From positions 1 through 64,000 of the forward strand of contig NZ_APLF01000009.1 in NCBI RefSeq assembly GCF_000355905.1: 64,000 nucleotides of DNA. The letters are read 5' to 3'. The DNA comes from Psychroflexus gondwanensis ACAM 44. Its GTDB lineage: Bacteria; Bacteroidota; Bacteroidia; Flavobacteriales; Flavobacteriaceae. Below the pieces are notes generated by a model. That model was not told the origin of the DNA, ran no database searches, and saw nothing but the letters and a program-made list of their open reading frames with translations. The position numbers and the translations under genes are program-made. Below are positions 1 to 64,000 of this stretch, in pieces; position 1 is the stretch's first letter; the number at the start of each line of letters is the position of its first letter.

Positions 1-42
1 ACACTTTCGTGTAAGGCTTTTGATGGTCGGGGTGGCAGGATT
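1..42 (-). repeat. Duplicated 3' end of tRNA-Pro plus its terminator arm (copy 1)
   Basis: These 42 bases are identical to 179-220, which holds half of a terminator hairpin, the encoded CCA and the 3' acceptor/T-arm of the intact tRNA-Pro. After position 42 the match breaks, but a gapped resemblance (acctccc, caaaag) to the anticodon region continues for about 15 bases, so this looks like a decayed tRNA-Pro copy or an attachment-site remnant. It touches the window edge, so its true left limit is unknown. Confidence 0.75.
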
Positions 43-87
43 ACCTCCCAAAAGTCGGTGATCCTGAAAATGAGGTTGTTGCTCATT

Positions 88-124
88 AAAAGCCTAAACG
101 CCTATAGCGTTTATAAGGCTTTTT
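88..124. terminator. Hairpin terminator, probably bidirectional
   Basis: An AAAAGCCTAAACGC arm (88-101), a 5-base loop and a complementary arm with a 3-base bulge end in a T run. An A run on the other side would let it work on both strands. It lies between the two copies of the tRNA-Pro 3' end. No gene is visible in 43-167. Confidence 0.55.
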
Positions 125-167
125 GTGTTCTCTTCGGTTTTGAAGCAAGCTTCAACCTCTAGAAAAC

Positions 168-199
168 AAAAAAGCCTTACACTTTCGTGTAAGGCTTTT
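168..199 (-). terminator. Rho-independent terminator of the tRNA-Ser/tRNA-Pro unit
   Basis: A perfect 13-bp stem (170-182 with 187-199) and a 4-base loop are followed on the minus strand by a T run. It begins directly after the tRNA-Pro CCA end, so it ends the minus-strand tRNA transcript. Confidence 0.85.
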
Positions 200-201
200 G
201 A

Positions 202-279
202 TGGTCGGGGTGGCAGGATTCGAACCTGCGACCTCCTGCTCCCAAAGCAGGCGCGATGACCGGGCTACGCTACACCCCG
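202..279 (-). tRNA. tRNA-Pro (anticodon TGG)
   Basis: Reading the minus strand, the acceptor arm CGGGGTG pairs with CACCCCG, followed by discriminator A and an encoded CCA (202-204). The anticodon stem CCTGC/GCAGG encloses the loop TTTGGGA, giving anticodon TGG. The T-loop GGTTCGAATCC is standard. Length is 78 nt including CCA. It is probably cotranscribed with the upstream tRNA-Ser. Its 3' end is duplicated at 1-42. Confidence 0.95.
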
Positions 280-333
280 AGTGTAGATTTTGTTTGAGTT
301 TAGATGGATCTCGCTTCATCTAAAATATATCAG

Positions 334-417
334 CGGAGAGACAGGGACTCGAACCCTGGCGACACTTACGCGTCGACAGATTAGCAATCTGCTCCATTAC
401 CACTCTGGCACCTCTCC
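334..417 (-). tRNA. tRNA-Ser (anticodon GCT)
   Basis: The minus strand folds with acceptor GGAGAGG/TCTCTCC, an anticodon loop TTGCTAA inside a GCAGA/TCTGT stem (anticodon GCT), a long variable arm and T-loop GGTTCGAGTCC. The discriminator is G, as expected for serine tRNAs. CCA is not encoded here, unlike in the neighbouring tRNA-Pro. Confidence 0.93.
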
Positions 418-510
418 AATGTTTATAAGAACATGCGCTTTTTGCGGTTGCAAATATAACTGCAATTTTGATTTTGACAAAGCGAATTGAGATTATTTTC
501 TAGTTTCTTT

Positions 511-816
511 TTAACTCATTGGAGTCTGCTCTTCTAGAACAACAATAAGTTCATTCGCCTCTTTCTTTCCGCTCTCTCTCCATACCATTTCACCCAAATT
601 ATAGAGCATATAGGTAGGAAGGTTCTTTACTTTTAAGGCTTCAACGAGCTGTGGATTTTTTTCAGCATCAATTTTAATAATCTTTAACCTATCTCCTAAA
701 GCAGCACTCACGTCTTTCAACCGATCGTGGATACCTTCACAGTCTTCGCTCCAATCTGCAAAAAAATTGAGCAGGATAGGTTTTTTCTCATCGATAAGCT
801 CACCAAACTTTGTCAT
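511..816 (-). CDS. Thioredoxin-like protein with a single active-site cysteine
   Basis: A cytoplasmic thioredoxin-fold protein of 101 aa without a signal peptide. Strand-1 residues PILLNFFADW lead to the redox site, and a cis-proline stretch (KNLPTYML) follows near residue 70. The usual WCGPC is WSEDC at residues 22-26, so the first, nucleophilic cysteine is serine and only C26 remains. Dithiol thioredoxin chemistry is therefore not expected; a binding, chaperone-like or monothiol role is possible. An upstream TAAATTTA box at about 835 on the minus strand could be its promoter. It lies just downstream of the efflux operon on the same strand and could be read through from it. Confidence 0.85.
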   Translation of the reverse strand: MTKFGELIDEKKPILLNFFADWSEDCEGIHDRLKDVSAALGDRLKIIKIDAEKNPQLVEALKVKNLPTYMLYNLGEMVWRESGKKEANELIVVLEEQTPMS

Positions 817-869
817 CGAATTCTAATTTTGATTAAATTTAGTTCAAAATACTTCAGCTTCCAAATCTT

Positions 870-3800
870 TTAGGATGAGGTATTTACAGGGTCTGGTGAT
901 TTTTTAAATCTCAATTTAGCTCTTAGGACCAAATAAAACATCACAGGAACTATAATTAAGGTTAAGAAGGTTGCGAAAATCAATCCAAAAATCACTGTCC
1001 ATGCCAAGGGTCCCCAAAAAATCACGTTATCTCCACCCACATAAACATTTGGTGCGTAATCTACAAAGAGTCCAAAGAAATCGATGTTCAAACCTACCGC
1101 TAGCGGGATTAATCCAAGTACTGTGGTGATTGCTGTAAGCAATACAGGTCTAAGTCTAGATTTCCCTCCAGCAACAATTTCTTCAAAATACTGCTGTCTG
1201 GTAAGCATCTCTTCATCCTCTAAGTCTAACTTTTCTTTTCGTCGGTCGATAAGGATTTGAGTATAATCCACCAGGACAATCGCATTGTTAACAACAATAC
1301 CCGCTAGTGAGATAATTCCCATCATGGTCATGATAATAACGAAGTCCATTTGGAATATCCCAAGTCCAAAGAAAACCCCGCCTAAACTCAAGATTACTGC
1401 CATCAAAATGATAATTGGCTTAGAAATAGAGTTGAATTGTGCTACGAGAATAAGCAGAATCCCTCCTACGGCAAGCAGAAGTGCTTTAAGAAGAAAATCT
1501 AAGTTTTCTTCTTGTTTTTCCTGTTCTCCAGTAAATTTATAAGTCATACTTTCTTTCAAGTCAAAATACTGAAGCTCGCTTTCTAGTTGCTGAACAATTT
1601 CATTGCCGTTATAGCCGCCGAGGACGTTAGAGTAAACGGTAATGACTCTCTTTAAATCTTTCCGTTTGATAGAGGAGAAGGTCGATGTCTGGGTCTTATC
1701 TATTAAAGTAGAGATAGGCGTTTGTATAATCTCGCCTTTATTGTTTCTGAAGGTCACTGGCTGGTTAAAAATCGTGTTTTCATCGTACCGGGTTTCTTCA
1801 TTAAATCTTACATTGATCTGGTAGTCGTCATCCTCATCCTTGTAAGTGGACGCTTCTTCTCCAAAGACAGATCGTCTTATGACTTGACCCACCTGAGCGG
1901 TAGATATGCCAAGTTTACCAGCTTTTGCTTTATCGACTCTAATGTCCATTTCAGGTTTGGATTTATTGATGTCGATTTTTAATTCTTCAATCCCATCGAT
2001 TCCAGCATCGTCGATAAATTCCCTCATGCGCTCTGCTTCAGATAGCATCTGATCGTAATTTTCACCCTTCAACTCAATATTGATAGGATATCCTGAAGGA
2101 GGTCCTGCGGCGTCTTTTTCAACAACAATGGATACTCCTGGGAAACCTCTTACAGACTCTCTTACTTCGTCCAGAACTTTGCTACTTCTTACGCCTCTTC
2201 GGAGTTTAAACTGTCGCATAGATAGCGTGACTTTTCCGCGATGAGGCATTTCGTTGGCTTGCCCAGCATCTGTATTAGGGTTTCCAGAGCCTTTACCGAC
2301 TTGCGATATAGCAGACTCGACCATAAAGTTATAGCCGTTTTCATCTTCGTATTTTTTTAAGGTCTCAAAAATACGTTCCTCTACCTTCTTGGTCAGTTTG
2401 TTGGTCTTATGAATGTCTGTCCCTTCAGGATATTCAATATAAGCCATAATTTGATTGGGCTGATTTTCGGGAAAGAACAAAACCTCTGGCTGAATAATGC
2501 CAATAAATACAAAAGAGGAAAATAAAATACCTAAAGTTCCAAAAAAGAAGAGATAGGCTCTCTTTTTATAAATCGCAAACTTGAGGAATTTCTCGTAGAA
2601 GTTTTCCAATTTCTTTAAAGATCGGAACTGAAAGAAATAAATTGCTTTCACTAAAAATAACTTATAAATCCAAAGTAAAATAGAGGCTAATATGGCAAGA
2701 TTTCCCAAACCGCGTAAGCCTCCAATATCTAAAATAAACCCTAAACTCAAGGAAATAATACCTATTCCAAGGAGGATAAGACTCCACCGAATCGTTTGTT
2801 TATTTTTTAATTTCTTTTCCTCAACTTTCATGAATTTTGAGGTTAACATCGCGTTGATGATCAGCGCCACAAACAGTGACGAGCTTAGGACTACCGAAAG
2901 GGTAATGGGAAAGTAGATCATAAATTTACCGATGGTTCCCGGCCATAATCCCAAGGGGAAAAAAGCAGCCAGCGTCGTTGCCGTAGAAGCGATGATTGGC
3001 CATGCAATTTCTCCAATTCCTTGTTTTGCTGCGGCGGTTCTACTCATGCCTTGGTCCATGAGTGAGTACACATTTTCTACAACCACTATACCATTATCCA
3101 CCAGCATACCTAGTCCCATAACCAAACCGAATAGCACCATTGTGTTGAGCGTAAACCCAAGTCCCGATAATATGATAAGCGCTAATAGCATAGACATTGG
3201 GATAGCTACCCCTACAAAAAGTGCATTTCTAAAGCCTAAAAAGAACATCAAAACGATAATAACCAAGAGTACACCAAAGATGATGTTATTCACTAGGTCG
3301 TTCACTTGGTTTTCAGTCTTTATAGATTGGTCGTTGGATAGGCTGATGTTTAAAGCTTCTGGGAAATAGTTTTCTCTTTCATCATCGACGATGGTTTTAA
3401 TTTTTTCTACCGCCTCAATCATATTTTTACCAGCTCTTTTCTTCACATCGAGCATGACTACTGCCTCACCGTAATTTCTAGCAAAGGTTGTAGGATCCTT
3501 GGTGTGGAAATTCACTTTAGCAACATCCCTTAAATAAACTTCACCTCCATCATCTTTCACCACGATGTCGTAAAGCTCATCTGGAGACTCAATCTCTCCT
3601 AAAATCCTGATGTTCTTTTCAAATCCGTTGGATATGATATTACCTCCAGAGATGGTTTTGTTTTCATTACGAATAGAAGTGATAATATCGGTAAAGCTCA
3701 CCTCCATGGCGGCCATTTTGTAAATGTCTACCGCAACTTCTACTTCTTTTTCATCTACACCTCGAACCGTAGCCTCTTTAATTTCAGGTAGCAACTCTAT

Positions 3801-4334
3801 CTTATCTTGAAGGTATTCTGCAAAATCTTTTAATTTCTGGATATTATAATTCCCCGTAAAGCTAATATTCAGTATAGGAATCATCTCAGATATATTAAGG
3901 TCGAACACGTTGGGCTCTACCTTTGCACCATTGTCTAGAGTTGGCCAAGTGGTTTCAGACTTAACTTGGTCTACCTTGTCTTTGATGAGTTGCTTGGCGT
4001 TTTGTACTTCTACATCTTCTTCAAACTCGACAATCACCATAGAGTAATCCTGCAAAGTAGAAGAGGTAATTTCTCGAACGCCCTTCACATCCTTAAACAC
4101 TTCCTCTAATGGTTCCGTGATAAATTTTTCAACATCTTCTACAGAGGTGCCAGGCTCTATAGAACTCACGTATATCTTGGTTTCAACAATCTCTGGGAAA
4201 TCCTCCCTTGGCATTCCGTAGTAAGCCATTATTCCTCCAATGAGTATAATAAGGCTTATCACATATACGGTCATCTTATTATCTATTGCCCAAGACGATA
4301 AGGCAAATTCTTTATAAGTGTTCTTTTTGGCCAT
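870..4334 (-). CDS. RND-family efflux transporter, inner-membrane permease
   Basis: The proton-driven pump of a tripartite envelope export system, 1154 aa, a usual length for AcrB/HAE1-type permeases. An N-terminal TM helix (about residues 20-42) is followed by a large periplasmic loop, the first TM bundle (about 335-560), a second periplasmic loop and a C-terminal TM bundle (about 985-1140). TM4 carries GMLVDNGIVVVEN, where many HAE1 pumps have the D-D proton-relay pair; here the second position is N. It starts 3 bases after the adaptor gene ends and closes the tetR-tolC-adaptor-pump operon. The substrate cannot be told from sequence. Confidence 0.93.
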   Translation of the reverse strand: MAKKNTYKEFALSSWAIDNKMTVYVISLIILIGGIMAYYGMPREDFPEIVETKIYVSSIEPGTSVEDVEKFITEPLEEVFKDVKGVREITSSTLQDYSMVIVEFEEDVEVQNAKQLIKDKVDQVKSETTWPTLDNGAKVEPNVFDLNISEMIPILNISFTGNYNIQKLKDFAEYLQDKIELLPEIKEATVRGVDEKEVEVAVDIYKMAAMEVSFTDIITSIRNENKTISGGNIISNGFEKNIRILGEIESPDELYDIVVKDDGGEVYLRDVAKVNFHTKDPTTFARNYGEAVVMLDVKKRAGKNMIEAVEKIKTIVDDERENYFPEALNISLSNDQSIKTENQVNDLVNNIIFGVLLVIIVLMFFLGFRNALFVGVAIPMSMLLALIILSGLGFTLNTMVLFGLVMGLGMLVDNGIVVVENVYSLMDQGMSRTAAAKQGIGEIAWPIIASTATTLAAFFPLGLWPGTIGKFMIYFPITLSVVLSSSLFVALIINAMLTSKFMKVEEKKLKNKQTIRWSLILLGIGIISLSLGFILDIGGLRGLGNLAILASILLWIYKLFLVKAIYFFQFRSLKKLENFYEKFLKFAIYKKRAYLFFFGTLGILFSSFVFIGIIQPEVLFFPENQPNQIMAYIEYPEGTDIHKTNKLTKKVEERIFETLKKYEDENGYNFMVESAISQVGKGSGNPNTDAGQANEMPHRGKVTLSMRQFKLRRGVRSSKVLDEVRESVRGFPGVSIVVEKDAAGPPSGYPINIELKGENYDQMLSEAERMREFIDDAGIDGIEELKIDINKSKPEMDIRVDKAKAGKLGISTAQVGQVIRRSVFGEEASTYKDEDDDYQINVRFNEETRYDENTIFNQPVTFRNNKGEIIQTPISTLIDKTQTSTFSSIKRKDLKRVITVYSNVLGGYNGNEIVQQLESELQYFDLKESMTYKFTGEQEKQEENLDFLLKALLLAVGGILLILVAQFNSISKPIIILMAVILSLGGVFFGLGIFQMDFVIIMTMMGIISLAGIVVNNAIVLVDYTQILIDRRKEKLDLEDEEMLTRQQYFEEIVAGGKSRLRPVLLTAITTVLGLIPLAVGLNIDFFGLFVDYAPNVYVGGDNVIFWGPLAWTVIFGLIFATFLTLIIVPVMFYLVLRAKLRFKKSPDPVNTSS

Positions 4335-4337
4335 TAC

Positions 4338-5528
4338 TTACTTTTTTTGAAAGTTCAACACTCTTACTTTATCATCTTTTTTGATTGTTCTGGCACCTTC
4401 AGTGACCACAACATCTGTAGCTTTTAGGCCTTCTAAAACTTCTATTTCCCCTTGATAACTTTTGCCGAGTTTCAACTCACGGAAATTAGCAATACCAATA
4501 CTATCGTTTTCCATCTGAAGAGAAAACGTAAAGGATTGTCCCGATGCATTCTCTTGCAAAATATTTTCTGGGATAACGATAGCTTGTTTGGAAGTGTAGT
4601 CATTTAGTTTTAAAGTAGCAATTAAGTTGGGCTTTACAAAGTCTATACTGTCTGGAATAGAGACTCGCACTCTAAAGTTTCTATTGCTTTCTGAAATATT
4701 ACTAGAGACTTGAGAAACCTTCCCGATAAAGCTTTTTCCAATAGCACTTAGGGTCACAATAGCTTCGGAGCCTTCGTTGATATTACCAACATAATTTTCT
4801 GGAACATTTGCACTAACGTACATCTCTCCTAAATTCAAAATTCTAAAGATTGGCGTTTGACCAGGGGAAACCACCTGACCTTGGTCTGTGATGATTTCAT
4901 CTATTTTCCCAGAAAAAGGGGCGTAAATTACAGATTTGTTGAGTTGGCTTCGCATTTGGTCAACTGCATTATCAATTTGCTCAAAGGCCGTTTTAGCTTC
5001 AAGATATTGTATTTCTGAACCTATATTCTCATCCCAAAGTCGCCCTTGTCTTTCGAATATCGTTTTGGCAAGCTCTCGCTGTGCCTTCATTTCCTCTAGT
5101 TGGCTCGATTGTCCTCCATCATCAATTTTGGCTAATTTTTGCCCTTTCTTAACCTGGTCACCCTCTTTGACGTAGATATCTTTTAATACACCTGAAAACT
5201 GAGGGTAGATCATGATATTTTGATCTGTAGTGACATCGCCTTGGACAGTGACATAGTGATTAAAATCTTTTGGAACTAGACTTAAAGCTTCCACTAAGGC
5301 ATACTTTGAAGTATCTTCAAAATCAGCCAATTTTTTATCTAAGGTTTTAACCTGGCTATTGAGTTTCCTCATCGAGGTATTCAATTCCTCACGTTTTTGA
5401 TTCAGTTCTGCTTTAGATCCATTTTCGACAATATCTTCAATAGATTTTTCTTTGGGACCACAAGACACAATAATAACAAGGGAAAGTAGAGTGAGGTAAG
5501 ATATATATTTCATGGGTTTAGTTTTCAA
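4338..5528 (-). CDS. Efflux RND transporter periplasmic adaptor (MFP), lipoprotein
   Basis: The membrane-fusion subunit linking the RND pump to the outer-membrane channel, 396 aa. The N-terminus has a lipoprotein signal (VIIVSCGPKEK; lipidated Cys at about residue 23). A charged coiled coil (about 30-75), a barrel-sandwich/lipoyl-like half motif (VKEGDQVKKGQKLAKIDDGG, about 120-140), a helical hairpin (about 145-195) and the second lipoyl half (IYAPFSGKIDEI) follow, then beta-barrel and membrane-proximal domains. The start overlaps the end of the TolC-like gene by 11 bases, indicating translational coupling. Confidence 0.93.
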   Translation of the reverse strand: MKTKPMKYISYLTLLSLVIIVSCGPKEKSIEDIVENGSKAELNQKREELNTSMRKLNSQVKTLDKKLADFEDTSKYALVEALSLVPKDFNHYVTVQGDVTTDQNIMIYPQFSGVLKDIYVKEGDQVKKGQKLAKIDDGGQSSQLEEMKAQRELAKTIFERQGRLWDENIGSEIQYLEAKTAFEQIDNAVDQMRSQLNKSVIYAPFSGKIDEIITDQGQVVSPGQTPIFRILNLGEMYVSANVPENYVGNINEGSEAIVTLSAIGKSFIGKVSQVSSNISESNRNFRVRVSIPDSIDFVKPNLIATLKLNDYTSKQAIVIPENILQENASGQSFTFSLQMENDSIGIANFRELKLGKSYQGEIEVLEGLKATDVVVTEGARTIKKDDKVRVLNFQKK

Positions 5529-6885
5529 AATTTGTAAATGGAGTATTGATGATCTTTTCGATTTCTGCTTTGGAATTGATAATATCTAGCATAGATTGTA
5601 GCAATTCGTTTTGTGCAGTGTAGAGTTGTAACTGAGCTTGTCTAAGTTCAAAACTCGTACCGACACCTTCTTTAAATTTGATTTGGTTTTTGCGCTCAAT
5701 GCGTTCTGCAAGTTTCAGGTTGTCTTTCGATAATTCATAATTGTCTACGGCAAATTCAAAATTGCTTTTTGCATTATTCAATTGAAGGTTAATTTGGTTG
5801 ATGGCTTCCACCTTTTGGGTTTCTGCTTTTTCCATTTCAATTTTAGCTTTTTGAGTTCGAGCACTTCGTTGAAGAGAACTAAAAAGGGGAACATTCAGGC
5901 TTACCCCAATCGTGGAGAATTCAAACCATTCTGCCCGTGAACTAAAGAATTCAAAATTCTCTCCAAAACTGGTTTGTCCATAGTTGGCAAACGCAGATAG
6001 GCTTGGCAAAGCTTTGCTTTTTTCTAGTTTCATCTCCAACTCTCTCTGCTTTACCAGATTGTCTGCAATCTTAAATTGGATGGTATTTTCGATTTGAAGA
6101 TCTTCCGTTATAAGTTCTGCTTCCAAAGCATCTCTATTGGCTAAGTTTTCTAGATCTTCCAGTAATTCGACTTCAGTAGAAATAGGTAAACCCAGCACCA
6201 TATTGAGACTTTCTTTGGAAATATCTTCCATACGCTTGGCATTATTGAGCTGACTTTGTAATTGCTGGTAAGTAATCTGAAGTTGCTCTACATCTTCTTC
6301 TTCGGCAAGGCCATTTTCAAAAGTGATTCGCGTTTCTCTTAGATTTTCTTTTGCAGTCTCTAGGTTGCTCTCTACAATAACAATAGAGTTTTGAGTTAGT
6401 AAAACATTACCATAGGCACTCACCACATCTTTTCTTACTTCTAGCTTAGTGCGCGTTTCATTATTGTCTGAATACTCTAAGAAGGTTTTAGCAGCTTGAA
6501 GAGCAACGATGTAAGAGCCGTCAAAAATAATTTGGTTAAGGGTCACCGAGGCATTCATGTTTTGTCTAGGTGAAAACTCTACTGGAATAAAAGTTCCTGG
6601 CTCGCCATCGACAAGTTCTGCTGGCAGTGGCGTTTGCCTTATGATAGGGTTATATTCATAAGTCAAACCACCATCGATTTGAGGTAAACCATCGGCAGTG
6701 GTTTCCCACTTCTGTTTTAGGGCAATAGCCACATCGCGTCTGGCGTTGATGGTAGCATAGCTACTATCTATAGCAAAATCTATAGCTTCTTGTAAGGTGA
6801 ATCTATAGCTCTTCGGCTCATTTTGGTCCTGAGCATATACACTCATACTCATTATGGCAATGAGACTGAAAATTAACTTTTTCAT
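5518..6885 (-). CDS. TolC-like outer-membrane efflux channel
   Basis: The outer-membrane factor of the efflux system, 455 aa. It has a signal peptide (MKKLIFSLIAIMSMSVYAQ) and two long helical repeats typical of OEP domains: about 25-230, and about 255-450 with KSNFEFAVDNYELSKDNL and KFKEGVGTSFELRQAQLQL, the latter being the classic second-repeat signature. It overlaps the TetR gene stop by 4 bases (ATGA) and the adaptor start by 11, so the operon is tightly coupled. Confidence 0.93.
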   Translation of the reverse strand: MKKLIFSLIAIMSMSVYAQDQNEPKSYRFTLQEAIDFAIDSSYATINARRDVAIALKQKWETTADGLPQIDGGLTYEYNPIIRQTPLPAELVDGEPGTFIPVEFSPRQNMNASVTLNQIIFDGSYIVALQAAKTFLEYSDNNETRTKLEVRKDVVSAYGNVLLTQNSIVIVESNLETAKENLRETRITFENGLAEEEDVEQLQITYQQLQSQLNNAKRMEDISKESLNMVLGLPISTEVELLEDLENLANRDALEAELITEDLQIENTIQFKIADNLVKQRELEMKLEKSKALPSLSAFANYGQTSFGENFEFFSSRAEWFEFSTIGVSLNVPLFSSLQRSARTQKAKIEMEKAETQKVEAINQINLQLNNAKSNFEFAVDNYELSKDNLKLAERIERKNQIKFKEGVGTSFELRQAQLQLYTAQNELLQSMLDIINSKAEIEKIINTPFTNFEN

Positions 6886-7487
6886 TCTAGTTGTTGTTTT
6901 TCTAGTTCTATTAAGCGTTGCTTTCCTTTGGTATCTACAATACTCCTTAGGTGGTATTTTAAAAATTCTTCGTAAAGTTCTTTAGGTGTAAGTTGGCTGT
7001 CCTTAAAGAGCTCTTCATCTTTAAGATTTAACATGCCTGAGATGTAGATCTTGCAGGTGAAAACCTTGTGTAAATCTTTTCTGTAATAATCATCTTTTAC
7101 ACCACGATCTATATTTTTGCTGATGGATTCTTCCATTTTGCAAACTTGAGATTGTCGCATTTTATCGTAAATCCTTGGATAATACTTTTGAAACTGAAAT
7201 TGAGGCGAGGATTTTTCATTCTTAAGCCTTTTCATCACTACCCTTTTAATTTCGAACATTTCCTCAATAGGATCTAGCTGCTGAATCTGGACTTCGTCTA
7301 TTTCCTTGTGAATGCGATCTCGAATGTAATAGGCGACTTGCTCGACTAAGTCCGACTTGTTTTTGAAATAACCGTAAAGGGTTTTTTTGGACACACCAAG
7401 CTCCTGAGCCAGATGATCCATGGTGACGCTCTTGAAACCGAATTCCAAAAACAAATCTCCAGCCTTATGTAAAATATCTTCTTTCAT
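6882..7487 (-). CDS. TetR/AcrR-family transcriptional regulator
   Basis: The first gene of the efflux operon and probably its own repressor. The N-terminal DNA-binding part reads DLFLEFGFKSVTMDHLAQEL, then GVSKKTLYGYFKNKSDLVEQV, the helix-turn-helix signature of the family. The C-terminal ligand domain (about 60-200) is unlike any I can name. An ATG at 7526 would add 13 residues (MYKKFPCLDLQPE), but I prefer 7487, which places the usual ten or so residues ahead of helix 1. The stop overlaps the tolC start by 4 bases. The inducer is unknown. Confidence 0.9.
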   Translation of the reverse strand: MKEDILHKAGDLFLEFGFKSVTMDHLAQELGVSKKTLYGYFKNKSDLVEQVAYYIRDRIHKEIDEVQIQQLDPIEEMFEIKRVVMKRLKNEKSSPQFQFQKYYPRIYDKMRQSQVCKMEESISKNIDRGVKDDYYRKDLHKVFTCKIYISGMLNLKDEELFKDSQLTPKELYEEFLKYHLRSIVDTKGKQRLIELEKQQLE

Positions 7488-7760
7488 TTCAGGCTGCAAA
7501 TCTAAACACGGAAACTTTTTATACAAGAAAAGTTTCCAAAGTTTTGCTAAATTTTAACATTAGGATTTTAGCTTTTAGTTTTTGGACTTTTGAGGAAAAA
7601 TAAAACCATGGAAAATAGCTTCACAGACATTAAAGGAGGTAGAAATTATATTCAAATTATAAAATGATGAACATATAGGATTGAGCTAGTGTTGGTAGGG
7701 GCTAGAGATTAACAAGCCAAGCTCAGTAGAATTGTGTTTGAACGCAAAGCCTTTGCCAAA

Positions 7761-8393
7761 TTAAAGCTCATTGTCGTAGGACTTTCTTATTAATTCTGCT
7801 TTGCTATTAATTTCTAAGGCTTTGTAGATGTTTTTAATATGAGTGCGAACGGTGTCTAGGGATACAAATAAATCGTTGGCAATCATTTTATAGCTTTTAC
7901 CAGCGACAATGCCAGCAACTATTTCTTTTTGTCTTTCGGTAAGCACATTGCTTTTAATCTGCCTTTGTGCAAAGTGGTTTGCAATTTTTCGTGCAATAGC
8001 TGGCGACATATAAGACCCACCTTGGTGTACTACCAGAATGGCTTCCAGTATTTTTTTAAGAGATGTTTTTTTAGACAAATAGGAGCAAGCTCCGGCACAT
8101 AAAGCTTTATAAATACTATCATTATCCTCAAATGTGGTGAGCATAATGATGGATACTTCGGGCAATTCCTTCAGAATTAGGGGAATCCCTTCAATCCCCG
8201 ACATTCCTAATAAATTGATGTCTAGAAGGATGATTTCAGGATGGTTTTTAGAGGATTTTATAGCTTTAATAAAATCTTCTACCGAAGCTGTAATGAGCAA
8301 ACAGTCTAGGTGAGGTTGGGCATTGAAGTAGTCACTCAGGCTTTCCTGAATTAAAGTATCATCTTCTATAATGGCTAACTTAATGCTATTCAT
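7761..8393 (-). CDS. NarL/FixJ-type response regulator
   Basis: A DNA-binding partner of the sensor kinase encoded just upstream, 210 aa. The receiver domain (1-120) has acidic pocket E10-D11-D12, the phospho-acceptor D58 (EIILLDINLLGMSG), T in IIMLTTFED and K in YLSKKTS. A linker leads to a LuxR-type HTH (about 145-205): LTERQKEIVAGIVAGKSYKM and VSLDTVRTHIKNIYKAL. It is transcribed on the minus strand after the kinase gene, with its own promoter-like module at 8443-8489, so it is likely to be autoregulated. Confidence 0.93.
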   Translation of the reverse strand: MNSIKLAIIEDDTLIQESLSDYFNAQPHLDCLLITASVEDFIKAIKSSKNHPEIILLDINLLGMSGIEGIPLILKELPEVSIIMLTTFEDNDSIYKALCAGACSYLSKKTSLKKILEAILVVHQGGSYMSPAIARKIANHFAQRQIKSNVLTERQKEIVAGIVAGKSYKMIANDLFVSLDTVRTHIKNIYKALEINSKAELIRKSYDNEL

Positions 8394-8442
8394 ACTCTAT
8401 GCTTCAAAACAATCAAAATTTAAATAATATTGCTACTATCTG

Positions 8443-8489
8443 TAAAGTTATTATATTATACTAGCAATGCAATCACATTAAGATGTGGT
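8443..8489 (-). promoter_or_regulatory. Putative operator-promoter module for the response regulator gene (site 1)
   Basis: On the minus strand CCACAT-CTTA-ATGTGATTG (8472-8489 and adjoining) is followed 19 nt after the TTG by TAACTTTA (8443-8450), a match to the Bacteroidota -7 box TAnnTTTG in all but the last base. The inverted repeat CACAT-N4-ATGTG and the abutting TTG recur at 11592 and 22266. The module points to the regulator start 50 bases on and overlaps the stop of the kinase gene. Confidence 0.6.
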
Positions 8490-11400
8490 TTAGAGTGTGA
8501 ATGGTAAAAATAGCTTAACCTCAAATCCGTTTTCCTTGTTAAATTCCAGGTGGCCCTTAAGATTTACAGCTCTCATAGTCATATTGGATAAGCCTAATCC
8601 AGTTGAGGTATAGCACTCTTTTTTACTCCCATTATCTTTTATAATAAGGCAGCAACCTTTAGTGTCGTTGGTGATAGTGACAGCGGCATGGGTGGCATCA
8701 GAATGCCGTAAAATATTGGTAATCGCTTCTTTATAAATCAAAAATATATGCTGTTTTGTGTATGCTGGCAATTTTTTATTTGGGTTTTTAACGTTGAAAC
8801 TATCCATTTGAAAGGAGATGTCTTTTGGCAACAATAATTCTTCGGCCAACTCGCGCATGCGCTCTAATAAATCTTCGACGGTTTCGCGTCTGCTGTCGAT
8901 ACTCCACACCAAATCTCGCATCTGTGAAATAGCATTTCTGCTAATGCCTGCTATTTTTTGAAGTTTAAATTTATCGGTTTCACTGGCGTTGATTTCCATA
9001 AGTTCGGTCTGCATGGCGAGACCAGATAATAACGAGCCAACATCATCATGTAAGTCGCTTGAAATTTTGGTGCGCAAGCGTTCTATTGCCAAAGCTTGTT
9101 GCAATCGATACCTGAAAATCGAATAAGCTATGCCAGCTATAGTCAAAAACATTAGGGCTATAAACCACCATTTTTTATAAAATATTTGACGTACATTAAT
9201 TGGAATGGATAAGATAGAAGCACTATCAATTCCTCGGGAATCTTTTCCTTTTATTTTTAAGATATAGTCACCTGCCGGCAATTGGTTATAGCGAATTGAT
9301 GCCGAGTTGCCTTGGTAAAACCAACGGTCTTCAAAGCCTTCTAGTTTTGTGCTATACGTGTTTTTTTGATTCTGAAAATAGCTTGGCATCGTCCAATTGA
9401 TCTCAAAATACTGATCGTACGGAGATAATTCTAAAGCTGTAAATTTAGTTTTGATATAATCCTCTGTAAAACTAGATTTATTTTGGTTGTTATATCCTGA
9501 TGCACTTAGAAGGCGAAGTTTTGGTGGATTGGATTCCCTAACTATGTCTTCGGGCTTAAACGTATTTAAGCCATTCATTCCACCGAAATAAAAATGACCT
9601 CTGCTATCTTTAAAAAAAGAGGCATAATTAAACTCGAAATGTGTTAAGCCATCTTCGGTATAATAATTTTGAAAGATTTCGGTAGTTTTATCAAAATGGG
9701 ATAAGCCATTGTAAGTACTTATCCATAAGCCATTAGCCTCGTCTGATAGCAAACCAACCACATTGTTATTTGGTAGTTGTTGAGATTCGGTAAAGGTTTT
9801 CACAGTATTGCCATCTGCTGAAATATGATTGAGACCACCACCATAAGTTCCTACCCAAAGGCTTCCATCGGTATCTTCTTCAAGAGCTCGAATACAATTT
9901 CGTGATATATTTGGAGTTGTTTTTGTTGTAAAATACTTCTCTAAGCGACCCTTTAGATGCACTTTCAGTAATCCATCGTTTTGAGTTCCTATCCAAATAA
10001 TACTATCTGTTTTACTTTCTTCAAAAAACTTGTAATTTGAAATATCATCTTCTATTTTTGAGTCCTTAAATAGGAGCGTGCTGGTTTCGTTTTCTATATC
10101 AAAAAGTACTAATTGTGATAAACTTTGACCGAAAAGCAGTTTACCGTTTCTCAATTTAATCAGCGGGTTTTGGCCTTTAAAAGTAACGTAGTTTCGAAAT
10201 TCATCATAACGTTGAACGCTGCCATCCTTTAGGTTTATTTTCATTAAGGTCTCACCCAAGGTAAAAACATGTTCTTTTTTGTTGTCTACAACAAAAAAAT
10301 TAGCCGTGTGTTGAATGGCTTCTAAGTCCACTTTATTCAATTGAATTTGCAGTGTATCCACTTCACCACTTAGGGTTTTGTATAGAAAGGCGTTGTTATT
10401 TTCGCATTTCGCAAAAATTGTCCCGTTTTTATCTTCAAAAATACCGCGCATGGTATTTCCCCAACCTTCATTGTTGGACTTAAATAAGGGTTTAAAAAGT
10501 TCATCGCCAATCCGTATTTTAAATAATCCATTATCTGTAGCTACCCAAAGTAATTTGTTAGCATCTATAAACAGATCTCTGATTATGGAATACTTAAATC
10601 GAGCTTTAAGTTGGGCTGTATAGTCTGTAAACTCACCTTCCGGACTCATCCGGTAAAGCTCATCTAATCCGGAAAACCAGATGTGTTTTTGATAATCTTC
10701 TATAGCATTATAAAATTGAATGGGTTTATCAAGGAGGCGTTTATGAGTAAGCTTGTCTTCATCAAAAATATGAATACCGCGTTCTTGTTGTGGAAAATAA
10801 TAGTGAATATTGCAAGAATCATAAAAGGATACATTAAATTTTAAATCGGTTCCAAACCACTTAAAACTTGACAAATCAAATTTAGCTTCTAAATTTCCAT
10901 CGGGATCAAATTTCAAACTTCCGTTAGAGGTGCTCCATAATATATGGCCATGGGAATCTGAAATTAATTGGCTATAATCTACTTTACCTCTTAGAATAGC
11001 ATGTTTAATTTCGAACCGGTCACCATTCAACTTTTGAAGATATTGTTTTGCCTTTCCTTTTTTGGCGGTCTTGAAATCATCACTTACAATCCAAAAACTA
11101 CCATCTTTATTTTTTAGCAAGAATAAAACTGACCCTATGATGTTATGAGTTTTATCGTAAGTTATCGCTTTGTCAGTCAATGGATTGAGCTTAAATAGTT
11201 TTTCATTAGCTATATACCAGAGGTCATTGGTAGCATCATCAATATCCAACCCCGCCATAATATATTCTTTTTCAATAAAAAGGGGATTATTTTTATTTGA
11301 ATTATAGGTTTTGATATGATATCCATCATAATGCATCAAACCAACCGCTGTGCCCATCCATATAAATTCGTTTTTGTCTTGGGTAATGGATTTGATGTCT

Positions 11401-11567
11401 CTGTAGGATAAACCTTGTTCGGTTGTAAAAACATCTATTTGAGATGGGCTTTGAGCATAAACAGGATGGACTACCAAAAGTAGACCCACTTGCACTACTA
11501 AAACGAACAGGATTCTGAAGAATTTCAAAACGTGCTGATTAACTGTTTTATGAACGCTAACTCCCAA
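8490..11567 (-). CDS. Two-component sensor histidine kinase with periplasmic propeller (Reg_prop/Y_Y_Y, HisKA_3)
   Basis: A membrane sensor of 1025 aa. After a signal sequence (FRILFVLVVQVGLLLVVHPV, about 17-36) comes a two-propeller sensing region with repeated blades such as FIWMGTAVGLMHYDG, SLWVGTYGGGLNHIS and GLWISTYNGLSHFD (about 50-670). A Y_Y_Y domain (about 690-775), one TM helix (WWFIALMFLTIAGIAYSIF), a HisKA_3 dimerisation domain with SSDLHDDVGSLL (phospho-His) and an HATPase domain ending in GLGLSNM follow. The layout matches hybrid sensors of Bacteroidota but stops after the kinase; the regulator is a separate gene. No ATG precedes the signal peptide: the start is TTG, either at 11567 or, more typical for a signal peptide, at 11528. 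Confidence 0.92.
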   Translation of the reverse strand: MGVSVHKTVNQHVLKFFRILFVLVVQVGLLLVVHPVYAQSPSQIDVFTTEQGLSYRDIKSITQDKNEFIWMGTAVGLMHYDGYHIKTYNSNKNNPLFIEKEYIMAGLDIDDATNDLWYIANEKLFKLNPLTDKAITYDKTHNIIGSVLFLLKNKDGSFWIVSDDFKTAKKGKAKQYLQKLNGDRFEIKHAILRGKVDYSQLISDSHGHILWSTSNGSLKFDPDGNLEAKFDLSSFKWFGTDLKFNVSFYDSCNIHYYFPQQERGIHIFDEDKLTHKRLLDKPIQFYNAIEDYQKHIWFSGLDELYRMSPEGEFTDYTAQLKARFKYSIIRDLFIDANKLLWVATDNGLFKIRIGDELFKPLFKSNNEGWGNTMRGIFEDKNGTIFAKCENNNAFLYKTLSGEVDTLQIQLNKVDLEAIQHTANFFVVDNKKEHVFTLGETLMKINLKDGSVQRYDEFRNYVTFKGQNPLIKLRNGKLLFGQSLSQLVLFDIENETSTLLFKDSKIEDDISNYKFFEESKTDSIIWIGTQNDGLLKVHLKGRLEKYFTTKTTPNISRNCIRALEEDTDGSLWVGTYGGGLNHISADGNTVKTFTESQQLPNNNVVGLLSDEANGLWISTYNGLSHFDKTTEIFQNYYTEDGLTHFEFNYASFFKDSRGHFYFGGMNGLNTFKPEDIVRESNPPKLRLLSASGYNNQNKSSFTEDYIKTKFTALELSPYDQYFEINWTMPSYFQNQKNTYSTKLEGFEDRWFYQGNSASIRYNQLPAGDYILKIKGKDSRGIDSASILSIPINVRQIFYKKWWFIALMFLTIAGIAYSIFRYRLQQALAIERLRTKISSDLHDDVGSLLSGLAMQTELMEINASETDKFKLQKIAGISRNAISQMRDLVWSIDSRRETVEDLLERMRELAEELLLPKDISFQMDSFNVKNPNKKLPAYTKQHIFLIYKEAITNILRHSDATHAAVTITNDTKGCCLIIKDNGSKKECYTSTGLGLSNMTMRAVNLKGHLEFNKENGFEVKLFLPFTL

Positions 11568-11591
11568 ATATACAAAAAGTTAGCTATAAAT

Positions 11592-11639
11592 ATCACATCA
11601 ATATGTGATTGACAAAATTCTAAATATGGATTAGTTTAG
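11592..11639 (+). promoter_or_regulatory. Putative operator-promoter module between kinase and accessory block (site 2)
   Basis: A perfect inverted repeat ATCACAT-CAAT-ATGTGAT (11592-11609) runs into TTGACA (11609-11614). Twenty bases after TTG comes TAGTTTAG (11632-11639), a -7-like box. It points to the gene starting at 11692, with a 5' leader of about 45 nt, and also lies 25 bases upstream of the longest kinase reading frame on the other strand. The same arrangement occurs at 8443-8489 and 22266-22312. Confidence 0.65.
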
Positions 11640-11691
11640 TTCTGTTAATTCAAAATACTTAAAAACGCTATTAATTTAAAATCAAACTAGC

Positions 11692-12663
11692 ATGAAAACA
11701 GTCAAAACAGTTGCAATTTTATTAGTATTAATGATTGGGCAAGTCACTTTTGCTCAGGAAAAAAGCTACAAAGAAACCGTAATAGAAAATCCTACTGCAG
11801 AAGAAGACCTTAAAGTCGTTGCAGATCATTTAGAGGCTATTATGACCAACAAAATGGGTAAAGCTGCCAGCTTACTTGCAGATTCATATGAAGGAAGAGG
11901 TCCTGCGTTCGAAGAAACCGAATACATCTATTATGACCAACTCGATTCTCACTACAGCGACAAACCAAATGATTCAACACTATGGACCATAGAACATTTT
12001 GTAGAAGAAGTGGAACAGGTTCGTAAAGCTTTGAATTTGGACAAAGATAATTTCTACTTATTAGGTCAATCTTGGGGTGGCATGTTAGCAATGGAATATG
12101 CGTTGAAATATCAAGAAAATTTAAAAGGTCTGGTCATTTCTAATATGATGGCGAGCATTCCTGAATACGAAAAATATGCAGCGGAAGTTTTAGGGCCGCA
12201 ACTACCACCAGAAGTTTATAAAGAAATCAAAGCCTTGGAAGCTGCGGAAGATTTCGGTAACCCACGTTATACCGAACTCGTGATGGAGCATTATTACACT
12301 AAACATGTACTGCATAAACCATTGGATGAATGGCCAGAGTTTGTCAATCGTGCCTTCTCACACCTTAATCCTAATATTTACATCTATATGCAAGGCTATA
12401 GTGAATTTGGGGTCACTGGAGATGCAACATTAAAAGGTTGGGATGTTTCTGGCAGGTTAAATGAATTGAAAATTCCAACCTTAATGATTGGTGGCAAATA
12501 CGACACCATGGATCCAAAATATATGGAATGGATGAGTACCGAAGTGCAAAACGGACGAAGTGTAACCACCAACGGAGCACATGTATCACAATATGATGAT
12601 CCGGAAACCTATTTCTCTGGATTGATACAATTTATAAAAGAGGTGGATGATGGTTCCTTTTAA
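11692..12663 (+). CDS. Chimeric secreted protein: NTF2/SnoaL-like start joined to a truncated proline-iminopeptidase-like hydrolase
   Basis: The protein is 323 aa. A signal peptide (MKTVKTVAILLVLMIGQVTF, cut after AQ) and residues 23-75 look like the start of an NTF2/SnoaL-type protein (VADHLEAIMTNKMGKAASLL). From about residue 77 (YIYYDQLDSHYSDKPND) the sequence is the middle and end of an S33 proline iminopeptidase. It keeps the nucleophile motif GQSWGG (S127), the GGKYDTMDP aspartate and the NGAHVSQYD histidine. The N-terminal strands and the HGGPG oxyanion motif that such enzymes carry are missing. It is probably the product of a deletion that fused two adjacent genes at about 11917; activity is doubtful. 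It is the first gene after operator site 2. Confidence 0.75.
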   Translation: MKTVKTVAILLVLMIGQVTFAQEKSYKETVIENPTAEEDLKVVADHLEAIMTNKMGKAASLLADSYEGRGPAFEETEYIYYDQLDSHYSDKPNDSTLWTIEHFVEEVEQVRKALNLDKDNFYLLGQSWGGMLAMEYALKYQENLKGLVISNMMASIPEYEKYAAEVLGPQLPPEVYKEIKALEAAEDFGNPRYTELVMEHYYTKHVLHKPLDEWPEFVNRAFSHLNPNIYIYMQGYSEFGVTGDATLKGWDVSGRLNELKIPTLMIGGKYDTMDPKYMEWMSTEVQNGRSVTTNGAHVSQYDDPETYFSGLIQFIKEVDDGSF

Positions 12664-12698
12664 ATTTTGAACAGATAACTGACTTACAACCAACTCAC

Positions 12699-13739
12699 AT
12701 GAAACATAAAAAATCTTTAAGTATTGCTATTGCTTTAAGTATTTTGGGCATCACAGCCTGGGAAATCTATTGGCGTTCTCAAGGCTATTTTCCAGATCTA
12801 GACGATGATAAATACCTTTGGGTAAAAACACGAGCTCTTGTTGAAGATGCTACAGAAGATGATGTGGTTATCGTTGGTTCTTCTAGAGCACTTTTTAATA
12901 TTCAGCTGGGTCAATGGGAGAAATTAACAGGTATTCAACCCATACAATTAGCAAATGCGGGAGCCACGCCTTTACCCGTATTTCATGATATTGTAGAAAA
13001 CTCGAGCTTTAAAGGAACTGTAGTTGTAGGTGTAACACCACCACTTTTCTTTTCTACCACCTTTGAACAAGCACCACCTTGGAGTAGAGCATCATCACGA
13101 TCAGAATTTTATAAAAATCTCACCTATGCTCAACGTCTTAATTATAGTCTATCAATTCCCCTTCAAAATTCATTAGCATTTGTGTCCAATGACGATGAAG
13201 CATGGATAGACGACATTAATCTAAAAGCTTTGCTTAAAACCATTCATCTGCCGCCTCGGACAGACAAACCTCAAGAACCTCCATTTAGAAGGTTTCAAGA
13301 TATAGACATCAACAGAAATGTTAGGATGAAAGAAGAAATGGTGAGTGATACTGCCTTTGCAAATTCTATTAAAACAGTTTGGAAAACGTTACTATCTGGA
13401 GATATACCACCACCAGATAAAGAGGCAACCATCGAATACTTTCTGAAAGATGCTGAAAAGTTTACCTCAAGAGGTGGGAAAATTATTTTATTAAGAAATC
13501 CCTCAGATGGATTTTTTAAAGATTTAGAAAGTAAGGGCTTGCCTCGATCAGAATTTTGGGACGAATTAGTCACAAAAGCAAATGTACCCGCATATCATTA
13601 CCAAGACTACAAGGGCTTAAGTGCCTTTAAAACCATAGAATGGTCTCACTTATCGGCTAAAGATGCAGATCAGTTTACAGAAAACTTTGTAAAGATCCTC
13701 CTAGAAGACGGGCTCATTACTAACCTTAAAAACAACTAG
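12699..13739 (+). CDS. SGNH-like protein, probable partner of the MBOAT acyltransferase
   Basis: A membrane-anchored protein of 346 aa. One N-terminal TM/signal anchor (LSIAIALSILGITAWEIYW) is followed by an exported domain. DDVVIVGSSRALFNIQL (about 54-70) resembles block I of SGNH hydrolases, and WSHLSAKDADQFTENF near the C-terminus resembles the D/W-x-x-H block of DltD/AlgJ-like proteins. The gene ends two bases before the MBOAT gene. By analogy with alginate and D-alanine systems it would take part in transferring an acyl group to an exported polymer or lipid; that is inference. Confidence 0.65.
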   Translation: MKHKKSLSIAIALSILGITAWEIYWRSQGYFPDLDDDKYLWVKTRALVEDATEDDVVIVGSSRALFNIQLGQWEKLTGIQPIQLANAGATPLPVFHDIVENSSFKGTVVVGVTPPLFFSTTFEQAPPWSRASSRSEFYKNLTYAQRLNYSLSIPLQNSLAFVSNDDEAWIDDINLKALLKTIHLPPRTDKPQEPPFRRFQDIDINRNVRMKEEMVSDTAFANSIKTVWKTLLSGDIPPPDKEATIEYFLKDAEKFTSRGGKIILLRNPSDGFFKDLESKGLPRSEFWDELVTKANVPAYHYQDYKGLSAFKTIEWSHLSAKDADQFTENFVKILLEDGLITNLKNN

Positions 13740-13741
13740 TT

Positions 13742-15157
13742 ATGCTATTCAACTCATTAACTTTTGTTGTCTTTTTAGTGATTGTTTTGGCACTGTATTA
13801 TTCAAAGATTCTCAGCTGGACAAGTAAAAAGGGCATGTTGCTCCTAGCTAGTTATCTTTTTTATGGACTTTGGAATCCGCCGCTAGTGATCTTATTATGG
13901 ATATCAACTATGGTGGACTGGACTGCTGGAAAAAAATTAGCTGCAGAAGAAAGTCAACGCAAAAGAAAATTTTGGCTACTTTTAAGTCTGTTTGTTAATC
14001 TTGGGTTTTTAGCTTTTTTTAAATACCGGGATTTTCTATTAGACAATTTTACGAGTGCAGTAAATGCGTATGGTTATGGCTATGAGGCGCAACCTATGGA
14101 TATTATTTTACCCATGGGTATTTCATTCTACACCTTTCAAACCATGTCTTACACCATCGATATTTATAAGCGAAAAATAGAACCCGCTCATACCTTTTTA
14201 GATTTTGCGTTGTACGTAACCTTCTTCCCACAACTCGTTGCAGGCCCCATTGTAAGAGCTCAAGATTTAATCACCCAATTTTATGAAGAAAAAAGAGCCA
14301 ACTTTAACCAGTTTGCTTGGGGTACTTTCTTATTAACCATAGGCTTATTTCAAAAAATAGTTCTAGCAGACATCCTACTGGCCGATACTTCTGATCAAGT
14401 TTTTAGTTCAACAGCTATTCTTCATGGTGTAGACGCGTGGACGGGCACACTCGCATTTTCTGGACAAATATTTTTTGACTTTGCCGGGTACTCAACTTGT
14501 GCCATTGGAATAGCATTAATGCTGGGTATTGTGCTGCCAGATAACTTTAAATATCCATATGCTTCTATTGGGTTTTCAGATTTTTGGAGGCGGTGGCACA
14601 TTACCCTTTCAAGCTGGTTAAGGGATTACATCTACATTCCCTTAGGTGGTAATCAACATGGAATAACCAGAATGTATGCTGCATTAATTATAACCATGCT
14701 CCTAGGTGGTTTATGGCACGGTGCGGCTTGGACATTTGTGATTTGGGGCGCTTTGCATGGTCTTTACCTTATAATGGAACGGTTGCTTAGGTCTAAAATT
14801 CATATAAAAATCAACGCTATTAACGGGATATTTCTCGCATTGCTTACCTATATCATGGTAAACTTTACCTGGGTGTTTTTTAGAGCGCGAGAGTTCGCTA
14901 CCGCTAAAAATATGATTATATCCATGTTATTTATAAATGGTGAAGGAGAAAAAATCGTTGAAACATTTGATGTGATCAAAGTGTTTTTACTTATTTCCCT
15001 CTTATTTATGTGTCATTGGATGATGAGAAACACCTCTATGAAAGAAGTTTCATTAAAAGTAAACCCATGGATTTTGGGTGTTTTCTGGGCATTCATGGTG
15101 TTTTTGATTGTCATCTCACAAGGAAGTGGTGAGCAGTTTATTTATTTTCAATTTTAA
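13742..15157 (+). CDS. MBOAT-family O-acyltransferase (AlgI/DltB type)
   Basis: A polytopic inner-membrane acyltransferase of 471 aa with about ten TM segments. It has the family features PMGISFYTFQTMSYTIDIY, PQLVAGPIVRAQDLI, FWRRWHITLSSWLRDYIYIP and GGLWHGAAWTFVIWGALHG, the last holding the conserved catalytic His (H326). Length and order match AlgI-type proteins. The partner with the SGNH-like fold is encoded two bases upstream, so the pair is one unit that acylates an envelope glycan or other acceptor. The acceptor cannot be inferred: no polymer genes lie nearby. Confidence 0.92.
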   Translation: MLFNSLTFVVFLVIVLALYYSKILSWTSKKGMLLLASYLFYGLWNPPLVILLWISTMVDWTAGKKLAAEESQRKRKFWLLLSLFVNLGFLAFFKYRDFLLDNFTSAVNAYGYGYEAQPMDIILPMGISFYTFQTMSYTIDIYKRKIEPAHTFLDFALYVTFFPQLVAGPIVRAQDLITQFYEEKRANFNQFAWGTFLLTIGLFQKIVLADILLADTSDQVFSSTAILHGVDAWTGTLAFSGQIFFDFAGYSTCAIGIALMLGIVLPDNFKYPYASIGFSDFWRRWHITLSSWLRDYIYIPLGGNQHGITRMYAALIITMLLGGLWHGAAWTFVIWGALHGLYLIMERLLRSKIHIKINAINGIFLALLTYIMVNFTWVFFRAREFATAKNMIISMLFINGEGEKIVETFDVIKVFLLISLLFMCHWMMRNTSMKEVSLKVNPWILGVFWAFMVFLIVISQGSGEQFIYFQF

Positions 15158-15197
15158 TACTCACGCATCATTTATGAACCCCTTTAAATAAAGCACC

Positions 15198-15950
15198 ATG
15201 AATTTAGGACTAAAAGAAAAAAATGCAATCATTACGGGAGGCAGTAAAGGCATAGGAAGAAGTATTGCCCTAGTTCTTGCAGAAGAAGGTGTTAACGTGG
15301 CTATTTGTGTACGTGGCGAGGAAGCACTTCAAACAACTAAAGAAGAGCTTCTTAAAAATGGAGTGAAAGTACATGCCCAGTCTTGTGATGTAAGCGATAC
15401 TGAAAAGTTTAAAGCTTTTCTTGATGCAGTAAAAAGCAAATTTGCCACCATAGATATATTGGTCAATAATGCCTCTGCATTAAGTCTAGGTAAAGAAGAT
15501 GCCGACTGGGAAGCTTCTATAAACATTGATTTGTTAGCCAGCGTACAAGCTACTAGAAAATTCGTTCCATGGATGATGGAGTCTGGTACTGGAAATATTC
15601 TCTTTATCTCCTCAGGTTCTGAACTTGAAGCGGGTTCTCCTGCGGCTTATGCTGCTGTAAAGGCAGCACTGATTAGTTATTCTAAAACCCTATCTGCACA
15701 ATTGGCTCCTAATAATATCCGTGTCAATACAAATGCACCAGGTTCTGTTGAATTTAGTGGAGGACTTTGTGAAATGATTAAAGCACACGATCAATCTTTT
15801 TATCACCATACCGTAAACAGTATTCCCTTAGGCAGGATGGGAAGACCCGATGAAATAGCAAAAGTAGCGGCCTTTTTGGTTTCGCCATGTGCAAGTTGGG
15901 TTACTGGAACTTGTCTGTCAGTAGATGGAGGACAGCATAAAGGGAATTGA
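15198..15950 (+). CDS. Short-chain dehydrogenase/reductase (SDR)
   Basis: A cytoplasmic NAD(P)-dependent oxidoreductase of 250 aa, the classical SDR length. The Rossmann motif TGGSKGIGRS is near residue 13, the NNAS motif near 90, the catalytic Ser in ISSGSEL and the YxxxK pair in AAYAAVKAAL near 155-159; the C-terminal GTCLSVDGGQ is typical. The substrate is unknown. It is followed at once by a RidA gene, and two more SDR genes lie within 3 kb. This suggests an accessory catabolic or biosynthetic set rather than fatty-acid synthesis. Confidence 0.92.
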   Translation: MNLGLKEKNAIITGGSKGIGRSIALVLAEEGVNVAICVRGEEALQTTKEELLKNGVKVHAQSCDVSDTEKFKAFLDAVKSKFATIDILVNNASALSLGKEDADWEASINIDLLASVQATRKFVPWMMESGTGNILFISSGSELEAGSPAAYAAVKAALISYSKTLSAQLAPNNIRVNTNAPGSVEFSGGLCEMIKAHDQSFYHHTVNSIPLGRMGRPDEIAKVAAFLVSPCASWVTGTCLSVDGGQHKGN

Positions 15951-15991
15951 AAAAAACACTATTAAAACCAGTAAATTTAAAAACCAATATA

Positions 15992-16420
15992 ATGAAAACA
16001 AAAAACCTTGAAAAAGTAGAAGTCAAGATGGAAACACCAGACTACTTCATGCTAAGACCAGAAGTTGAAAAAGCTTATGGCTACTCGCACGCTGTAAAAA
16101 TCGGAAATTCCATTAAAATCTCTGGTGCTGTAAGTATGGATGATGAAGGCAACCCAACAGCCGTTGGAGATTTTGAGCAGCAAATGAAAAACTGCTATTC
16201 AGATTTAGAAAAAGTGTTGAAACATTACGGATGCACCTTTGACGATGTGGTAAAAGAAGATGTGTTTACCACAGATATGCCTAAGTTTTTAGAGTTCGCA
16301 GGCTATAGAACTGAAATTTATAAAAACCATTTTCCAACTGGGTCTTGGCTTGGAGTTAAGGAATTGGCATTACCAGAATTTATGATTGAGATTGAATTAG
16401 AGGTACATAAACCAAATTAA
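15992..16420 (+). CDS. RidA (YjgF/YER057c/UK114) family protein
   Basis: A protein of 142 aa from the ATG at 15992. A TTG at 15947 would add 15 unrelated residues, so I reject it. Members of this family deaminate reactive enamine/imine intermediates or act as related small hydrolases. The sequence shows the family core: KIGNSIKISGAVSMDDEGNP, FEQQMKNCYSDLEKVLKHYG, FDDVVKEDVFTTDMPKF and PTGSWLGVKELALPEFMIEI. The last has V-K-E-L where enamine deaminases have an Arg-rich R-x-x-V site, so the substrate may differ. It overlaps no neighbour but follows the SDR closely. Confidence 0.9.
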   Translation: MKTKNLEKVEVKMETPDYFMLRPEVEKAYGYSHAVKIGNSIKISGAVSMDDEGNPTAVGDFEQQMKNCYSDLEKVLKHYGCTFDDVVKEDVFTTDMPKFLEFAGYRTEIYKNHFPTGSWLGVKELALPEFMIEIELEVHKPN

Positions 16421-16431
16421 TTTATAAAATC

Positions 16432-16767
16432 ATGAAACACAAAGCAAAAAATTGGACTAAAACAGAATTGCAAGTATACATTTTATTGATGTGTGCCAAT
16501 GCAGATAAAGAGCAAACGAAAGAGGAACTCAACATGATATCCTCAAAGGTAGATAAGGAAACCTTTGATAAAATGGCAATGATATTTAAAGCCGATTCTG
16601 AAGAAAAAAGATTGATAAAGATTAGTAAAAATATCCAACAACAAAGCTATAGTGTGATGGAGTTAGGTGCTTTTAGAAAAGAAATTCACGAAGTTTTTTT
16701 ATCGGATAATAAATTCACAATGATGGAACAAAGACTAGATTGGACACTGGATAATATTTTGTACTAA
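16432..16767 (+). CDS. Small helical protein, TerB-like (uncertain)
   Basis: A soluble 111 aa protein predicted to be nearly all helical, without a signal peptide. The pattern 'NWTKTELQVYILLMCANADKE...EELNMISSKVD' resembles the first helices of TerB-like domains (a di-metal helical fold), but the sequence is short and the acidic metal ligands are not clear. It lies 12 bases after the RidA gene and ends at a terminator, so it is the last gene of the 11.7-16.8 kb run. Function is unknown. Confidence 0.75.
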   Translation: MKHKAKNWTKTELQVYILLMCANADKEQTKEELNMISSKVDKETFDKMAMIFKADSEEKRLIKISKNIQQQSYSVMELGAFRKEIHEVFLSDNKFTMMEQRLDWTLDNILY

Positions 16768-16778
16768 AATGAAATAGA

Positions 16779-16808
16779 GAAACCTCAATACCAGGTTTTT
16801 TTATTTCA
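16779..16808 (+). terminator. Rho-independent terminator
   Basis: The stem AAACCT (16780-16785) pairs with AGGTTT (16793-16798) around a 7-base loop, followed by a T run. It ends the unit that begins at 11692 and separates it from the SDR gene at 16911. Confidence 0.75.
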
Positions 16809-16910
16809 TAATGATACGTCTGAAGAACAATAACCAGTATAAGTGAACTGACAAATTAAAAACGGGTAAGGCCAAAAACCGATAAAGAGTAAGCATAAAA
16901 TCACAAAATC

Positions 16911-17672
16911 ATGAAAAATAAAGTCGTATTAATTACAGGGGCCAGTAGTGGCATAGGAAAATCGACAGCTGAGGCTTTTGCAGCAAAAGGTGCTCACGTG
17001 GTTTTAGCAGCACGTAGAAAAGATGAATTAGATAGCTTAGTGGCCTCAATTAAAGCAGGTGGCGGAAAAGCATCTGCCATTAAAACCGATGTTTCAATAA
17101 CTAAAGATGTGCAAGGTATGGTTGCATACACCATAGACACGTATGGCCGTTTAGATTACGCTATAAATAATGCAGGTATTGAAGGCGAACTCGCACCCAT
17201 TACAGAATTACCTGAAGACGTTTGGGATAGCGTGATGAACATCAATCTGAAAGGCGTTTTTTTATGTATGAAATACCAAGCAAAAGCGATGATAAAAGGT
17301 GGTCATTCTGGTGCCATTGTCAATGTGGGTTCAGTAAATTCATTTCTAGGGTTTCCCTCAGGTGCTGCCTATGTGACCTCAAAACATGGCCTAGTTGGTT
17401 TAACTACTAGTGTTTCTGCTGAGTTAGCACCACAAGGCATTAGGGTTAATTTGGTGTGTCCAGGAATTACAAAAACACCTATGCACGATCGCTTGAGAGA
17501 TGTCGTTGGCGATGATTTGTACGACAAAGGGCTACTCCCAACTGTACATTTACAACGTGCAGGAAGACCAGAAGAGATGGCAAATGCCATTGTATTCCTT
17601 TGCTCTGACCAAGCAAGCTATATAACTGGTTCAACACTCACCGTAGATGGCGGACTGACCTTAACGATGTAA
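16911..17672 (+). CDS. Short-chain dehydrogenase/reductase (glucose 1-dehydrogenase-like SDR)
   Basis: 253 aa. The cofactor motif TGASSGIGKS is near residue 10, NNAG near 89, the catalytic Ser in VNVGSVNSFLGF, YVTSKHG (Tyr and Lys of the active site) near 155-159, and the C-terminal ITGSTLTVDGGLT. The arginine-bearing end of strand 2 (AARRKDE) favours NADP. The substrate is not evident. It is the first of a second run of plus-strand genes (SDR, NTF2-like, SDR) after the terminator at 16779. Confidence 0.92.
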   Translation: MKNKVVLITGASSGIGKSTAEAFAAKGAHVVLAARRKDELDSLVASIKAGGGKASAIKTDVSITKDVQGMVAYTIDTYGRLDYAINNAGIEGELAPITELPEDVWDSVMNINLKGVFLCMKYQAKAMIKGGHSGAIVNVGSVNSFLGFPSGAAYVTSKHGLVGLTTSVSAELAPQGIRVNLVCPGITKTPMHDRLRDVVGDDLYDKGLLPTVHLQRAGRPEEMANAIVFLCSDQASYITGSTLTVDGGLTLTM

Positions 17673-17713
17673 AACATCAATAATTTATTAATGAACACTA
17701 AATAAAATTTAAC

Positions 17714-18193
17714 ATGAAAACTTTACAAATCGCAGTAATCTCAATGTTTGTTTGTGCATTCTCTTTCCAAACTCAAGCGCAAGAACTAAAAACAGAAAAA
17801 GCAAATTTAGAAATCATAAATGGACTCTATGAGTTCTTCGGTAAAGGTGATATCCCTTCTGTTTTAGGGCTAATGGACAAAGAAATTATGTGGAATGAAG
17901 CTGAGAGTAATTCCCTAGCAGACGGCAATCCTTACGTTGGTCCAGAAGCTGTATTAAATGGTGTTTTTGGAAGAATAGGTACAACCTATAAAGCCTTCAG
18001 CTTAACAGATATTGAGCTACACGATATGCATAATAACAAAGTGTTAGCGACCTTATATTACGTAGTTACTGGAAATAATGGGAAAAACTATGAGGTACAA
18101 GCGGCCCACCTTTGGACTTTAAAAGATGGAAAAATTATAAAATTTCAGCAGTATGCAGATACTAAGAAATTGGCAGAGGCGGAGCAAAAATAA
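17714..18193 (+). CDS. Secreted SnoaL/NTF2-like protein
   Basis: 159 aa with a signal peptide (MKTLQIAVISMFVCAFSFQT, cut near AQA). The mature part is a cone-shaped NTF2/SnoaL fold: helix NLEIINGLYEFFGKGDIPSV, then LGLMDKEIMWNEAE and the YVGPEAVLNGVFGRIG block, ending in AAHLWTLKDGKIIKFQQYAD. Such proteins can be small hydrolases, isomerases or simple binders; no catalytic residues can be assigned. It sits between two SDR genes, 20 bases before the next. Confidence 0.85.
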   Translation: MKTLQIAVISMFVCAFSFQTQAQELKTEKANLEIINGLYEFFGKGDIPSVLGLMDKEIMWNEAESNSLADGNPYVGPEAVLNGVFGRIGTTYKAFSLTDIELHDMHNNKVLATLYYVVTGNNGKNYEVQAAHLWTLKDGKIIKFQQYADTKKLAEAEQK

Positions 18194-18213
18194 CACGACT
18201 AACCCAATAAATT

Positions 18214-19069
18214 ATGAAAACAGCATTAATTACAGGAACAAGTAAAGGCATCGGCCTTGAAACCGCATTGGCTTTCGGACGCGCAGGATATAAAGTATTT
18301 GCAACCATGCGAAATCCAGCAAAGGCTGACGATTTTAGACAACGAATAAATTCCGAATCCTTGGACATCCAAATTTCAGAAATGGATGTGGATTCTGATA
18401 CATCAGTTAAAAAATGTATCGATGCCATAACTCAAAACCATGGGCAGGTTGATAAGCTAGTCAACAATGCAGGCATCGAACGCCATGGCTCAGTGGAAGA
18501 AATGCCGATAGAAAATTTTTGAGGCGGTTATGAATACCAATTATCTTGGAGTATTGCGTTGCACCAAAGCGCTATTGCCTCAAATGCGACAAAATAAAAA
18601 AGGATGTATCATCAATGTAGCCTCTGTTTCTGGCCACATTGCCAACAGCCCTTTGGGAGCTTATGCTGCAAGTAAATTTGCGCTTGAAGCTATTAGTGAA
18701 GCTTTGGCGCAAGAAATAAAATCTTTTGATATTAAAGTAGCCATTGTAGAACCAGGTATTATCAACACTGATATGGCAACTGATATTTCGGTAGATAAAA
18801 TCTCTTTGTATCCGCATTCCAAAAGAATTGCAGGTATGTTTTCGGCATCGCTAAAAAATCCAACACCACCAACCTTATTGGCAGACAAGGTTTTAGAAGT
18901 TGCAGAAAGCAATAGCTGGAAATTAAGGCATCCCATTGGACCAGACGCAGAACCCTTCATCGCATGGCGCGCTACCATGACAGATGAAGCATGGGTGGAT
19001 CGGAATGCCGTTGATGATGATGAATGGTATGAAGCCGTTCAAAGCACATTTGGATTGGATGCCAGATAA
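18214..19069 (+). pseudogene. SDR-family oxidoreductase, interrupted by a one-base frameshift
   Basis: Two reading frames, 18214-18522 (102 aa) and 18530-19069 (179 aa), are the two halves of one SDR of about 284 aa. The first has TGTSKGIGLE and NNAGIERHGS, the second MNTNYLGVLRC, VASVSGHIAN, YAASKFAL and IVEPGIINT. The break is in a run of five T at 18516-18520. With four T the frame reads IENFEAVMNTNY without interruption. Apart from this base the protein looks intact, so it may be a recent mutation, phase variation or a sequencing error. I list it as a pseudogene on the sequence as given. Confidence 0.85.
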
Positions 19070-19239
19070 CTATTTATAAAAATAATTTCTCAAAAAAGGT
19101 TTTTATTATGGATTTCACACCCATCAATGCACAATTTCTCAACCGTCAAAATTTTTCAAAATGAAATCTAAAAATCAAGATGCTTTTCATTAAAAAGGGA
19201 TCATCATAACCATTAACCAACTATCAAAACCAACCAAAA

Positions 19240-20562
19240 ATGAGAACAACGCAAACCTCATTAACCCCATTAAAAGCACTCGACCGTATTCAATCTTTAG
19301 ATGTAATGAGAGGTATCGTGCTTTTTGGAATTTTATTGATGAACATCAATGGTATGGCATTGGCACATGCTTATGAAGACCCAACAATATCTGGAGGAGC
19401 TAAAGGATGGGATCTCTATACTTGGGTCACCACCAATATGCTTTTCGAAGGAACGATGAGGGCTTTATTCTCACTATTATTTGGAGCAGGAATGTTTATT
19501 TTTTTAGACCGTCTAGAAAAGAAAGGTGCTGGCATCAAGGCTGCTGATATTTACTTTAGACGTTTACTATGGTTGCTTCTTTTTGGACTCATACATGCCT
19601 ATCTCCTATTATGGTATGGAGAGATTTTATTTAGCTATGCGCTTATGGGGTTTTTAGTGTATTCGTTTCGAAATATGGCGCCTAAAAAGTTAATCTTCAT
19701 TGCACTCATTTTATTTTCAATTGGCACCGTTTGGAATTATGCCGATTATAAATCTGATGTTAAAATGATCGAAAACCTTGAATTGGTAGAACAATTCAAA
19801 TCGGAAGGCAAAGCACTTACCGATGAATTAGAAGAAGCTACAGAGCAATGGGAAGACCTACAAAAAGAGCGCTCGCCTGAAGCCATTGCGGAATACAATT
19901 CAAACATGCAAAAAAATTATTTTGGCGTGGTGGCCTTTTTAGCACCTCAAAATTTTAATTTTCATAAGTATTATTTATTCCGTTACGATGTTTGGGATAT
20001 TTTGAGCATGATGCTCTTGGGTATTGCGTTTTTAAAATTTAAGCTACTTTCTGCAGTAAAATCCTATCGTTTTTATGGCATTATGATGGGTGTGGGTTAT
20101 GGCGTTGGATTAAGTGTTAATTATTATGAAGTTCAAATGATCATCGAGAACAACTTCTCGTTATTGAGTTTTTCAAAATCCAATATTACCTATGAATTAG
20201 GTCGCGTTGCTGTTGCCATGGGACATATAGGCGCCATCATGTTGCTCTGCAAATTACCTGTTTTATCGCTGTTGAAAAATGCCCTTGGTGCGGTGGGTAA
20301 AATGGCGCTGACCAATTATGTAATGCACTCAGTCATTGCTATGTTCCTATTTACAGGAGCTGGATTTGGCCTGTTTGGGGAGTTTCAGCGTCATGAACTA
20401 TTGTACATCGTGTTTACAATCTGGATTTTTCAGCTCATTGCAAGTCCTATTTGGCTCAAGTATCACTATTTCGGTCCATTGGAGTGGCTATGGCGCAATT
20501 TGAGCTATCAAAAAAGACATGCTTTGAGAAAGAAACATTCAGAATACCAAAGCCTAAAATAG
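19240..20562 (+). CDS. DUF418-domain integral membrane protein
   Basis: A polytopic membrane protein of 440 aa with about nine to ten TM segments. The start RIQSLDVMRGIVLFGILLMN is the typical opening of DUF418/heparan-alpha-glucosaminide acetyltransferase-like proteins, and the C-terminal half (about 270-420: LGAVGKMALTNYVMHSVIA, SPIWLKYHYFGPLEWLWR) is the DUF418 domain. A charged helical segment (about 190-225) lies between the TM groups. The family is tied to acyl transfer across membranes only by distant similarity; function is unknown. The 170 bases upstream hold no gene. Confidence 0.9.
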   Translation: MRTTQTSLTPLKALDRIQSLDVMRGIVLFGILLMNINGMALAHAYEDPTISGGAKGWDLYTWVTTNMLFEGTMRALFSLLFGAGMFIFLDRLEKKGAGIKAADIYFRRLLWLLLFGLIHAYLLLWYGEILFSYALMGFLVYSFRNMAPKKLIFIALILFSIGTVWNYADYKSDVKMIENLELVEQFKSEGKALTDELEEATEQWEDLQKERSPEAIAEYNSNMQKNYFGVVAFLAPQNFNFHKYYLFRYDVWDILSMMLLGIAFLKFKLLSAVKSYRFYGIMMGVGYGVGLSVNYYEVQMIIENNFSLLSFSKSNITYELGRVAVAMGHIGAIMLLCKLPVLSLLKNALGAVGKMALTNYVMHSVIAMFLFTGAGFGLFGEFQRHELLYIVFTIWIFQLIASPIWLKYHYFGPLEWLWRNLSYQKRHALRKKHSEYQSLK

Positions 20563-20610
20563 CACATAGAAACATATGAAAGCCACCCTCTTAAATGCCG
20601 AAATTGTAAA

Positions 20611-21945
20611 ATGAAAAAATTTCCAAATGCAATCGTCATCATTCTATCTGTGATACTATTCGCCTGGATACTTACATTTATTATTCCACAAGGCAGTTAT
20701 GAAAGGACATTAAACGAAACAACCGAGCTAACAAGTGTAGTGCCTGACTCCTACCAACAAGAGGAATTACCACATCTTTCTGTCTTTGATTTACTGCTTG
20801 CCATACCTAAGGGAATCGTAGGGCGTGCAGATTTAGTTGTTTTAATACTTCTCCTCGGAGGCTGCTTTTATCTCATTGAGAAGACAGGTGCACTTCAACA
20901 AGGGCTAAATCAGCTTATTGTAATATTAGCTGGTAAAGAGTCCCTTGCATTAGTCATTATTTCATTACTATTTATAACGGGTGGCTTTACAATTGGCTTA
21001 CAAGAAGAAATCATAGCCATGACTCCTATATTGCTTCTGTTTGGACGTAGTATAGGGTACAATGCTAACACTATTGTTTCGTCAAGCCTTGGATCTGCTA
21101 TCGTGGGCTCTTCTTTTAGTCCTTTTAATCCATTTGGTGTGGTGATTGCACAAAAAGAAGCAGGTTTAGAGCTTCTTTCTGGATATGAATTTAGGCTGAT
21201 TGTTTTAGCCATTGCTTCCCTTGTTTGGATTTTTTATATACTTCAATATAGCCGAAAAAATCGCATTGAAAAGTCAGTACAAAAGATAGTAACTGAAAAG
21301 TTAAGCTTTAGAAATAAACTAATTCTGATGCTTCTTGCCATTACATTTTCAATTGTCACTTACGGTTTGATTTCACTTAATTGGGGTTATAATGAAATGT
21401 CTGCCTGCTTCTTTGTTTTAGCATTGACTTGTGGCTGTATTGCAGGCTTTAGCCTTAACAAAACCACTGAAATTTATATTGGCGGTTTTAAAGAAATGGT
21501 TTTTGCAGCATTAATTATAGGATTGGCAAATGGCGTATCTGTAATTTTAAAAGAGGGGATGATCATTGACACAATCGTATATGGGCTTTTCGGTCCTTTG
21601 CAGCATCTTCCGCCAGCACTATCTGCAGTGCTAATGATGGTATCTCACTCCATATTACATTTCCCAATGCCAAGCACCTCTGGCCATGCTATTTTAACCA
21701 TGCCTATTCTAAGTCCATTGTCAGACTTAATAGGACTATCAAGACAAATTTGTGTACTGGCTTATCAATATGGTGCTATTATGATGGATTTAATTGTACC
21801 CACCAACGGAGCTACCATGGCCGTCATCGCCCTAGCTGGCACCAATTATAAAAACTGGTTAAAATTCATCGTGAAGCCAGTTTTAATAATGATGGGCATT
21901 GGGGCACTTGCGATTTTAATCGCCGTACAAATTGGCTATAGTTAA
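20611..21945 (+). CDS. YfcC/DcuC-like carrier
   Basis: An inner-membrane transporter of 444 aa with about twelve TM segments, of the C4-dicarboxylate anaerobic carrier (YfcC) superfamily. It has the opening FPNAIVIILSVILFAWILTFIIPQGSY, a GGFTIGLQEE stretch and re-entrant-like SSSLGSAIVGSSFSPFNPF in the first half. The matching HSILHFPMPSTSGHAIL and LIVPTNGATMAVIA lie in the second half. Relatives are often annotated as carboxylate or amino-acid/peptide carriers. In this context, before a secreted S9 peptidase, uptake of a small peptide or amino acid is conceivable but unproven. Confidence 0.85.
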   Translation: MKKFPNAIVIILSVILFAWILTFIIPQGSYERTLNETTELTSVVPDSYQQEELPHLSVFDLLLAIPKGIVGRADLVVLILLLGGCFYLIEKTGALQQGLNQLIVILAGKESLALVIISLLFITGGFTIGLQEEIIAMTPILLLFGRSIGYNANTIVSSSLGSAIVGSSFSPFNPFGVVIAQKEAGLELLSGYEFRLIVLAIASLVWIFYILQYSRKNRIEKSVQKIVTEKLSFRNKLILMLLAITFSIVTYGLISLNWGYNEMSACFFVLALTCGCIAGFSLNKTTEIYIGGFKEMVFAALIIGLANGVSVILKEGMIIDTIVYGLFGPLQHLPPALSAVLMMVSHSILHFPMPSTSGHAILTMPILSPLSDLIGLSRQICVLAYQYGAIMMDLIVPTNGATMAVIALAGTNYKNWLKFIVKPVLIMMGIGALAILIAVQIGYS

Positions 21946-22461
21946 AAGCAGATGAATAATGATGATCTACATAATTCTTCTTTTAAAGAAAAGGAGGATA
22001 AAGTCGAAAATGGTCTGGATTACTACCCTGAAACACTTTTTATCGCTTGTGGCACTGAGTTTAGCGCTATGGCTTTGGCCCAAAAAGATGACAGAAAAGC
22101 AGCTTAGACCGAAGCTAAAAACAGCATTGAGGACCATATCGCCACATCTATTTTCTGGCCGACGATCTTCTGAAAGGCAGAGAAACTGGAACCCCTAAAA
22201 ATGGAACAGAGCGAAGCTTCTAACATTTTGACTTTCAAAACATAATGCTGCCTCAAACGCCAAGACCACATGAAGATGTGATTGACAGTTACTGCTTTAA
22301 AACCTAATTTAGCTTGTGTTGTAGTTCAACAGTTTTAGGCTTCGTTTTAAAAGTGAGCAAAAGCTTATGAAACCATAAATGACATTATTTCTAATAAAAA
22401 GGATTTAGAGCCAACAAGAAAATAAACTCGTGAACTATCTAAAAAATTTAAAACCAAAAAC
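21946..22461. other. Intergenic region with a possible decayed small reading frame
   Basis: This 516-base stretch has no convincing gene. An ATG at 21952 opens a 51-codon frame (ending at TAG, 22105-22107) that reads on in the same frame for another 21 codons (TEAKNSIEDHIATSIFWPTI) before the next stop. Its codon pattern looks coding-like, so it may be a decayed gene, but I recognise no family. The rest holds operator-promoter site 3 (22266-22312) and a 150-base leader before the S9 peptidase. Confidence 0.35.
22266..22312 (+). promoter_or_regulatory. Putative operator-promoter module upstream of the S9 peptidase (site 3)
   Basis: CCACAT-GAAG-ATGTGATT (22266-22283) runs into TTGACA (22282-22287), and exactly 20 bases after TTG stands TAATTTAG (22305-22312). 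Site 2 shares ATGTGATTGACA and the same spacing; site 1, on the other strand, shares CCACAT-N4-ATGTGATTG. The next start codon is 150 bases on (22462), so the peptidase would have a long leader. Confidence 0.62.
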
Positions 22462-24639
22462 ATGATGAAAAAAACAATTCTTTTCGCTCTCGTTGCACTT
22501 ATTAGTTCAACCGCGTTCGCACAATGGAACTACCCAACAACAAAAAAGGTAGAAGTAATTGACACGTACTTTGGTGTAGATTACAAAGACAATTATCGTT
22601 GGCTAGAGGATTTAAATAATCCCGAAGTAGAAACATGGTTTAAACAGCAAGCCGAATTATCTGATGCCACCATGAGCAACATTTCTGGAAGGGATGAACT
22701 CATTGCCGAATGGCGAAAACTGGATGCATTGCAATCAGAAACGTTTAGCGACCTAAAAAAAATAGGCGAACGCATCTTCTTTAAAAAACGAATGCCTGGC
22801 GACAAAGTAGGTAAAATCTATTACCGTGAAACAATGAACAGCCCAGATATATTGCTTTTTGACCCATTGAGTTTCAAAGAAGGTAAAACCTTGTCCGTCG
22901 AAAGTTTTATACCCAGTTATGATGGCAAAAAACTATTGATAGGCTATTCGGAAAACGGGGCAGAAATTTCTATCCTTCAGGTTTTGGATATCGATTCCAA
23001 CACCTTTTTGCCAGATCTTATTCCTTCCGCTTCCGGTGCCATGGGTTGGTCTTTTGACGATAGTGCCTTCATGTATATGTGGATAAAATCTACTGATAAC
23101 AAAGATCCAGAGGGGAGATTAAACCCTAAAACAAAATTGCACAAATTAGGAACAAACTACAAAACCGACATCGATTTTTTCAGTAATGAAGCCTATCCAG
23201 ATTTGGATATTCCTTCCAAAGCCTATCCCTATATATCACTTTCGAAAAATGCAAAAGACTATGTGTTTGCAGGACAGGGAACGGTTGCCAAAGAATTAAT
23301 ACTGTATTATGCACCAATAGATCAATTTAATTCAGAAAATATAGAGTGGAAAACCTTATGTAAAGCAACGGATCAATTGATAAACGGTACACCAGACCTA
23401 GGAGGTTCACTAGCAATTTTTGGGACAAACGTGTATGCCATTACCTATAAGGATGCCCCAAAATACAAGCTGATTGCAACCGATTTGAAAAACCCGGATT
23501 GGGCAAATGCCGAAACCGTTGTTGCCGAAAAAGATATGAGTTTAACAGGATATACCCGTAGTAAAGATTATCTCTTACTCAATTATAGTGATGGGATCAA
23601 TTCACATCTTTTTAAATTTAATCCCAAAACAAAGACAAATACAAAGATCACCTTACCCTTTATGGGAATTGCCAAGGCAAAATGTATAGATACCAAAACG
23701 AACGACTTTATCATAGACCTTACCTCTTGGAACAAACCGCTGACCGAATTTTCATTCGATGCCGATACTGAAAAATTTACGGCAAGTCCGTGGAATACAC
23801 CTGTAACCTACCCTGCCGAATACAATGATTTGATTGTAGAAGAAGTAGAAGTAAAAGGCCACGACGGCGTGATGATTCCCTTATCGATTATCTATAAAAA
23901 AGGGACAAAAAAAGACGGTTCTAATGTTTGTTTTATGAGAAGTTACGGCGCTTATGGATATAGTATGACACCATCTTTTAGCTCCTTTGCTAATGCATTA
24001 GTCACAAAAGGCGTGGTATATGCAGTTCCACACGTACGTGGTGGAGGCGAAAAGGGCGAAGCATGGTATAAAGCAGGTTATAAAACTACCAAACCTAATA
24101 CGTGGAAAGATTTTATTAGCTGTGCAGAATATCTTATTGAACAAGGCTTTACCCAATCGTCCAAATTATCTGGTATGGGCACAAGTGCTAGAGGAATCTT
24201 AATTTCGAGAGCCATTACAGAAAGACCCGATTTGTTTGCAGCAGCCATTAATAATGTAGGAACTTCCAATAAAATGCGAGGCGAATTTTCAGCAAATGGC
24301 CCAGCAAATGTTCCAGAATTTGGAACCGTTACAGACCCCATCGAAGTAAAAGCACTCTACGAAATGGACGGCATGCAACACGTAAAAGATGGGGTGAACT
24401 ATCCCGCAGTAATCAATATAGCCGGTTGGACAGACTCGCGTGTTGTGGCATGGCAACCCGGCAAATTTGCAGCAGCCCTTCAAAATGCAACAGCATCCAG
24501 CAAACCCGTTTTAATGAAAGTAAATTATGATAACGGCCACTTTACCGAAGACAGAGAAGTAACCTGGGCAAATTTTGCAGACCAGTTTGCCTTTGTGATG
24601 TGGCAGACAGGGCATCCAGATTTTCAGGTGAAAAAGTAA
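22462..24639 (+). CDS. Secreted prolyl-oligopeptidase-family (S9A-like) serine peptidase
   Basis: 725 aa with a signal peptide (MMKKTILFALVALISSTAFA), so probably periplasmic or exported. The opening WNYPTTKKVEVIDTYFGVDYKDNYRWLED is the classic N-terminus of prolyl oligopeptidases, followed by a beta-propeller (about 80-440) and an alpha/beta-hydrolase domain. The triad can be placed at S575 (GTSARG), D658 (GWTDSRV) and H693 (NYDNGHF). The nucleophile elbow is GTSARG rather than the usual GGSNGG/GGSAGG, with Arg at +2, which may alter activity. Such enzymes cleave short peptides after proline. It is preceded by the conserved operator module. Confidence 0.92.
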   Translation: MMKKTILFALVALISSTAFAQWNYPTTKKVEVIDTYFGVDYKDNYRWLEDLNNPEVETWFKQQAELSDATMSNISGRDELIAEWRKLDALQSETFSDLKKIGERIFFKKRMPGDKVGKIYYRETMNSPDILLFDPLSFKEGKTLSVESFIPSYDGKKLLIGYSENGAEISILQVLDIDSNTFLPDLIPSASGAMGWSFDDSAFMYMWIKSTDNKDPEGRLNPKTKLHKLGTNYKTDIDFFSNEAYPDLDIPSKAYPYISLSKNAKDYVFAGQGTVAKELILYYAPIDQFNSENIEWKTLCKATDQLINGTPDLGGSLAIFGTNVYAITYKDAPKYKLIATDLKNPDWANAETVVAEKDMSLTGYTRSKDYLLLNYSDGINSHLFKFNPKTKTNTKITLPFMGIAKAKCIDTKTNDFIIDLTSWNKPLTEFSFDADTEKFTASPWNTPVTYPAEYNDLIVEEVEVKGHDGVMIPLSIIYKKGTKKDGSNVCFMRSYGAYGYSMTPSFSSFANALVTKGVVYAVPHVRGGGEKGEAWYKAGYKTTKPNTWKDFISCAEYLIEQGFTQSSKLSGMGTSARGILISRAITERPDLFAAAINNVGTSNKMRGEFSANGPANVPEFGTVTDPIEVKALYEMDGMQHVKDGVNYPAVINIAGWTDSRVVAWQPGKFAAALQNATASSKPVLMKVNYDNGHFTEDREVTWANFADQFAFVMWQTGHPDFQVKK

Positions 24640-24667
24640 AGATTGCTCATAATTATAATATTGTTTT

Positions 24668-24708
24668 TGACTGTTCGAGCCTGCTTTACCAGCAGGCAGG
24701 AGCAGTCA
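24668..24708. repeat. Long imperfect palindrome
   Basis: Arms TGACTGTTCGAGCCTGCT (24668-24685) and its near complement (24691-24708, 15 of 18 pairs) enclose a 5-base loop. It lies just after the S9 peptidase stop. No T run follows, so it is not a classic terminator; the CCTGC/GCAGG core recalls the interspersed GCCTGCC-type palindromes of Bacteroidota. A related core occurs at 28330-28346. Confidence 0.6.
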
Positions 24709-24789
24709 ATAATAATAAAATCGAGCAAGTTTTGTTTCGACTTTTGTTTATCCTGTATTAGCGCACATATAAATAAAAACTTCAAACTA

Positions 24790-25473
24790 ATGAAGACCAT
24801 CAATTTAATAATCTATTTCACATTTTTAATCCTGCTTATGGGTTGTGAAAAATCATCAAACAAGCGGACCATTGTCATTGAAAAAGGCAAAGTAGGAATG
24901 ATTGGATTTGGGTCGTTAATGTCTCTTAACAGAACTGAAGAAGTATTCAAACACTCCTACACAGACTCCATTTATTTAGTTCATCTGGAAGGTTTTCAAA
25001 GAAGCTGGGATTTTGTTGCTTCTAATGATGACAAAGGCTACACAACAGAAGAATTGAAAAATGATGGCTATTACATTCGAGACAATGACACGTTGCCTTT
25101 TGACAAATCTATTTACTTAAACATTACAGCACAAAAAGGGGGCGCTATGAATTGTGTTCTGTATATGGTAACAGAGGAAGAAATTAAAGATATTGATCTT
25201 TATGAATTTGGATACGAACGGATAGATGTAAGCGAAAAGATTACCGAATATAATTTTAAGGGAGGAAAAGTTTACGCCTATAAAGCCACGCCTGAATATG
25301 TATATGATTCGGAAAAAACCAAAGGTGTAACTATAATTCCCCAAGATTATGTGGATTTAGTAACCAAGGCTTGCGATAGTATTGGATTCGATTTTAGAAA
25401 AGAATATGATGCGACAACAAGTCCTTTGAATTTGGAATTAACTGCACCAGTTATCTGGAAAAAGGTACGATAA
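24790..25473 (+). CDS. Lipoprotein with gamma-glutamylcyclotransferase-like fold
   Basis: 227 aa from the ATG at 24790, which gives a proper lipoprotein signal (IIYFTFLILLMGCEKSS). The longer frame from 24643 crosses the palindrome at 24668 and has no such signal. The mature part opens with VGMIGFGSLMSLNRTEEVF, matching the YGSLM-type binding loop of GGCT-like/AIG2 proteins, with IYLVHLEGFQRSWDF and GAMNCVLYMVTEEEIKDIDLYEFGYER as the matching later blocks. A catalytic Glu may lie in that last segment. A surface-anchored member is unusual; substrate unknown. Confidence 0.75.
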   Translation: MKTINLIIYFTFLILLMGCEKSSNKRTIVIEKGKVGMIGFGSLMSLNRTEEVFKHSYTDSIYLVHLEGFQRSWDFVASNDDKGYTTEELKNDGYYIRDNDTLPFDKSIYLNITAQKGGAMNCVLYMVTEEEIKDIDLYEFGYERIDVSEKITEYNFKGGKVYAYKATPEYVYDSEKTKGVTIIPQDYVDLVTKACDSIGFDFRKEYDATTSPLNLELTAPVIWKKVR

Positions 25474-25523
25474 TATAAAGGCTAACATCTTAAAATAGTA
25501 GTGGATAAAAACGAGAATGATTT

Positions 25524-25557
25524 AAAATCCCAAAGCGTCGCGGGCTTTCGGGTTTTC
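25524..25557 (+). terminator. Terminator-like hairpin
   Basis: AAAATCCCAAAGC pairs with GCTTTCGGGTTTT (one mismatch) around a 7-base loop. The A and T tails would also permit termination on the other strand. It follows the GGCT-like lipoprotein gene by 50 bases. Confidence 0.6.
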
Positions 25558-25691
25558 TATTTACCAAATGGGTTATTTAAACACTATTTCTAGTCTAATT
25601 TAATCAAGTTGGCATTAATTGGGCCAGCTCGTGGACAAAGACTCGTAAACCGACAAAAGCAAAAAATAAATCAATAATTAATTATCATAAA

Positions 25692-26192
25692 ATGAAGACA
25701 CACAACTATTCAATCCTAACATTAATCGCTGTTCTATTCCTTTGTTTGGGTTGTCAGTCAAATAGCGAATTAGAGAACGCAGACTACAATCGAAAGCTTA
25801 TACTTCAATACCATGAGGTTTGGAACACTGGACAAGTAGAAAAATTAAATGAAATATTAGCTCCTGACTTTGTATGTCATTATTTAACTGATCAGGAGTG
25901 GAAAGGCATTGCCGGATCCAAAACTGAAATCGTTAATTGGAGAGCGCTATTTCCCGACTGGCATGAAGAAGTAGTCGATATTATTATTGAAAAAGACAAA
26001 GTGGTAACACGCTATAATTCCACAGGAACACATTCGGGAACTTATGAAGGAATTGATTCGACTGGGACTAAAGTGATGATTGCTGAAATATCCATTTACC
26101 GAATTAAGGACGGCAAACTTGCTGAACAATGGTGCCTTATGGACGATTCAGCTTTAAAAAATCAACTCATAAAATCTCTAAAACCTATTTAG
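25692..26192 (+). CDS. Lipoprotein of the SnoaL-like ester-cyclase family
   Basis: 166 aa with a lipoprotein signal (LIAVLFLCLGCQSN, lipidated Cys near residue 21). The mature domain is SnoaL-like: LILQYHEVWNTGQVEKLNEIL, APDFVCHYL, GIAGSKTEIVNWRALFPDWH, the VTRYNSTGTHSGTYEGIDST strand pair and IYRIKDGKLAEQWCLMD. Family members include polyketide cyclases, but many are simple binders. It has its own upstream gap of 218 bases. Confidence 0.87.
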   Translation: MKTHNYSILTLIAVLFLCLGCQSNSELENADYNRKLILQYHEVWNTGQVEKLNEILAPDFVCHYLTDQEWKGIAGSKTEIVNWRALFPDWHEEVVDIIIEKDKVVTRYNSTGTHSGTYEGIDSTGTKVMIAEISIYRIKDGKLAEQWCLMDDSALKNQLIKSLKPI

Positions 26193-26254
26193 ACAAGGAT
26201 TTGACCCACTGACAATTGGGGGCTCTTGAAATATAAAATTCAAAAAAAGAAGTT

Positions 26255-26710
26255 ATGAAAAAAGCAATCATTCTACTCCTTTTAATTCAGTTTTCTAATG
26301 TTGTCATTGGGCAAGAAAAGAAAGAGTTCTCTCTTTCCTTTAATCACATGGCATTGTCAGTTAAAGACGTAAATGTATCAGCTGAATTTTACACAAACGT
26401 TTTGAATTTGGAAATAATTCCATTACCACCAGAAGCTAAAAACGTAAAATGGATTTCATTAGGAGATGGAAAAGAATTACACCTATTATCAATTTTCAAA
26501 GAGGAGATTAAAACAGATAAGGCTATACATCTTGCCTTATCCACTGCGAATTTTGATGCATTTGTTCAGAAACTCACAACAATGAATATTGAATTCTCTG
26601 ATTTTCCTGGAAACCTCAATAAAATTAACCTAAGACCCGATGGAATCGAACAAGTGTTCTTTCAAGACCCAGATGGCTATTGGATAGAAGTGAATAGCAT
26701 TAATAACTAA
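26255..26710 (+). CDS. Exported VOC (glyoxalase/bleomycin-resistance) family protein
   Basis: 151 aa with a signal peptide (MKKAIILLLLIQFSNVVIGQ). The mature part is one VOC module pair: FSLSFNHMALSVKDVNVSAEFYTNVLNLEIIP, KAIHLALSTANFDAFVQKL and GIEQVFFQDPDGYWIEVN. Potential metal ligands are H31 in FNHMAL, a His in AIHLAL and Glu in WIEV, the positions used by glyoxalase-type enzymes. The periplasmic location is unusual but seen in Bacteroidota. Substrate unknown. Confidence 0.87.
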   Translation: MKKAIILLLLIQFSNVVIGQEKKEFSLSFNHMALSVKDVNVSAEFYTNVLNLEIIPLPPEAKNVKWISLGDGKELHLLSIFKEEIKTDKAIHLALSTANFDAFVQKLTTMNIEFSDFPGNLNKINLRPDGIEQVFFQDPDGYWIEVNSINN

Positions 26711-26880
26711 ATTTATTACACTATGATAAAAATACTTTTTTCAGTGATGTATATTATCCTTTTTTAGCGTTTGATAGACCAAAAAAAGACCAACTTCATA
26801 TCTCTCGTAGTATCAATTTTTTTCTATTTACGAGAAAATAGATTCAAAATAGATGATGGTAACAATCTCAATACAATAAG

Positions 26881-27639
26881 ATGATAAAAATTTTTAGAAA
26901 AATAAGATATAACCTAATGGAAACAGGCAAAACAACCAAATACTTCAAATACGCCATTGGTGAAATTGTCCTAGTGGTGATTGGTATTTTAATCGCACTT
27001 CAAATAAACAATTGGAATGAAAACCGAAAAGCTACTATTGAAGAAACCGCTATTCTAGAAAGTCTTTACGAAAATTTAATATTAGCCAATCAACAATCAG
27101 AAGTACTAATTACAGATGAGAAGACTCTAAAACAATTACTCATTCGTGTACTAAGAGTTGAAACTAAACCTGTCGAAATAGAAAAACATACAATTTCAGA
27201 TTCAATTTTTAAAAGTGCAGTTTGGGATTTGCAAAGTGACTTACCTATTATTAACACTTACGTAAACCTAAAAAACAGTAATAAAATAAGCCTAATTAAG
27301 AGTAAAACTATTAATGAAAAATTCACCGATTTAGACTTTCACTTCAATAAACTAAATGATGCACTTGAAGATAGATTGAGTGTACATCAAATTAGAATAG
27401 ACGACATTTTAGAAAAAGATGTCAATTTCATTCTTTTGATTAAATCTAACGTTCAGGAAATTAGTACTGTAAATGAATCACCAAATAACTATGAGGAGAT
27501 CCTAAAGGATAAAAGAATAAGAAACCTACTAGGAATGAAACTGGACTTTACCCAAGATGTTATTGATCGTCGTGTAGCTCTAGATAAAGAAATGGAGTAT
27601 TTAACAAGCCTGATTGTAATAGAATTGAATAACAGGTAA
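26881..27639 (+). CDS. DUF6090-family membrane protein
   Basis: 252 aa. The N-terminal stretch MIKIFRKIRYNLMETGKTTK, then YFKYAIGEIVLVVIGILIAL and QINNWNENRK, is the highly conserved start of DUF6090 proteins: a short cationic head, one TM helix and a mostly helical C-terminal domain. The function of the family is unknown; it is often multicopy in Flavobacteriaceae. A truncated sister start sits 1.4 kb downstream (28269), suggesting that this locus once held a second copy. Confidence 0.9.
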   Translation: MIKIFRKIRYNLMETGKTTKYFKYAIGEIVLVVIGILIALQINNWNENRKATIEETAILESLYENLILANQQSEVLITDEKTLKQLLIRVLRVETKPVEIEKHTISDSIFKSAVWDLQSDLPIINTYVNLKNSNKISLIKSKTINEKFTDLDFHFNKLNDALEDRLSVHQIRIDDILEKDVNFILLIKSNVQEISTVNESPNNYEEILKDKRIRNLLGMKLDFTQDVIDRRVALDKEMEYLTSLIVIELNNR

Positions 27640-27688
27640 CAATAGCAAAAGCAAAATACCACATAAAACCACTCGTAAAAATTTGAAT

Positions 27689-28204
27689 ATGAAGACAAAA
27701 TTAGTTTTAGGCAGTTGGCTGGCTATCGTCATCTGTTTATCCGCACACAGTCAAACCCTTGATCAGAAATATGCCAAAGATGTAACATCGATAACTGCAA
27801 TCGTTGATGCGTATTACGATGTGATTTCAGGCGCAAGTACAGATCATTGGCAATTTGAAAAAGATAGGTATTTACATTCTGCTACTGCGCTCATAACACG
27901 CTTAGACGACAATGGAAAAGCAGATGTGCACACTTTAGAAGCAGAATACGTCCCATTATTATTGCTGCCTAAAGAAGATTTTTACGAAACGGAACTTAAA
28001 CGAAAAGTAAGTCAATATGGTAATATGGCGCAAGTATGGAGTGCTTATGAAGTAAGAACCAACCCAGAAATCGCTTCAAATAGTAGAGGTTTGAATAGCA
28101 TTCAACTTCATTTTGAAAACGGAAGATGGTTCATAGACAGTTGGACGACGCAAATGGAAACGAAGAGCAATACTATAGTCGCGGATTTCTTGAAAACCGA
28201 GTAA
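27689..28204 (+). CDS. Secreted NTF2-like protein of unknown function
   Basis: 171 aa from the ATG at 27689 (a TTG six bases upstream is possible). Signal peptide MKTKLVLGSWLAIVICLSAH, cut after SHSQ. The mature part DVTSITAIVDAYYDVISGAS, then DHWQFEKDRYLHSATALITRLDDNG, and VWSAYEVRT..., LNSIQLHFENGRWFIDSWT follows the NTF2-like pattern of helix then strands. No active site can be assigned. It is the last intact gene of the plus-strand accessory block. Confidence 0.75.
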   Translation: MKTKLVLGSWLAIVICLSAHSQTLDQKYAKDVTSITAIVDAYYDVISGASTDHWQFEKDRYLHSATALITRLDDNGKADVHTLEAEYVPLLLLPKEDFYETELKRKVSQYGNMAQVWSAYEVRTNPEIASNSRGLNSIQLHFENGRWFIDSWTTQMETKSNTIVADFLKTE

Positions 28205-28268
28205 AGTTTTAAATCAATAAAAACTGTGCTCAATTAAAAATTGTGTGTGTAAATTAAAGGAGACTGTT

Positions 28269-28418
28269 ATGATTAAATTCTTTAGGAAAATTCTCCAAAA
28301 CCTTCTCAACGAAGGAAAAACCAACAAACCTGCCTCGCCGGCAGGCACGCCCACCCATTTAGCACTACTGCTGATGAGAATCTTTCGAAGGCTGTACCCA
28401 CAACAAACCGTACTCTAG
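28269..28418 (+). pseudogene. Truncated DUF6090 gene start fused to unrelated sequence
   Basis: The frame opens with MIKFFRKILQNLLNEGKTNK, the conserved start of DUF6090 proteins, but the following TM segment is absent. Instead the palindrome CCTGCCTCGCCGGCAGG (28330-28346) appears and the frame ends after 49 codons. In another frame the bases from about 28352 to 28450 read HPFSTTADENLSKAVPTTNR and end with VYLGL and a stop, which looks like the tail of some other gene. The site is therefore a junction of two gene fragments at a palindrome. Confidence 0.7.
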
Positions 28419-28456
28419 ATGTTAACCATTTTGTGTATTTAGGCTTGTAAAAAATA

Positions 28457-28659
28457 GATTCCCATTTTCATGGGAATTTAAGTATGCCATTGAAAAAATA
28501 GATTTAGCCACATAAAAACGTCTTTTTAGGGACGAGCTATTGGTAAACTTATACTAACGGAGAAGCTCGTGCCTTAAGGTACGATATATCATATCACGTA
28601 CCTAAAGGCACGTTTTTTAACCTCAGCATTTTGAATTTACCAAGATGAAGTCCCTAGCG
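28457..28659. repeat. Hairpin-rich tandem repeat, copy 1
   Basis: A unit of about 200 bases repeated at 28682-28858 (offset about 225). It opens with the inverted repeat ATTCCCAT-TTTC-ATGGGAAT. It contains a 15/16-bp stem (CGTGCCTTAAGGTACG with CGTACCTAAAGGCACG, followed by a T run) and ends with GTCCC-TAGC-GGGAC. No open frame spans it. The arrangement resembles REP/bulged-hairpin elements or the ends of an IS200/IS605-like element; that is inference. Confidence 0.8.
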
Positions 28660-28681
28660 GGACAAAACAACAAACTAAAAA

Positions 28682-28858
28682 GATTCCCATTTTCATGGGA
28701 ATTTGTGTGGCACATAAAAAACGTCTTGTTATGGACGGGCTATTGGTAAAACTTATACTAACGGAGAAGCTCGTGCCTTAAGGTAGGATATATCACGTAC
28801 CTAAAGGCACTTTTTTTAACCTCAGCATTTTGAATTTACCAAGATGAAGTTCCTAGCG
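28682..28858. repeat. Hairpin-rich tandem repeat, copy 2
   Basis: Second copy of the unit at 28457. It keeps the opening inverted repeat, the sequence ctattggtaaa(a)cttatactaacggag, the large GTGCCTTAAGGTA/TACCTAAAGGCAC stem and the closing gaatttaccaagatgaagt, but lacks about 25 bases after the first hairpin. Its last hairpin is damaged (gttcctagcg). The T run after the big stem could terminate the plus-strand block. Confidence 0.8.
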
Positions 28859-28896
28859 TAAAAAAACAACAGACGAATCGAAGAAGCGCTACTACA

Positions 28897-29994
28897 CTAA
28901 AAAACATACCCTATCCTAAAGTCAAAAAAGTCTGCTACGTGCAGGTGTGCTTTTAAGTTAAACCCTGCAAAAACGTGTTTTGTAAAATGATAGCTAAGTC
29001 CGTAGCGTTGGTATACTGCATCTGTAGAGCGATTCTGTTTAAAATAATAAACCCCTAATTGTTGACTAAAAGTAACACTGCCTAACCAAAACTCATGACC
29101 TCCTAAAAACGCCCCTTGACCGAAGGCCGCATTGCTGCCCTCTAAGGTAAAGCGCTCTTTTCTGGAGTAATCAAAAATCCACTCGGTTCCTGCTGTCAAA
29201 GCGCTCCTGCCACCTACCCATCTTGCATAGTTACCAAGAAATCCTAATACATAGAATTTATCTTTATCTCCCACATTGGCATTGCTCCAGCCAGAAAAAT
29301 GCACCAACGACCATCGTGTTTTATCGTCTGGAGGCTCCCGCTGTCCATTTTTGGCAAGGGAGGGAAACTCAATGGGCTCAAGACTGGTGTTTAATCCTAT
29401 ATTTAAACTTGGAAAATTCAATCCTTTATTGGGGGTTCTTACCCCTCCGTTGGAGGTGTGATTGTACTTAGCTGCTAGTCTTAGATTGAGCTTGTCTGTG
29501 AGTCTGTAATTTACACCTACGCCTAGTACAATCATAAAATTAAACAAGGTACTGTAGGACTCGTTTAGAGGATTGCTGATGTCATCATACTGCTGGGTTA
29601 AAAAAGCACCACCTAGGCCCATTCTTACAAATAAATTGATTCGCTTTTGAGTTAAGAAGTAAGGTTCTACATAGGCTAAAGGAGCAATACCTACACCCAG
29701 CACTTCAGGGTTATCCCAGTCCCAATACGCAAGGCTAACTCCTACTCTGGGAAAGCAATTGCAAAAGTTCCAAGATTCTTGCGTAATTAAGTGTTTACTC
29801 CAATCCAATCTTATGGCAAAGGGATAGGCATCATCAATTTGTCTAAGCGATTCTGTATGTTTTAATAAATTACCATAATCAAAACTTATCCCCAAAACCG
29901 TAGGTCTACTTTCGGTGAAAATGCCATCATTTTGAGCTTTAGTAGCAAAGCTTATAAAATTGAACACAATTAAAAACAGCATTAATTTTTTCAT
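28897..29994 (-). CDS. Outer-membrane acyloxyacyl hydrolase (PagL-like lipid A deacylase)
   Basis: 365 aa with a signal peptide (MKKLMLFLIVFNFISFATKA) and alternating beta-barrel strands to a C-terminal aromatic residue (FRIGYVF). The stretch KYNHTSNGGVRTPNKGLNFP (about residues 174-193) holds the His-x-Ser-Asn pattern of the PagL family active site, and LNIGL follows as in that family. Such enzymes remove an acyl chain from lipid A. The protein is longer than enterobacterial PagL, as usual in Bacteroidota, with an extra C-terminal set of strands. It is a single minus-strand gene with the tandem repeats at its 3' side. Confidence 0.82.
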   Translation of the reverse strand: MKKLMLFLIVFNFISFATKAQNDGIFTESRPTVLGISFDYGNLLKHTESLRQIDDAYPFAIRLDWSKHLITQESWNFCNCFPRVGVSLAYWDWDNPEVLGVGIAPLAYVEPYFLTQKRINLFVRMGLGGAFLTQQYDDISNPLNESYSTLFNFMIVLGVGVNYRLTDKLNLRLAAKYNHTSNGGVRTPNKGLNFPSLNIGLNTSLEPIEFPSLAKNGQREPPDDKTRWSLVHFSGWSNANVGDKDKFYVLGFLGNYARWVGGRSALTAGTEWIFDYSRKERFTLEGSNAAFGQGAFLGGHEFWLGSVTFSQQLGVYYFKQNRSTDAVYQRYGLSYHFTKHVFAGFNLKAHLHVADFFDFRIGYVF

Positions 29995-30382
29995 ACTAAG
30001 ATTGAAGTATTAGTAAATAGTCAATTCAGAAAAAAGTTACCAAATCACTTTTTTTCGTTTTTCGCGATAGTAGTCTTTAGGCCTATTAGTTTAAGTATAA
30101 ATATATAAACTAAAATTCATTAGATTAAGGACAAGTCGTGAGATATCTATATGGAAAATTAATAAAAATTATTCTAAAAACTTAAGAGTGGACAGGTCCC
30201 TTAAAATCTTAATGCGAGATTAAAAAAATAGCCATCGAGATCTTTTTAACTACTTATAGTTGAGTTGTGTTATTTCTTGGTTGAGTATTTGAGATTTTAA
30301 AAATCACTTATAGCTTATACGATTAATTGACAACTCCGTAAACCTCATGTGAGTAGTCACTTGGAAATAAACAGAAAAGCCC
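29995..30382. other. Intergenic region without a recognisable gene
   Basis: 388 bases between two minus-strand genes. It is AT-rich with many stops in all frames. I see no tRNA, strong hairpin or repeat. It presumably holds the promoter of the PagL-like gene and the 3' flank of the TPR gene. Confidence 0.5.
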
Positions 30383-31534
30383 CTAGTCATTCGCCTTAAA
30401 ATGCTTCTCTCGTTTTAGGTCTGTTAACCTTCGATAAATGATGTTTTTGAAAGCTGAGGTTTCATCATTATCAAACTGAGTCTCGTAGCGTTTATAGTAA
30501 GCTAATTTTTTATTGGTATCTGTATAGAGTCGATCTGCGGCCAATGCCATTTCTACATAAGCTCTTTCAAACTTAGGGGATTCTTCTATCACCAGCTCTA
30601 GCAAGTGGATGCCTTCTTTCAATTTGTCTTGTTTGATCTTAGCTAATGCCAAAGTAAAACGCTCCTGGTCCAAGCTGGTGTCCTTTAACCCAATGGAGAT
30701 TTGGGCATGGCTTTCTGCAGATTCAAAATCCTTAACCATGGAATATACTTTTGCTAATTGATGGTGGTATTTAAAATTCTTTGGCTCTATCCTAAGTAAC
30801 CGCTTGTAGTATACAATCGACTTTTGAAGTTGAGACGTATTGGCATAAGCAATAGCCATTTTCTCGACTACAAATTTTGGAGGTGTGGTGAGTTGTTCGA
30901 GATTCTCAAAAGCTTCTAAGGCTAAATTCAATTTTCGTTGTTGGTAGTAGATTTGTCCTTGTAAACCGATTATCTTTTGATTGGAAGGGTTGAAAGTAAG
31001 AGCAGTTTCGCAAGTTTCTTCTGCTTTTTTAAAACTGCGAATCTTGAAATAATATGTTGCCAAAGCATAGGCAGCAGCTTGATGACTAGGGTCTTGCTGT
31101 AAAGCCTTCAAATAAAATATATCCACAGACTTAGAGCCCAGCTCTGCTTTGGTGAGGCCTAGTTGGTAAGAGAACTCGGGATTGCTAGGATAGCGCTCGT
31201 GGAGTTGTGTTAATAGACTATCTGCAGGCTTAAATCGATTATTATCTTTTAAAAGCTTGGCATATACAAATTGATATCTGGGGTTATCCTCTTCTGTGAA
31301 TAAGGCCTCTCGATAGGCGTCCAAAGCTTTCTTATAAAACCTTTTGGCGTGAAGACTTCTAGCTCTTAGGATTTTAGACTCAAAATGAGTAGGGGGTGAG
31401 TTTTCATAATTCTCAAGGACTTTAGAATACTCCCCGACAGCAAACAAACTATCTAGATCCTGACCAAAAGATTCTTGTACACCTCCAAAAAGGTGTACAA
31501 GAATAAGCAGGATGAAGCTTGTCTTAATCTTCAT
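30383..31534 (-). CDS. Exported TPR-repeat protein
   Basis: 383 aa from the ATG at 31534, which gives a signal peptide (MKIKTSFILLILVHLFGGVQ). The longer frame would add a leader-like stretch overlapping the previous gene. The mature protein is a run of about eight tetratricopeptide repeats, for example KALDAYREALFTEEDNPRYQ, AAAYALATYYFKIRSFKKAE and KSIVYYKRLLRIEPKNFKYH. It overlaps the end of the M56-TonB gene by 11 bases, so it belongs to the blaI-blaR1-like operon. It probably acts as a periplasmic scaffold in that pathway. Confidence 0.88.
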   Translation of the reverse strand: MKIKTSFILLILVHLFGGVQESFGQDLDSLFAVGEYSKVLENYENSPPTHFESKILRARSLHAKRFYKKALDAYREALFTEEDNPRYQFVYAKLLKDNNRFKPADSLLTQLHERYPSNPEFSYQLGLTKAELGSKSVDIFYLKALQQDPSHQAAAYALATYYFKIRSFKKAEETCETALTFNPSNQKIIGLQGQIYYQQRKLNLALEAFENLEQLTTPPKFVVEKMAIAYANTSQLQKSIVYYKRLLRIEPKNFKYHHQLAKVYSMVKDFESAESHAQISIGLKDTSLDQERFTLALAKIKQDKLKEGIHLLELVIEESPKFERAYVEMALAADRLYTDTNKKLAYYKRYETQFDNDETSAFKNIIYRRLTDLKREKHFKAND

Positions 31535-33134
31535 TACTAACCTTAAAAGTAATAGGTAAAGAGTAGATAACACCTACTTTCTCACCACCCTGTTCACCAG
31601 GTTTCATAGTGGGTAATTTATTGATGACTCGTTCCCCTTCAGCTTCGAGTATTGGATGCGGTGCGCGCGCAGTTACATTCACTATTTTGCCATTTTTATC
31701 AATTTTAAACTGGACATAAACTCTAGTGATACCTTTTAGGTCCAATTCTACCGCTAGATTAGTGTTGAAGTTCCCATTAACAAATTGACTTATCTCGTTA
31801 CTCATGCATTCTTTACGTTCCTTGTTGGTCTCTAAGCCTTCACAACCTGGGAAGACGGGAACATTTTCAATAACTGCGAAGGGCACATCTCCTATGCTAT
31901 TACCCTTTTCAATTTCTGTAACCGTAGTTGTAGGGTTGTTTTTTTGTTTTAGGTAATCCTCATAGGTTTGAGATTTTACCTTTTCAAGTAATTCAGAATC
32001 TGTAGCGCCTACTTTACTATTTTCATTAGCCATTTCTGTTGAAACGTAAATCATAAGTGCATTTATTCTATAAAAATCTTCTTTAGATTTAATTTCTCTG
32101 TAATTACTAAACTTAAATTTATCTGGCATATCATTAGACCACATCCCATACTCAGCCACAGCTTCCTTAAGCTCTTTCATGTACTGTGCTTTAAGTTGTT
32201 TTGCTTCAGCTTCTTCGGTCATCTGCTGGATCTCATCCTTACTTTCCTCTTTACAGGCCGTGTACGTGAGCATTAAAGCAACGAGTGGTAAAATCAGAAG
32301 ATATTTTAATTTACTTCTGGAAGTGGAGTTCTTTTTTTGTAACATCATAAGTCTTAGTTTTAATTGTGAATGATTAAAAAACGAGTTGGAAAACTCAAAA
32401 TTTTGTGTATCAAAAGCTTGGTTAAGTAAGCTTTGGGCATACTCTTTCTTGCTTAAGTGCTTAGCAGCAACCGCATCCGCTTGAAGCTCATGCACCAGCA
32501 ATAGCTCTCTTTTCAATACATGGTGGGCTGGACTCAGCCATAACAAGGCACGCAATATTTCAGAAAATAACAGATCAGCTCCATGATTGGCTTTGGCATG
32601 CTCCAGCTCATGGACTATAATTTTATCTCGCTGGTCTTCAGCAATTTGGTCTCCAATAAAAATGGAATTCCAAAAGGTAAAAGCATTGTTGGAGGATGAC
32701 AGGCTGTAACATTTTATGTTCTCTTTATAAGAGTCAAAAGTCGCTGTCGCTATAACTTGCTTAAGTTTCCAATACCCTATACTGAATTTGACGCAGAATA
32801 CGCTAAAGCCTATAAGATATACAAGCTTCAAAATCGCGTCTAGACTCCAAGATAACGTCTGGGGAGTAGAGGTTTGTCCTGAAGTCGTTAAGTTCACTTC
32901 CTCACCCATCAGAAAATAATTTTGTAATTGAGATGTGTTTTGTTCCGCAGCATTAGCACTCCCCAAATCGAAGGCCAAAAAGCCCAAGTCTAGCAGAGGA
33001 AGCATAAAAGAAAGCAAAGCAGTTCCTAGCAAATACAAGCGGTTGTAGGAATAGAAGGTTTCTTTTTTGAAAACCAGATAGAGTCCCAAAAAACAACTTT
33101 GAAAAAGGATAACATCCAAGATATAGAGTCCCAT
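31524..33134 (-). CDS. BlaR1-like M56 membrane metallopeptidase with TonB-like C-terminus
   Basis: 536 aa. Three to four TM segments (about 5-25, 33-57, 100-122, 265-285) flank a cytoplasmic zinc peptidase with HELEH (about 174-178) and a downstream Glu helix (ELQADAVAAKHLSKKEYAQS). The periplasmic C-terminal part (about 420-530) is a TonB-like domain: VFPGCEGLETNKERKEC and ITRVYVQFKIDKNGKIVNV. This fusion is common in Bacteroidota, where M56 proteins sense an envelope signal and remove a BlaI-type repressor. The start overlaps the BlaI stop by one base. Confidence 0.9.
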   Translation of the reverse strand: MGLYILDVILFQSCFLGLYLVFKKETFYSYNRLYLLGTALLSFMLPLLDLGFLAFDLGSANAAEQNTSQLQNYFLMGEEVNLTTSGQTSTPQTLSWSLDAILKLVYLIGFSVFCVKFSIGYWKLKQVIATATFDSYKENIKCYSLSSSNNAFTFWNSIFIGDQIAEDQRDKIIVHELEHAKANHGADLLFSEILRALLWLSPAHHVLKRELLLVHELQADAVAAKHLSKKEYAQSLLNQAFDTQNFEFSNSFFNHSQLKLRLMMLQKKNSTSRSKLKYLLILPLVALMLTYTACKEESKDEIQQMTEEAEAKQLKAQYMKELKEAVAEYGMWSNDMPDKFKFSNYREIKSKEDFYRINALMIYVSTEMANENSKVGATDSELLEKVKSQTYEDYLKQKNNPTTTVTEIEKGNSIGDVPFAVIENVPVFPGCEGLETNKERKECMSNEISQFVNGNFNTNLAVELDLKGITRVYVQFKIDKNGKIVNVTARAPHPILEAEGERVINKLPTMKPGEQGGEKVGVIYSLPITFKVSNED

Positions 33135-33496
33135 TAGTCTTCGGTTTTATCGATGTCTTTAAGAATGCTTTCCAGATCTTTGGCGCTCATATTTTTCTCT
33201 TTTACAAAAAAGGAAACCATGTTTTTAAACGATCCTTCAAAGTAGGAGTTTACCATCTTTTTCATGCTGGCTTTCTGGTAAGTAGATTTGTCAACAATAG
33301 CGAAATATTTAAAACCCCGGCCTGCTTTTTCATGACCTACAAATCCCTTGTCTTCCAATATTCTTATAATAGTCGATACTGTGTTATAAGCTGGTTTAGG
33401 CTCTGGTATATCAACGATAAGCTCGGCAACGCGAGCATTTTCTCTTTGCCATAAGAGGTGCATAATGTCTTCTTCGGCTCTAGTAAGTGGTCTCAT
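33134..33496 (-). CDS. BlaI/MecI-family repressor
   Basis: A winged-helix repressor of 120 aa. LTRAEEDIMHLLWQRENARV, then PKPAYNTVSTIIRILEDKGFVGHEKAGRGFKYFAI matches the BlaI/MecI DNA-binding domain, followed by a dimerisation helix ending SAKDLESILKDI. It is first in the operon with the M56 and TPR genes. In known systems the M56 protease triggers loss of the repressor; targets beyond its own operon are not visible here. No beta-lactamase gene is in the window. Confidence 0.92.
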   Translation of the reverse strand: MRPLTRAEEDIMHLLWQRENARVAELIVDIPEPKPAYNTVSTIIRILEDKGFVGHEKAGRGFKYFAIVDKSTYQKASMKKMVNSYFEGSFKNMVSFFVKEKNMSAKDLESILKDIDKTED

Positions 33497-33613
33497 AAGT
33501 TCTAATTTTTGACTAATGTAAACTAATATTGTAGTTAAACTACCATGTTAGTTGTTAAAGTTTGTTTTTAGATGGTTTTGAAAAACCTTAGGTTTACTTA
33601 AATTTTTGAACTT

Positions 33614-34408
33614 ATGGCCACAATTTTCCAAGTAGACGCGTTTACAGATCAGCTCTTTAAGGGAAACCCTGCGGGGGTTATGCTTCTAGAAAACGGATTT
33701 TTGGAAGAAGATCTCATGCAAAACATCGTTAAGGAAATGAATGTGTCTGAAGTTGCTTTCGTGGTTCCTAGAGAAAAAGAGTTCGATATTCGATTTTTCA
33801 CTCCTAAAGCAGAAGTGCCTCTTTGTGGACATGCAACCTTATCTGCAGCTCATATTCTTTTTGAAACTGGACACGTATCTACCACAGAAACGATTCGCTT
33901 CAACGCGATGAAGGATGTGTTGGAGATTAAATCAATAGGAGGTAAGCTTCAGATGAAGTTTCCAGAGTATGAGCTAAGACCAATTTCCATTCTAACAACT
34001 GACCAAAATCTATTGGATATAAATGTGGAGGAGGCTTTCGAGGTGACCAACGATTGGAAGCTGTTGGTGCTATCCTCGGAGGAAGAGCTTCAAAATTTTG
34101 TTCCTCAAGCCAAGCAACTTCAGGATTTAGGTCTTGGTCAAAGCATATTTACAGCAGTATCCAAAACCCCAGAGAGGGACCTAGTTTGCAGGTGTTTTGT
34201 GCCCGATTTAGGTATTCTGGAAGATCCCGTTACAGGTTCTGCTCACTGTGCTCTTGGAGTATATTGGTCCAAAAAGCTGAACACATCCACTTTGAAATCT
34301 GAACAAATTTCTGAGCGAAAAGGACAATTGCAACTCGAGATGAAGCAGGGCAGTGTCTTTATTTTAGGAGAGGCTAAAACCGTTTTTAAAGCTGAATTTT
34401 ACTTGTAG
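33614..34408 (+). CDS. PhzF-family isomerase/epimerase-like protein
   Basis: 264 aa, the length of the family. It shows IFQVDAFTDQLFKGNPAGV, the conserved Glu in EMNVSEVAFV (about residue 45), FTPKAEVPLCGHATLSAAHI and DPVTGSAHCALGVYW. PhzF is a diaminopimelate-epimerase fold; most homologues outside phenazine clusters have unknown substrates. The last 11 codons (AKTVFKAEFYL) lie in a 35-base sequence that is repeated after the neighbouring TA cassette, so the current 3' end may have been brought in by the cassette. Confidence 0.92.
   Translation: MATIFQVDAFTDQLFKGNPAGVMLLENGFLEEDLMQNIVKEMNVSEVAFVVPREKEFDIRFFTPKAEVPLCGHATLSAAHILFETGHVSTTETIRFNAMKDVLEIKSIGGKLQMKFPEYELRPISILTTDQNLLDINVEEAFEVTNDWKLLVLSSEEELQNFVPQAKQLQDLGLGQSIFTAVSKTPERDLVCRCFVPDLGILEDPVTGSAHCALGVYWSKKLNTSTLKSEQISERKGQLQLEMKQGSVFILGEAKTVFKAEFYL
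34373..34407 (+). repeat. 3' end of phzF-like gene, copy fused to the gene
   Basis: Thirty-five bases that match 35006-35040 at 33 positions. They encode the last residues AKTVFKAEFYL of the PhzF-like protein. With the second copy they bracket the RelBE-like TA cassette (34408-35005). Confidence 0.85.
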
Positions 34409-34452
34409 AATTTTTGAATTCATTAAATTCGTATAGTTAATAAAACATCGAG

Positions 34453-34695
34453 ATGAGCATAGAAACACGAAAAATAGAATTTGTCCAAGAGTTTTTGAAA
34501 CTTCAAAGTGAAAAGTCAATTTCAAAATTTGAAAAAACAGTAAAGACAGAAAACAAACATTCAGCTAATAGAAAAGTTGAATCAATATCAGCTAATGAAT
34601 TAAATGTTCGCATTGATAAATCATTGAAAGATTCAAAAAATGGAAGGTTGACTGAAGTAAACGACCTGTTAACAGAGATTGATAAATGGAGTTGA
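34453..34695 (+). CDS. Probable antitoxin of a RelBE/ParDE-like module
   Basis: A charged, helical 80 aa protein (LNVRIDKSLKDSKNGRLTEV, then NDLLTEIDKWS) with no signal or TM segment. Such proteins precede RelE/ParE toxins in Bacteroidota and bind them through the C-terminal part. The stop overlaps the toxin start by 10 bases. A short palindrome GAATT-CATTA-AATTC (34416-34430) just upstream could serve autoregulation. The family assignment rests on position and composition more than on sequence. Confidence 0.75.
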   Translation: MSIETRKIEFVQEFLKLQSEKSISKFEKTVKTENKHSANRKVESISANELNVRIDKSLKDSKNGRLTEVNDLLTEIDKWS

Positions 34696-35004
34696 AAATA
34701 TTTTGGACCGATTATGCTAAAGCTGAACTCAAAGAAAACTTCAAATACCTAAGAGAAAAATCAGGGTTAAGTGTTGCAAAAAATGAAATCAAAAAAATAG
34801 TTTCGCAAACGTTAAGGTTAAAAAAAACAAGCAGAAATTGGACAAATTGAGCCAATGTTGAAAGAAAGGAATATAGAGTTTCGCTACTTATTACATCAGA
34901 CTTATAAAATAATCTATTGGATAAATATCGAGAAAAATCAAATTGAAATAATGGATGTTTTCGATACTCATCAACACCCTGAAAAGATAAAAAGAATTAA
35001 ATAA
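34686..35004 (+). pseudogene. RelE/ParE-like toxin with a one-base frameshift
   Basis: The frame starts MELKIFWTDYAKAELKENFK, typical of ParE/RelE toxins, and stops after 54 codons at 34848-34850. Removing one A from the run of eight at 34820-34827 restores the rest: LKKQAEIGQIEPMLKERNIE, then FRYLLHQTYKIIYWINIEKN and MDVFDTHQHPEKIKRIK. The restored 105 aa is full length for the family, with the usual VFDTHQHP end. Inactivation of a toxin is a common fate; transcript slippage on A8 could also restore some product. Confidence 0.82.
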
Positions 35005-35005
35005 A

Positions 35006-35040
35006 GCTAAAACCGTTTTTAAAGCTGACCTTTACTTGTA
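35006..35040 (+). repeat. 3' end of phzF-like gene, detached copy after the TA cassette
   Basis: Matches 34373-34407 at 33 of 35 bases and still encodes AKTVFKADLYL plus a TAA stop, without the rest of the gene. The stop of the next minus-strand gene (35032-35034) lies inside it, so this copy probably is the original end of the phzF-like gene, which then converged directly with that gene. Confidence 0.85.
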
Positions 35041-35382
35041 AATCGATCTCCAATATATTTTTTTAAAGCTTCGTTCTACAACTCTGTAGACTAAACGCTC
35101 CAAAAAGTCGTCGTGCCTCATTAAGTCTTGAATTTCCTTTTCGTGAATATCTATTCTATACAACAGATGAATAAAACTTGATGTTTTCTGATGCATCAGT
35201 TCAGAAAAGATGGGCTGTAGCCCGTTCCATAGTTCTTCCGGAGTAATGTTGGTTTGCAGCTCTATATCACTAAGTCCTACTAAGGCGAGGTCTTTATTGA
35301 TTTGTTGTATCAGCTGCTCCCAAACCTCGGCGTACTTGTCTACCTGGTCGATAACCTCATTAAGTTGTGAAGGGCAATTCAT
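35032..35382 (-). CDS. Small helical protein of unknown function
   Basis: A cytoplasmic 116 aa protein, mostly helical (LNEVIDQVDKYAEVWEQLIQ, then TPEELWNGLQPIFSELMHQK and IHEKEIQDLMRHDDFLERLV). No motif that I recognise. It starts where the polyprenyl synthase gene stops and is likely cotranscribed with it. Its end runs into the detached phzF 3'-end copy. It may be lineage-specific; the position next to isoprenoid synthesis is the only functional hint. Confidence 0.78.
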   Translation of the reverse strand: MNCPSQLNEVIDQVDKYAEVWEQLIQQINKDLALVGLSDIELQTNITPEELWNGLQPIFSELMHQKTSSFIHLLYRIDIHEKEIQDLMRHDDFLERLVYRVVERSFKKIYWRSIYK

Positions 35383-36357
35383 TTACATCTTTCGGTTCAT
35401 CAAGTTAGTGCCAAATTGGATCAGGAAGTCTTTTCCTTTCTCAGACACTTCTATATCTTTTAAGCTTTCAAAAGCCATTTCAGTGTATTCTTTTATTTTG
35501 GCTGTTGTTGCTTTTTCTGCTCCAGAATCTTCAAAGATTTGCTTGGCAGTTTCTATTTTACTAGATGGGTTTTCTGGCGAAATAGTGTAGAGATGTTTCA
35601 ATTGCTCTGCGCTGCTCTGGTCTGCCAATTCCAAAGCTTTCAGGTATAAGTAGGTTTTCTTGTTTTCTATAATGTCTCCGCCTATTTGTTTTCCAAAGAC
35701 GGCCTGTTCTCCAAACGTGTCTAAATAGTCATCTTGAATTTGGAAGGCAATACCTAAAAGTCTCCCGAACTCATAAATTTTACTCTGCACACTTTGGGAA
35801 ACATCGCTTACAATGGCGCCCATTTTTAGAGCAGCTCCCACCAAAACAGCGGTTTTATACTCAATCATTTTAAGGTACTCCTCGATAGTAACGTCGTCTC
35901 TTTCTTCAAAATCGACATCATACTGCTGTCCCTCACACACCTCAATAGCTGTTTTCGTGAAGAGTTCTGCTAGAGGCTTGAAGTGTTCTGCCGGATAATT
36001 TTCAAACAACTGGTAGGCATTGATGAGCATGGCATCTCCAGAGAGAATTCCTGTATTGATGTCCCATTTTTCATGGACGGTTTGTTGTCCTCTTCGCAGA
36101 GGGGCGTCGTCCATAATATCGTCATGTACCAAAGAAAAATTATGGAAAATTTCAATGGCTAGCGCTGCATCCATTGCTTTTTCTCGGCCTCCGCCAAAAA
36201 TATCGGCACTCATTAAGACCAACACAGGTCTCAGTCGTTTTCCACCGAGTCCAAGAATATACTCTATAGGTTCATATAGATTTCTAGGTTCTTTTTTTGG
36301 AACTTGAGCCTCCATATATTCTAAAAAAGACAACTTATAAGCTTCTAAATCCAACAT
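35383..36357 (-). CDS. Polyprenyl synthetase (trans-isoprenyl diphosphate synthase)
   Basis: 324 aa from the ATG at 36357 (a TTG lies one codon upstream). It condenses isopentenyl diphosphate units to make farnesyl/geranylgeranyl or longer diphosphates. The first Asp-rich motif DDIMDD is near residue 85 with RRG following, the second, FQIQDDYLD, near residue 210, and LGGKRLRPVL near 35. Residues before the first motif (FHNFSLVHDD) include Phe and Ser-Leu, which usually permit medium chains, but product length cannot be fixed from this. Confidence 0.93.
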   Translation of the reverse strand: MLDLEAYKLSFLEYMEAQVPKKEPRNLYEPIEYILGLGGKRLRPVLVLMSADIFGGGREKAMDAALAIEIFHNFSLVHDDIMDDAPLRRGQQTVHEKWDINTGILSGDAMLINAYQLFENYPAEHFKPLAELFTKTAIEVCEGQQYDVDFEERDDVTIEEYLKMIEYKTAVLVGAALKMGAIVSDVSQSVQSKIYEFGRLLGIAFQIQDDYLDTFGEQAVFGKQIGGDIIENKKTYLYLKALELADQSSAEQLKHLYTISPENPSSKIETAKQIFEDSGAEKATTAKIKEYTEMAFESLKDIEVSEKGKDFLIQFGTNLMNRKM

Positions 36358-36512
36358 CAATTTTTTTGTGCTAAAATAAATCTTTTGAAGTTTCTAACTT
36401 GTTTTTTATAAAATTGTTTGCTGTGGCGCTTCGATTTTGTTTAAGCCTAAAGGCTTATCGCCTAAGTATTGATAATATTATTCCAAATGAACCGATTTTT
36501 AGATAGAAATTG

Positions 36513-36520
36513 TAATTTTG
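36513..36520 (+). promoter_or_regulatory. -7 box of the sucA promoter
   Basis: TAATTTTG matches the Bacteroidota -7 consensus TAnnTTTG fully. Transcription would start near 36526, downstream of the frame's earliest possible start (36469) but before ATG 36550. This supports 36550 as the sucA start. No clear TTG element is found 19-20 nt upstream. Confidence 0.55.
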
Positions 36521-36549
36521 TAGTACACATTACTAGATGTAATACCAAT

Positions 36550-39363
36550 ATGGACAAATATTCCTTTTTAAATGCGATGTCTCCATCGCTACTAGCAGAT
36601 CTTTATAATCAATATTTACAAAATCCTGACGCTACAGAGCCAAGCATGAGAGCCTTTTTTCAAGGTTTCGACTTTGGCCTAGAGTCTGGAGAATCTCTTG
36701 GAGAATCCTCTAATGGAACGACAACTGTCACCCTAAAAGATTCTGGAACCAAAGAAACCGAAAAGGTTGAGGTGTCAGGAAATGTGCAGAAAGAATTCCA
36801 AGTCATCAACCTTATTGACGGTTATCGTCACCGGGGACATTTATTTACTAAAACAAACCCTGTAAGGGAGCGTCGTAAATATTCACCAAAACTAGACATC
36901 GAAAACTTTGGTTTATCCCAGTCAGATCTGGATATAGACTTTGAAGCTGGAGAAGTCATAGGGATTGGTAAAACCTCTTTGAGAAAAATCATTGAGTTTT
37001 TGGAGAACGTATTTTGTGATTCTATTGGTGTAGAATACGCCTATATCCGTAATCCAAAAGAAATAAAATGGATTCAAGACAAAATTTATCACAATCAAAA
37101 TAAGACTGATTTTTCTGAAACTCAGAAGAAAAATATTTTAAGAAAACTAAATGAAGCCGTCACTTTTGAAACCTTCTTACATAAAAGTTACGTTGGGCAA
37201 AAAAGATTTTCGCTAGAAGGGAATGAATCTTTGATTCCTGCTTTGGATACCTTAATAGAAGCTGCAGCAAATGTAGGGGTGAAAGAGTTCGTGATGGGAA
37301 TGGCCCACCGTGGCCGTTTAAACACCTTGGTGAATATTTTTGGTAAAAGTGCAAAAACGATTTTCAATGAGTTTGAAGGTAAAGATTATGATGTTGATGG
37401 TTTCGATGGAGATGTCAAGTACCATTTAGGATGGACTTGTAAACGCCAAAGCGATTCTGGTAAAGAAATTAATCTCAACATGGCTCCCAACCCGTCTCAC
37501 TTAGAGACCGTTGGTTCTATTGTACAAGGTATAGCGAGAGCGAAGCAAGACGACCATCATTTGGGAGAAGAACAGGATGTTTTACCTATCGTAGTTCATG
37601 GAGATGCAGCTATCGCAGCACAAGGTATTGCCTATGAAATAGTGCAAATGGCACAGCTAGACGGTTATAAAACAGGAGGAACTATCCATATTGTAGTGAA
37701 TAACCAAATTGGGTTTACCACCAATTATACAGACGGAAGATCTTCAACTTACTGTACCGATGTCGCTAAAGTGACTTTGTCTCCAGTGCTCCACGTGAAT
37801 GCAGACGATGCAGAGGCTGTTGTCCATGCGATGAATTTTGCTCTACAATTTAGAATGGAATTTGGTAGAGATGTCTTTATCGATTTGTTGGGGTATAGAA
37901 AATATGGACATAACGAAGGGGATGAGCCAAGATTTACTCAGCCCAAATTATATAAGGCCATTTCTGAGCATAAAAATCCTAGAGATATTTATGCAGACAA
38001 ATTGGTAGAACAAGGAATCATAAACAAAGATTACTTGGACCAATTAGAGGAAAGTGTAAAGTCTAAGCTTAACGAAGAATACGAAGACTCTAAGAAAGAG
38101 GATAAAGTAATGATGACCAAAATTCTCCAAGAAGAATGGGAGGGTTATGAACCTGCAGATAAGAATGAGATGCTCAAGCCTGTGGACACCACCTTCGACT
38201 TGAAAGAACTTTCAAAATTAGCGGAAGCCATCACGACCTTGCCAGAGGATAAAAATTTCATGAAGAAGATAAAGAAGCTCATGAAAACCCGTCACACTAT
38301 GTATTTTGAAAAAAATGAGCTCGACTGGGCAATGGGTGAGCTTCTAGCCTATGCAACATTATTGAAAGAGGGGCATGATGTGAGAATATCTGGACAAGAT
38401 GTAGAGCGTGGAACCTTTTCCCACAGACATGCGGTTATCATAACTGAAAATAGCGAAGAAGAGTATGTCCCTCATAATCATTTGGGTGGAGAACAATCTA
38501 AATTTTATATTTACAATTCTCTTCTTTCAGAATATGCTGTGGTAGGGTTTGATTATGGTTATGCTATGGCAAGTCCATCGTCGCTAACCATCTGGGAGGC
38601 ACAATTTGGTGATTTTAGTAATGGAGCTCAAATCATTATCGATCAATACATCTCTTCGGCAGAGGATAAATGGAAAACGCAAAACGGTTTAGTCATGCTG
38701 TTACCTCATGGTTATGAGGGGCAAGGATCAGAACATTCTTCAGCAAGAATGGAAAGATACCTTCAGTTGTGTGCCAAAGACAATATGTTTGTCGCCAACT
38801 GTACCAGTCCAGCAAATTATTTCCACTTGTTAAGACGTCAGCAAAAAACAAACTATAGAAAGCCACTCATTGTATTTACGCCCAAAAGTTTATTGAGGCA
38901 CGCAGAGGTTATATCTTCAAAAGAAGAATTGGCCGAGGGAAGTTTCCAAACCGTAATAGATGATGCTAAGGCTAAGGTAAAAGACACCAAGACTCTTGTG
39001 TTTTGTTCTGGTAAATTTTACTTCGATCTTAAAAAGAGACGAGAAGAAGAAAAAAGAAACGATGTGGCTTTAGTGAGAGTAGAACAGCTCTTTCCATTGC
39101 CTAAAGAAGAGATGAATAAGGTCATCAAGAAGTATAAGAATGCCAAAGATGTGGTTTGGGCACAAGAAGAACCAAGAAATATGGGAGCTTACACGCATCT
39201 TCTGTTGCAATACGATAAAACGAAAGACTTTAGAGTCTGTAGTAGACGTTTTTACGGTTCTCCTGCGGCAGGAAGTCAAACAAGATTCAAGAGAAGACAC
39301 GAAGAAGTTATCGATTATGTATTCGATGATTCAAAAGACAATTGTTTAAACGACTACAAATAA
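36550..39363 (+). CDS. sucA: 2-oxoglutarate dehydrogenase E1 component
   Basis: 937 aa from ATG 36550. Thiamine-diphosphate E1 subunit that decarboxylates 2-oxoglutarate and passes succinyl to the E2 lipoyl arm in the TCA cycle. The N-terminal segment SFLNAMSPSLLADLYNQYLQ is the E2-binding start; MGMAHRGRLNTLVNIFGK, HGDAAIAAQGIAYEIVQM and NNQIGFTTNYTDGRSSTYCT are ThDP/Mg regions; HEGQGSEHSSARMERYL-like (here YEGQGSEHSSARMERYL) is in the transketolase-like half. Length is usual. The upstream codons offered by the longer frame lie before the likely transcription start. The E2 gene follows 30 bases later. Confidence 0.96.
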   Translation: MDKYSFLNAMSPSLLADLYNQYLQNPDATEPSMRAFFQGFDFGLESGESLGESSNGTTTVTLKDSGTKETEKVEVSGNVQKEFQVINLIDGYRHRGHLFTKTNPVRERRKYSPKLDIENFGLSQSDLDIDFEAGEVIGIGKTSLRKIIEFLENVFCDSIGVEYAYIRNPKEIKWIQDKIYHNQNKTDFSETQKKNILRKLNEAVTFETFLHKSYVGQKRFSLEGNESLIPALDTLIEAAANVGVKEFVMGMAHRGRLNTLVNIFGKSAKTIFNEFEGKDYDVDGFDGDVKYHLGWTCKRQSDSGKEINLNMAPNPSHLETVGSIVQGIARAKQDDHHLGEEQDVLPIVVHGDAAIAAQGIAYEIVQMAQLDGYKTGGTIHIVVNNQIGFTTNYTDGRSSTYCTDVAKVTLSPVLHVNADDAEAVVHAMNFALQFRMEFGRDVFIDLLGYRKYGHNEGDEPRFTQPKLYKAISEHKNPRDIYADKLVEQGIINKDYLDQLEESVKSKLNEEYEDSKKEDKVMMTKILQEEWEGYEPADKNEMLKPVDTTFDLKELSKLAEAITTLPEDKNFMKKIKKLMKTRHTMYFEKNELDWAMGELLAYATLLKEGHDVRISGQDVERGTFSHRHAVIITENSEEEYVPHNHLGGEQSKFYIYNSLLSEYAVVGFDYGYAMASPSSLTIWEAQFGDFSNGAQIIIDQYISSAEDKWKTQNGLVMLLPHGYEGQGSEHSSARMERYLQLCAKDNMFVANCTSPANYFHLLRRQQKTNYRKPLIVFTPKSLLRHAEVISSKEELAEGSFQTVIDDAKAKVKDTKTLVFCSGKFYFDLKKRREEEKRNDVALVRVEQLFPLPKEEMNKVIKKYKNAKDVVWAQEEPRNMGAYTHLLLQYDKTKDFRVCSRRFYGSPAAGSQTRFKRRHEEVIDYVFDDSKDNCLNDYK

Positions 39364-39393
39364 TAAAAACCAAGTTACGAAACACATAATATT

Positions 39394-40701
39394 ATGGCTT
39401 TAGAAATGAAAGTCCCTTCTCCGGGAGAATCCATTAGCGAAGTTGAAATCGCAGAATGGTTAGTAAAAGATGGAGACTATGTAGAAAAAGATCAAGCTGT
39501 CGCAGAAGTAGATAGCGATAAAGCAACTTTGGAACTTCCAGCAGAAGCCTCAGGAATTATCACCTTCAAAGCCCAAGAAGGCGATGTTGTTCAGGTAGGC
39601 GATGTAGTTTGTTTAATTGATACAGAAGCTGAAAAGCCATCTGGCGGTGACGATAAAAAAGAAGAATCTAAGTCAAAAGATTCTTCTAAAGACTCTTCAG
39701 AAGATAAAAAAGAAGATAATAAAGAAGCCCCTAAAAAAGAAGAAACGTCAAGTTCAAAAGAGGAAACGTCAGCTTCAAAAGAAACTAAAGAGGAAACCTC
39801 TTCTTCTAAAGAGACTTATGCAACAGGAACGCCTTCTCCAGCCGCTAGGAAAACCTTAGACGAAAAGGGAATCGACTCTAAAGATGTGAAAGGGACAGGC
39901 AGAGATGGTAGAATTACCAAAGAGGACGCCGTCAACGCAGAAGCAAAACATTCTATGGGATCTCCAGGTGCTGGAAAACGCAGCGAGACGAGGAGTAAAA
40001 TGTCTATGTTGAGACGAAAGGTAGCGGAGCGTTTGGTAAGTGTTAAAAATGAAACGGCTATGTTAACGACTTTCAACGAAGTCAATATGCAGCCTATTTT
40101 CGATCTTAGAACTCAGTATAAAGAGAAATTTAAAGAAACTCACGGCGTTAGTCTTGGTTTTATGTCTTTCTTCACCCTAGCAGTTGTTCGTGCATTGGAC
40201 AAATTTCCTTCTGTCAATAGTATGGTAGATGGTAAAGAAATGATTACTTACGATTATAAAGATATAAGTGTTGCGGTTTCGGGGCCTAAAGGCTTGATGG
40301 TGCCAGTAATGCGTAATGTCGAAAATCTTGGCTTTAGAGGGGTTGAGCAAGAAGTAAAACGTTTGGCAACTCGCGCTAGAGATGGTAAGATTACGATAGA
40401 TGAAATGACTGGAGGAACCTTTACCATTTCAAATGGAGGTGTTTTTGGGTCTATGTTATCTACTCCGATCATTAATCCTCCGCAAAGTGGGATTTTAGGA
40501 ATGCACAATATTGTAGAGCGCCCAGTCGCTATAGACGGTAAAGTTGAAATACGCCCAGTTATGTACGTTGCTCTATCTTACGATCATAGAATTATTGATG
40601 GCCGTGAATCTGTTGGATTCTTAGTCGCTATTAAAGAGGCTTTAGAAGATCCTAAAGAATTATTGATGAACGGAAATGTAGAAAAAGCATTAGAGCTTTA
40701 A
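39394..40701 (+). CDS. sucB: Dihydrolipoyllysine-residue succinyltransferase (2-oxoglutarate dehydrogenase E2)
   Basis: 435 aa. One lipoyl domain with the modified lysine K43 in [12 protein letters not shown] is followed by a low-complexity Lys/Glu/Ser linker (about 85-145). A peripheral subunit-binding domain ([20 protein letters not shown], then [11 protein letters not shown]) and the catalytic domain follow, with [12 protein letters not shown] and the active-site His in [11 protein letters not shown]. It forms an operon with sucA and ends at a terminator. E3 is not encoded nearby. Confidence 0.96.
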
Positions 40702-40727
40702 TCTATAGATCTTTTTAAATCACTTAC

Positions 40728-40761
40728 AACCCTGAAGTTTTACAAAGCTTCAGGGTTTTTT
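40728..40761 (+). terminator. Rho-independent terminator of sucAB
   Basis: The arms AACCCTGAAG and CTTCAGGGTT form a perfect 10-bp stem around a 10-base loop, followed by a run of T. It lies 26 bases after the sucB stop. Confidence 0.92.
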
Positions 40762-40924
40762 GTTTCTGTTTTAAATTGGATTTGCCCCCTTTAACTTCCG
40801 TGGGTTTCGATACATTTCTTAAGGGTTTTTAGTTGGCTTAGGATATCCAGCTTGGTGAGGAACATTAACTAAAGGTTTTACGTTGAAAAGAGCTGTTTCA
40901 ATTATTGAAGCGGCACTTTTATGT

Positions 40925-41057
40925 TACAAACAAGTTTTACTTTAAATAGAGGCGACTGATTTTTTTAATCGATAACCGCTTTGCCTTTTTAAGAATATCG
41001 ATACCGATGATGCCGTGAACTAGTTCAGCATCATAATTGCTTAAGGCTTTATTGACC
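40925..41057 (-). repeat. Detached, decayed copy of the retropepsin-like gene 3' end
   Basis: About 133 bases clearly homologous to 42161-42293. On the minus strand they read VNKALSNYDAELVHGIIGID and end SRLYLK plus stop, matching the last 39 codons of the gene at 42173-42610. A lost base and a later gained base shift the frame for about nine codons between, so the copy is decaying. It lies on the far side of the Xre-RES cassette. The rest of 40762-41142 holds no gene. Confidence 0.85.
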
Positions 41058-41114
41058 TTTGATAAGTCATTTATAATTGATAGAATCTCTAAAAATCGCA
41101 ATTACAGCAATTTG

Positions 41115-41130
41115 GTTGTATATTTACAAC
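41115..41130 (+). promoter_or_regulatory. Palindromic operator overlapping the Xre-RES promoter
   Basis: GTTGTA-TATT-TACAAC is a perfect inverted repeat, and the -7-like box TATATTTA (41119-41126) lies inside it. It is 12 bases before the antitoxin ATG. Antitoxins of this type repress their own promoter, so this is the likely operator. Confidence 0.6.
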
Positions 41131-41142
41131 AAAACTATTGTA

Positions 41143-41640
41143 ATGAGTGATGTCCTTAAAACAAAGCCTTTCAATACAAAAGTAAGTATTGATAAAGCTA
41201 AGCTGAATAATAAGAATATCCAGAAATGGATTTTAATTGCTGATGGTAAAACTTTTGCCTGGTCAAATAGGTTAGAGAGAGTTCAAGTAATTCGGAAAGG
41301 GATCCCTTACGACTCCATAGGGAGTATTAGTAAGAAAATCAACAGCCCTGTCAAAACAGTTTTAAATATTGTGGGGGTTCCTCAAACTACTTACAACAAG
41401 AAAAAAAGTAATCATTCTTTATTGGATAGCCGGGATAGTGAACTCGTATTAAGGATTTCTGAAGTAATTGATTACGGTATTGATACTTTTAATAATGAGG
41501 ATGAAAAATTTCAAAGATGGCTTCATAAACCAAATCTCTCATTAGGAGGAAGTCCTCCAATTAAATTCTTTGATACGATAAGCGGAATAAACGAAGTGAA
41601 ATTTTGTTTGAGCAGAATAGAATACGGAAACTTTGCTTAA
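41143..41640 (+). CDS. Xre/MbcA/ParS-type antitoxin (DUF2384) of an Xre-RES module
   Basis: 165 aa from ATG 41143; the longer frame from 41077 would start inside the region upstream of the operator. An N-terminal helical Xre-like domain (about 45-95: RVQVIRKGIPYDSIGSISKK, PVKTVLNIVGVPQTTYNKKK) precedes the toxin-binding domain. That shows SELVLRISEVIDYGIDTFNN, then FQRWLHKPNLSLGGSPPIKF and FDTISGINEVKFCLSRIEYG, the usual layout of DUF2384 with the GG(S/K)xP turn. The stop overlaps the RES start (TAATG). Confidence 0.92.
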   Translation: MSDVLKTKPFNTKVSIDKAKLNNKNIQKWILIADGKTFAWSNRLERVQVIRKGIPYDSIGSISKKINSPVKTVLNIVGVPQTTYNKKKSNHSLLDSRDSELVLRISEVIDYGIDTFNNEDEKFQRWLHKPNLSLGGSPPIKFFDTISGINEVKFCLSRIEYGNFA

Positions 41641-42107
41641 TGAAACTCTATCGAATTGAACGAAAAAAATATCTAAAATCGACATTGACAGGGATTGGAG
41701 CTTCGAAATCAAAAGGGTTCAGATGGAATAGTGAAGATACACGATTAATCTACACTGCTGATACAAGAGCCCTTGCCATGTTGGAAGTTTCAGTTCACTT
41801 AGACATAAGTGAAGATTTACCTGATGATAGATATTTTGTTGAAATTGAAATACCAGATGATATCTCTGCACTTGAAGTGAAATTAAAAGATCTACCAGAA
41901 AAATGGGATTCAAAACCCCCATTACTTGTTACACAAATAATTTGTGATGACTTTGTTCTAAATAATGAAGCAGCAATTCTCAAAGTGCCAAGTTGTATAA
42001 TTCCTCAAGAACACAATTATCTAATTAACCCACTTCATCCAGATGCTGAAAAGATCAAAATTATAGGTCAAACATCGTTAAAATTCGATGAAAGATTTAA
42101 AAAATAG
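41640..42107 (+). CDS. RES-domain toxin of an Xre-RES module
   Basis: 155 aa from the ATG that overlaps the antitoxin stop. MKLYRIERKKYLKS, then GFRWNSEDTRLIYTADTRAL, AMLEVSVHLD shows the Arg-Glu-Ser pattern that names the domain. Known RES toxins degrade NAD+ and stop growth until the Xre antitoxin blocks them. The gene looks intact and full length. With the antitoxin it forms a cassette bracketed by copies of the 3' end of the adjacent minus-strand gene. Confidence 0.93.
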   Translation: MKLYRIERKKYLKSTLTGIGASKSKGFRWNSEDTRLIYTADTRALAMLEVSVHLDISEDLPDDRYFVEIEIPDDISALEVKLKDLPEKWDSKPPLLVTQIICDDFVLNNEAAILKVPSCIIPQEHNYLINPLHPDAEKIKIIGQTSLKFDERFKK

Positions 42108-42160
42108 CGACTTATGGTTAAAGCCAATCATCTACTCAGCAAGATCTATTTTACTTCAAA

Positions 42161-42293
42161 TACAAATAACTCTTACTTTAAATAGAGGCGACTGGTTTTA
42201 TAATCGATAACCGCTTTTCCTCTTTTAAGAATATCGGCTCCTATGATGCCGTGAACCAGTTCAGCATCATGATCGCTTAAGGCTTTATTGACG
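42161..42293 (-). repeat. 3' end of the retropepsin-like gene, copy fused to the gene
   Basis: Intact counterpart of 40925-41057. It covers the last 40 codons of the gene at 42173-42610 and 12 bases beyond its stop. The two copies lie in direct orientation and bracket the Xre-RES cassette. Confidence 0.85.
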
Positions 42294-42610
42294 TGAGAGA
42301 GATCGAATAAAATTAAATCGACTTTTTTTTTGGTCCACTTGCCAATGCTTACTTTGTTACTGGTAGACGTTTTGGTAAGCATATTGGTCGCCCCCGCTCC
42401 AGCAGCTTTGATATTACTATCTTCAGAAAATAAATTGAAATGCTCTGCATAAATAAAGTCGATACAAGAACTGGAAGCCCCAGTATCTATGATAAAACTT
42501 CCTTCAACACCGTTGATGAGGACTTTACATTCAAAATGATTAGTTTCAGTAGTATTCATCTTAAGTGCTTTATACTTCTTTTCTAGTAAAAATGATTTTA
42601 AGGAAGACAT
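42173..42610 (-). CDS. Retropepsin-like aspartic protease family protein
   Basis: 145 aa with no signal peptide. The core ECKVLINGVEGSFIIDTGAS (catalytic D-T-G near residue 43) and AELVHGIIGADILKRGKAVI are the two conserved blocks of single-domain aspartyl proteases (retropepsin-like, active as dimers). The second start ATG (codon 18) is possible. The promoter region is shared with the divergent tatD gene. The 3' 39 codons are duplicated beyond the TA cassette. Confidence 0.88.
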   Translation of the reverse strand: MSSLKSFLLEKKYKALKMNTTETNHFECKVLINGVEGSFIIDTGASSSCIDFIYAEHFNLFSEDSNIKAAGAGATNMLTKTSTSNKVSIGKWTKKKVDLILFDLSHVNKALSDHDAELVHGIIGADILKRGKAVIDYKTSRLYLK

Positions 42611-42661
42611 TTATAGAGTTTTCGGCAAATATAAAGTTTCGTTTTAAATAAATTTGCCCTT

Positions 42662-43429
42662 ATGATAATTACAGATACACATACTCATTTATATTCTCAA
42701 GCTTTTGATGAAGACAGAGAAGAAATGATCCAAAGAGCACTAGATAATGAAGTGAAACGGTTTTTTATTCCTGCTATAGATTCAGAAACAACCCAAGCCA
42801 TGTACGATTTGGAACGTCGTTATCCAGAGCAAATGTTTTTGATGATGGGATTGCATCCAACCTCTGTCTCCGAAACCGTGGAAGAGGAGCTAAAGCATGT
42901 GGAGGAACAACTCAAGAAAAGAAAATTTTATGCCATTGGTGAAATTGGTATAGATTTGTATTGGGATAAAAGTTTCTTAGAAGCTCAGAGAAAAGCCTTC
43001 AAGCGTCAAATTCAACTCGCTAAGTCTTATAAACTTCCTATTGTGATTCACTGTAGAGAAGCTTTTGATGAGGTGTTTGAAGTCCTTGAAGAAGAGAAAG
43101 GAAAGGACTTACACGGAATTTTCCATTGCTTTACAGGAACAAAAACGCAAGCCGAACAAGCTATAGGGTACAATATGAAATTAGGAATAGGGGGGGTGTC
43201 GACCTTTAAAAACGGTAAAATAGATCAGTTTTTAAATGAGATTGACTTAAAACATATTGTTCTGGAAACAGATTCGCCTTATTTAGCACCAAAGCCTTAT
43301 AGAGGGAAGCGAAATGAAAGTGCTTATGTGTTGAAAGTTGCGGAGAAATTAGCCGAACTTTACGACTTAAGCCTTGAGGATATTGCCCTACAAACCACAA
43401 AAAACTCAAAGGAGGTCTTCGGAATCTAA
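42662..43429 (+). CDS. TatD-family metal-dependent hydrolase
   Basis: 255 aa, a TIM-barrel nuclease/hydrolase of the YcfH/TatD type. Metal-site signatures DTHTHLYSQAFDEDREEM (N-terminus), GEIGIDLYWDKS (Glu near 95), IVIHCREAF, GIFHCFTGT and LETDSPYLAPKPYRGKRNE are all present. Homologues act as 3'-5' DNA exonucleases or D-aminoacyl-tRNA deacylase-like enzymes; the exact role is open. A perfect -7 box TAAATTTG (42649-42656) ends five bases before the ATG, so the transcript may have little or no leader. The asparaginase gene follows 13 bases later. Confidence 0.93.
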   Translation: MIITDTHTHLYSQAFDEDREEMIQRALDNEVKRFFIPAIDSETTQAMYDLERRYPEQMFLMMGLHPTSVSETVEEELKHVEEQLKKRKFYAIGEIGIDLYWDKSFLEAQRKAFKRQIQLAKSYKLPIVIHCREAFDEVFEVLEEEKGKDLHGIFHCFTGTKTQAEQAIGYNMKLGIGGVSTFKNGKIDQFLNEIDLKHIVLETDSPYLAPKPYRGKRNESAYVLKVAEKLAELYDLSLEDIALQTTKNSKEVFGI

Positions 43430-43442
43430 TATAGCATCAGTT

Positions 43443-44462
43443 ATGTCTAAAATCTTACTCGTTTATACAGGTGGTACAATTGGGATGGTAAAAAATCCTG
43501 AAACTGGTGCCCTTGCGGCTTTCAATTTTGACGAGCTTTTGTCTAATATTCCCGAGTTGAAATTATTGGAACACGATATCAGTACGGTAAGTTTTGAAGA
43601 ACCTGTGGATTCTTCAGATATGGATATAACAGATTATGTAAAGTTGGCGGAGTTGATAGAAATCAATTTTGAAGACTACGATGGATTTGTCGTTTTGCAC
43701 GGAAGTGATACCATGTCTTATTCTGCCTCAGTAATTTCTTTTATGTTCGAGAATTTAAAAAAACCTATTATTTTTACAGGATCTCAACTTCCTATAGGTG
43801 ACTTGCGTACAGATGCAAAAGAAAATTTGATTACTAGCATACAGTTAGCTGGTCTTAAAGAGCAGGGGGAAACCGTTATTAAAGAAGTTGGACTTTACTT
43901 TGAATATAAACTTTACAGGGCAAATAGAACGACTAAAGTGAATGCAGAGCATTTTGAAGCCTTCGCGTCTTCAAATTTTCCTCCTATTGCAGAATCGGGT
44001 GTTAATCTCAAGATCAGCTACGATAAATTGATCAAGCCCAATGTGAGAAAGAAAATGCTAGTTCATAAGCTCTTAAATGATAATATTCTCATATTGAAAC
44101 TATTTCCTGGAATTAATTATAAAACTTTAAGTCATATTTTTAACATTCCGCATCTCGAGGGGATTGTTTTAGAAACTTTTGGGAGTGGAAATGCGAAAAC
44201 AGATCCATGGTTTTTGGAGCTTTTAAAGTCGGTTATAGATCGAGGAGTGAAAGTTGTAAATGTGACTCAGTGTGTTGGCGGGTCAGTGATAATGGGCAAA
44301 TACGCTACGAGTGCGGGCTTAAAAAACATTGGAGTTATAAGTGGAGGAGACATTACGACAGAGGCTGCTGTCGGGAAAATGATGTATCTTTTGTCCAAAA
44401 AATTGGGGCCTAAAGTATTTAAAACTATATTTGAAACTTCACTACGTGGAGAAATGAATTAA
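43443..44462 (+). CDS. ansA: Type I (cytoplasmic) L-asparaginase
   Basis: 339 aa from ATG 43443; the longer frame overlaps the tatD gene and is not homologous. The first active-site Thr is in LLVYTGGTIGMV (about residue 13), the second motif is FVVLHGSDTMSYSASVISF (Thr near 92), followed by ADLRTDAKENLITS-like IGDLRTDAKENLITSI. It hydrolyses asparagine to aspartate and ammonia in the cytoplasm. Length matches bacterial AnsA. Downstream lies a tRNA gene. Confidence 0.93.
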   Translation: MSKILLVYTGGTIGMVKNPETGALAAFNFDELLSNIPELKLLEHDISTVSFEEPVDSSDMDITDYVKLAELIEINFEDYDGFVVLHGSDTMSYSASVISFMFENLKKPIIFTGSQLPIGDLRTDAKENLITSIQLAGLKEQGETVIKEVGLYFEYKLYRANRTTKVNAEHFEAFASSNFPPIAESGVNLKISYDKLIKPNVRKKMLVHKLLNDNILILKLFPGINYKTLSHIFNIPHLEGIVLETFGSGNAKTDPWFLELLKSVIDRGVKVVNVTQCVGGSVIMGKYATSAGLKNIGVISGGDITTEAAVGKMMYLLSKKLGPKVFKTIFETSLRGEMN

Positions 44463-44543
44463 AAAATTAACGCTCATTTCTTCTTGTAAAACTATTTTTT
44501 TTTATTTATTTGCTATGCGTTAATAAATGTTCATTTTAAAACT

Positions 44544-44633
44544 AGAGAGGTGACCGAGTGGTCGAAGGTGTGCGCTTGGAAAGCGTATGTTCCGATTGTA
44601 TCGGAACCGAGGGTTCGAATCCCTTCCTCTCTG
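44544..44633 (+). tRNA. tRNA-Ser (anticodon GGA)
   Basis: The acceptor AGAGAGG pairs with CCTCTCT, discriminator G. The anticodon stem TGCGC/GCGTA encloses TTGGAAA, anticodon GGA. A long variable arm (GTTCCGATTGTATCGGAAC) is typical of serine tRNAs, and the T-loop is GGGTTCGAATCCC. CCA is not encoded. Confidence 0.95.
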
Positions 44634-44693
44634 CTGTTCACTTACAAACTAAAATCATTTAAACACTAATTATTAATTCTAAGACAGACAACA

Positions 44694-45482
44694 ATGAAAA
44701 GATTATTTTCAATTTTAGCCATTTTGGCAATCATGGCAGTTGGTAACACAACTTTAACTGCAGCAAACACTTCTGAAGTTTTTACAGAAGCTGCTGTCAA
44801 TTTCGTTCAAGATGATGCGAGTGCTTCCGCAGAAGGTTCTGAGGAAAGCGTAGGATTCCATCAAGAATTAAAAAACCGTTTCATTGAAGGTGGACCTGGA
44901 TTTATGGGTATCGTACTTCTTTGTCTTATTCTTGGATTAGCGATTGCTTTTGAAAGAATCATTTACTTAAACTTAGCAACAACTAACTCTAAAAAGCTTG
45001 CTCAAAGCGTTGAGGATGCAATGAAGAGTGGTGGTGTAGAGGCTGCAAAAGATGTTTGTAGGAATACAAGTGGTCCAGTAGCGTCTATCTATTATCAAGG
45101 TCTAGACAGAATGCATGAAGGCGTTGAGGCTTCTGAAAAAGCTGTCGTTGCTTATGGTGGAGTTCAAATGGGACAATTAGAGAAAAATGTATCCTGGGTA
45201 TCTTTATTTATCGCTCTAGCACCAATGCTTGGCTTTATGGGTACTGTAATAGGTATGATTCAAGCTTTTGATAAAATTGAAGCAGCGGGTGATATGCAAC
45301 CTTCTTTAGTAGCAGGTGGTATTAAAGTCGCCCTTTTAACAACTGTATTTGGTCTTGTTGTAGCTATTATTCTTCAAATATTTTATAATTATATCATTGC
45401 TAAAATTGATAGCATTGTGAATGATATGGAAGATGCTTCAATTACACTTATTGACATTTTAGTTGCACATAAAAACAAATAA
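44694..45482 (+). CDS. exbB: ExbB/TolQ/MotA-family proton channel subunit
   Basis: 262 aa. An N-terminal cleavable-looking signal (KRLFSILAILAIMAVGNTTL) and acidic linker are followed by TM1 (PGFMGIVLLCLILGLAIAFE), a cytoplasmic domain (about 95-160) and the paired TM2-TM3 (LEKNVSWVSLFIALAPMLGF, VGLL-like ALLTTVFGLVVAIILQIFYN). GTVIGMIQAFDKIE is the family signature. With the ExbD proteins encoded after it, it drives TonB-dependent transport from the proton gradient. It heads a four-gene operon. Confidence 0.93.
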   Translation: MKRLFSILAILAIMAVGNTTLTAANTSEVFTEAAVNFVQDDASASAEGSEESVGFHQELKNRFIEGGPGFMGIVLLCLILGLAIAFERIIYLNLATTNSKKLAQSVEDAMKSGGVEAAKDVCRNTSGPVASIYYQGLDRMHEGVEASEKAVVAYGGVQMGQLEKNVSWVSLFIALAPMLGFMGTVIGMIQAFDKIEAAGDMQPSLVAGGIKVALLTTVFGLVVAIILQIFYNYIIAKIDSIVNDMEDASITLIDILVAHKNK

Positions 45483-45487
45483 TCAGT

Positions 45488-45922
45488 ATGAACAAAATAT
45501 TTAATATCATAAAAATCGTTTTCGGTGTTGTGGGAGCTATCCTTTTTATAAGGATTCTCAACGCTGGGGACGAGGCGATAGAAGCAGATGCAGCCTTACA
45601 AACTAGTGTTTTGGCTCCGTTTATGTGGGTATCCTACATTATTTTAGGAGTGACTGTATTAGCTGTTCTTTTCTTTGCTATTAAGGCTCTTTTTACAGGG
45701 AATATTAAGAAAACACTGTTATCATTAGGTGGATTTATCTTAGTTATAGTTATTTCCTACGCCGTTTCTAGCGGAACTGAAACAGCCATGAGGGACGGAG
45801 ATATTTTATCTGCTAATGGATCTAGATGGGTAAGCGCAGGATTAGTAGCTTTTTACATCCTTGCAGCACTGGCCGTATTAGCGATGTTTTTATCTAGTGT
45901 GAGAAAAATCATAAACAAATAA
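45488..45922 (+). CDS. Membrane protein of the exb operon, function unknown
   Basis: 144 aa with four predicted TM segments (about 4-22, 45-65, 76-95, 118-138), separated by short loops. No motif that I recognise. It lies 5 bases after exbB and 2 bases before exbD, and a gene of this kind is often found at this place in Flavobacteriia. It may therefore be an accessory subunit of the proton-channel complex; this is inference from position. Confidence 0.85.
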   Translation: MNKIFNIIKIVFGVVGAILFIRILNAGDEAIEADAALQTSVLAPFMWVSYIILGVTVLAVLFFAIKALFTGNIKKTLLSLGGFILVIVISYAVSSGTETAMRDGDILSANGSRWVSAGLVAFYILAALAVLAMFLSSVRKIINK

Positions 45923-45924
45923 TT

Positions 45925-46533
45925 ATGGCAAAAAGAGCAGCACCAGAGGTAAACGCTGGATCCATGGCGGATATAGCTTTCCTTTTGCTTATCTTTTTCT
46001 TAGTCACAACAACTATAGAAACTGATAGCGGAATTACAAGGAAATTACCTCCTATAGATGATGAACAAGAAGAGCCACCAATACTGAAGGAACGTAATAT
46101 CTTTGTTGTCCTTGTCAATTCCAATGGTGATCTTCTAGTTGAAGACGAGATTATGGAGTTTAAGAATCTTAGACAAGCCACTATTGATTTTCTTGATAAT
46201 GGTGGAGGACTAGGTGACGAAGCTTGCGATTATTGCCAAGGCCCTAGACTTACTAGCTCATCAGATAATCCTGTAAAAGCTGTTGTTTCCTTACAGAACG
46301 ACAGAAAAACTCAATACGGAAGATATATAGCAGTACAAAACGAACTTGTCGCTGCCTATAACGTCTTAAGAGATAGAGAGGCGAATAGATTATATAACAT
46401 CGATTTTACAGAAATGGAAGATGATTACAACGATCCAGAATTTCAAGGGGATAAGGATAAGTTGAAAGAAAGAATTGGTGTTATAAAAGAGTTATTCCCA
46501 CAAAAACTATCTGAAGCAGAACCTAAACGATAA
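45925..46533 (+). CDS. exbD: ExbD/TolR-family protein
   Basis: 202 aa. The N-terminal TM helix with its conserved acidic residue is in VNAGSMADIAFLLLIFFLVTTTI, preceded by a short cytoplasmic head. The periplasmic domain begins LPPIDDEQEEPPILKERNIF and is longer than in E. coli ExbD, with a Cys pair (DEACDYCQG). The TM Asp carries protons in this family. It is the first of two ExbD proteins in the operon. Confidence 0.93.
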   Translation: MAKRAAPEVNAGSMADIAFLLLIFFLVTTTIETDSGITRKLPPIDDEQEEPPILKERNIFVVLVNSNGDLLVEDEIMEFKNLRQATIDFLDNGGGLGDEACDYCQGPRLTSSSDNPVKAVVSLQNDRKTQYGRYIAVQNELVAAYNVLRDREANRLYNIDFTEMEDDYNDPEFQGDKDKLKERIGVIKELFPQKLSEAEPKR

Positions 46534-46547
46534 AAATTTGAGCACTT

Positions 46548-47030
46548 ATGTCAAAATTTAAAAAGAAAGGTGAGGGAGGAACCCCAGCAATTTCAACTGC
46601 ATCCTTACCGGATATTGTTTTTATGCTTTTGTTCTTTTTTATGGTGGTTACTGTAATGAGAGACAATTCTCTTAAGGTTCAAAATATTTTACCTTTCGCA
46701 GACCAAGTCGAAAAATTGGATAAGAAAAATCTGATTATGTATATCTATGCGGGGAAACCTTCACCAAGATATCAAGAGACCTTTGGTACAGAAGCCAGAA
46801 TTCAATTGAATGATAAATACGCAAGTATCAGCGATGTACAACAATTTATAAAAGAGGAACGTCTCTCTAAGCGTGAAGAATTACGTGATAAGTTGACTAC
46901 CGCTTTGAAAGTTGATAAAGAAACTAATATGGGGTTAGTATCCGACATCAAACAAGAATTGCGTAAAGCAGAAGCATTAAAAATTAATTATACTACTAAA
47001 CAAGGTGAAGCATCGCTTAATTTAGAATAA
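46548..47030 (+). CDS. exbD: Second ExbD/TolR-family protein
   Basis: 160 aa. The TM helix PAISTASLPDIVFMLLFFFM carries the conserved Asp (LPD) after a Lys-rich head (SKFKKKGEGG). The periplasmic domain contains VQNILPFADQVEKLDKKNLI and a helical end. Pairs of ExbD paralogues after ExbB are common in Bacteroidota. The operon ends with a terminator 21 bases later. Confidence 0.92.
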   Translation: MSKFKKKGEGGTPAISTASLPDIVFMLLFFFMVVTVMRDNSLKVQNILPFADQVEKLDKKNLIMYIYAGKPSPRYQETFGTEARIQLNDKYASISDVQQFIKEERLSKREELRDKLTTALKVDKETNMGLVSDIKQELRKAEALKINYTTKQGEASLNLE

Positions 47031-47051
47031 GCACTTGTTTTACTGAACTTA

Positions 47052-47082
47052 AAAAGGCATTTCTTAATTAGAAATGCCTTTT
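47052..47082 (+). terminator. Rho-independent terminator of the exb operon
   Basis: AAAAGGCATTTC and GAAATGCCTTTT form a perfect 12-bp stem around a 7-base loop; A and T tails flank it, so it may work in both directions. Confidence 0.92.
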
Positions 47083-47111
47083 CAAGTTTATAAACTAGCT
47101 TATCTTTCCTT

Positions 47112-47119
47112 TATCTTTG
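47112..47119 (+). promoter_or_regulatory. -7 box of the barrel-protein gene, possibly leaderless
   Basis: TATCTTTG is a perfect Bacteroidota -7 box that ends six bases before ATG 47126. Transcription would start at or next to the ATG. No obvious TTG stands 19-20 nt upstream, so the assignment is tentative. Confidence 0.45.
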
Positions 47120-47125
47120 TTGTTC

Positions 47126-47824
47126 ATGAAATTTATAGGTCTCCTTTTCTTCTTCTTTTCTTTTTCTTCGCTTCTTGCTCAAGATGAGCTTGAGTGGTTG
47201 AAAGAAAATAAAAATGATTCGCTCTACAGGGAGGATCAATTTTATTTTGGGTTTAGCTTCAATTTTTTGACAGAATTACCCTCAGATGTTGAACAATCTG
47301 GATTTTCTGGGGGTCTTATGTTTGGATACATTAGAGACATGCCCATTAATAAAAGACGCAATCTGTCAATTGGCTTAGGGCTTGGTCTTAATCTTAATAC
47401 ATTTGGTCAATCTCTTCAGGTTAATTCTAATGCGGGTCAAGATATATTTCTTCCTATAAATCCCGATCGCGACTATAATGTCAACCGCTTTACGACCAAT
47501 ATCGTTGAAGTACCCCTAGAGTTGCGGTGGAGATCTTCAGACATAGATAAGTATGCTTTTTGGAGAGTTTATCTTGGCGTTCATGTTGGCTATGTATTTC
47601 GCTTTAAATCTACTTTCGAGTCGGTTGAAGAACAATATACTGTTACAGATGTTGATGCTCTTAATTCTTTTAGAACCAGCGCTAAACTTACTTTTGGTTA
47701 TGGTGCCATCAACTTTTTTGTAAACATGAGTCTTACCCCAGTCTTTGACGGTGAAATTGAGTCGACAGGAGAGCGTGTGAGCATTACCCCTATAAAGGCA
47801 GGTCTCGTATTTTTCTTTCTATAG
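47126..47824 (+). CDS. Outer-membrane beta-barrel protein (PorT-like)
   Basis: 232 aa from ATG 47126 with a signal peptide (MKFIGLLFFFFSFSSLLAQ). The longer frame uses TTG codons that overlap the -7 box. The mature part has alternating strands suited to an outer-membrane barrel: FYFGFSFNFL, GGLMFGYIRDMPI, NLSIGLGLGLNLNTF, VEVPLELRWRSS, WRVYLGVHVGYVF and AGLVFFFL at the C-terminus. The VPLELRWR strand is typical of PorT-like proteins, some of which serve type IX secretion. Function is not certain. Confidence 0.85.
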   Translation: MKFIGLLFFFFSFSSLLAQDELEWLKENKNDSLYREDQFYFGFSFNFLTELPSDVEQSGFSGGLMFGYIRDMPINKRRNLSIGLGLGLNLNTFGQSLQVNSNAGQDIFLPINPDRDYNVNRFTTNIVEVPLELRWRSSDIDKYAFWRVYLGVHVGYVFRFKSTFESVEEQYTVTDVDALNSFRTSAKLTFGYGAINFFVNMSLTPVFDGEIESTGERVSITPIKAGLVFFFL

Positions 47825-48439
47825 CTATACCCAATAACTGAAGAAATATAACTGAGGTAAAATCCCTGCTATAATCCCTAAAAAGATCTCTGGGACCGTA
47901 TGTGCGTTTTGAAACACTCTAGATGAACTCACAACGCCTAAGAATAGAGTAAAAAATACAATAGACAGGAGCATGCTTACATGAAAGGATAAACTCAAGC
48001 CAATAATAAAACAGGTTAATCCACTTATCCCTAAAGCATGCAGGCTTATTTTTATGCTAAACATACTAAAGAGCAAAGAAATAATACCAGAAAATAAGAT
48101 GCCCGAGAAAAAATAAAATAGAGTTCTATAGTTGTAGACGTCTATAATTCTGTTGAGTAACACTAAGATCAAAAGGATAAAAAGCATCAAAAATAATCGC
48201 CTTTCTCTGACTTTGGAAAGTTCATAATCCGAAATGAGTTTTAAATTCTTAGATATAAATAGAAAAACTATGGGTAAGAAAATAGTAAGAATGGAAATGG
48301 CAAGTAGTTTTGCCGTGATGAGTTGGTTATCTAAGTAGTTTGGAATGGCATAGAAGTAATACAAGCACCCGAGTAATGGCATCCAGAGTGGATGGCCAAG
48401 AATGGAAACTGCTTTAGAAAATCGCCTTAGTGATTTCAT
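47825..48439 (-). CDS. Multi-pass membrane protein, distant PAP2-like
   Basis: 204 aa with about six TM segments. The C-terminal part SSRVFQNAHTVPEIFLGIIA recalls the final helix region of PAP2 phosphatases (an S-x-x-x-H/A-H-x-x-x-E pattern). The upstream phosphatase signature is not evident, so an enzyme activity is doubtful. It overlaps the rpoN stop by 4 bases and is cotranscribed with it. It converges on the barrel-protein gene with no spacing. Confidence 0.75.
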   Translation of the reverse strand: MKSLRRFSKAVSILGHPLWMPLLGCLYYFYAIPNYLDNQLITAKLLAISILTIFLPIVFLFISKNLKLISDYELSKVRERRLFLMLFILLILVLLNRIIDVYNYRTLFYFFSGILFSGIISLLFSMFSIKISLHALGISGLTCFIIGLSLSFHVSMLLSIVFFTLFLGVVSSSRVFQNAHTVPEIFLGIIAGILPQLYFFSYWV

Positions 48440-49884
48440 ATTTCCTTACGAAGTCTGGCTACAGGCAAATCCAATTGTTCTCTATATTTAGCAATAGTTC
48501 GTCGAGCTATAGGATAACCTTTCTCTTTTAAAATCTGAGCCAATTTAGCATCGGTATGCGGCTTCTTTTTGTCTTCTGAATCAATAGTCATTTCTAAGAT
48601 TTTTTTAATCTCTCTAGTGGATACTTCTTCCCCTTCTTCGTTTGTCATTGATTCTGAAAAGAAACTTTTAATCAAAAAAGTTCCATAAGGTGTTTCCACA
48701 TATTTGCTATTAGCCACTCGAGAAACAGTACTGATGTCCATATTGATTTTCTCTGCGATATCTTTTAGGATCATCGGCTTCAAGCTCCTTTCATCACCAG
48801 ACAAAAAGTAGTCTTTTTGATGAATCATAATAGAATACATGGTAGAGTACAAGGTGTCTTGTCTTTGTTTTATAGCATCGATAAACCACTTTGCAGAATC
48901 TAGTTTTTGTTTGATGAAAAAGACTGCTTCTTTCTGTTCTCTCGTTTTTTTAGTAGACTCTTTGTATCCCTTCAGCATATTGGAATAATCACGTGAAATA
49001 TGCATTTCTGGCGCATTTCTACCATTCAAGGTGAGCTCCAGCTCTCCATTTTTTATGTGAATGGCAAAGTCTGGAATGACATGCTCTACCGATCTACTAT
49101 TTCCGGAAAAAGAAGCGCCAGGTTTTGGGTTGAGATGTTCAATTTCTTCAATAGCTTCTTTGAGTTTTTCTTCGGAAATAGAAAATTTTTGAATGAGCTT
49201 TTCATAATGCTTTTTACTGAACTTATCAAACGCCTCATCAACGATTCTGTAGGCTAAGTCAGCGCTCTCTGTCTTATTTTTTCTGTGAAGTTGAATCAAT
49301 AAACATTCTCTCAAGTCTCTAGCGCCAACTCCAGCTGGGTCTAGAGATTGAACTATTTTCAGAACCTTTTCTACGGTTTCTTCGTCGGTATAGATGTTTT
49401 GGGTGAAAGCCAAATCATCTACAATATCTATAAGGGAACGTCTTATATATCCACTATCATCAACGCTACCTACTAGAAAAAAGGCGATTTCTTCTTGATT
49501 TTCTTTAAAACTAAAGGTTTGTAATTGTGTTTTAAGAAATTGAGAAAAGGAGGTCCCAGAGGCATAAGGGACTTGTTTGTCTTCGTCGTCGGCACTGTAA
49601 TTATTGGCCTTTAATTTATAACTAGGAACTTCATCATCACTCAAATAATCATCTACATCAAATTCTGTTTCAATAATATCCCTTTCCTCTTCGGTATTTT
49701 CATTACTGAATTCATCTTCAAATTCATCCTTTTCCTTGCCAGCATCCAAGGCAGGATTTTCTTCATATTCCTGCTTTACTCTTTGCTCAAAGGCCAAGGT
49801 AGGAAGCTGTATCAGCTTCATCAACTGGATTTGTTGAGGGGATAGTTTTTGTGATAACTTTAAATTTAGGCCTTGTTTGAGCAT
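48436..49884 (-). CDS. rpoN: RNA polymerase sigma-54 factor
   Basis: 482 aa. Region I is LNLKLSQKLSPQQIQLMKLI, then LPTLAFEQRVKQEYEENPAL; the acidic region II (about 50-105) follows; core-binding and HTH parts fill the middle (DIAEKINMDISTVSRVANSK); and the RpoN box reads ARRTIAKYREQLDL near residue 460. Sigma-54 needs an AAA+ activator for transcription; none is encoded in this window. A gene for a small membrane protein follows in the same unit. Confidence 0.96.
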   Translation of the reverse strand: MLKQGLNLKLSQKLSPQQIQLMKLIQLPTLAFEQRVKQEYEENPALDAGKEKDEFEDEFSNENTEEERDIIETEFDVDDYLSDDEVPSYKLKANNYSADDEDKQVPYASGTSFSQFLKTQLQTFSFKENQEEIAFFLVGSVDDSGYIRRSLIDIVDDLAFTQNIYTDEETVEKVLKIVQSLDPAGVGARDLRECLLIQLHRKNKTESADLAYRIVDEAFDKFSKKHYEKLIQKFSISEEKLKEAIEEIEHLNPKPGASFSGNSRSVEHVIPDFAIHIKNGELELTLNGRNAPEMHISRDYSNMLKGYKESTKKTREQKEAVFFIKQKLDSAKWFIDAIKQRQDTLYSTMYSIMIHQKDYFLSGDERSLKPMILKDIAEKINMDISTVSRVANSKYVETPYGTFLIKSFFSESMTNEEGEEVSTREIKKILEMTIDSEDKKKPHTDAKLAQILKEKGYPIARRTIAKYREQLDLPVARLRKEI

Positions 49885-49967
49885 TATGTTTTAGTCAATT
49901 TTTTACTTGTTCGACGGAGAACCCTAATCAAAATTAGGTTAGGTTACTGCATTTCAAATCTAAAAGA

Positions 49968-50846
49968 TTACAAACTCCTATTTATAAATTTAACGAATTT
50001 ATGTGGTAATTCTGTTTCGAAACTTAATCTTTTATTGGTTTTAGGATGATGGAGCTCGAGAGAGGAAGCAAATAACATTAGCGTGTTAGATGTTTTAAGG
50101 GAACCATAGGTTTTGTCACCAACTATAGGATGACCTATTTTTGAGAGGTGAATTCTCAGCTGATGGGTTCTCCCGGAGCTAGGCTTCAAGCTCAATACAC
50201 TGAAATCCTCTTGATTTATTTTAAACGCCTTTTCAACCCTATAGTTGGTAGAACTTTGTTTTCCATCAATATCTAGGCTTATGACATCACTAAGAGGATC
50301 GAAGTGTCCTTCAACGATAGCTAAATAGGTTTTATGAACCTTATTGTGCTCGAATAAAACTGAAAGGAAGGATTTTGAAGTTAAGGTTTTAGCAATTATC
50401 AGTAGGCCAGATGTAGGATTATCGAGTCTATGAACGGGCTGTGGATAGGGGAGTTTATCTTTTTCTGAAGAGACTTTTAGATTAAAGGCTAAGGCGTTTT
50501 CAATGGTTTTGAAATAATTCCCATTGGTAGGATATCCTTCAGGCTTATTCACCACAGCCATAGAGTCGTCCTCAAAAATAACCTCGAGTCGTAATGGAAA
50601 AACTTTCTTTTTATGATGAAGCTCTTCGGCATACAATTCCAAAATTTGACCTTGTTCTATCCAATCTGATGTTTCAGCAACTCGACCATTAAGAAAAATA
50701 AGTCCCTTCTTAATGGCCTTTTTTAGAGCACTCTTAGTTTTAATTGACTCAAACACAGTAAATCCATAGTCCTGAAGCCGGATCTTTTTTTCTAGGGCTA
50801 ACACGTGATGACTTTCAATGCAATCTCCTGGCTTAAAATTCTGCAT
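49968..50846 (-). CDS. RluA-family pseudouridine synthase
   Basis: 292 aa from ATG 50846, the start that fits the S4-like N-terminal domain (LEKKIRLQDYGFTVFESI, KKAIKKGLIFLNGRVAETS). The catalytic Asp lies in PVHRLDNPTSGLLI; SGRTHQLRIHLSKIGHPIVG and GDKTYG follow as in RluA-type enzymes. It would isomerise uridine in rRNA or tRNA; the target cannot be assigned. It overlaps the asnS stop by 14 bases. Confidence 0.92.
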   Translation of the reverse strand: MQNFKPGDCIESHHVLALEKKIRLQDYGFTVFESIKTKSALKKAIKKGLIFLNGRVAETSDWIEQGQILELYAEELHHKKKVFPLRLEVIFEDDSMAVVNKPEGYPTNGNYFKTIENALAFNLKVSSEKDKLPYPQPVHRLDNPTSGLLIIAKTLTSKSFLSVLFEHNKVHKTYLAIVEGHFDPLSDVISLDIDGKQSSTNYRVEKAFKINQEDFSVLSLKPSSGRTHQLRIHLSKIGHPIVGDKTYGSLKTSNTLMLFASSLELHHPKTNKRLSFETELPHKFVKFINRSL

Positions 50847-52275
50847 TTTGAGGGCTTCTAGGGTAAGGAATAACATCTCTTATGTTCGACATTCCTGTAG
50901 CAAATAACACAAGACGTTCAAAGCCTAATCCAAAGCCAGAGTGAACACAAGTTCCAAATTTTCTGGTGTCCAAATACCACCACAACTCTTTTTCATCTAT
51001 CCCAATTTCTCTCATTTTAGAAAGTAAAACATCGTAGCGTTCTTCTCTTTGTGAACCTCCTGCGATTTCACCAATACCGGGGAAAAGAACATCCATGGCT
51101 CTTACGGTTTTGCCATCGTCATTCAGTCGCATGTAAAAGGCTTTGATATCAGCTGGGTAATCATAAATCACAACTGGACAGCCAAAATGTTTCTCTACGA
51201 GATAGCGCTCGTGCTCACTTTGTAAATCTGCCCCCCATTCTTCAATGATATAATTGAATTTTTTCTTTTTGTTAGGTTTCGAATTTCTTAAGATATCTAT
51301 AGCCTCTGTATAGGACACTCTTTTGAAATTATTTTTGAGGACAAAATCTATTTTTTCACGCAGAGGCATCGGTGATCTATCTTTTTCTGGCTTAGATTTT
51401 TCCTCTTCAAGAAGTCTGTTTTCCAAAAATTCTAAATCAGATTTACAATGCTCTGTAATATATTTCAAGACATATTGGATGAAATCTTCGGCTAAATCTA
51501 TATTGCCTTCTAAATCACAAAAGGCGACTTCTGGTTCAATCATCCAGAATTCCGCTAGGTGTCTAGTCGTATTGGAGTTTTCTGCTCTAAAGGTAGGTCC
51601 AAAGGTATATACTTTTCCTAGGCCCAATGCATAAGTCTCAGCTTCCAATTGACCGCTAACCGTTAGATTGGTTTCTTTTCCGAAGAAGTCTTGGGAAAAA
51701 TCAATCTCGCCGTCTTCAGTTTTTGGTGGGTTTTTTAAGTCTAAGTTGGTAACTTTAAACATTTCTCCTGCTCCTTCAGCATCACTTCCAGTAACAATAG
51801 GCGTGTTCACGTAATAGAAACCGTTGTCATTGAAGTATTGGTGTACAGCAAAAGATAGTTTGGATCGCATTCTCATTACCGCCCCAAACGTATTTGTTCT
51901 TACTCTCAAATGAGCTTGTTCTCTTAATTTTTCAAAAGAGTGCTTTTTAGGCTGAAGAATGGTTTTCTTCACATCTTCTGGATGAGCTTCTCCAAGAATG
52001 TCGATGGATTTCACTTCCAATTCTACACTCTGTCCTTTTCCCTCACTTTCTTTTAAAGTTCCAGAAACAGAAATGGCAGCACCTGTTGTTATTTTTTTTA
52101 AAACTTCATCATCTGTATTTTCAAAATCGACGACGCATTGTAAATTCTCTAAACAAGATCCATCGTTTAAAGCGATAAACCGATTACTCCTAAAGGCTCT
52201 CACCCAACCATTAACTTTATAGTCCTGTAGAACTTGATCGCTTTCTATTAGCTCAACTACCTTTTTAATTATCAT
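50833..52275 (-). CDS. asnS: Asparagine-tRNA ligase
   Basis: 480 aa. The N-terminal OB-fold anticodon-binding domain (VNGWVRAFRSNRFIALNDGS) precedes a class II catalytic domain: YYVNTPIVTGSDAEGAGEMF, motif 2 in TFGPTFRAENSNTTRHLAEF, and motif 3 GFGLGFERLVLFATGMSNIR. A long insertion around 235-310 is typical of AsnRS from Bacteroidota. It charges tRNA-Asn directly. It is the first gene of a minus-strand unit with the pseudouridine synthase. Confidence 0.96.
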   Translation of the reverse strand: MIIKKVVELIESDQVLQDYKVNGWVRAFRSNRFIALNDGSCLENLQCVVDFENTDDEVLKKITTGAAISVSGTLKESEGKGQSVELEVKSIDILGEAHPEDVKKTILQPKKHSFEKLREQAHLRVRTNTFGAVMRMRSKLSFAVHQYFNDNGFYYVNTPIVTGSDAEGAGEMFKVTNLDLKNPPKTEDGEIDFSQDFFGKETNLTVSGQLEAETYALGLGKVYTFGPTFRAENSNTTRHLAEFWMIEPEVAFCDLEGNIDLAEDFIQYVLKYITEHCKSDLEFLENRLLEEEKSKPEKDRSPMPLREKIDFVLKNNFKRVSYTEAIDILRNSKPNKKKKFNYIIEEWGADLQSEHERYLVEKHFGCPVVIYDYPADIKAFYMRLNDDGKTVRAMDVLFPGIGEIAGGSQREERYDVLLSKMREIGIDEKELWWYLDTRKFGTCVHSGFGLGFERLVLFATGMSNIRDVIPYPRSPQNAEF

Positions 52276-52406
52276 TTTGTTTGTTTTAAGAGAAAGGCAA
52301 AGATAATTTTTTCCCTAAGGCTTTACAATACCTTTCTCTAAATAGATGAAGAGTCTTAACTTGTACTCATTTTAGAATCTTGTGGTAATTATGATTAAAA
52401 AGCTTG

Positions 52407-52436
52407 TTGATTTTCGAGAAAGCTTCATATCTTTGT
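52407..52436 (+). promoter_or_regulatory. feoAB promoter
   Basis: TTG (52407-52409), 19 bases and TATCTTTG (52429-52436) fit the Bacteroidota promoter consensus TTG-N19-TAnnTTTG exactly. Transcription would begin near 52442, 14 bases before feoA. No Fur-like box is evident by eye. Confidence 0.7.
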
Positions 52437-52455
52437 TTAAAATCATTCTAAATAA

Positions 52456-52689
52456 ATGTTGACGATCGCTAGTTTAAAAAAAGGACAGAAGGCTATTATT
52501 GGTGAGATGACTTCTCAGGATATACCACTTAAGCTCTTAGAAATGGGGTGTTTGCCAGGAAATCATGTTGAATTGATACAGATTGCTCCCTTTAAAGACC
52601 CGCTATATCTCAATATTAATGATACTTTTTTATCGATTAGAAGAGAAACAGCAAAGCTGATTCACATTGAACTTATTCCTGATGAGTAA
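52456..52689 (+). CDS. feoA: FeoA-family protein
   Basis: A cytoplasmic SH3-like protein of 77 aa that assists the ferrous-iron transporter. MLTIASLKKGQKAIIGEMTS, LLEMGCLPGNHVELIQIAPF and FLSIRRETAKLIHIELI follow the family pattern. The end overlaps the feoB start by 8 bases. Confidence 0.93.
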   Translation: MLTIASLKKGQKAIIGEMTSQDIPLKLLEMGCLPGNHVELIQIAPFKDPLYLNINDTFLSIRRETAKLIHIELIPDE

Positions 52690-54784
52690 ACAAATAAATG
52701 TCGCTCTAGTTGGGAATCCCAACACAGGTAAAACTTCAGTATTTAATAACTTGACCGGTCTCAACCAAAAGGTGGGGAACTATCCTGGCATTACTGTCGA
52801 GAAGAAAGAAGCGGTTGTAAAACTCTCTAGAAACCTGAAAGCTCATGTTCTAGATCTTCCAGGCACCTACAGTCTTAATGCAACTTCTTTAGATGAAAAT
52901 GTGGTCATTGAACTACTGTTGAATAAGAATGATAAAGATTACCCAGATGTTGTTGTCGTTATAAGTGATATCGAAAATTTAAAGCGAAACCTTTTACTGT
53001 TTACCCAAATCAAGGATTTAGGTTTGCCAACCATCTTAGCTATCAATATGGCAGATCGTATGGATAGGAAAGGCATTCAGCTAGATGTGGGTTTACTAGA
53101 AAAACGGCTGAAGACCAAAGTTAATCTTATAAGTGCTAGAAAAAATAAGGGATTTACTGAGCTTAAGCAATCCATATTGGATTATCAAAAACTATCTGTG
53201 ACTCCTTGCCTAGAGGCTTCAAAAATAGATAAACAGTATTTTGAGTCTTTAAAGAAAGCTTACCCTAACCAAGATTTATACAAATTATGGTTGGTGATTA
53301 CTCAGGACGTCAATTTTGGTAAAACCAATAGAAATAGGATTTCATCAGAAAATGGATTCAAACCAAAATCAGATTCAGAAATTAAACGCCTTCAGCAAAA
53401 GGAAACTATAAAGCGGTATCAGTTTATCAATGAAACCTTAAAAGAAACCTTGACCAAGAATTTAGCTTTAGCAAAAGGCTTAAGAGCTTCTATAGATAGG
53501 CTCTTGATTCATAAAATTTGGGGTTATGTGATTTTTTTAGCTATTCTTTTTTTGATTTTCCAGACTATTTACGATTGGTCGACTTATCCCATGGATTTTA
53601 TTGACGAAAGTTTCTTGGCGCTGAGCGAATACGTAAAAGATGTTTTCCCTGTAGGAATGCTTTCAGACCTAATTTCTGAAGGAATCATACCAGGAATAGG
53701 AGGGATCGTTATTTTTGTTCCACAAATCGCCTTTTTGTTTTTGTTCATTTCTATTTTGGAAGAAACGGGTTATATGAGTCGAGTCGTCTTTTTGATGGAT
53801 AGAATTATGCGAAAATTTGGGATGAGTGGCAAGAGTGTTGTCCCTCTAGTCTCAGGGACAGCCTGTGCTATACCCGCGGTTATGGCTGCAAGAAATATAG
53901 AGAGTTGGAAAGAAAGGCTAGTGACCATATTGGTGGTTCCTTTTACTACTTGTTCTGCAAGACTTCCTGTATATCTTATCATTATAGGTTTGGTGATTCC
54001 AGACGAGCGTTGGCTTGGAGTGTTTAATTATCAAGGAATTACCTTGATGCTTTTGTATCTGCTTGGCTTTGTGACTGCCGTTGTTTCTGGTTGGTTAGCT
54101 AGCAAAATGCTAAAAATTGAATTTAAGTCCTATTTCGTAGTTGAAATGCCAGATTATAAGATGCCCATTTTTAAAAATGTATTTTATACGGTGATCGAAA
54201 AAACTAAATCTTTTGTTTTTGGAGCTGGGAAAATTATTCTTGCGATTTCTATTATTTTGTGGGTTTTGGCAAGTTATGGCCCAACGGATGATTTTGATAA
54301 CGCTGAATCTATAGTCACTGCATCTTTAGATGTGACAGAGCTATCCCAAGAAGAAATCAATACTGAAATCTCATCCTATAAGCTCAAGAATTCTTATATT
54401 GGATATGCCGGTAGAGCGATAGAGCCAGCTGTTATTCCTTTAGGTTACGATTGGAAAATAGGAATAGCGATCATCGCTTCCTTTGCAGCCCGCGAAGTAT
54501 TTGTAGGAACCTTAGCGACGATTTATAGTGTGGAAAATGATAATGAGCAAACCATAAAAAACAGAATGGCAGCAGAGACCAACCCAATTTTAGGAGGTCC
54601 ATTATTTACCTTTGCAAGTGGTATTAGCCTGTTGCTATTTTATGCCTTTGCAATGCAGTGTATGAGTACATTAGCTATTGTAAGAAGAGAAACCGGAACC
54701 TGGAAGTGGCCGATGATACAGCTATTTGGAATGTCTGGATTCGCTTATGTAGTTGCTCTAATAGCTTTTCAAATTTTAAAATAA
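52682..54784 (+). CDS. feoB: Ferrous iron transporter B
   Basis: 700 aa from ATG 52682. The N-terminal G domain has G1 GNPNTGKTSVFN (about 10-21), G3 DLPGTYSL and G4 AINMADRM, followed by the GDI-like region. The membrane domain has two Gate motifs: LVSGTACAIPAVMAARNI and AIIASFAAREVFVGTL, with conserved Cys in GTACAIP and TTCSARLPVY. It moves Fe2+ into the cytoplasm. It forms an operon with feoA and a small Cys-rich peptide. Confidence 0.96.
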   Translation: MSKQINVALVGNPNTGKTSVFNNLTGLNQKVGNYPGITVEKKEAVVKLSRNLKAHVLDLPGTYSLNATSLDENVVIELLLNKNDKDYPDVVVVISDIENLKRNLLLFTQIKDLGLPTILAINMADRMDRKGIQLDVGLLEKRLKTKVNLISARKNKGFTELKQSILDYQKLSVTPCLEASKIDKQYFESLKKAYPNQDLYKLWLVITQDVNFGKTNRNRISSENGFKPKSDSEIKRLQQKETIKRYQFINETLKETLTKNLALAKGLRASIDRLLIHKIWGYVIFLAILFLIFQTIYDWSTYPMDFIDESFLALSEYVKDVFPVGMLSDLISEGIIPGIGGIVIFVPQIAFLFLFISILEETGYMSRVVFLMDRIMRKFGMSGKSVVPLVSGTACAIPAVMAARNIESWKERLVTILVVPFTTCSARLPVYLIIIGLVIPDERWLGVFNYQGITLMLLYLLGFVTAVVSGWLASKMLKIEFKSYFVVEMPDYKMPIFKNVFYTVIEKTKSFVFGAGKIILAISIILWVLASYGPTDDFDNAESIVTASLDVTELSQEEINTEISSYKLKNSYIGYAGRAIEPAVIPLGYDWKIGIAIIASFAAREVFVGTLATIYSVENDNEQTIKNRMAAETNPILGGPLFTFASGISLLLFYAFAMQCMSTLAIVRRETGTWKWPMIQLFGMSGFAYVVALIAFQILK

Positions 54785-54791
54785 TAAATTG

Positions 54792-54920
54792 ATGTTACAA
54801 GAAATTCTAGTTCTTCTTATTTTTATGACAGCCGTAGCTTTTTTGATTAAGAAATTCTTCTTCAAGTCTAAAACGGCCTCATCCTCATGTGGCTCTGGAG
54901 ATTGTGGGTGTAAAGACTAG
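54792..54920 (+). CDS. FeoB-associated Cys-rich membrane peptide
   Basis: A 42 aa peptide seven bases after feoB. One TM segment (ILVLLIFMTAVAFLIKKFFF) is followed by a short Cys-rich tail (SSSCGSGDCGCKD) with three Cys. This matches the FeoB-associated Cys-rich family, which is thought to support iron uptake, possibly by delivering metal. Its last four bases overlap the stop of the convergent gene at 54917. Confidence 0.85.
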   Translation: MLQEILVLLIFMTAVAFLIKKFFFKSKTASSSCGSGDCGCKD

Positions 54921-55483
54921 CTTTGTTTGAAGGTGTAAACAGCTTTTGGAGTAATGCAATAATCTAAAGCAATGTCATAATCATCGACTTCTAAAATATC
55001 CTCGTCTGGAGGAAAAAAAGAGAGACCTACTTTGATGACGTCTTTTTTACAGCTCGATAAAAATCTATCGTAGAATCCTTTTCCATAACCCACTCTGTTT
55101 CCTAAAGTATCATATCCAAGTAAAGGAACAAAGACAAGATCCAGTTGTTGAGGATCTATTTTAATTCCATTTACAGGTTCAGGAATATTCCATTGGTTAA
55201 GTTTCAGTTTAGTGGTATCTGTCAGTAAATAGTGCTCAAGATCTTGACCTCTCATTTTTGGGATTACCACATTGGCGTCTTTTCCAAAGATAATATGAAG
55301 TATATATTCTGTATTGATTTCCTTTTGGTTTTCAATAGTAAGAAAGATATGGTAAAATTCTAAATCCCAAATGTCGAGTTTTAAACTTTGGTTGGCAATT
55401 TGAAGGCTAAACTCATCAATTTGGTCTAAGGAAAAATCACTTCTTAGCGCTTTATATTTTTGTCTTAGACTGGTCTTATCCAT
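54917..55483 (-). CDS. 5-formyltetrahydrofolate cyclo-ligase
   Basis: 188 aa from ATG 55483 (another ATG at 55489). It converts 5-formyl-THF to methenyl-THF with ATP. MDKTSLRQKYKALRSDFSLD is the usual start, DLVFVPLLGYDTLGNRVGYG then KGFYDRFL is the C-terminal ATP/substrate signature, and VGLSFFPPDEDILEVDDYDI-type end follows. The longer frame reads into the previous gene and is rejected. It overlaps the aspartoacylase-like gene by 8 bases, a coupling that may be accidental in function. Confidence 0.92.
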   Translation of the reverse strand: MDKTSLRQKYKALRSDFSLDQIDEFSLQIANQSLKLDIWDLEFYHIFLTIENQKEINTEYILHIIFGKDANVVIPKMRGQDLEHYLLTDTTKLKLNQWNIPEPVNGIKIDPQQLDLVFVPLLGYDTLGNRVGYGKGFYDRFLSSCKKDVIKVGLSFFPPDEDILEVDDYDIALDYCITPKAVYTFKQS

Positions 55484-56456
55484 CTGCATCGTCTTTGGAA
55501 ATATGAAAAATCGCATCACCTTGATAAACGATGGGGGACTGGTTGGCATTGATGATATAACCTGTGTTGCTAGCCTTTACCTTATGCCTAAAACTTCCAT
55601 AGGGATCTGTAATAGTGGCTACAAATTCTCCTCGTTGAACGAATTTACCAATGGGAATCTTGATGTGAAGAAGTCCGCTATATTTGGCTCTCATCCAATA
55701 GGTACTGGAAATAAATTTTGTTGAGTCTACAGGATCCTCAGCATCAAAGTTAGATTTCAGCATGTCAAAATGTTTCATTATTCGCTTTAAACCATCTACG
55801 CCGTACTTTGAAATGTGTTTGCTGCTATCTTGAGATTTTCCACCTTCGAAGAGAAGTATGGTCTTACCTTGTTTGAGACAAGTGCTGCGGTAAGAATTTT
55901 TGATGGTTGAAGAGTAAACAGTAAACGGAGCGTTGAAGACTTTGGCGAGATCCTCAGAAGCTTTGTCGGTTTTGTCTACGCGAATTTGCGCAGCATTAAA
56001 ACGACTAGCACCGCCAGTGTGAAAATCGAAGCAGTGATCTGCAAGAGGCAGAATTTCAGTTGCAAATTGATAAGCAAACCGACTTGCTAAAGCTCCTTTT
56101 TTGGATCCAGGGAACATGCGATTAAGGTCTCTGCCATCTGGAAACTCCCGTTTCATATTCAAAAATCCGAAGACATTGAGAACAGGTACACAAATAACCG
56201 TTCCTCGAGTAGGCTTATGAATACCTTTGGCTATAAATTGCCTTACCGTTTCTACACCATTAATTTCGTCGCCATGAATTCCAGCAGTTACCAAAAGGAC
56301 TGGGCCCGGTTTTTTTGCTCGTTCTATAATTATAGGAACCTCTACAGAAGTTGTTGTGTATAGTTTTGCAGTATTAAAATTGATACGCGCCTTTTCTCCT
56401 GGAAATACTTTTCTCTCTAGGATGTGAAGAACATTTTTAGAATCGATGTGTGGCAT
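55476..56456 (-). CDS. Succinylglutamate desuccinylase/aspartoacylase-family zinc hydrolase
   Basis: 326 aa. The N-terminal half is an M14-like zinc hydrolase: LLVTAGIHGDEINGVETVRQ (ligands His and Glu, about residues 60-63), DRDLNRMFPG (here GRDLNRMFPG) and ADHCFDFHTGGASRFNAAQI (third ligand His). The C-terminal part is a small beta domain (KIPIGKFVQRGEFVATITDP) usual in this subfamily. Members remove acyl or aminoacyl groups from amino acids. It follows the RimK ligase with a 1-base overlap, so the two may make and break the same amide bond. Confidence 0.9.
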   Translation of the reverse strand: MPHIDSKNVLHILERKVFPGEKARINFNTAKLYTTTSVEVPIIIERAKKPGPVLLVTAGIHGDEINGVETVRQFIAKGIHKPTRGTVICVPVLNVFGFLNMKREFPDGRDLNRMFPGSKKGALASRFAYQFATEILPLADHCFDFHTGGASRFNAAQIRVDKTDKASEDLAKVFNAPFTVYSSTIKNSYRSTCLKQGKTILLFEGGKSQDSSKHISKYGVDGLKRIMKHFDMLKSNFDAEDPVDSTKFISSTYWMRAKYSGLLHIKIPIGKFVQRGEFVATITDPYGSFRHKVKASNTGYIINANQSPIVYQGDAIFHISKDDADG

Positions 56457-57328
56457 TACACATTTTTTTCAATATACTGAATGATAGTCTTGGCAATATC
56501 TTTTCCTGTTGCTCTTTCGATACCTTCTAGTCCTGGAGAAGAATTTACTTCCAAAATTAACGGACCTCTAGAACTTTGTAATAAATCGACTCCCGCCACT
56601 CCTAGACGCATAGCTTTAGCAGCTTTTATAGCAGCAATTTCTTCTTCGTCTGTAAGTTCAATGACCTCTGCAGAACCTCCTTGGTGAAGGTTTGAACGGA
56701 ATTCTCCTTCTTTCCCCTGTCTTTTCATAGCACCAACAACATGGCCATCCACCACAAATACTCGTATGTCTGCCCCTTTAGCTTCTTTAATAAATTCTTG
56801 GACAATCACTCTAGCCTTAAGACCATTGAAGGCCTCAATAACAGATTTGGCTGCATTTTTAGTTTCGGCCAAAACCACTCCTAGACCTTGTGTGCCTTCT
56901 AAAAGCTTAATCACCAAAGGTGTACCTCCAACTTGTTGAATTACCCCATTCACATCTCTAGAATAGTTGGTAAAGACAGTTTTTGGAAGGCCAATTTTTG
57001 CTCTAGATAAAACTTGTAAGCTTCTTAGCTTATCCCTACTTCTCACCAAGGCTTCAGACTCTATAGTACTAAAGGCTCCCATCATTTCAAACTGTCTTAC
57101 AACGGCAGTCCCGTAGAAGGTAACCGAAGCTCCAATTCTAGGAATAATAGCATCGGTGTCTAGAATATACTCTCCCTTATAGTAGATGTTTGGATTGCGT
57201 TTTTCTATAACTAAATCACATTTTAAGGGATCAATAACTTGAACGTCATGTTTCCTCTTTTTAGCGGCTTCTACAAGTCTTTTCGTAGAATATAAATTTG
57301 GATTTCTCGATAAAATTTTAATGTTCAT
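56456..57328 (-). CDS. rimK: RimK-family ATP-grasp alpha-L-glutamate ligase
   Basis: 290 aa. An ATP-grasp ligase: N-terminal domain ([20 protein letters not shown]), ATP-binding loop [20 protein letters not shown], and the Mg/substrate block [20 protein letters not shown] with GLEGIE after it. RimK adds glutamates to ribosomal protein S6, but many homologues modify other proteins or cofactors. The gene lies between an aspartic-protease-like gene (11-base overlap) and an aspartoacylase-like gene. Confidence 0.92.
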
Positions 57329-57749
57329 GCTGGAAATTATTGTAGGATATATTCTTTAATTCTGGGTCAACTATAAATTTTTTATTCAAGAATTTACGCC
57401 CCAAAAGTACGGGATGTTTCATCTCTTTTCTATTGCTCAAAGAAAGTGAAATTTTATAAACTTTTCCGAAAATTTCTATGTTAGACTTTATTTCATATCT
57501 TTTTTGAGCAATTCCATTACTGCTTTTTACTCTTATTTTATTGTAATTACTGAAAATGAAAGGCTTGTGGTTGTATTTTGAAGGCTCTTCATCTAAAAAA
57601 ATACAGTGCAGACCATCTTCTTTTTCCTCCATATTCTCGCAATGAATTGACGACGTATAAGCACCAGTATCCACTTTTATAGAGATGTCCTTTAAGTTTA
57701 GGTCAGGAAAATTTGCTTTGTCTAATCTTCCAATTATTTTTTTCTTCAT
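57318..57749 (-). CDS. RimK-associated retropepsin-like protein ('ATP-dependent zinc protease' family)
   Basis: 143 aa from ATG 57749. The longer frame adds an unusual hydrophobic stretch. [20 protein letters not shown], then [15 protein letters not shown] carries a D-T-G/A catalytic signature of retropepsin-like folds, and [20 protein letters not shown] is the second conserved block. These proteins often accompany RimK ligases; the partner function is not established. It heads the operon with rimK and the aspartoacylase-like gene. Confidence 0.87.
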
Positions 57750-57828
57750 AGTGTCGCAAATTACAAAAATGAAATTCAATACAATTTTAAGACTTAAATA
57801 ATATTATATTTATCAAAAATTTAATCTC

Positions 57829-58257
57829 ATGTCTACCGAAGATTTTTACGAAAATATAAGAAAATCAACAAAACTTAATCACTTCGCCAACTTAGTCACC
57901 CTTGCTGCCATAGATGGAGAAATAAAGCCAATTGAAGAAAAGTTATTAAAGCGTTTTTCAAAGAAATTTGATGTTTCTGAAGAGAACTATGAAAAAATAC
58001 TCGATAATTCAGCTTCATTTCCAGTGTATGCTATCAATTCTAAAACCCAAAGGCTAGAATATCTATTTGATTTGCTTAGGATCATTTATGTCGATAGAGA
58101 AATGGACGAAGCTGAGGAATTTTTAATTATCAAATATGCTGTAGGCCTTGGTTACTCTGAAGATCAGTCACGAAGCATTGTGAACAAATCCAAAAAGCTT
58201 TTTGAAGGAAACTTTTCATTCGATTTTTATAAGTATTTTATAGAATCTGAAGATTAA
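57829..58257 (+). CDS. TerB-family protein
   Basis: A soluble 142 aa helical protein. [20 protein letters not shown], then [20 protein letters not shown] and [20 protein letters not shown] show the two acidic motifs (DGEI, DREM) of TerB-like tellurite-resistance domains, which bind divalent metal. Its role outside ter operons is unknown. The last four bases overlap the convergent fbp gene. Confidence 0.9.
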
Positions 58258-59288
58258 GCTCCAGTAGTTTCAGCCTCTTTTGGATGAGCTGCTTTCATGA
58301 AGTCTTCCGCTTTCTCTACCATTTTCTTACTTCCGCAGAAAAAAGGAACACGTTCGTGCAACTCTGTAGGTTGGATATCTAGGATTCTTTTAAAACCATC
58401 GGAGGCCTTTCCATTCGCTTGCTCAGCGATAAAAGCCATAGGATTGCATTCGTAAAGTAATCTTAGTTTTCCTTTTTCTGCACTCGAGCTTTTAGGATAC
58501 ATGTAAATGCCTCCTTTTATCATATTCCTGTGAAAGTCCGACACTAAGGACCCTATATATCTAGAGGTATAGGGATCTTTATCGCGTTGAGCCTGGCAGT
58601 ATTTAATGTAGTCTTTGACGCCCTGAGGGAAGTGAATATAATTCCCTTCATTAATGGAATAAATCTTTCCATCGTCTGGAAACTTCATGTCAGGATGAGA
58701 AAGATAATAAGTTCCAATAGCTGGGTTAAGCGTAAATCCATTTACGCCGTGACCCGTTGTGTAAACCAGCATTGTGGAGGTGCCATAAATAATATATCCT
58801 GCAGCAACTTGTTGATTCCCTGGCTGGAGGAAATCCTGCATTTCTACAGGCTGTCCAATAGGTGTAATCCGTCTATAAATTGAAAATATAGTACCTACCG
58901 AGACATTTACATCTATATTGGAACTCCCATCAAGTGGATCCATCAAGACCACATACTTGTTTTTATGATCTTTATTGTTTCCCTGTATAGTAATATAATT
59001 GTCATTTTCTTCTGAAGCAATACCACAAACTATCTCTCTATTGATTAGGGTTTGTATAAAGGTATCGTTGGCATAAACATCCAGTTTTTTCTGATCTTCA
59101 CCTTGAATGTTTTGGCTACCATAATCACCGACGATATCTACTAAACCTGCTTTATTTACCTCATGGTTAACCACTTTGGCGGCTAGTCTGATAGAATTGA
59201 TGAGTCTGGAGAGCTCCCCAGATGTATATTTAAAAGATTCTTGATTTTCAATTATAAACTCTCCGAGAGTTTGATTGGTTTTTTTCAT
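58254..59288 (-). CDS. fbp: Class 1 fructose-1,6-bisphosphatase
   Basis: 344 aa from ATG 59288. The longer frame starts in a hydrophobic stretch unlike the enzyme. It removes the 1-phosphate of fructose 1,6-bisphosphate in gluconeogenesis. Metal-binding motifs are [10 protein letters not shown] and [20 protein letters not shown]; the [20 protein letters not shown] block lies at the substrate site. Length and order match class I enzymes. It is a single gene facing the TerB gene. Confidence 0.96.
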
Positions 59289-59397
59289 AGCGAAAACGTT
59301 GTAGCTGCCCCAAAAGTAGAAAAAAAACACAATGTAATCGTGAAAGTGAATCGTTTTAATTTTTACTTCATTATTTTTACTCCAAAATTATCGAAAA

Positions 59398-59871
59398 ATG
59401 GATTTCAAAGTACGGTTTGCTACTCAAGAGGATTTACCAGATATGCTAGAGCTTATCCAAGAACTTGCGGTCTATGAAAACGAACCCGATGCTGTTCAAG
59501 TTACCCTAGAAGAACTTCGTAATTTCGGTTTTGGAAAAAATCCACTGTACAAATGTTTTGTCGCCGAAGTCGATTCTAAAGTGATTGCTATGGCCTTGTT
59601 TTATTCAAGATTTTCTACTTGGAAGGGAGAAACGGTCCACCTTGAGGATCTCATTGTTACCAACCCTATGCGGGGGAAATCTATTGGTAAAGCTTTGTTT
59701 GAGTCTGTAATAATGTACGCCAAAACTCAAAAAATTAAAAGAGTAGAGTGGGTAGTACTAGACTGGAACACAAATGCTATCGATTTTTATGAAAAATATG
59801 GAGCTAAAGTTTTTAAGGAATGGCGTACCGTCCAACTAAACGAAGAGCAAATCAACCATTTTAAGTCTTAA
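59398..59871 (+). CDS. GNAT-family N-acetyltransferase
   Basis: 157 aa. A Gcn5-related fold: VRFATQEDLPDMLELIQELA at the start, VHLEDLIVTNPMRGKSIGKA with the acetyl-CoA loop (R-x-x-x-I-G-K) and the end RVEWVVLDWNTNAIDFYEKY. It resembles diamine (spermidine-type) acetyltransferases in the FYEKYGAKVFKEW ending. The stop is 4 bases before the aspartate kinase start, so the two may be cotranscribed. Confidence 0.92.
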   Translation: MDFKVRFATQEDLPDMLELIQELAVYENEPDAVQVTLEELRNFGFGKNPLYKCFVAEVDSKVIAMALFYSRFSTWKGETVHLEDLIVTNPMRGKSIGKALFESVIMYAKTQKIKRVEWVVLDWNTNAIDFYEKYGAKVFKEWRTVQLNEEQINHFKS

Positions 59872-59875
59872 GTAA

Positions 59876-61126
59876 ATGCAAGTATACAAATTTGGAGGAG
59901 CATCTGTAAAAGATGCGAAAGGGGTAAGAAATGTAGCTACAGTTTTAGAAACGACAGGACCCAAACAGAAAGTCGTTGTCATTTCTGCCATGGGTAAAAC
60001 CACTAATATGCTCGAAACTATCATCTCACTTTATTTTGATAAAAGCAAGGATTTTTCAATAGCGATATCCGAACTGAAAAACGACCATTATGAAATTTTA
60101 GATGAATTGTTTGAAGACAGATCTCATCCTGTTTATACCAAAACCAATTATTTTTTTGATGAAATGTCGATTTTCTTCGATAGGAATAAGTCCCCAAATT
60201 ACGATTTTGTTTACGACCAAGTTGTTGGTTTTGGTGAGCTTATTAGTACCAGTATCGTCAGTTACTATCTCAAGTCTGTTGGGTTAGACAACGTGTGGCA
60301 TGATTGTAGGAATTTAATAGATACAGACGACACCTACAGAGATGCTGAAGTAAATTGGGAAAATACTCAGCAAAAAATCTTCAAACATATTAATAAGGAG
60401 GAATTAAGTATCACTCAAGGTTTTATTGGCTCCGATTCCAATAATTTTACAACCACCTTAGGCCGAGAAGGCTCCGATTATACAGCGGGTATTTTCGCCT
60501 ATTGTCTCAATGCAGAAAATGTCACAATCTGGAAAGATGTCCCTGGAGTGCTTAATGGCGATCCTAATGTCTTTGAAAATACTAAACTCTTGGAGCAGAT
60601 TTCTTATGAGGAAGCCATTGAGCTTGCTTTTTTTGGAGCATCTGTTATTCACCCTAAAACGTTGCAACCCTTGCAACAAAAAGAAATACCGCTTTTTGTA
60701 AAGTCGTTTTATAATCCCAAAAATAGTGGTACAAAAGTGGGAAAAGGTAAATTGATCAAGCCTTTGTTACCATGCTATATTGTTAAAAAAGATTTGGTTT
60801 TTCTTTCACTCTCCACCTTAGACTTTTCGTTTTTTGTTGAAGAGAATATCAGTGAGGTTTTTGCCCTTTTTCACAAACATCAAGTCAAGGTAGATCTTAT
60901 TCAGAATTCAGCGATTAGTTTTTCAGTTTGTGTAGATAATAAATTTAAAAACGTAGATAAATTGATTGATATATTTAAGGCGAAATTTAAAGTAGATCAT
61001 CAGAAAGGCGTCTCTCTGTTTACCATACGTCATTACGACGATGCAGCGATACAGCATATAGTAAAAGATAAAACTGTACTTTTAAAGCAATCGTATAAAG
61101 AAACTATTCAATTTGTAACTGTTTAA
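59876..61126 (+). CDS. Aspartate kinase
   Basis: 416 aa. The amino-acid kinase domain starts QVYKFGGASVKDAKGVRNVA and contains VVISAMGKTTNMLE, GFIGSDSNNFTTTLGREGSD and FFGASVIHPKTLQPL. Two ACT-like segments follow (about 300-415). It phosphorylates aspartate for lysine, methionine and threonine synthesis. The KFGGTS motif is KFGGAS here, a common conservative change. The ACT region suggests feedback control, but the inhibitor is not evident. The start of the next gene overlaps the stop by one base. Confidence 0.94.
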   Translation: MQVYKFGGASVKDAKGVRNVATVLETTGPKQKVVVISAMGKTTNMLETIISLYFDKSKDFSIAISELKNDHYEILDELFEDRSHPVYTKTNYFFDEMSIFFDRNKSPNYDFVYDQVVGFGELISTSIVSYYLKSVGLDNVWHDCRNLIDTDDTYRDAEVNWENTQQKIFKHINKEELSITQGFIGSDSNNFTTTLGREGSDYTAGIFAYCLNAENVTIWKDVPGVLNGDPNVFENTKLLEQISYEEAIELAFFGASVIHPKTLQPLQQKEIPLFVKSFYNPKNSGTKVGKGKLIKPLLPCYIVKKDLVFLSLSTLDFSFFVEENISEVFALFHKHQVKVDLIQNSAISFSVCVDNKFKNVDKLIDIFKAKFKVDHQKGVSLFTIRHYDDAAIQHIVKDKTVLLKQSYKETIQFVTV

Positions 61127-62121
61127 TGGATTCGCTAACACAAATTGTTTTAGGTGCCGCCGTAGGAGAACTGGTCCTAGGACGTAAAGTGGGCAACAAG
61201 GCTATGATATACGGAGCCGTCGCAGGGACTATTCCAGATTTGGATGTCTTTATAGGTAACTTCTACGATACCGTCACTGCTTTAGAGATTCACAGAGGCT
61301 TTTCACATTCTATCGTATTCTCGGTTCTTATGGCTCCTGTTTTGGGCTATTTACTGTCCAGAATTCATAAACAGGCGAGCTGGAAAAACTGGTCTTCTCT
61401 TGTATTTTTTGGTCTCTTTACCCACCCGTTACTAGATTGTTTTACAACTTGGGGAACTCAATTATTCTGGCCCTTAGACCTGAGAATAGCCTTCAAATCG
61501 ATTTTTGTAATAGATCCTTTGTATACCTTACCATTCTTAATTTGTTTAATTGCAGCTTCAAGGTACCAAAGAACTTCTGTAAAGCGGCGTCGATTGAATC
61601 GATGGGGATTGATAATCAGTTCTAGCTATCTTATACTATCTCTTGTGTCGAAAGGATTTGCCTTCGATAAATTTGAAAATGCTTTAGCCGCTCAAAACAT
61701 TTCCTATACTGAACTAGAGACCAGGCCATCACCACTTAATATTTTATTATGGTCTGCCAATGTAAAAACGTCAACTGCATTTCTTATTGGTGAGTATTCT
61801 ATTTTCGATTCGCAACCTATTCAATTTAGAGCTTACCCTAAGCAGCATGAAAAAATAGAAGGCTTATTGAAATACGAAAATTTAGAGCGGTTAACCAACA
61901 TAACCAAGGGTTGGTTTATAATTTCTGAACGAGAGAATGAATTGTATTTTAATGACTTGCGTTTTGGTTTGGTAAGTTTAGACCCAGCTTCAGAGAAATT
62001 TGTGTTTTCTTACAGCTTATCTGAAGTTGATAACGAATTAATAATTACTGAAGAACCAAAAACCAGAGAGGATGTAAAGGCTCTGTTTTCTGAATTGTGG
62101 ACAAGAATTAAAGGCAACTAG
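61126..62121 (+). CDS. YdjM-like membrane-bound metal-dependent hydrolase (DUF457 type)
   Basis: 331 aa. N-terminal part with the family motif DSLTQIVLGAAVGELVLGRK, then GTIPDLDVF, HRGFSHSIVF and THPLLDCFTTWGTQLFWPLD, the histidine/aspartate cluster expected of the metal site. Four to five TM segments lie between about 20 and 190, and a soluble C-terminal domain (about 200-331) follows. It overlaps the aspartate kinase stop by one base. Function is not established. Confidence 0.88.
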   Translation: MDSLTQIVLGAAVGELVLGRKVGNKAMIYGAVAGTIPDLDVFIGNFYDTVTALEIHRGFSHSIVFSVLMAPVLGYLLSRIHKQASWKNWSSLVFFGLFTHPLLDCFTTWGTQLFWPLDLRIAFKSIFVIDPLYTLPFLICLIAASRYQRTSVKRRRLNRWGLIISSSYLILSLVSKGFAFDKFENALAAQNISYTELETRPSPLNILLWSANVKTSTAFLIGEYSIFDSQPIQFRAYPKQHEKIEGLLKYENLERLTNITKGWFIISERENELYFNDLRFGLVSLDPASEKFVFSYSLSEVDNELIITEEPKTREDVKALFSELWTRIKGN

Positions 62122-62831
62122 TCTTTCAAAATGTCTATAATTACTACATTCTGCTCATCTACGATTCTGCGTTTTAAGCGGTAAGTATTGTTTTTGAAAT
62201 TTTCAAATGCAGTTTCTTTTATCAAGGTGTCTTTTTGATGAATAAATAAATAAGTTTTATTGGGTAGAGTCTCCAGCATAGATAGATCTGGAAATTTAGG
62301 TTCTGCTTTTACAAAAGGTAAATATCCGGGAAGTTTTTCATTTCTGATTCTTTGATTCATTGTCATATTTAGGGCAACAGATTCAATAAATTTTAGGTCG
62401 GATGCTCTGTAATATCTCGAGTCTGCTTCAAGCCTGTTCCAGTAGGAGATGAGTGCATTGTATTGGTCGAGTATATTCTGGGTGACTTCATTCCCATCAT
62501 ACATATTTATAGTATTGCGTTGTAAATTGATGAGTTGCACAGGAGTAGATCTAATTTGATATTTGATGTTTTCGATGGTATTCTCAGAAACCGTTTGATT
62601 CACGATAAGTGTTAAACTAGGAAAAGAATTAGCATCCATTGACATCGAGCTAAGTACTTTTCTTACCTTTTTGTGGATCTTATTTAAAGAAATGGTATCT
62701 CCTTCAATACTGACATTTTCATCATTAATAATTTCAATGGTAGCTATGTTTTCAATTTTATTGCTACTTTGCGCCTTTGTATTGAAATGTAAAAGGAGTA
62801 ACAGAATAAAGGCGATTAGATGAGCTTTCAT
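62118..62831 (-). CDS. Exported protein of unknown function
   Basis: 237 aa with a signal peptide (MKAHLIAFILLLLLHFNTKA, cut after QS). The mature part is mixed alpha/beta with no motif I can name; AQNILD... style helices (ILDQYNALISYWNRLEADSR) occur in the middle. The N-terminal half (IATIEIINDENVSIEGDTIS, LTLIVNQTVSENTIENIKYQ) has the look of a biopolymer-transport/ExbD-like periplasmic domain, a weak resemblance only. It overlaps the convergent hydrolase gene by 4 bases. Confidence 0.75.
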   Translation of the reverse strand: MKAHLIAFILLLLLHFNTKAQSSNKIENIATIEIINDENVSIEGDTISLNKIHKKVRKVLSSMSMDANSFPSLTLIVNQTVSENTIENIKYQIRSTPVQLINLQRNTINMYDGNEVTQNILDQYNALISYWNRLEADSRYYRASDLKFIESVALNMTMNQRIRNEKLPGYLPFVKAEPKFPDLSMLETLPNKTYLFIHQKDTLIKETAFENFKNNTYRLKRRIVDEQNVVIIDILKD

Positions 62832-63010
62832 AACTTATATTTAATTCAAAAATAACTAAATATACCTGAACTTAGTTTTGTTTTGAGTCACAAATAAGTA
62901 CGATTGTGAATGTTAATAAAAAATTGATTTTACTTTTTCCTTAAAAAATTACGATGGTACATCTCAATAAACTAAATTTGTCGACTAATAGAACTCAATT
63001 GAGTCCTTTT

Positions 63011-63217
63011 ATGAAAATAAAAAAACTTATCTTTCTTGTCTTAGCTTTCATTTTTTCCGCGGGCTGTGCATTGGCTCAAGGTGGCCCACCTCCCCCTCCA
63101 GATCCCGTAGATGATATTACCTTACCAATAGATGAACAACTATGGGTCGGGATTATTTTAGCAATACTCTTAGGAGTCTACTTTATCTACTCTCGAAGAA
63201 CTTCTTCCCAAAAATAA
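63011..63217 (+). CDS. Small proline-rich membrane protein
   Basis: 68 aa from ATG 63011, which gives a signal peptide (MKIKKLIFLVLAFIFSAGCA, cut after ALA). A Pro-rich spacer (GGPPPPPDPVDD) and a single C-terminal TM helix (WVGIILAILLGVYFIYS) with a basic end follow. The longer frame from 62954 adds 19 residues before the signal and is rejected. This plan (signal, PPPP, TM) is frequent in Flavobacteriia, without known function. It overlaps the 3' end of the convergent glycosyltransferase gene by 48 bases. Confidence 0.8.
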   Translation: MKIKKLIFLVLAFIFSAGCALAQGGPPPPPDPVDDITLPIDEQLWVGIILAILLGVYFIYSRRTSSQK

Positions 63218-64000
63218 TTTCTTTTTTAAGAGTACTTCAAAGACTATAATGCTAGCTAGAATTCCATATTCTAAGGCTATTAGCCATGAGTTTTCCTCAA
63301 AATTTGCATTCGCATAAGCCGCATAGCTTAAAAACACCAGCCAACTCCAAACCACCATATAGTTAAACTTAGTGAATACACCCAAAAATAGAGGAAGCAT
63401 TAGATACCACGGATGTACTGTTGTTGAAAACAGATAATAGAGAGTACTGGCCCAAAGCATGTGTTGAAGTAAGGTTCTAAAACTTATCTTTTTATACCTC
63501 AAACTCAAGTAAACAATATAACCTAAACTCACTATAGAGCCTACTTTTCCAAAAAGCCCTATCATATTATAATCCTTCCATTGATAACCAATCCACCTAA
63601 GGACATAGTAAATACTTGCATTAAATTCAAAAGAAGAAAAATAGAGCGATAAAGTTGCGAGATTCTTGGAGAGTAATTCAGAATCCCAAAGCCAACTATA
63701 AGCTATAACTAGGCTAATAAGGCTTACTATACAAAAGCTAAAAAATCTACGAAGTTGTTGCGTATTAAAAACCGTTCCTTTTTTATTGAAAAAAGAAAAT
63801 AATAAAGGTAAGAACATAAGCGGCATCAACTTAGCCGCAACTGCCCCAGCTAATCCAATGGCCGATAAATGTAGTTGACTCCTGTACAGATACAACAAAC
63901 TCAAAGCCAAAAATGCAAGCATAACCACCTCAAAATGTAAACTGAAGGTCGATTCCAAAATCACCAAGGGGTTTAAAATAAAATACAGAATGCGAACTTT
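63170..64000 (-). CDS. Membrane glycosyltransferase (mannosyltransferase/GT87-like), C-terminal part
   Basis: Runs off the right edge of the window; at least 277 codons remain and the frame is open to the last base (KVRILYFILNPLVILES). It has about seven TM helices in the visible part. The NPLVILE stretch, followed by HFEVVMLAFLALSLLYLYR, resembles the loop-TM region of polyprenol-dependent GT-C glycosyltransferases, and TTVHPWYLMLPLFLGVF is a typical late loop. It would use a lipid-linked sugar donor at the periplasmic side; sugar and acceptor are unknown. Confidence 0.8.
   Translation of the reverse strand, partial: KVRILYFILNPLVILESTFSLHFEVVMLAFLALSLLYLYRSQLHLSAIGLAGAVAAKLMPLMFLPLLFSFFNKKGTVFNTQQLRRFFSFCIVSLISLVIAYSWLWDSELLSKNLATLSLYFSSFEFNASIYYVLRWIGYQWKDYNMIGLFGKVGSIVSLGYIVYLSLRYKKISFRTLLQHMLWASTLYYLFSTTVHPWYLMLPLFLGVFTKFNYMVVWSWLVFLSYAAYANANFEENSWLIALEYGILASIIVFEVLLKKKLFLGRSSSRVDKVDS

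Follow-up and report, generated by a model that had tools for sequence, protein, structure and literature searches.

The window analysed here, 64,000 nucleotides from Psychroflexus gondwanensis ACAM 44 (genome G000, 3.31 Mb in 62 contigs; contig C9), contains a gene for a retropepsin-like aspartyl protease which lies between tatD and sucB and is convergent with sucB. Between the stop codon of this gene and sucB are the genes for a RES toxin and an Xre antitoxin, followed by a second, detached copy of the protease gene's 3′ end (Table 1). Besides the match listed, the protease ORF (42610-42173) has a second Pfam match, to gag-asp_proteas (E = 7.5e-9). The same layout, with other genes, is found behind phzF in the same window.

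Table 1 Features of the retropepsin and phzF loci in the window.
Feature	Coordinates	Strand	Basis or remark
sucB, conserved far-side neighbour; marks the old intergenic gap	39394..40701	+	ORF, relatives
Far copy: detached retropepsin gene 3′ end	40925..41056	-	Repeat alignment; two compensating 1-nt indels
Xre antitoxin, MbcA/ParS toxin-binding C-terminus, 165 aa	41143..41640	+	PF09722 7.5e-10, PF20432 1.1e-5
RES-domain toxin, 155 aa	41640..42107	+	PF08808 E 3e-24
24-nt stretch right behind the present retropepsin stop	42146..42169	-	Matches the usual Psychroflexus gene tail
Near copy: retropepsin gene 3′ end and 12 nt beyond its stop	42161..42292	-	Repeat alignment
Retropepsin-like aspartyl protease gene, intact target	42173..42610	-	145-aa ORF; Pfam Asp_protease_2 E 9.4e-12
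tatD, conserved neighbour upstream of the retropepsin gene	42662..43429	+	Pfam, relatives
phzF, second target gene in the window	33614..34408	+	ORF, Pfam
Near copy of phzF 3′ end	34373..34407	+	Repeat family D4
Antitoxin of the phzF-linked TA	34453..34695	+	71% to P. curvus homologue; no Pfam/PADLOC match
ParE-like toxin remnant, frame interrupted, approximate limits	34699..35004	+	Open P. curvus homologue PF05016
Far copy of phzF 3′ end	35006..35040	+	Followed by sequence that adjoins phzF in G025

The near and far copies of the retropepsin gene end are 88.7% identical over 133 alignment columns (E = 3.6e-44; coordinates converted from survey locus L106), and weaker similarity extends to positions 41078 and 42314. 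The far copy sits within an open frame of 54 codons and carries one 1-nt deletion and one 1-nt insertion, which jointly keep the frame. Repeat alignment and Pfam domains thus bear out the coordinates given in the preliminary description, which had recognized an Xre-RES pair bracketed by two copies of the gene end and compensating indels in the far one.

The antitoxin is made up of Xre_MbcA_ParS_C and Xre-like-HTH domains, with PF09722 above its cut-off, and the start of the toxin gene overlaps the stop of the antitoxin gene, the pair spanning 41143-42107. With both Pfam domains, the antitoxin gene before the toxin gene and overlapping genes, this is a predicted type II toxin-antitoxin (TA) module of the Xre/RES kind. 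Its proteins show nothing unusual, and the interest lies in the flanks. PADLOC returned no match for the Xre, the RES or the phzF-linked antitoxin. In PADLOC the retropepsin-like protein does match a candidate defence family, PDC-M08B (E = 4.5e-9), which we take as general aspartyl-protease similarity. The gene itself appears to be a common companion of sucB and tatD.

By eye, no recombinase is evident among ORFs of at least 60 aa between 30 and 48 kb, in line with the preliminary description, which had noted no integrase, and the ORF list shows no frame of integrase size inside the insert besides the TA pair. A distant search of phage records with 40700-42700 gave no match. Among the RES loci compared, the closest RES protein outside G000 and its nearest relative is 47% identical over the whole protein, and no donor carrying the same gene tail together with the same TA was found.

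The locus was compared with those of related genomes, including P. curvus (G013), P. tropicus (G005), P. montanilacus (G008), P. lacisalsi (G016), P. aurantiacus (G004), P. sediminis (G024), P. longus (G001) and Mesohalobacter halotolerans (G011); further genomes are referred to by label. The retropepsin proteins of the Psychroflexus records are 88-92% identical to that of the window. The nearest genome, G025, is a single contig of 4.32 Mb and 96% identical, and it has the same Xre-RES pair and the same far gene-end copy: its stop-to-stop gap between the retropepsin gene and sucB is 2302 nt, against 1471 nt in the window. Since the layout is present in a genome assembled as one contig, it is no assembly artefact.

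We examined this gap in 65 loci, 57 of which have both genes. In 37 of the 57 it measures at most 330 nt stop to stop (for example 147 nt in P. sediminis and 68 nt in G021); in the other 20 it is longer and the cargo varied. Seven of these 20 contain a gene-end copy: G000, G025, P. curvus, P. tropicus, P. montanilacus and two loci of Mesonia. The P. curvus gap holds an HTH_3 gene (PF01381, antitoxin-like), then a 119-nt far copy (90%), then a DUF5615/DUF433 pair, and in P. montanilacus a DUF5615/DUF433 pair is followed by a 38-nt relic of the gene end (79%). P. tropicus has about 330 nt without recognized TA and then a 107-nt gene-end copy (92.5%). Inspection by eye of the stop-to-stop frames of this insert revealed no TA remnant; the insert may nevertheless be a decayed TA. 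The far copy of P. tropicus, together with its flank, aligns unbroken with the gene end and flank of P. lacisalsi (72% over 383 nt), which indicates that this far copy marks the old gene end. The two Mesonia gaps (L070 and L071) differ in that the sucB end (about 80%) is copied there along with the retropepsin gene (about 70%), in direct order and with unrelated ORFs on both sides, as after tandem duplication or single-crossover insertion.

The stretch right behind the present retropepsin stop in the window is 100% identical over 20 nt to the P. lacisalsi gene tail and 91.7% identical over 24 nt to the tail of the G025 far copy. From these matches we read it as a probable relic of an older retropepsin gene tail. 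The usual Psychroflexus tail also ends the G025 far copy; the near tails of both genomes and the far tail of G000 are different. A tree of the SucB and TatD proteins joins G000 and G025 (support 100), places seven other named Psychroflexus beside them (group support 42) and leaves G021 outside (74). Since G021 too has the unusual tail, the ancestral tail is uncertain.

Comparison of G000 with G025 suggests exchange between the near and far copies of one genome. Six bases distinguish the near copies of G000 and G025 within the 120 nt that end at the stop. At three of them each far copy has its own genome's form; at the remaining three, both far copies have the same base. Within a genome, near and far copies match at 108 of 119 positions (G000) or 104 of 120 (G025), and the two far copies match at 92 of 119. 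We read this pattern as conversion between the window repeats after G000 and G025 split; a similar pattern would result if each lineage had duplicated the gene end on its own. As near and far copies are more alike within a genome than the far copies are between genomes, the origin of the window copies cannot be read from them, and whether by conversion or by separate duplications, their divergence is no clock. The suggestion that the retropepsin event is older than the phzF event, which had been based on the indels, therefore fares unevenly: it agrees with the finding that G025 shares the retropepsin insert and lacks the one at phzF, but P. curvus does share the latter, and copies that look converted date poorly.

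At phzF, as had been proposed, the topology is the same: an antitoxin gene and a ParE-like toxin lie between 35-nt gene-end copies that are 94% identical. G025 provides the empty site, in which phzF is directly followed by the sequence found behind the far copy of the window. A homologous TA lies behind phzF in P. curvus. Its toxin frame, interrupted in the window, is open there, and the 33-nt far copy matches the P. curvus gene end at 33 of 33 nt. The junction between TA and copy is identical in G000 and P. curvus. Because these two genomes are not sisters, the phzF insert either descends from a common ancestor and was lost elsewhere, or moved between lineages, or entered twice at the same spot. 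In P. curvus, TA-type genes occur at the phzF and retropepsin ends in three places within about 9 kb (contig C35; L038 6439-8510, L298).

We surveyed 27 genomes of a genus-level grouping wider than Psychroflexus for RES, ParE, HigB-like and DUF5615 toxins, which gave 14, 104, 15 and 15 matches, respectively. Loci were taken for 114 of these 148 matches (74, plus 40 ParE places in list order, some near contig ends being omitted), and 14 loci shorter than 2900 bases were excluded, leaving 100. A locus was flagged when the toxin was spanned by a direct repeat (30 nt or longer, E of at most 1e-4) of which one copy included the stop of an ORF of 120 aa or more and the other lay beyond the toxin. 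The excess of 3′-end repeats at TA pairs for which the preliminary description had proposed a search is present: 13 of 100 toxin loci were flagged, compared with 1 of 120 non-overlapping random pseudo-loci drawn from 20 random 20-kb stretches (1 of 220 when half-overlapping) and none of 29 acetyltransferase loci from the same genomes (among the matches listed; one further locus was too short). Counting any repeat across the locus, the figures are 36 of 100 for toxins and 2 of 149 for controls (120 random and 29 acetyltransferase).

Inspection removed three flagged loci: L113, in which a 388-nt repeat lies beside a doubtful 124-aa ORF; L149, a repeat-rich place with a doubtful ORF; and L195, in which the repeat is mostly in the 5′ part of the next gene. 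This leaves 10 of 100 toxin loci against 1 of 149 controls (p = 6e-4), or 7 of 97 against 1 of 149 without the three retropepsin loci (p = 0.007), p-values to be read with the loci not all being independent, as L106/L107 and L140/L141 are single events seen in two genomes each and L165/L204 and L171/L173 overlap. The single control match, L176 (565-nt repeat, 94.5%), was kept in the counts. ParE loci from outside this grouping were flagged for 3′ ends in 2 of 27 cases and had any repeat in 9 of 27 (30 listed, 27 long enough); control loci of a transketolase-family gene and its paralogues gave 0 of 29 and 1 of 29. Duplications of 5′ ends were found in 2 of 100 TA loci (L195, L223), 1 of 120 random, 0 of 29 acetyltransferase and 1 of 27 ParE loci outside the grouping.

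One reading of these data is that variable gaps between conserved genes are ordinary hotspots which gather accessory genes and repeats, TA modules merely being common among them. The longer sucB-retropepsin gaps with their varied cargo, the duplications with non-TA or no recognized cargo, and the Mesonia gaps that carry copies of both gene ends all fit such a view. Against it, the 29 acetyltransferase loci are uniformly without flanking repeat; these were not chosen as accessory genes, so the control is incomplete on this point. We consider the hotspot explanation improbable.

The clean cases lie behind unrelated genes. By Pfam, the targets are a glutamine cyclotransferase gene (G010, G014), a transketolase-family gene (G011), a POT transporter gene (G026) and an S15 peptidase gene (G026), and two more are known as ORFs only, a 131-aa frame (G012) and a 314-aa frame (G015). 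Judged by ORFs and toxin match, the inserts measure 0.6-1.4 kb from stop to far copy and contain little but TA genes. At the glutamine cyclotransferase gene, the flank behind the far copy in G010 and G014 directly adjoins the intact gene in G011. The S15 peptidase gene is followed by different cargo in different genomes: a ParE match, a DUF5615 match and a DUF433-like frame between the copies in G026; an AAA_14/DUF4143 ATPase gene between the copies, with a ParE match beyond the copy, in G014 (L390 1482-2606); and a DUF5615 match with TA-like frames in G010, where no detached copy of the gene end was detected.

The arrangement is real and recurrent. The proposal that it reflects a general route by which TA modules insert behind genes holds insofar as it recurs behind unrelated genes, is enriched at TA loci and has empty sites; it needs qualifying in that the cargo is sometimes not a TA, with none recognized in P. 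tropicus and the AAA_14/DUF4143 gene in G014. Such TA-free cargo suggests that the route of entry is not TA-specific. As to the empty sites, for which a duplication already in place had been named as the result that would speak against the proposal, sites free of both insert and duplication were seen at phzF in G025 and at the glutamine cyclotransferase gene in G011, but P. tropicus shows the duplication without a recognized TA, its insert possibly being the decayed TA considered above.

Where the copies end is informative about how they arose. In nine of ten events their similarity ends between -4 and +15 nt from the stop: those at the retropepsin gene (G000, P. curvus and P. tropicus), the glutamine cyclotransferase gene, L197, L204, L214, L226 and phzF. 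The tenth, L116, runs to +48. Against uniform placement this clustering has a combined p of 4e-6, a value that depends on a list of our choosing and on the model, with L204 entered as 0. Outside this count stand the retropepsin gene of G025 at -22 (the same event as in G000), P. montanilacus at +6, the S15 gene of G014 at -12, and the dropped locus L195, 103 nt past a stop. Depending on the event, between about 35 and about 220 nt of the gene are copied, and by eye no junction motif or microhomology could be established.

Similarity ending at the stop is what would be expected of a site-specific element that targets gene 3′ ends and brings a replacement tail, with its recombinase acting in trans or since lost. 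Many integrative elements target gene 3′ ends and carry a replacement tail. Such an element would explain the replaced near tail and the shared phzF junction of G000 and P. curvus. But no recombinase is evident in the region scanned, the far-copy starts of different genes have no common motif by eye, and the copied part varies severalfold in length, and we judge this explanation quite improbable, slightly more so than the hotspot.

The mismatches between near and far copies also bear on their origin. Over 13 pairs, several of which are the same event in two genomes, the mismatches fall 31, 14 and 79 at codon positions 1, 2 and 3. The third-position share of 79 in 124 has p = 8e-6 against an assumed 44%, itself a rough assumption for a dead far copy, and p = 0.001 against 50%. 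It looks as if both copies had been coding while they diverged. The window locus alone, with mismatches of 3, 2 and 5, shows no clear excess. The two copies in G011 have 97% identity in their first 117 nt and 80% in the last 60. When their last 27 nt are compared with the uninterrupted gene end in G026, the far copy is 92.6% identical and the near copy 77.8%; in the 30 nt before these, neither copy is close to G026 (66.7% and 63.3%), and the match to G026 behind the far copy is limited to roughly ten bases at the start and some scattered stretches. Near and far copies of the S15 gene are 80% identical in G014 and 84% in G026, and the near copies there are 86% and 85% identical to the gene in G010. 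On these figures, the S15 copies appear to differ as species do. Other tails are nearly identical, as in L197 (98%) and the glutamine cyclotransferase gene in G010 (97%, last 60 nt).

We propose that imported DNA consisting of a gene tail and cargo recombined in behind the stop codon and was kept by addiction, an account to which we give about an even chance. The incoming DNA would bring an orthologous gene tail followed by the cargo, and could enter through a single homologous exchange within the tail combined with a single illegitimate join at a point farther upstream in the resident gene, or else by integration of a small circle or by template switching. The copy joined to the gene body keeps the target gene whole. 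Where relatives allow the check, the detached copy is followed by the old flanking DNA and so marks where the gene originally ended. Flanked by direct repeats of about 35-200 bp, the cargo would tend to be looped out again, and TA modules may survive this since their loss is punished. Repeats this long should recombine, and the far/near pattern of the window copies suggests that they do; neutral cargo would thus be lost and addictive cargo kept. The best explanation of the window locus is a short foreign insert, a TA with little else, directly behind the stop of a conserved gene.

The main competitor is strict insertion with a long target duplication, in which the resident gene end itself would be duplicated as the TA inserts, by a staggered cut and fill-in or by tandem duplication and then insertion, and the copies would diverge later. 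Several loci suit it well: in P. tropicus, near and far copies are 92.5% alike and no compared species' gene end is closer; the window copies agree at 108 of 119 positions; at phzF, G000 and P. curvus each have a far copy resembling the gene end of the host itself; L116 extends past the stop and L195 spans a gene end and the start of the next gene; and there is a precedent in restriction-modification genes, with duplications on the order of 100 bp (PMC3874152). Against it stand the boundary at the stop, the third-position excess, and the between-species divergence in G011 (in the tail), G014 and G026, and conversion between copies can mimic host typing. The description of the insertion as duplicating the target's 3′ end accordingly stands only in part, with copies at these three loci differing at the level of species in the tail or throughout. 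Overall we consider strict target duplication rather unlikely.

The boundary at the stop, the third-position excess and the divergence in G011 and at the S15 gene fit an imported orthologous tail better than self-duplication. Near-identical tails up to the stop (phzF in P. curvus, L197, G010) are equally explained by self-duplication, and the geometry of L195 and L116 and the lack of a donor among the loci searched also count against import. Self-duplication is possible, at the window locus above all. The mechanism thus lies between import with a tail and plain target duplication, and import is the one that we favour, at roughly even confidence.

A broader form of the import account, which we offer tentatively and hold to be somewhat less probable, is that in this lineage the 3′ ends of core genes carry TA modules as passengers from one related species to another, and would act as general docking sites independent of an integrase. 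DNA of the order gene tail, stop codon, TA would replace the tail of an orthologous gene and push the resident tail downstream, and since the flanking repeats make inserts prone to loop out, mainly addictive cargo would persist. If so, one gene end could serve repeatedly, for different TA families.

Homology-facilitated illegitimate recombination, known from natural transformation, adds foreign DNA by one homologous exchange and one illegitimate join. The entry route which we favour would follow the same scheme, compared in these organisms by its footprint. Among the papers searched, none combines this process with toxin-antitoxin systems.

The preliminary description knew of no standard name for the arrangement. 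One exists, "insertion with long target duplication", used for restriction-modification genes (PMC1643837, PMC4978471): some restriction-modification systems insert with long, variable target duplications on the order of 100 bp, a finding which PMC3874152 credits to Furuta et al. 2010 and Nobusato et al. 2000 (Gene 259:99). As in the passages cited, an addiction-type module without an evident mobile element is flanked by long direct copies of its target. The window insert has direct copies of about 100 bp of target DNA on both sides, and relatives have a single uninterrupted target (37 of 57 retropepsin gaps, phzF in G025, the glutamine cyclotransferase gene in G011). Unlike the restriction-modification insertions, the cargo here is a TA, with an ATPase gene at one locus and nothing recognized at another, the duplicated target is the 3′ end of a gene, bounded close to the stop codon, and copies at three loci look like orthologues from different lineages. 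We therefore file the layout as a variant of, rather than a member of, insertion with long target duplication, the cargo being a TA.

Among the matches listed (titles and abstract starts, with few subscription journals), only one other report came near to duplicated gene ends beside TA modules: in Microcystis aeruginosa PCC 7806, a ParDE-like module lies behind the orthocaspase gene MaOC1 between two identical 152-bp direct repeats, the first starting 14 bp after the MaOC1 stop codon (PMC7935541). This too is a TA behind a gene, fenced by direct repeats, but as described there the repeats are intergenic and hold inverted repeats, and are not a gene 3′ end (PMC7935541).

How horizontally acquired TA systems become fixed was described as not yet understood in a 2009 review (PMC2654758), and the spread of chromosomal TA modules without a mobile element is an open question for which the footprint described here, recurring behind unrelated genes, can be counted in genomes. 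It also makes the addiction idea directly testable: such repeats should loop out neutral cargo and keep addictive cargo.

Two minor observations concern survey loci of other architecture. In L223 (G021), two tandem lipoprotein-like paralogues with 77% DNA identity enclose a TA belonging to the phzF-linked family (66% and 73% identical to its P. curvus counterpart). L134, L149, L151 and L171 are toxin loci amid many diverged direct repeats of about 22-240 nt, and could be integron-like or other cassette arrays.
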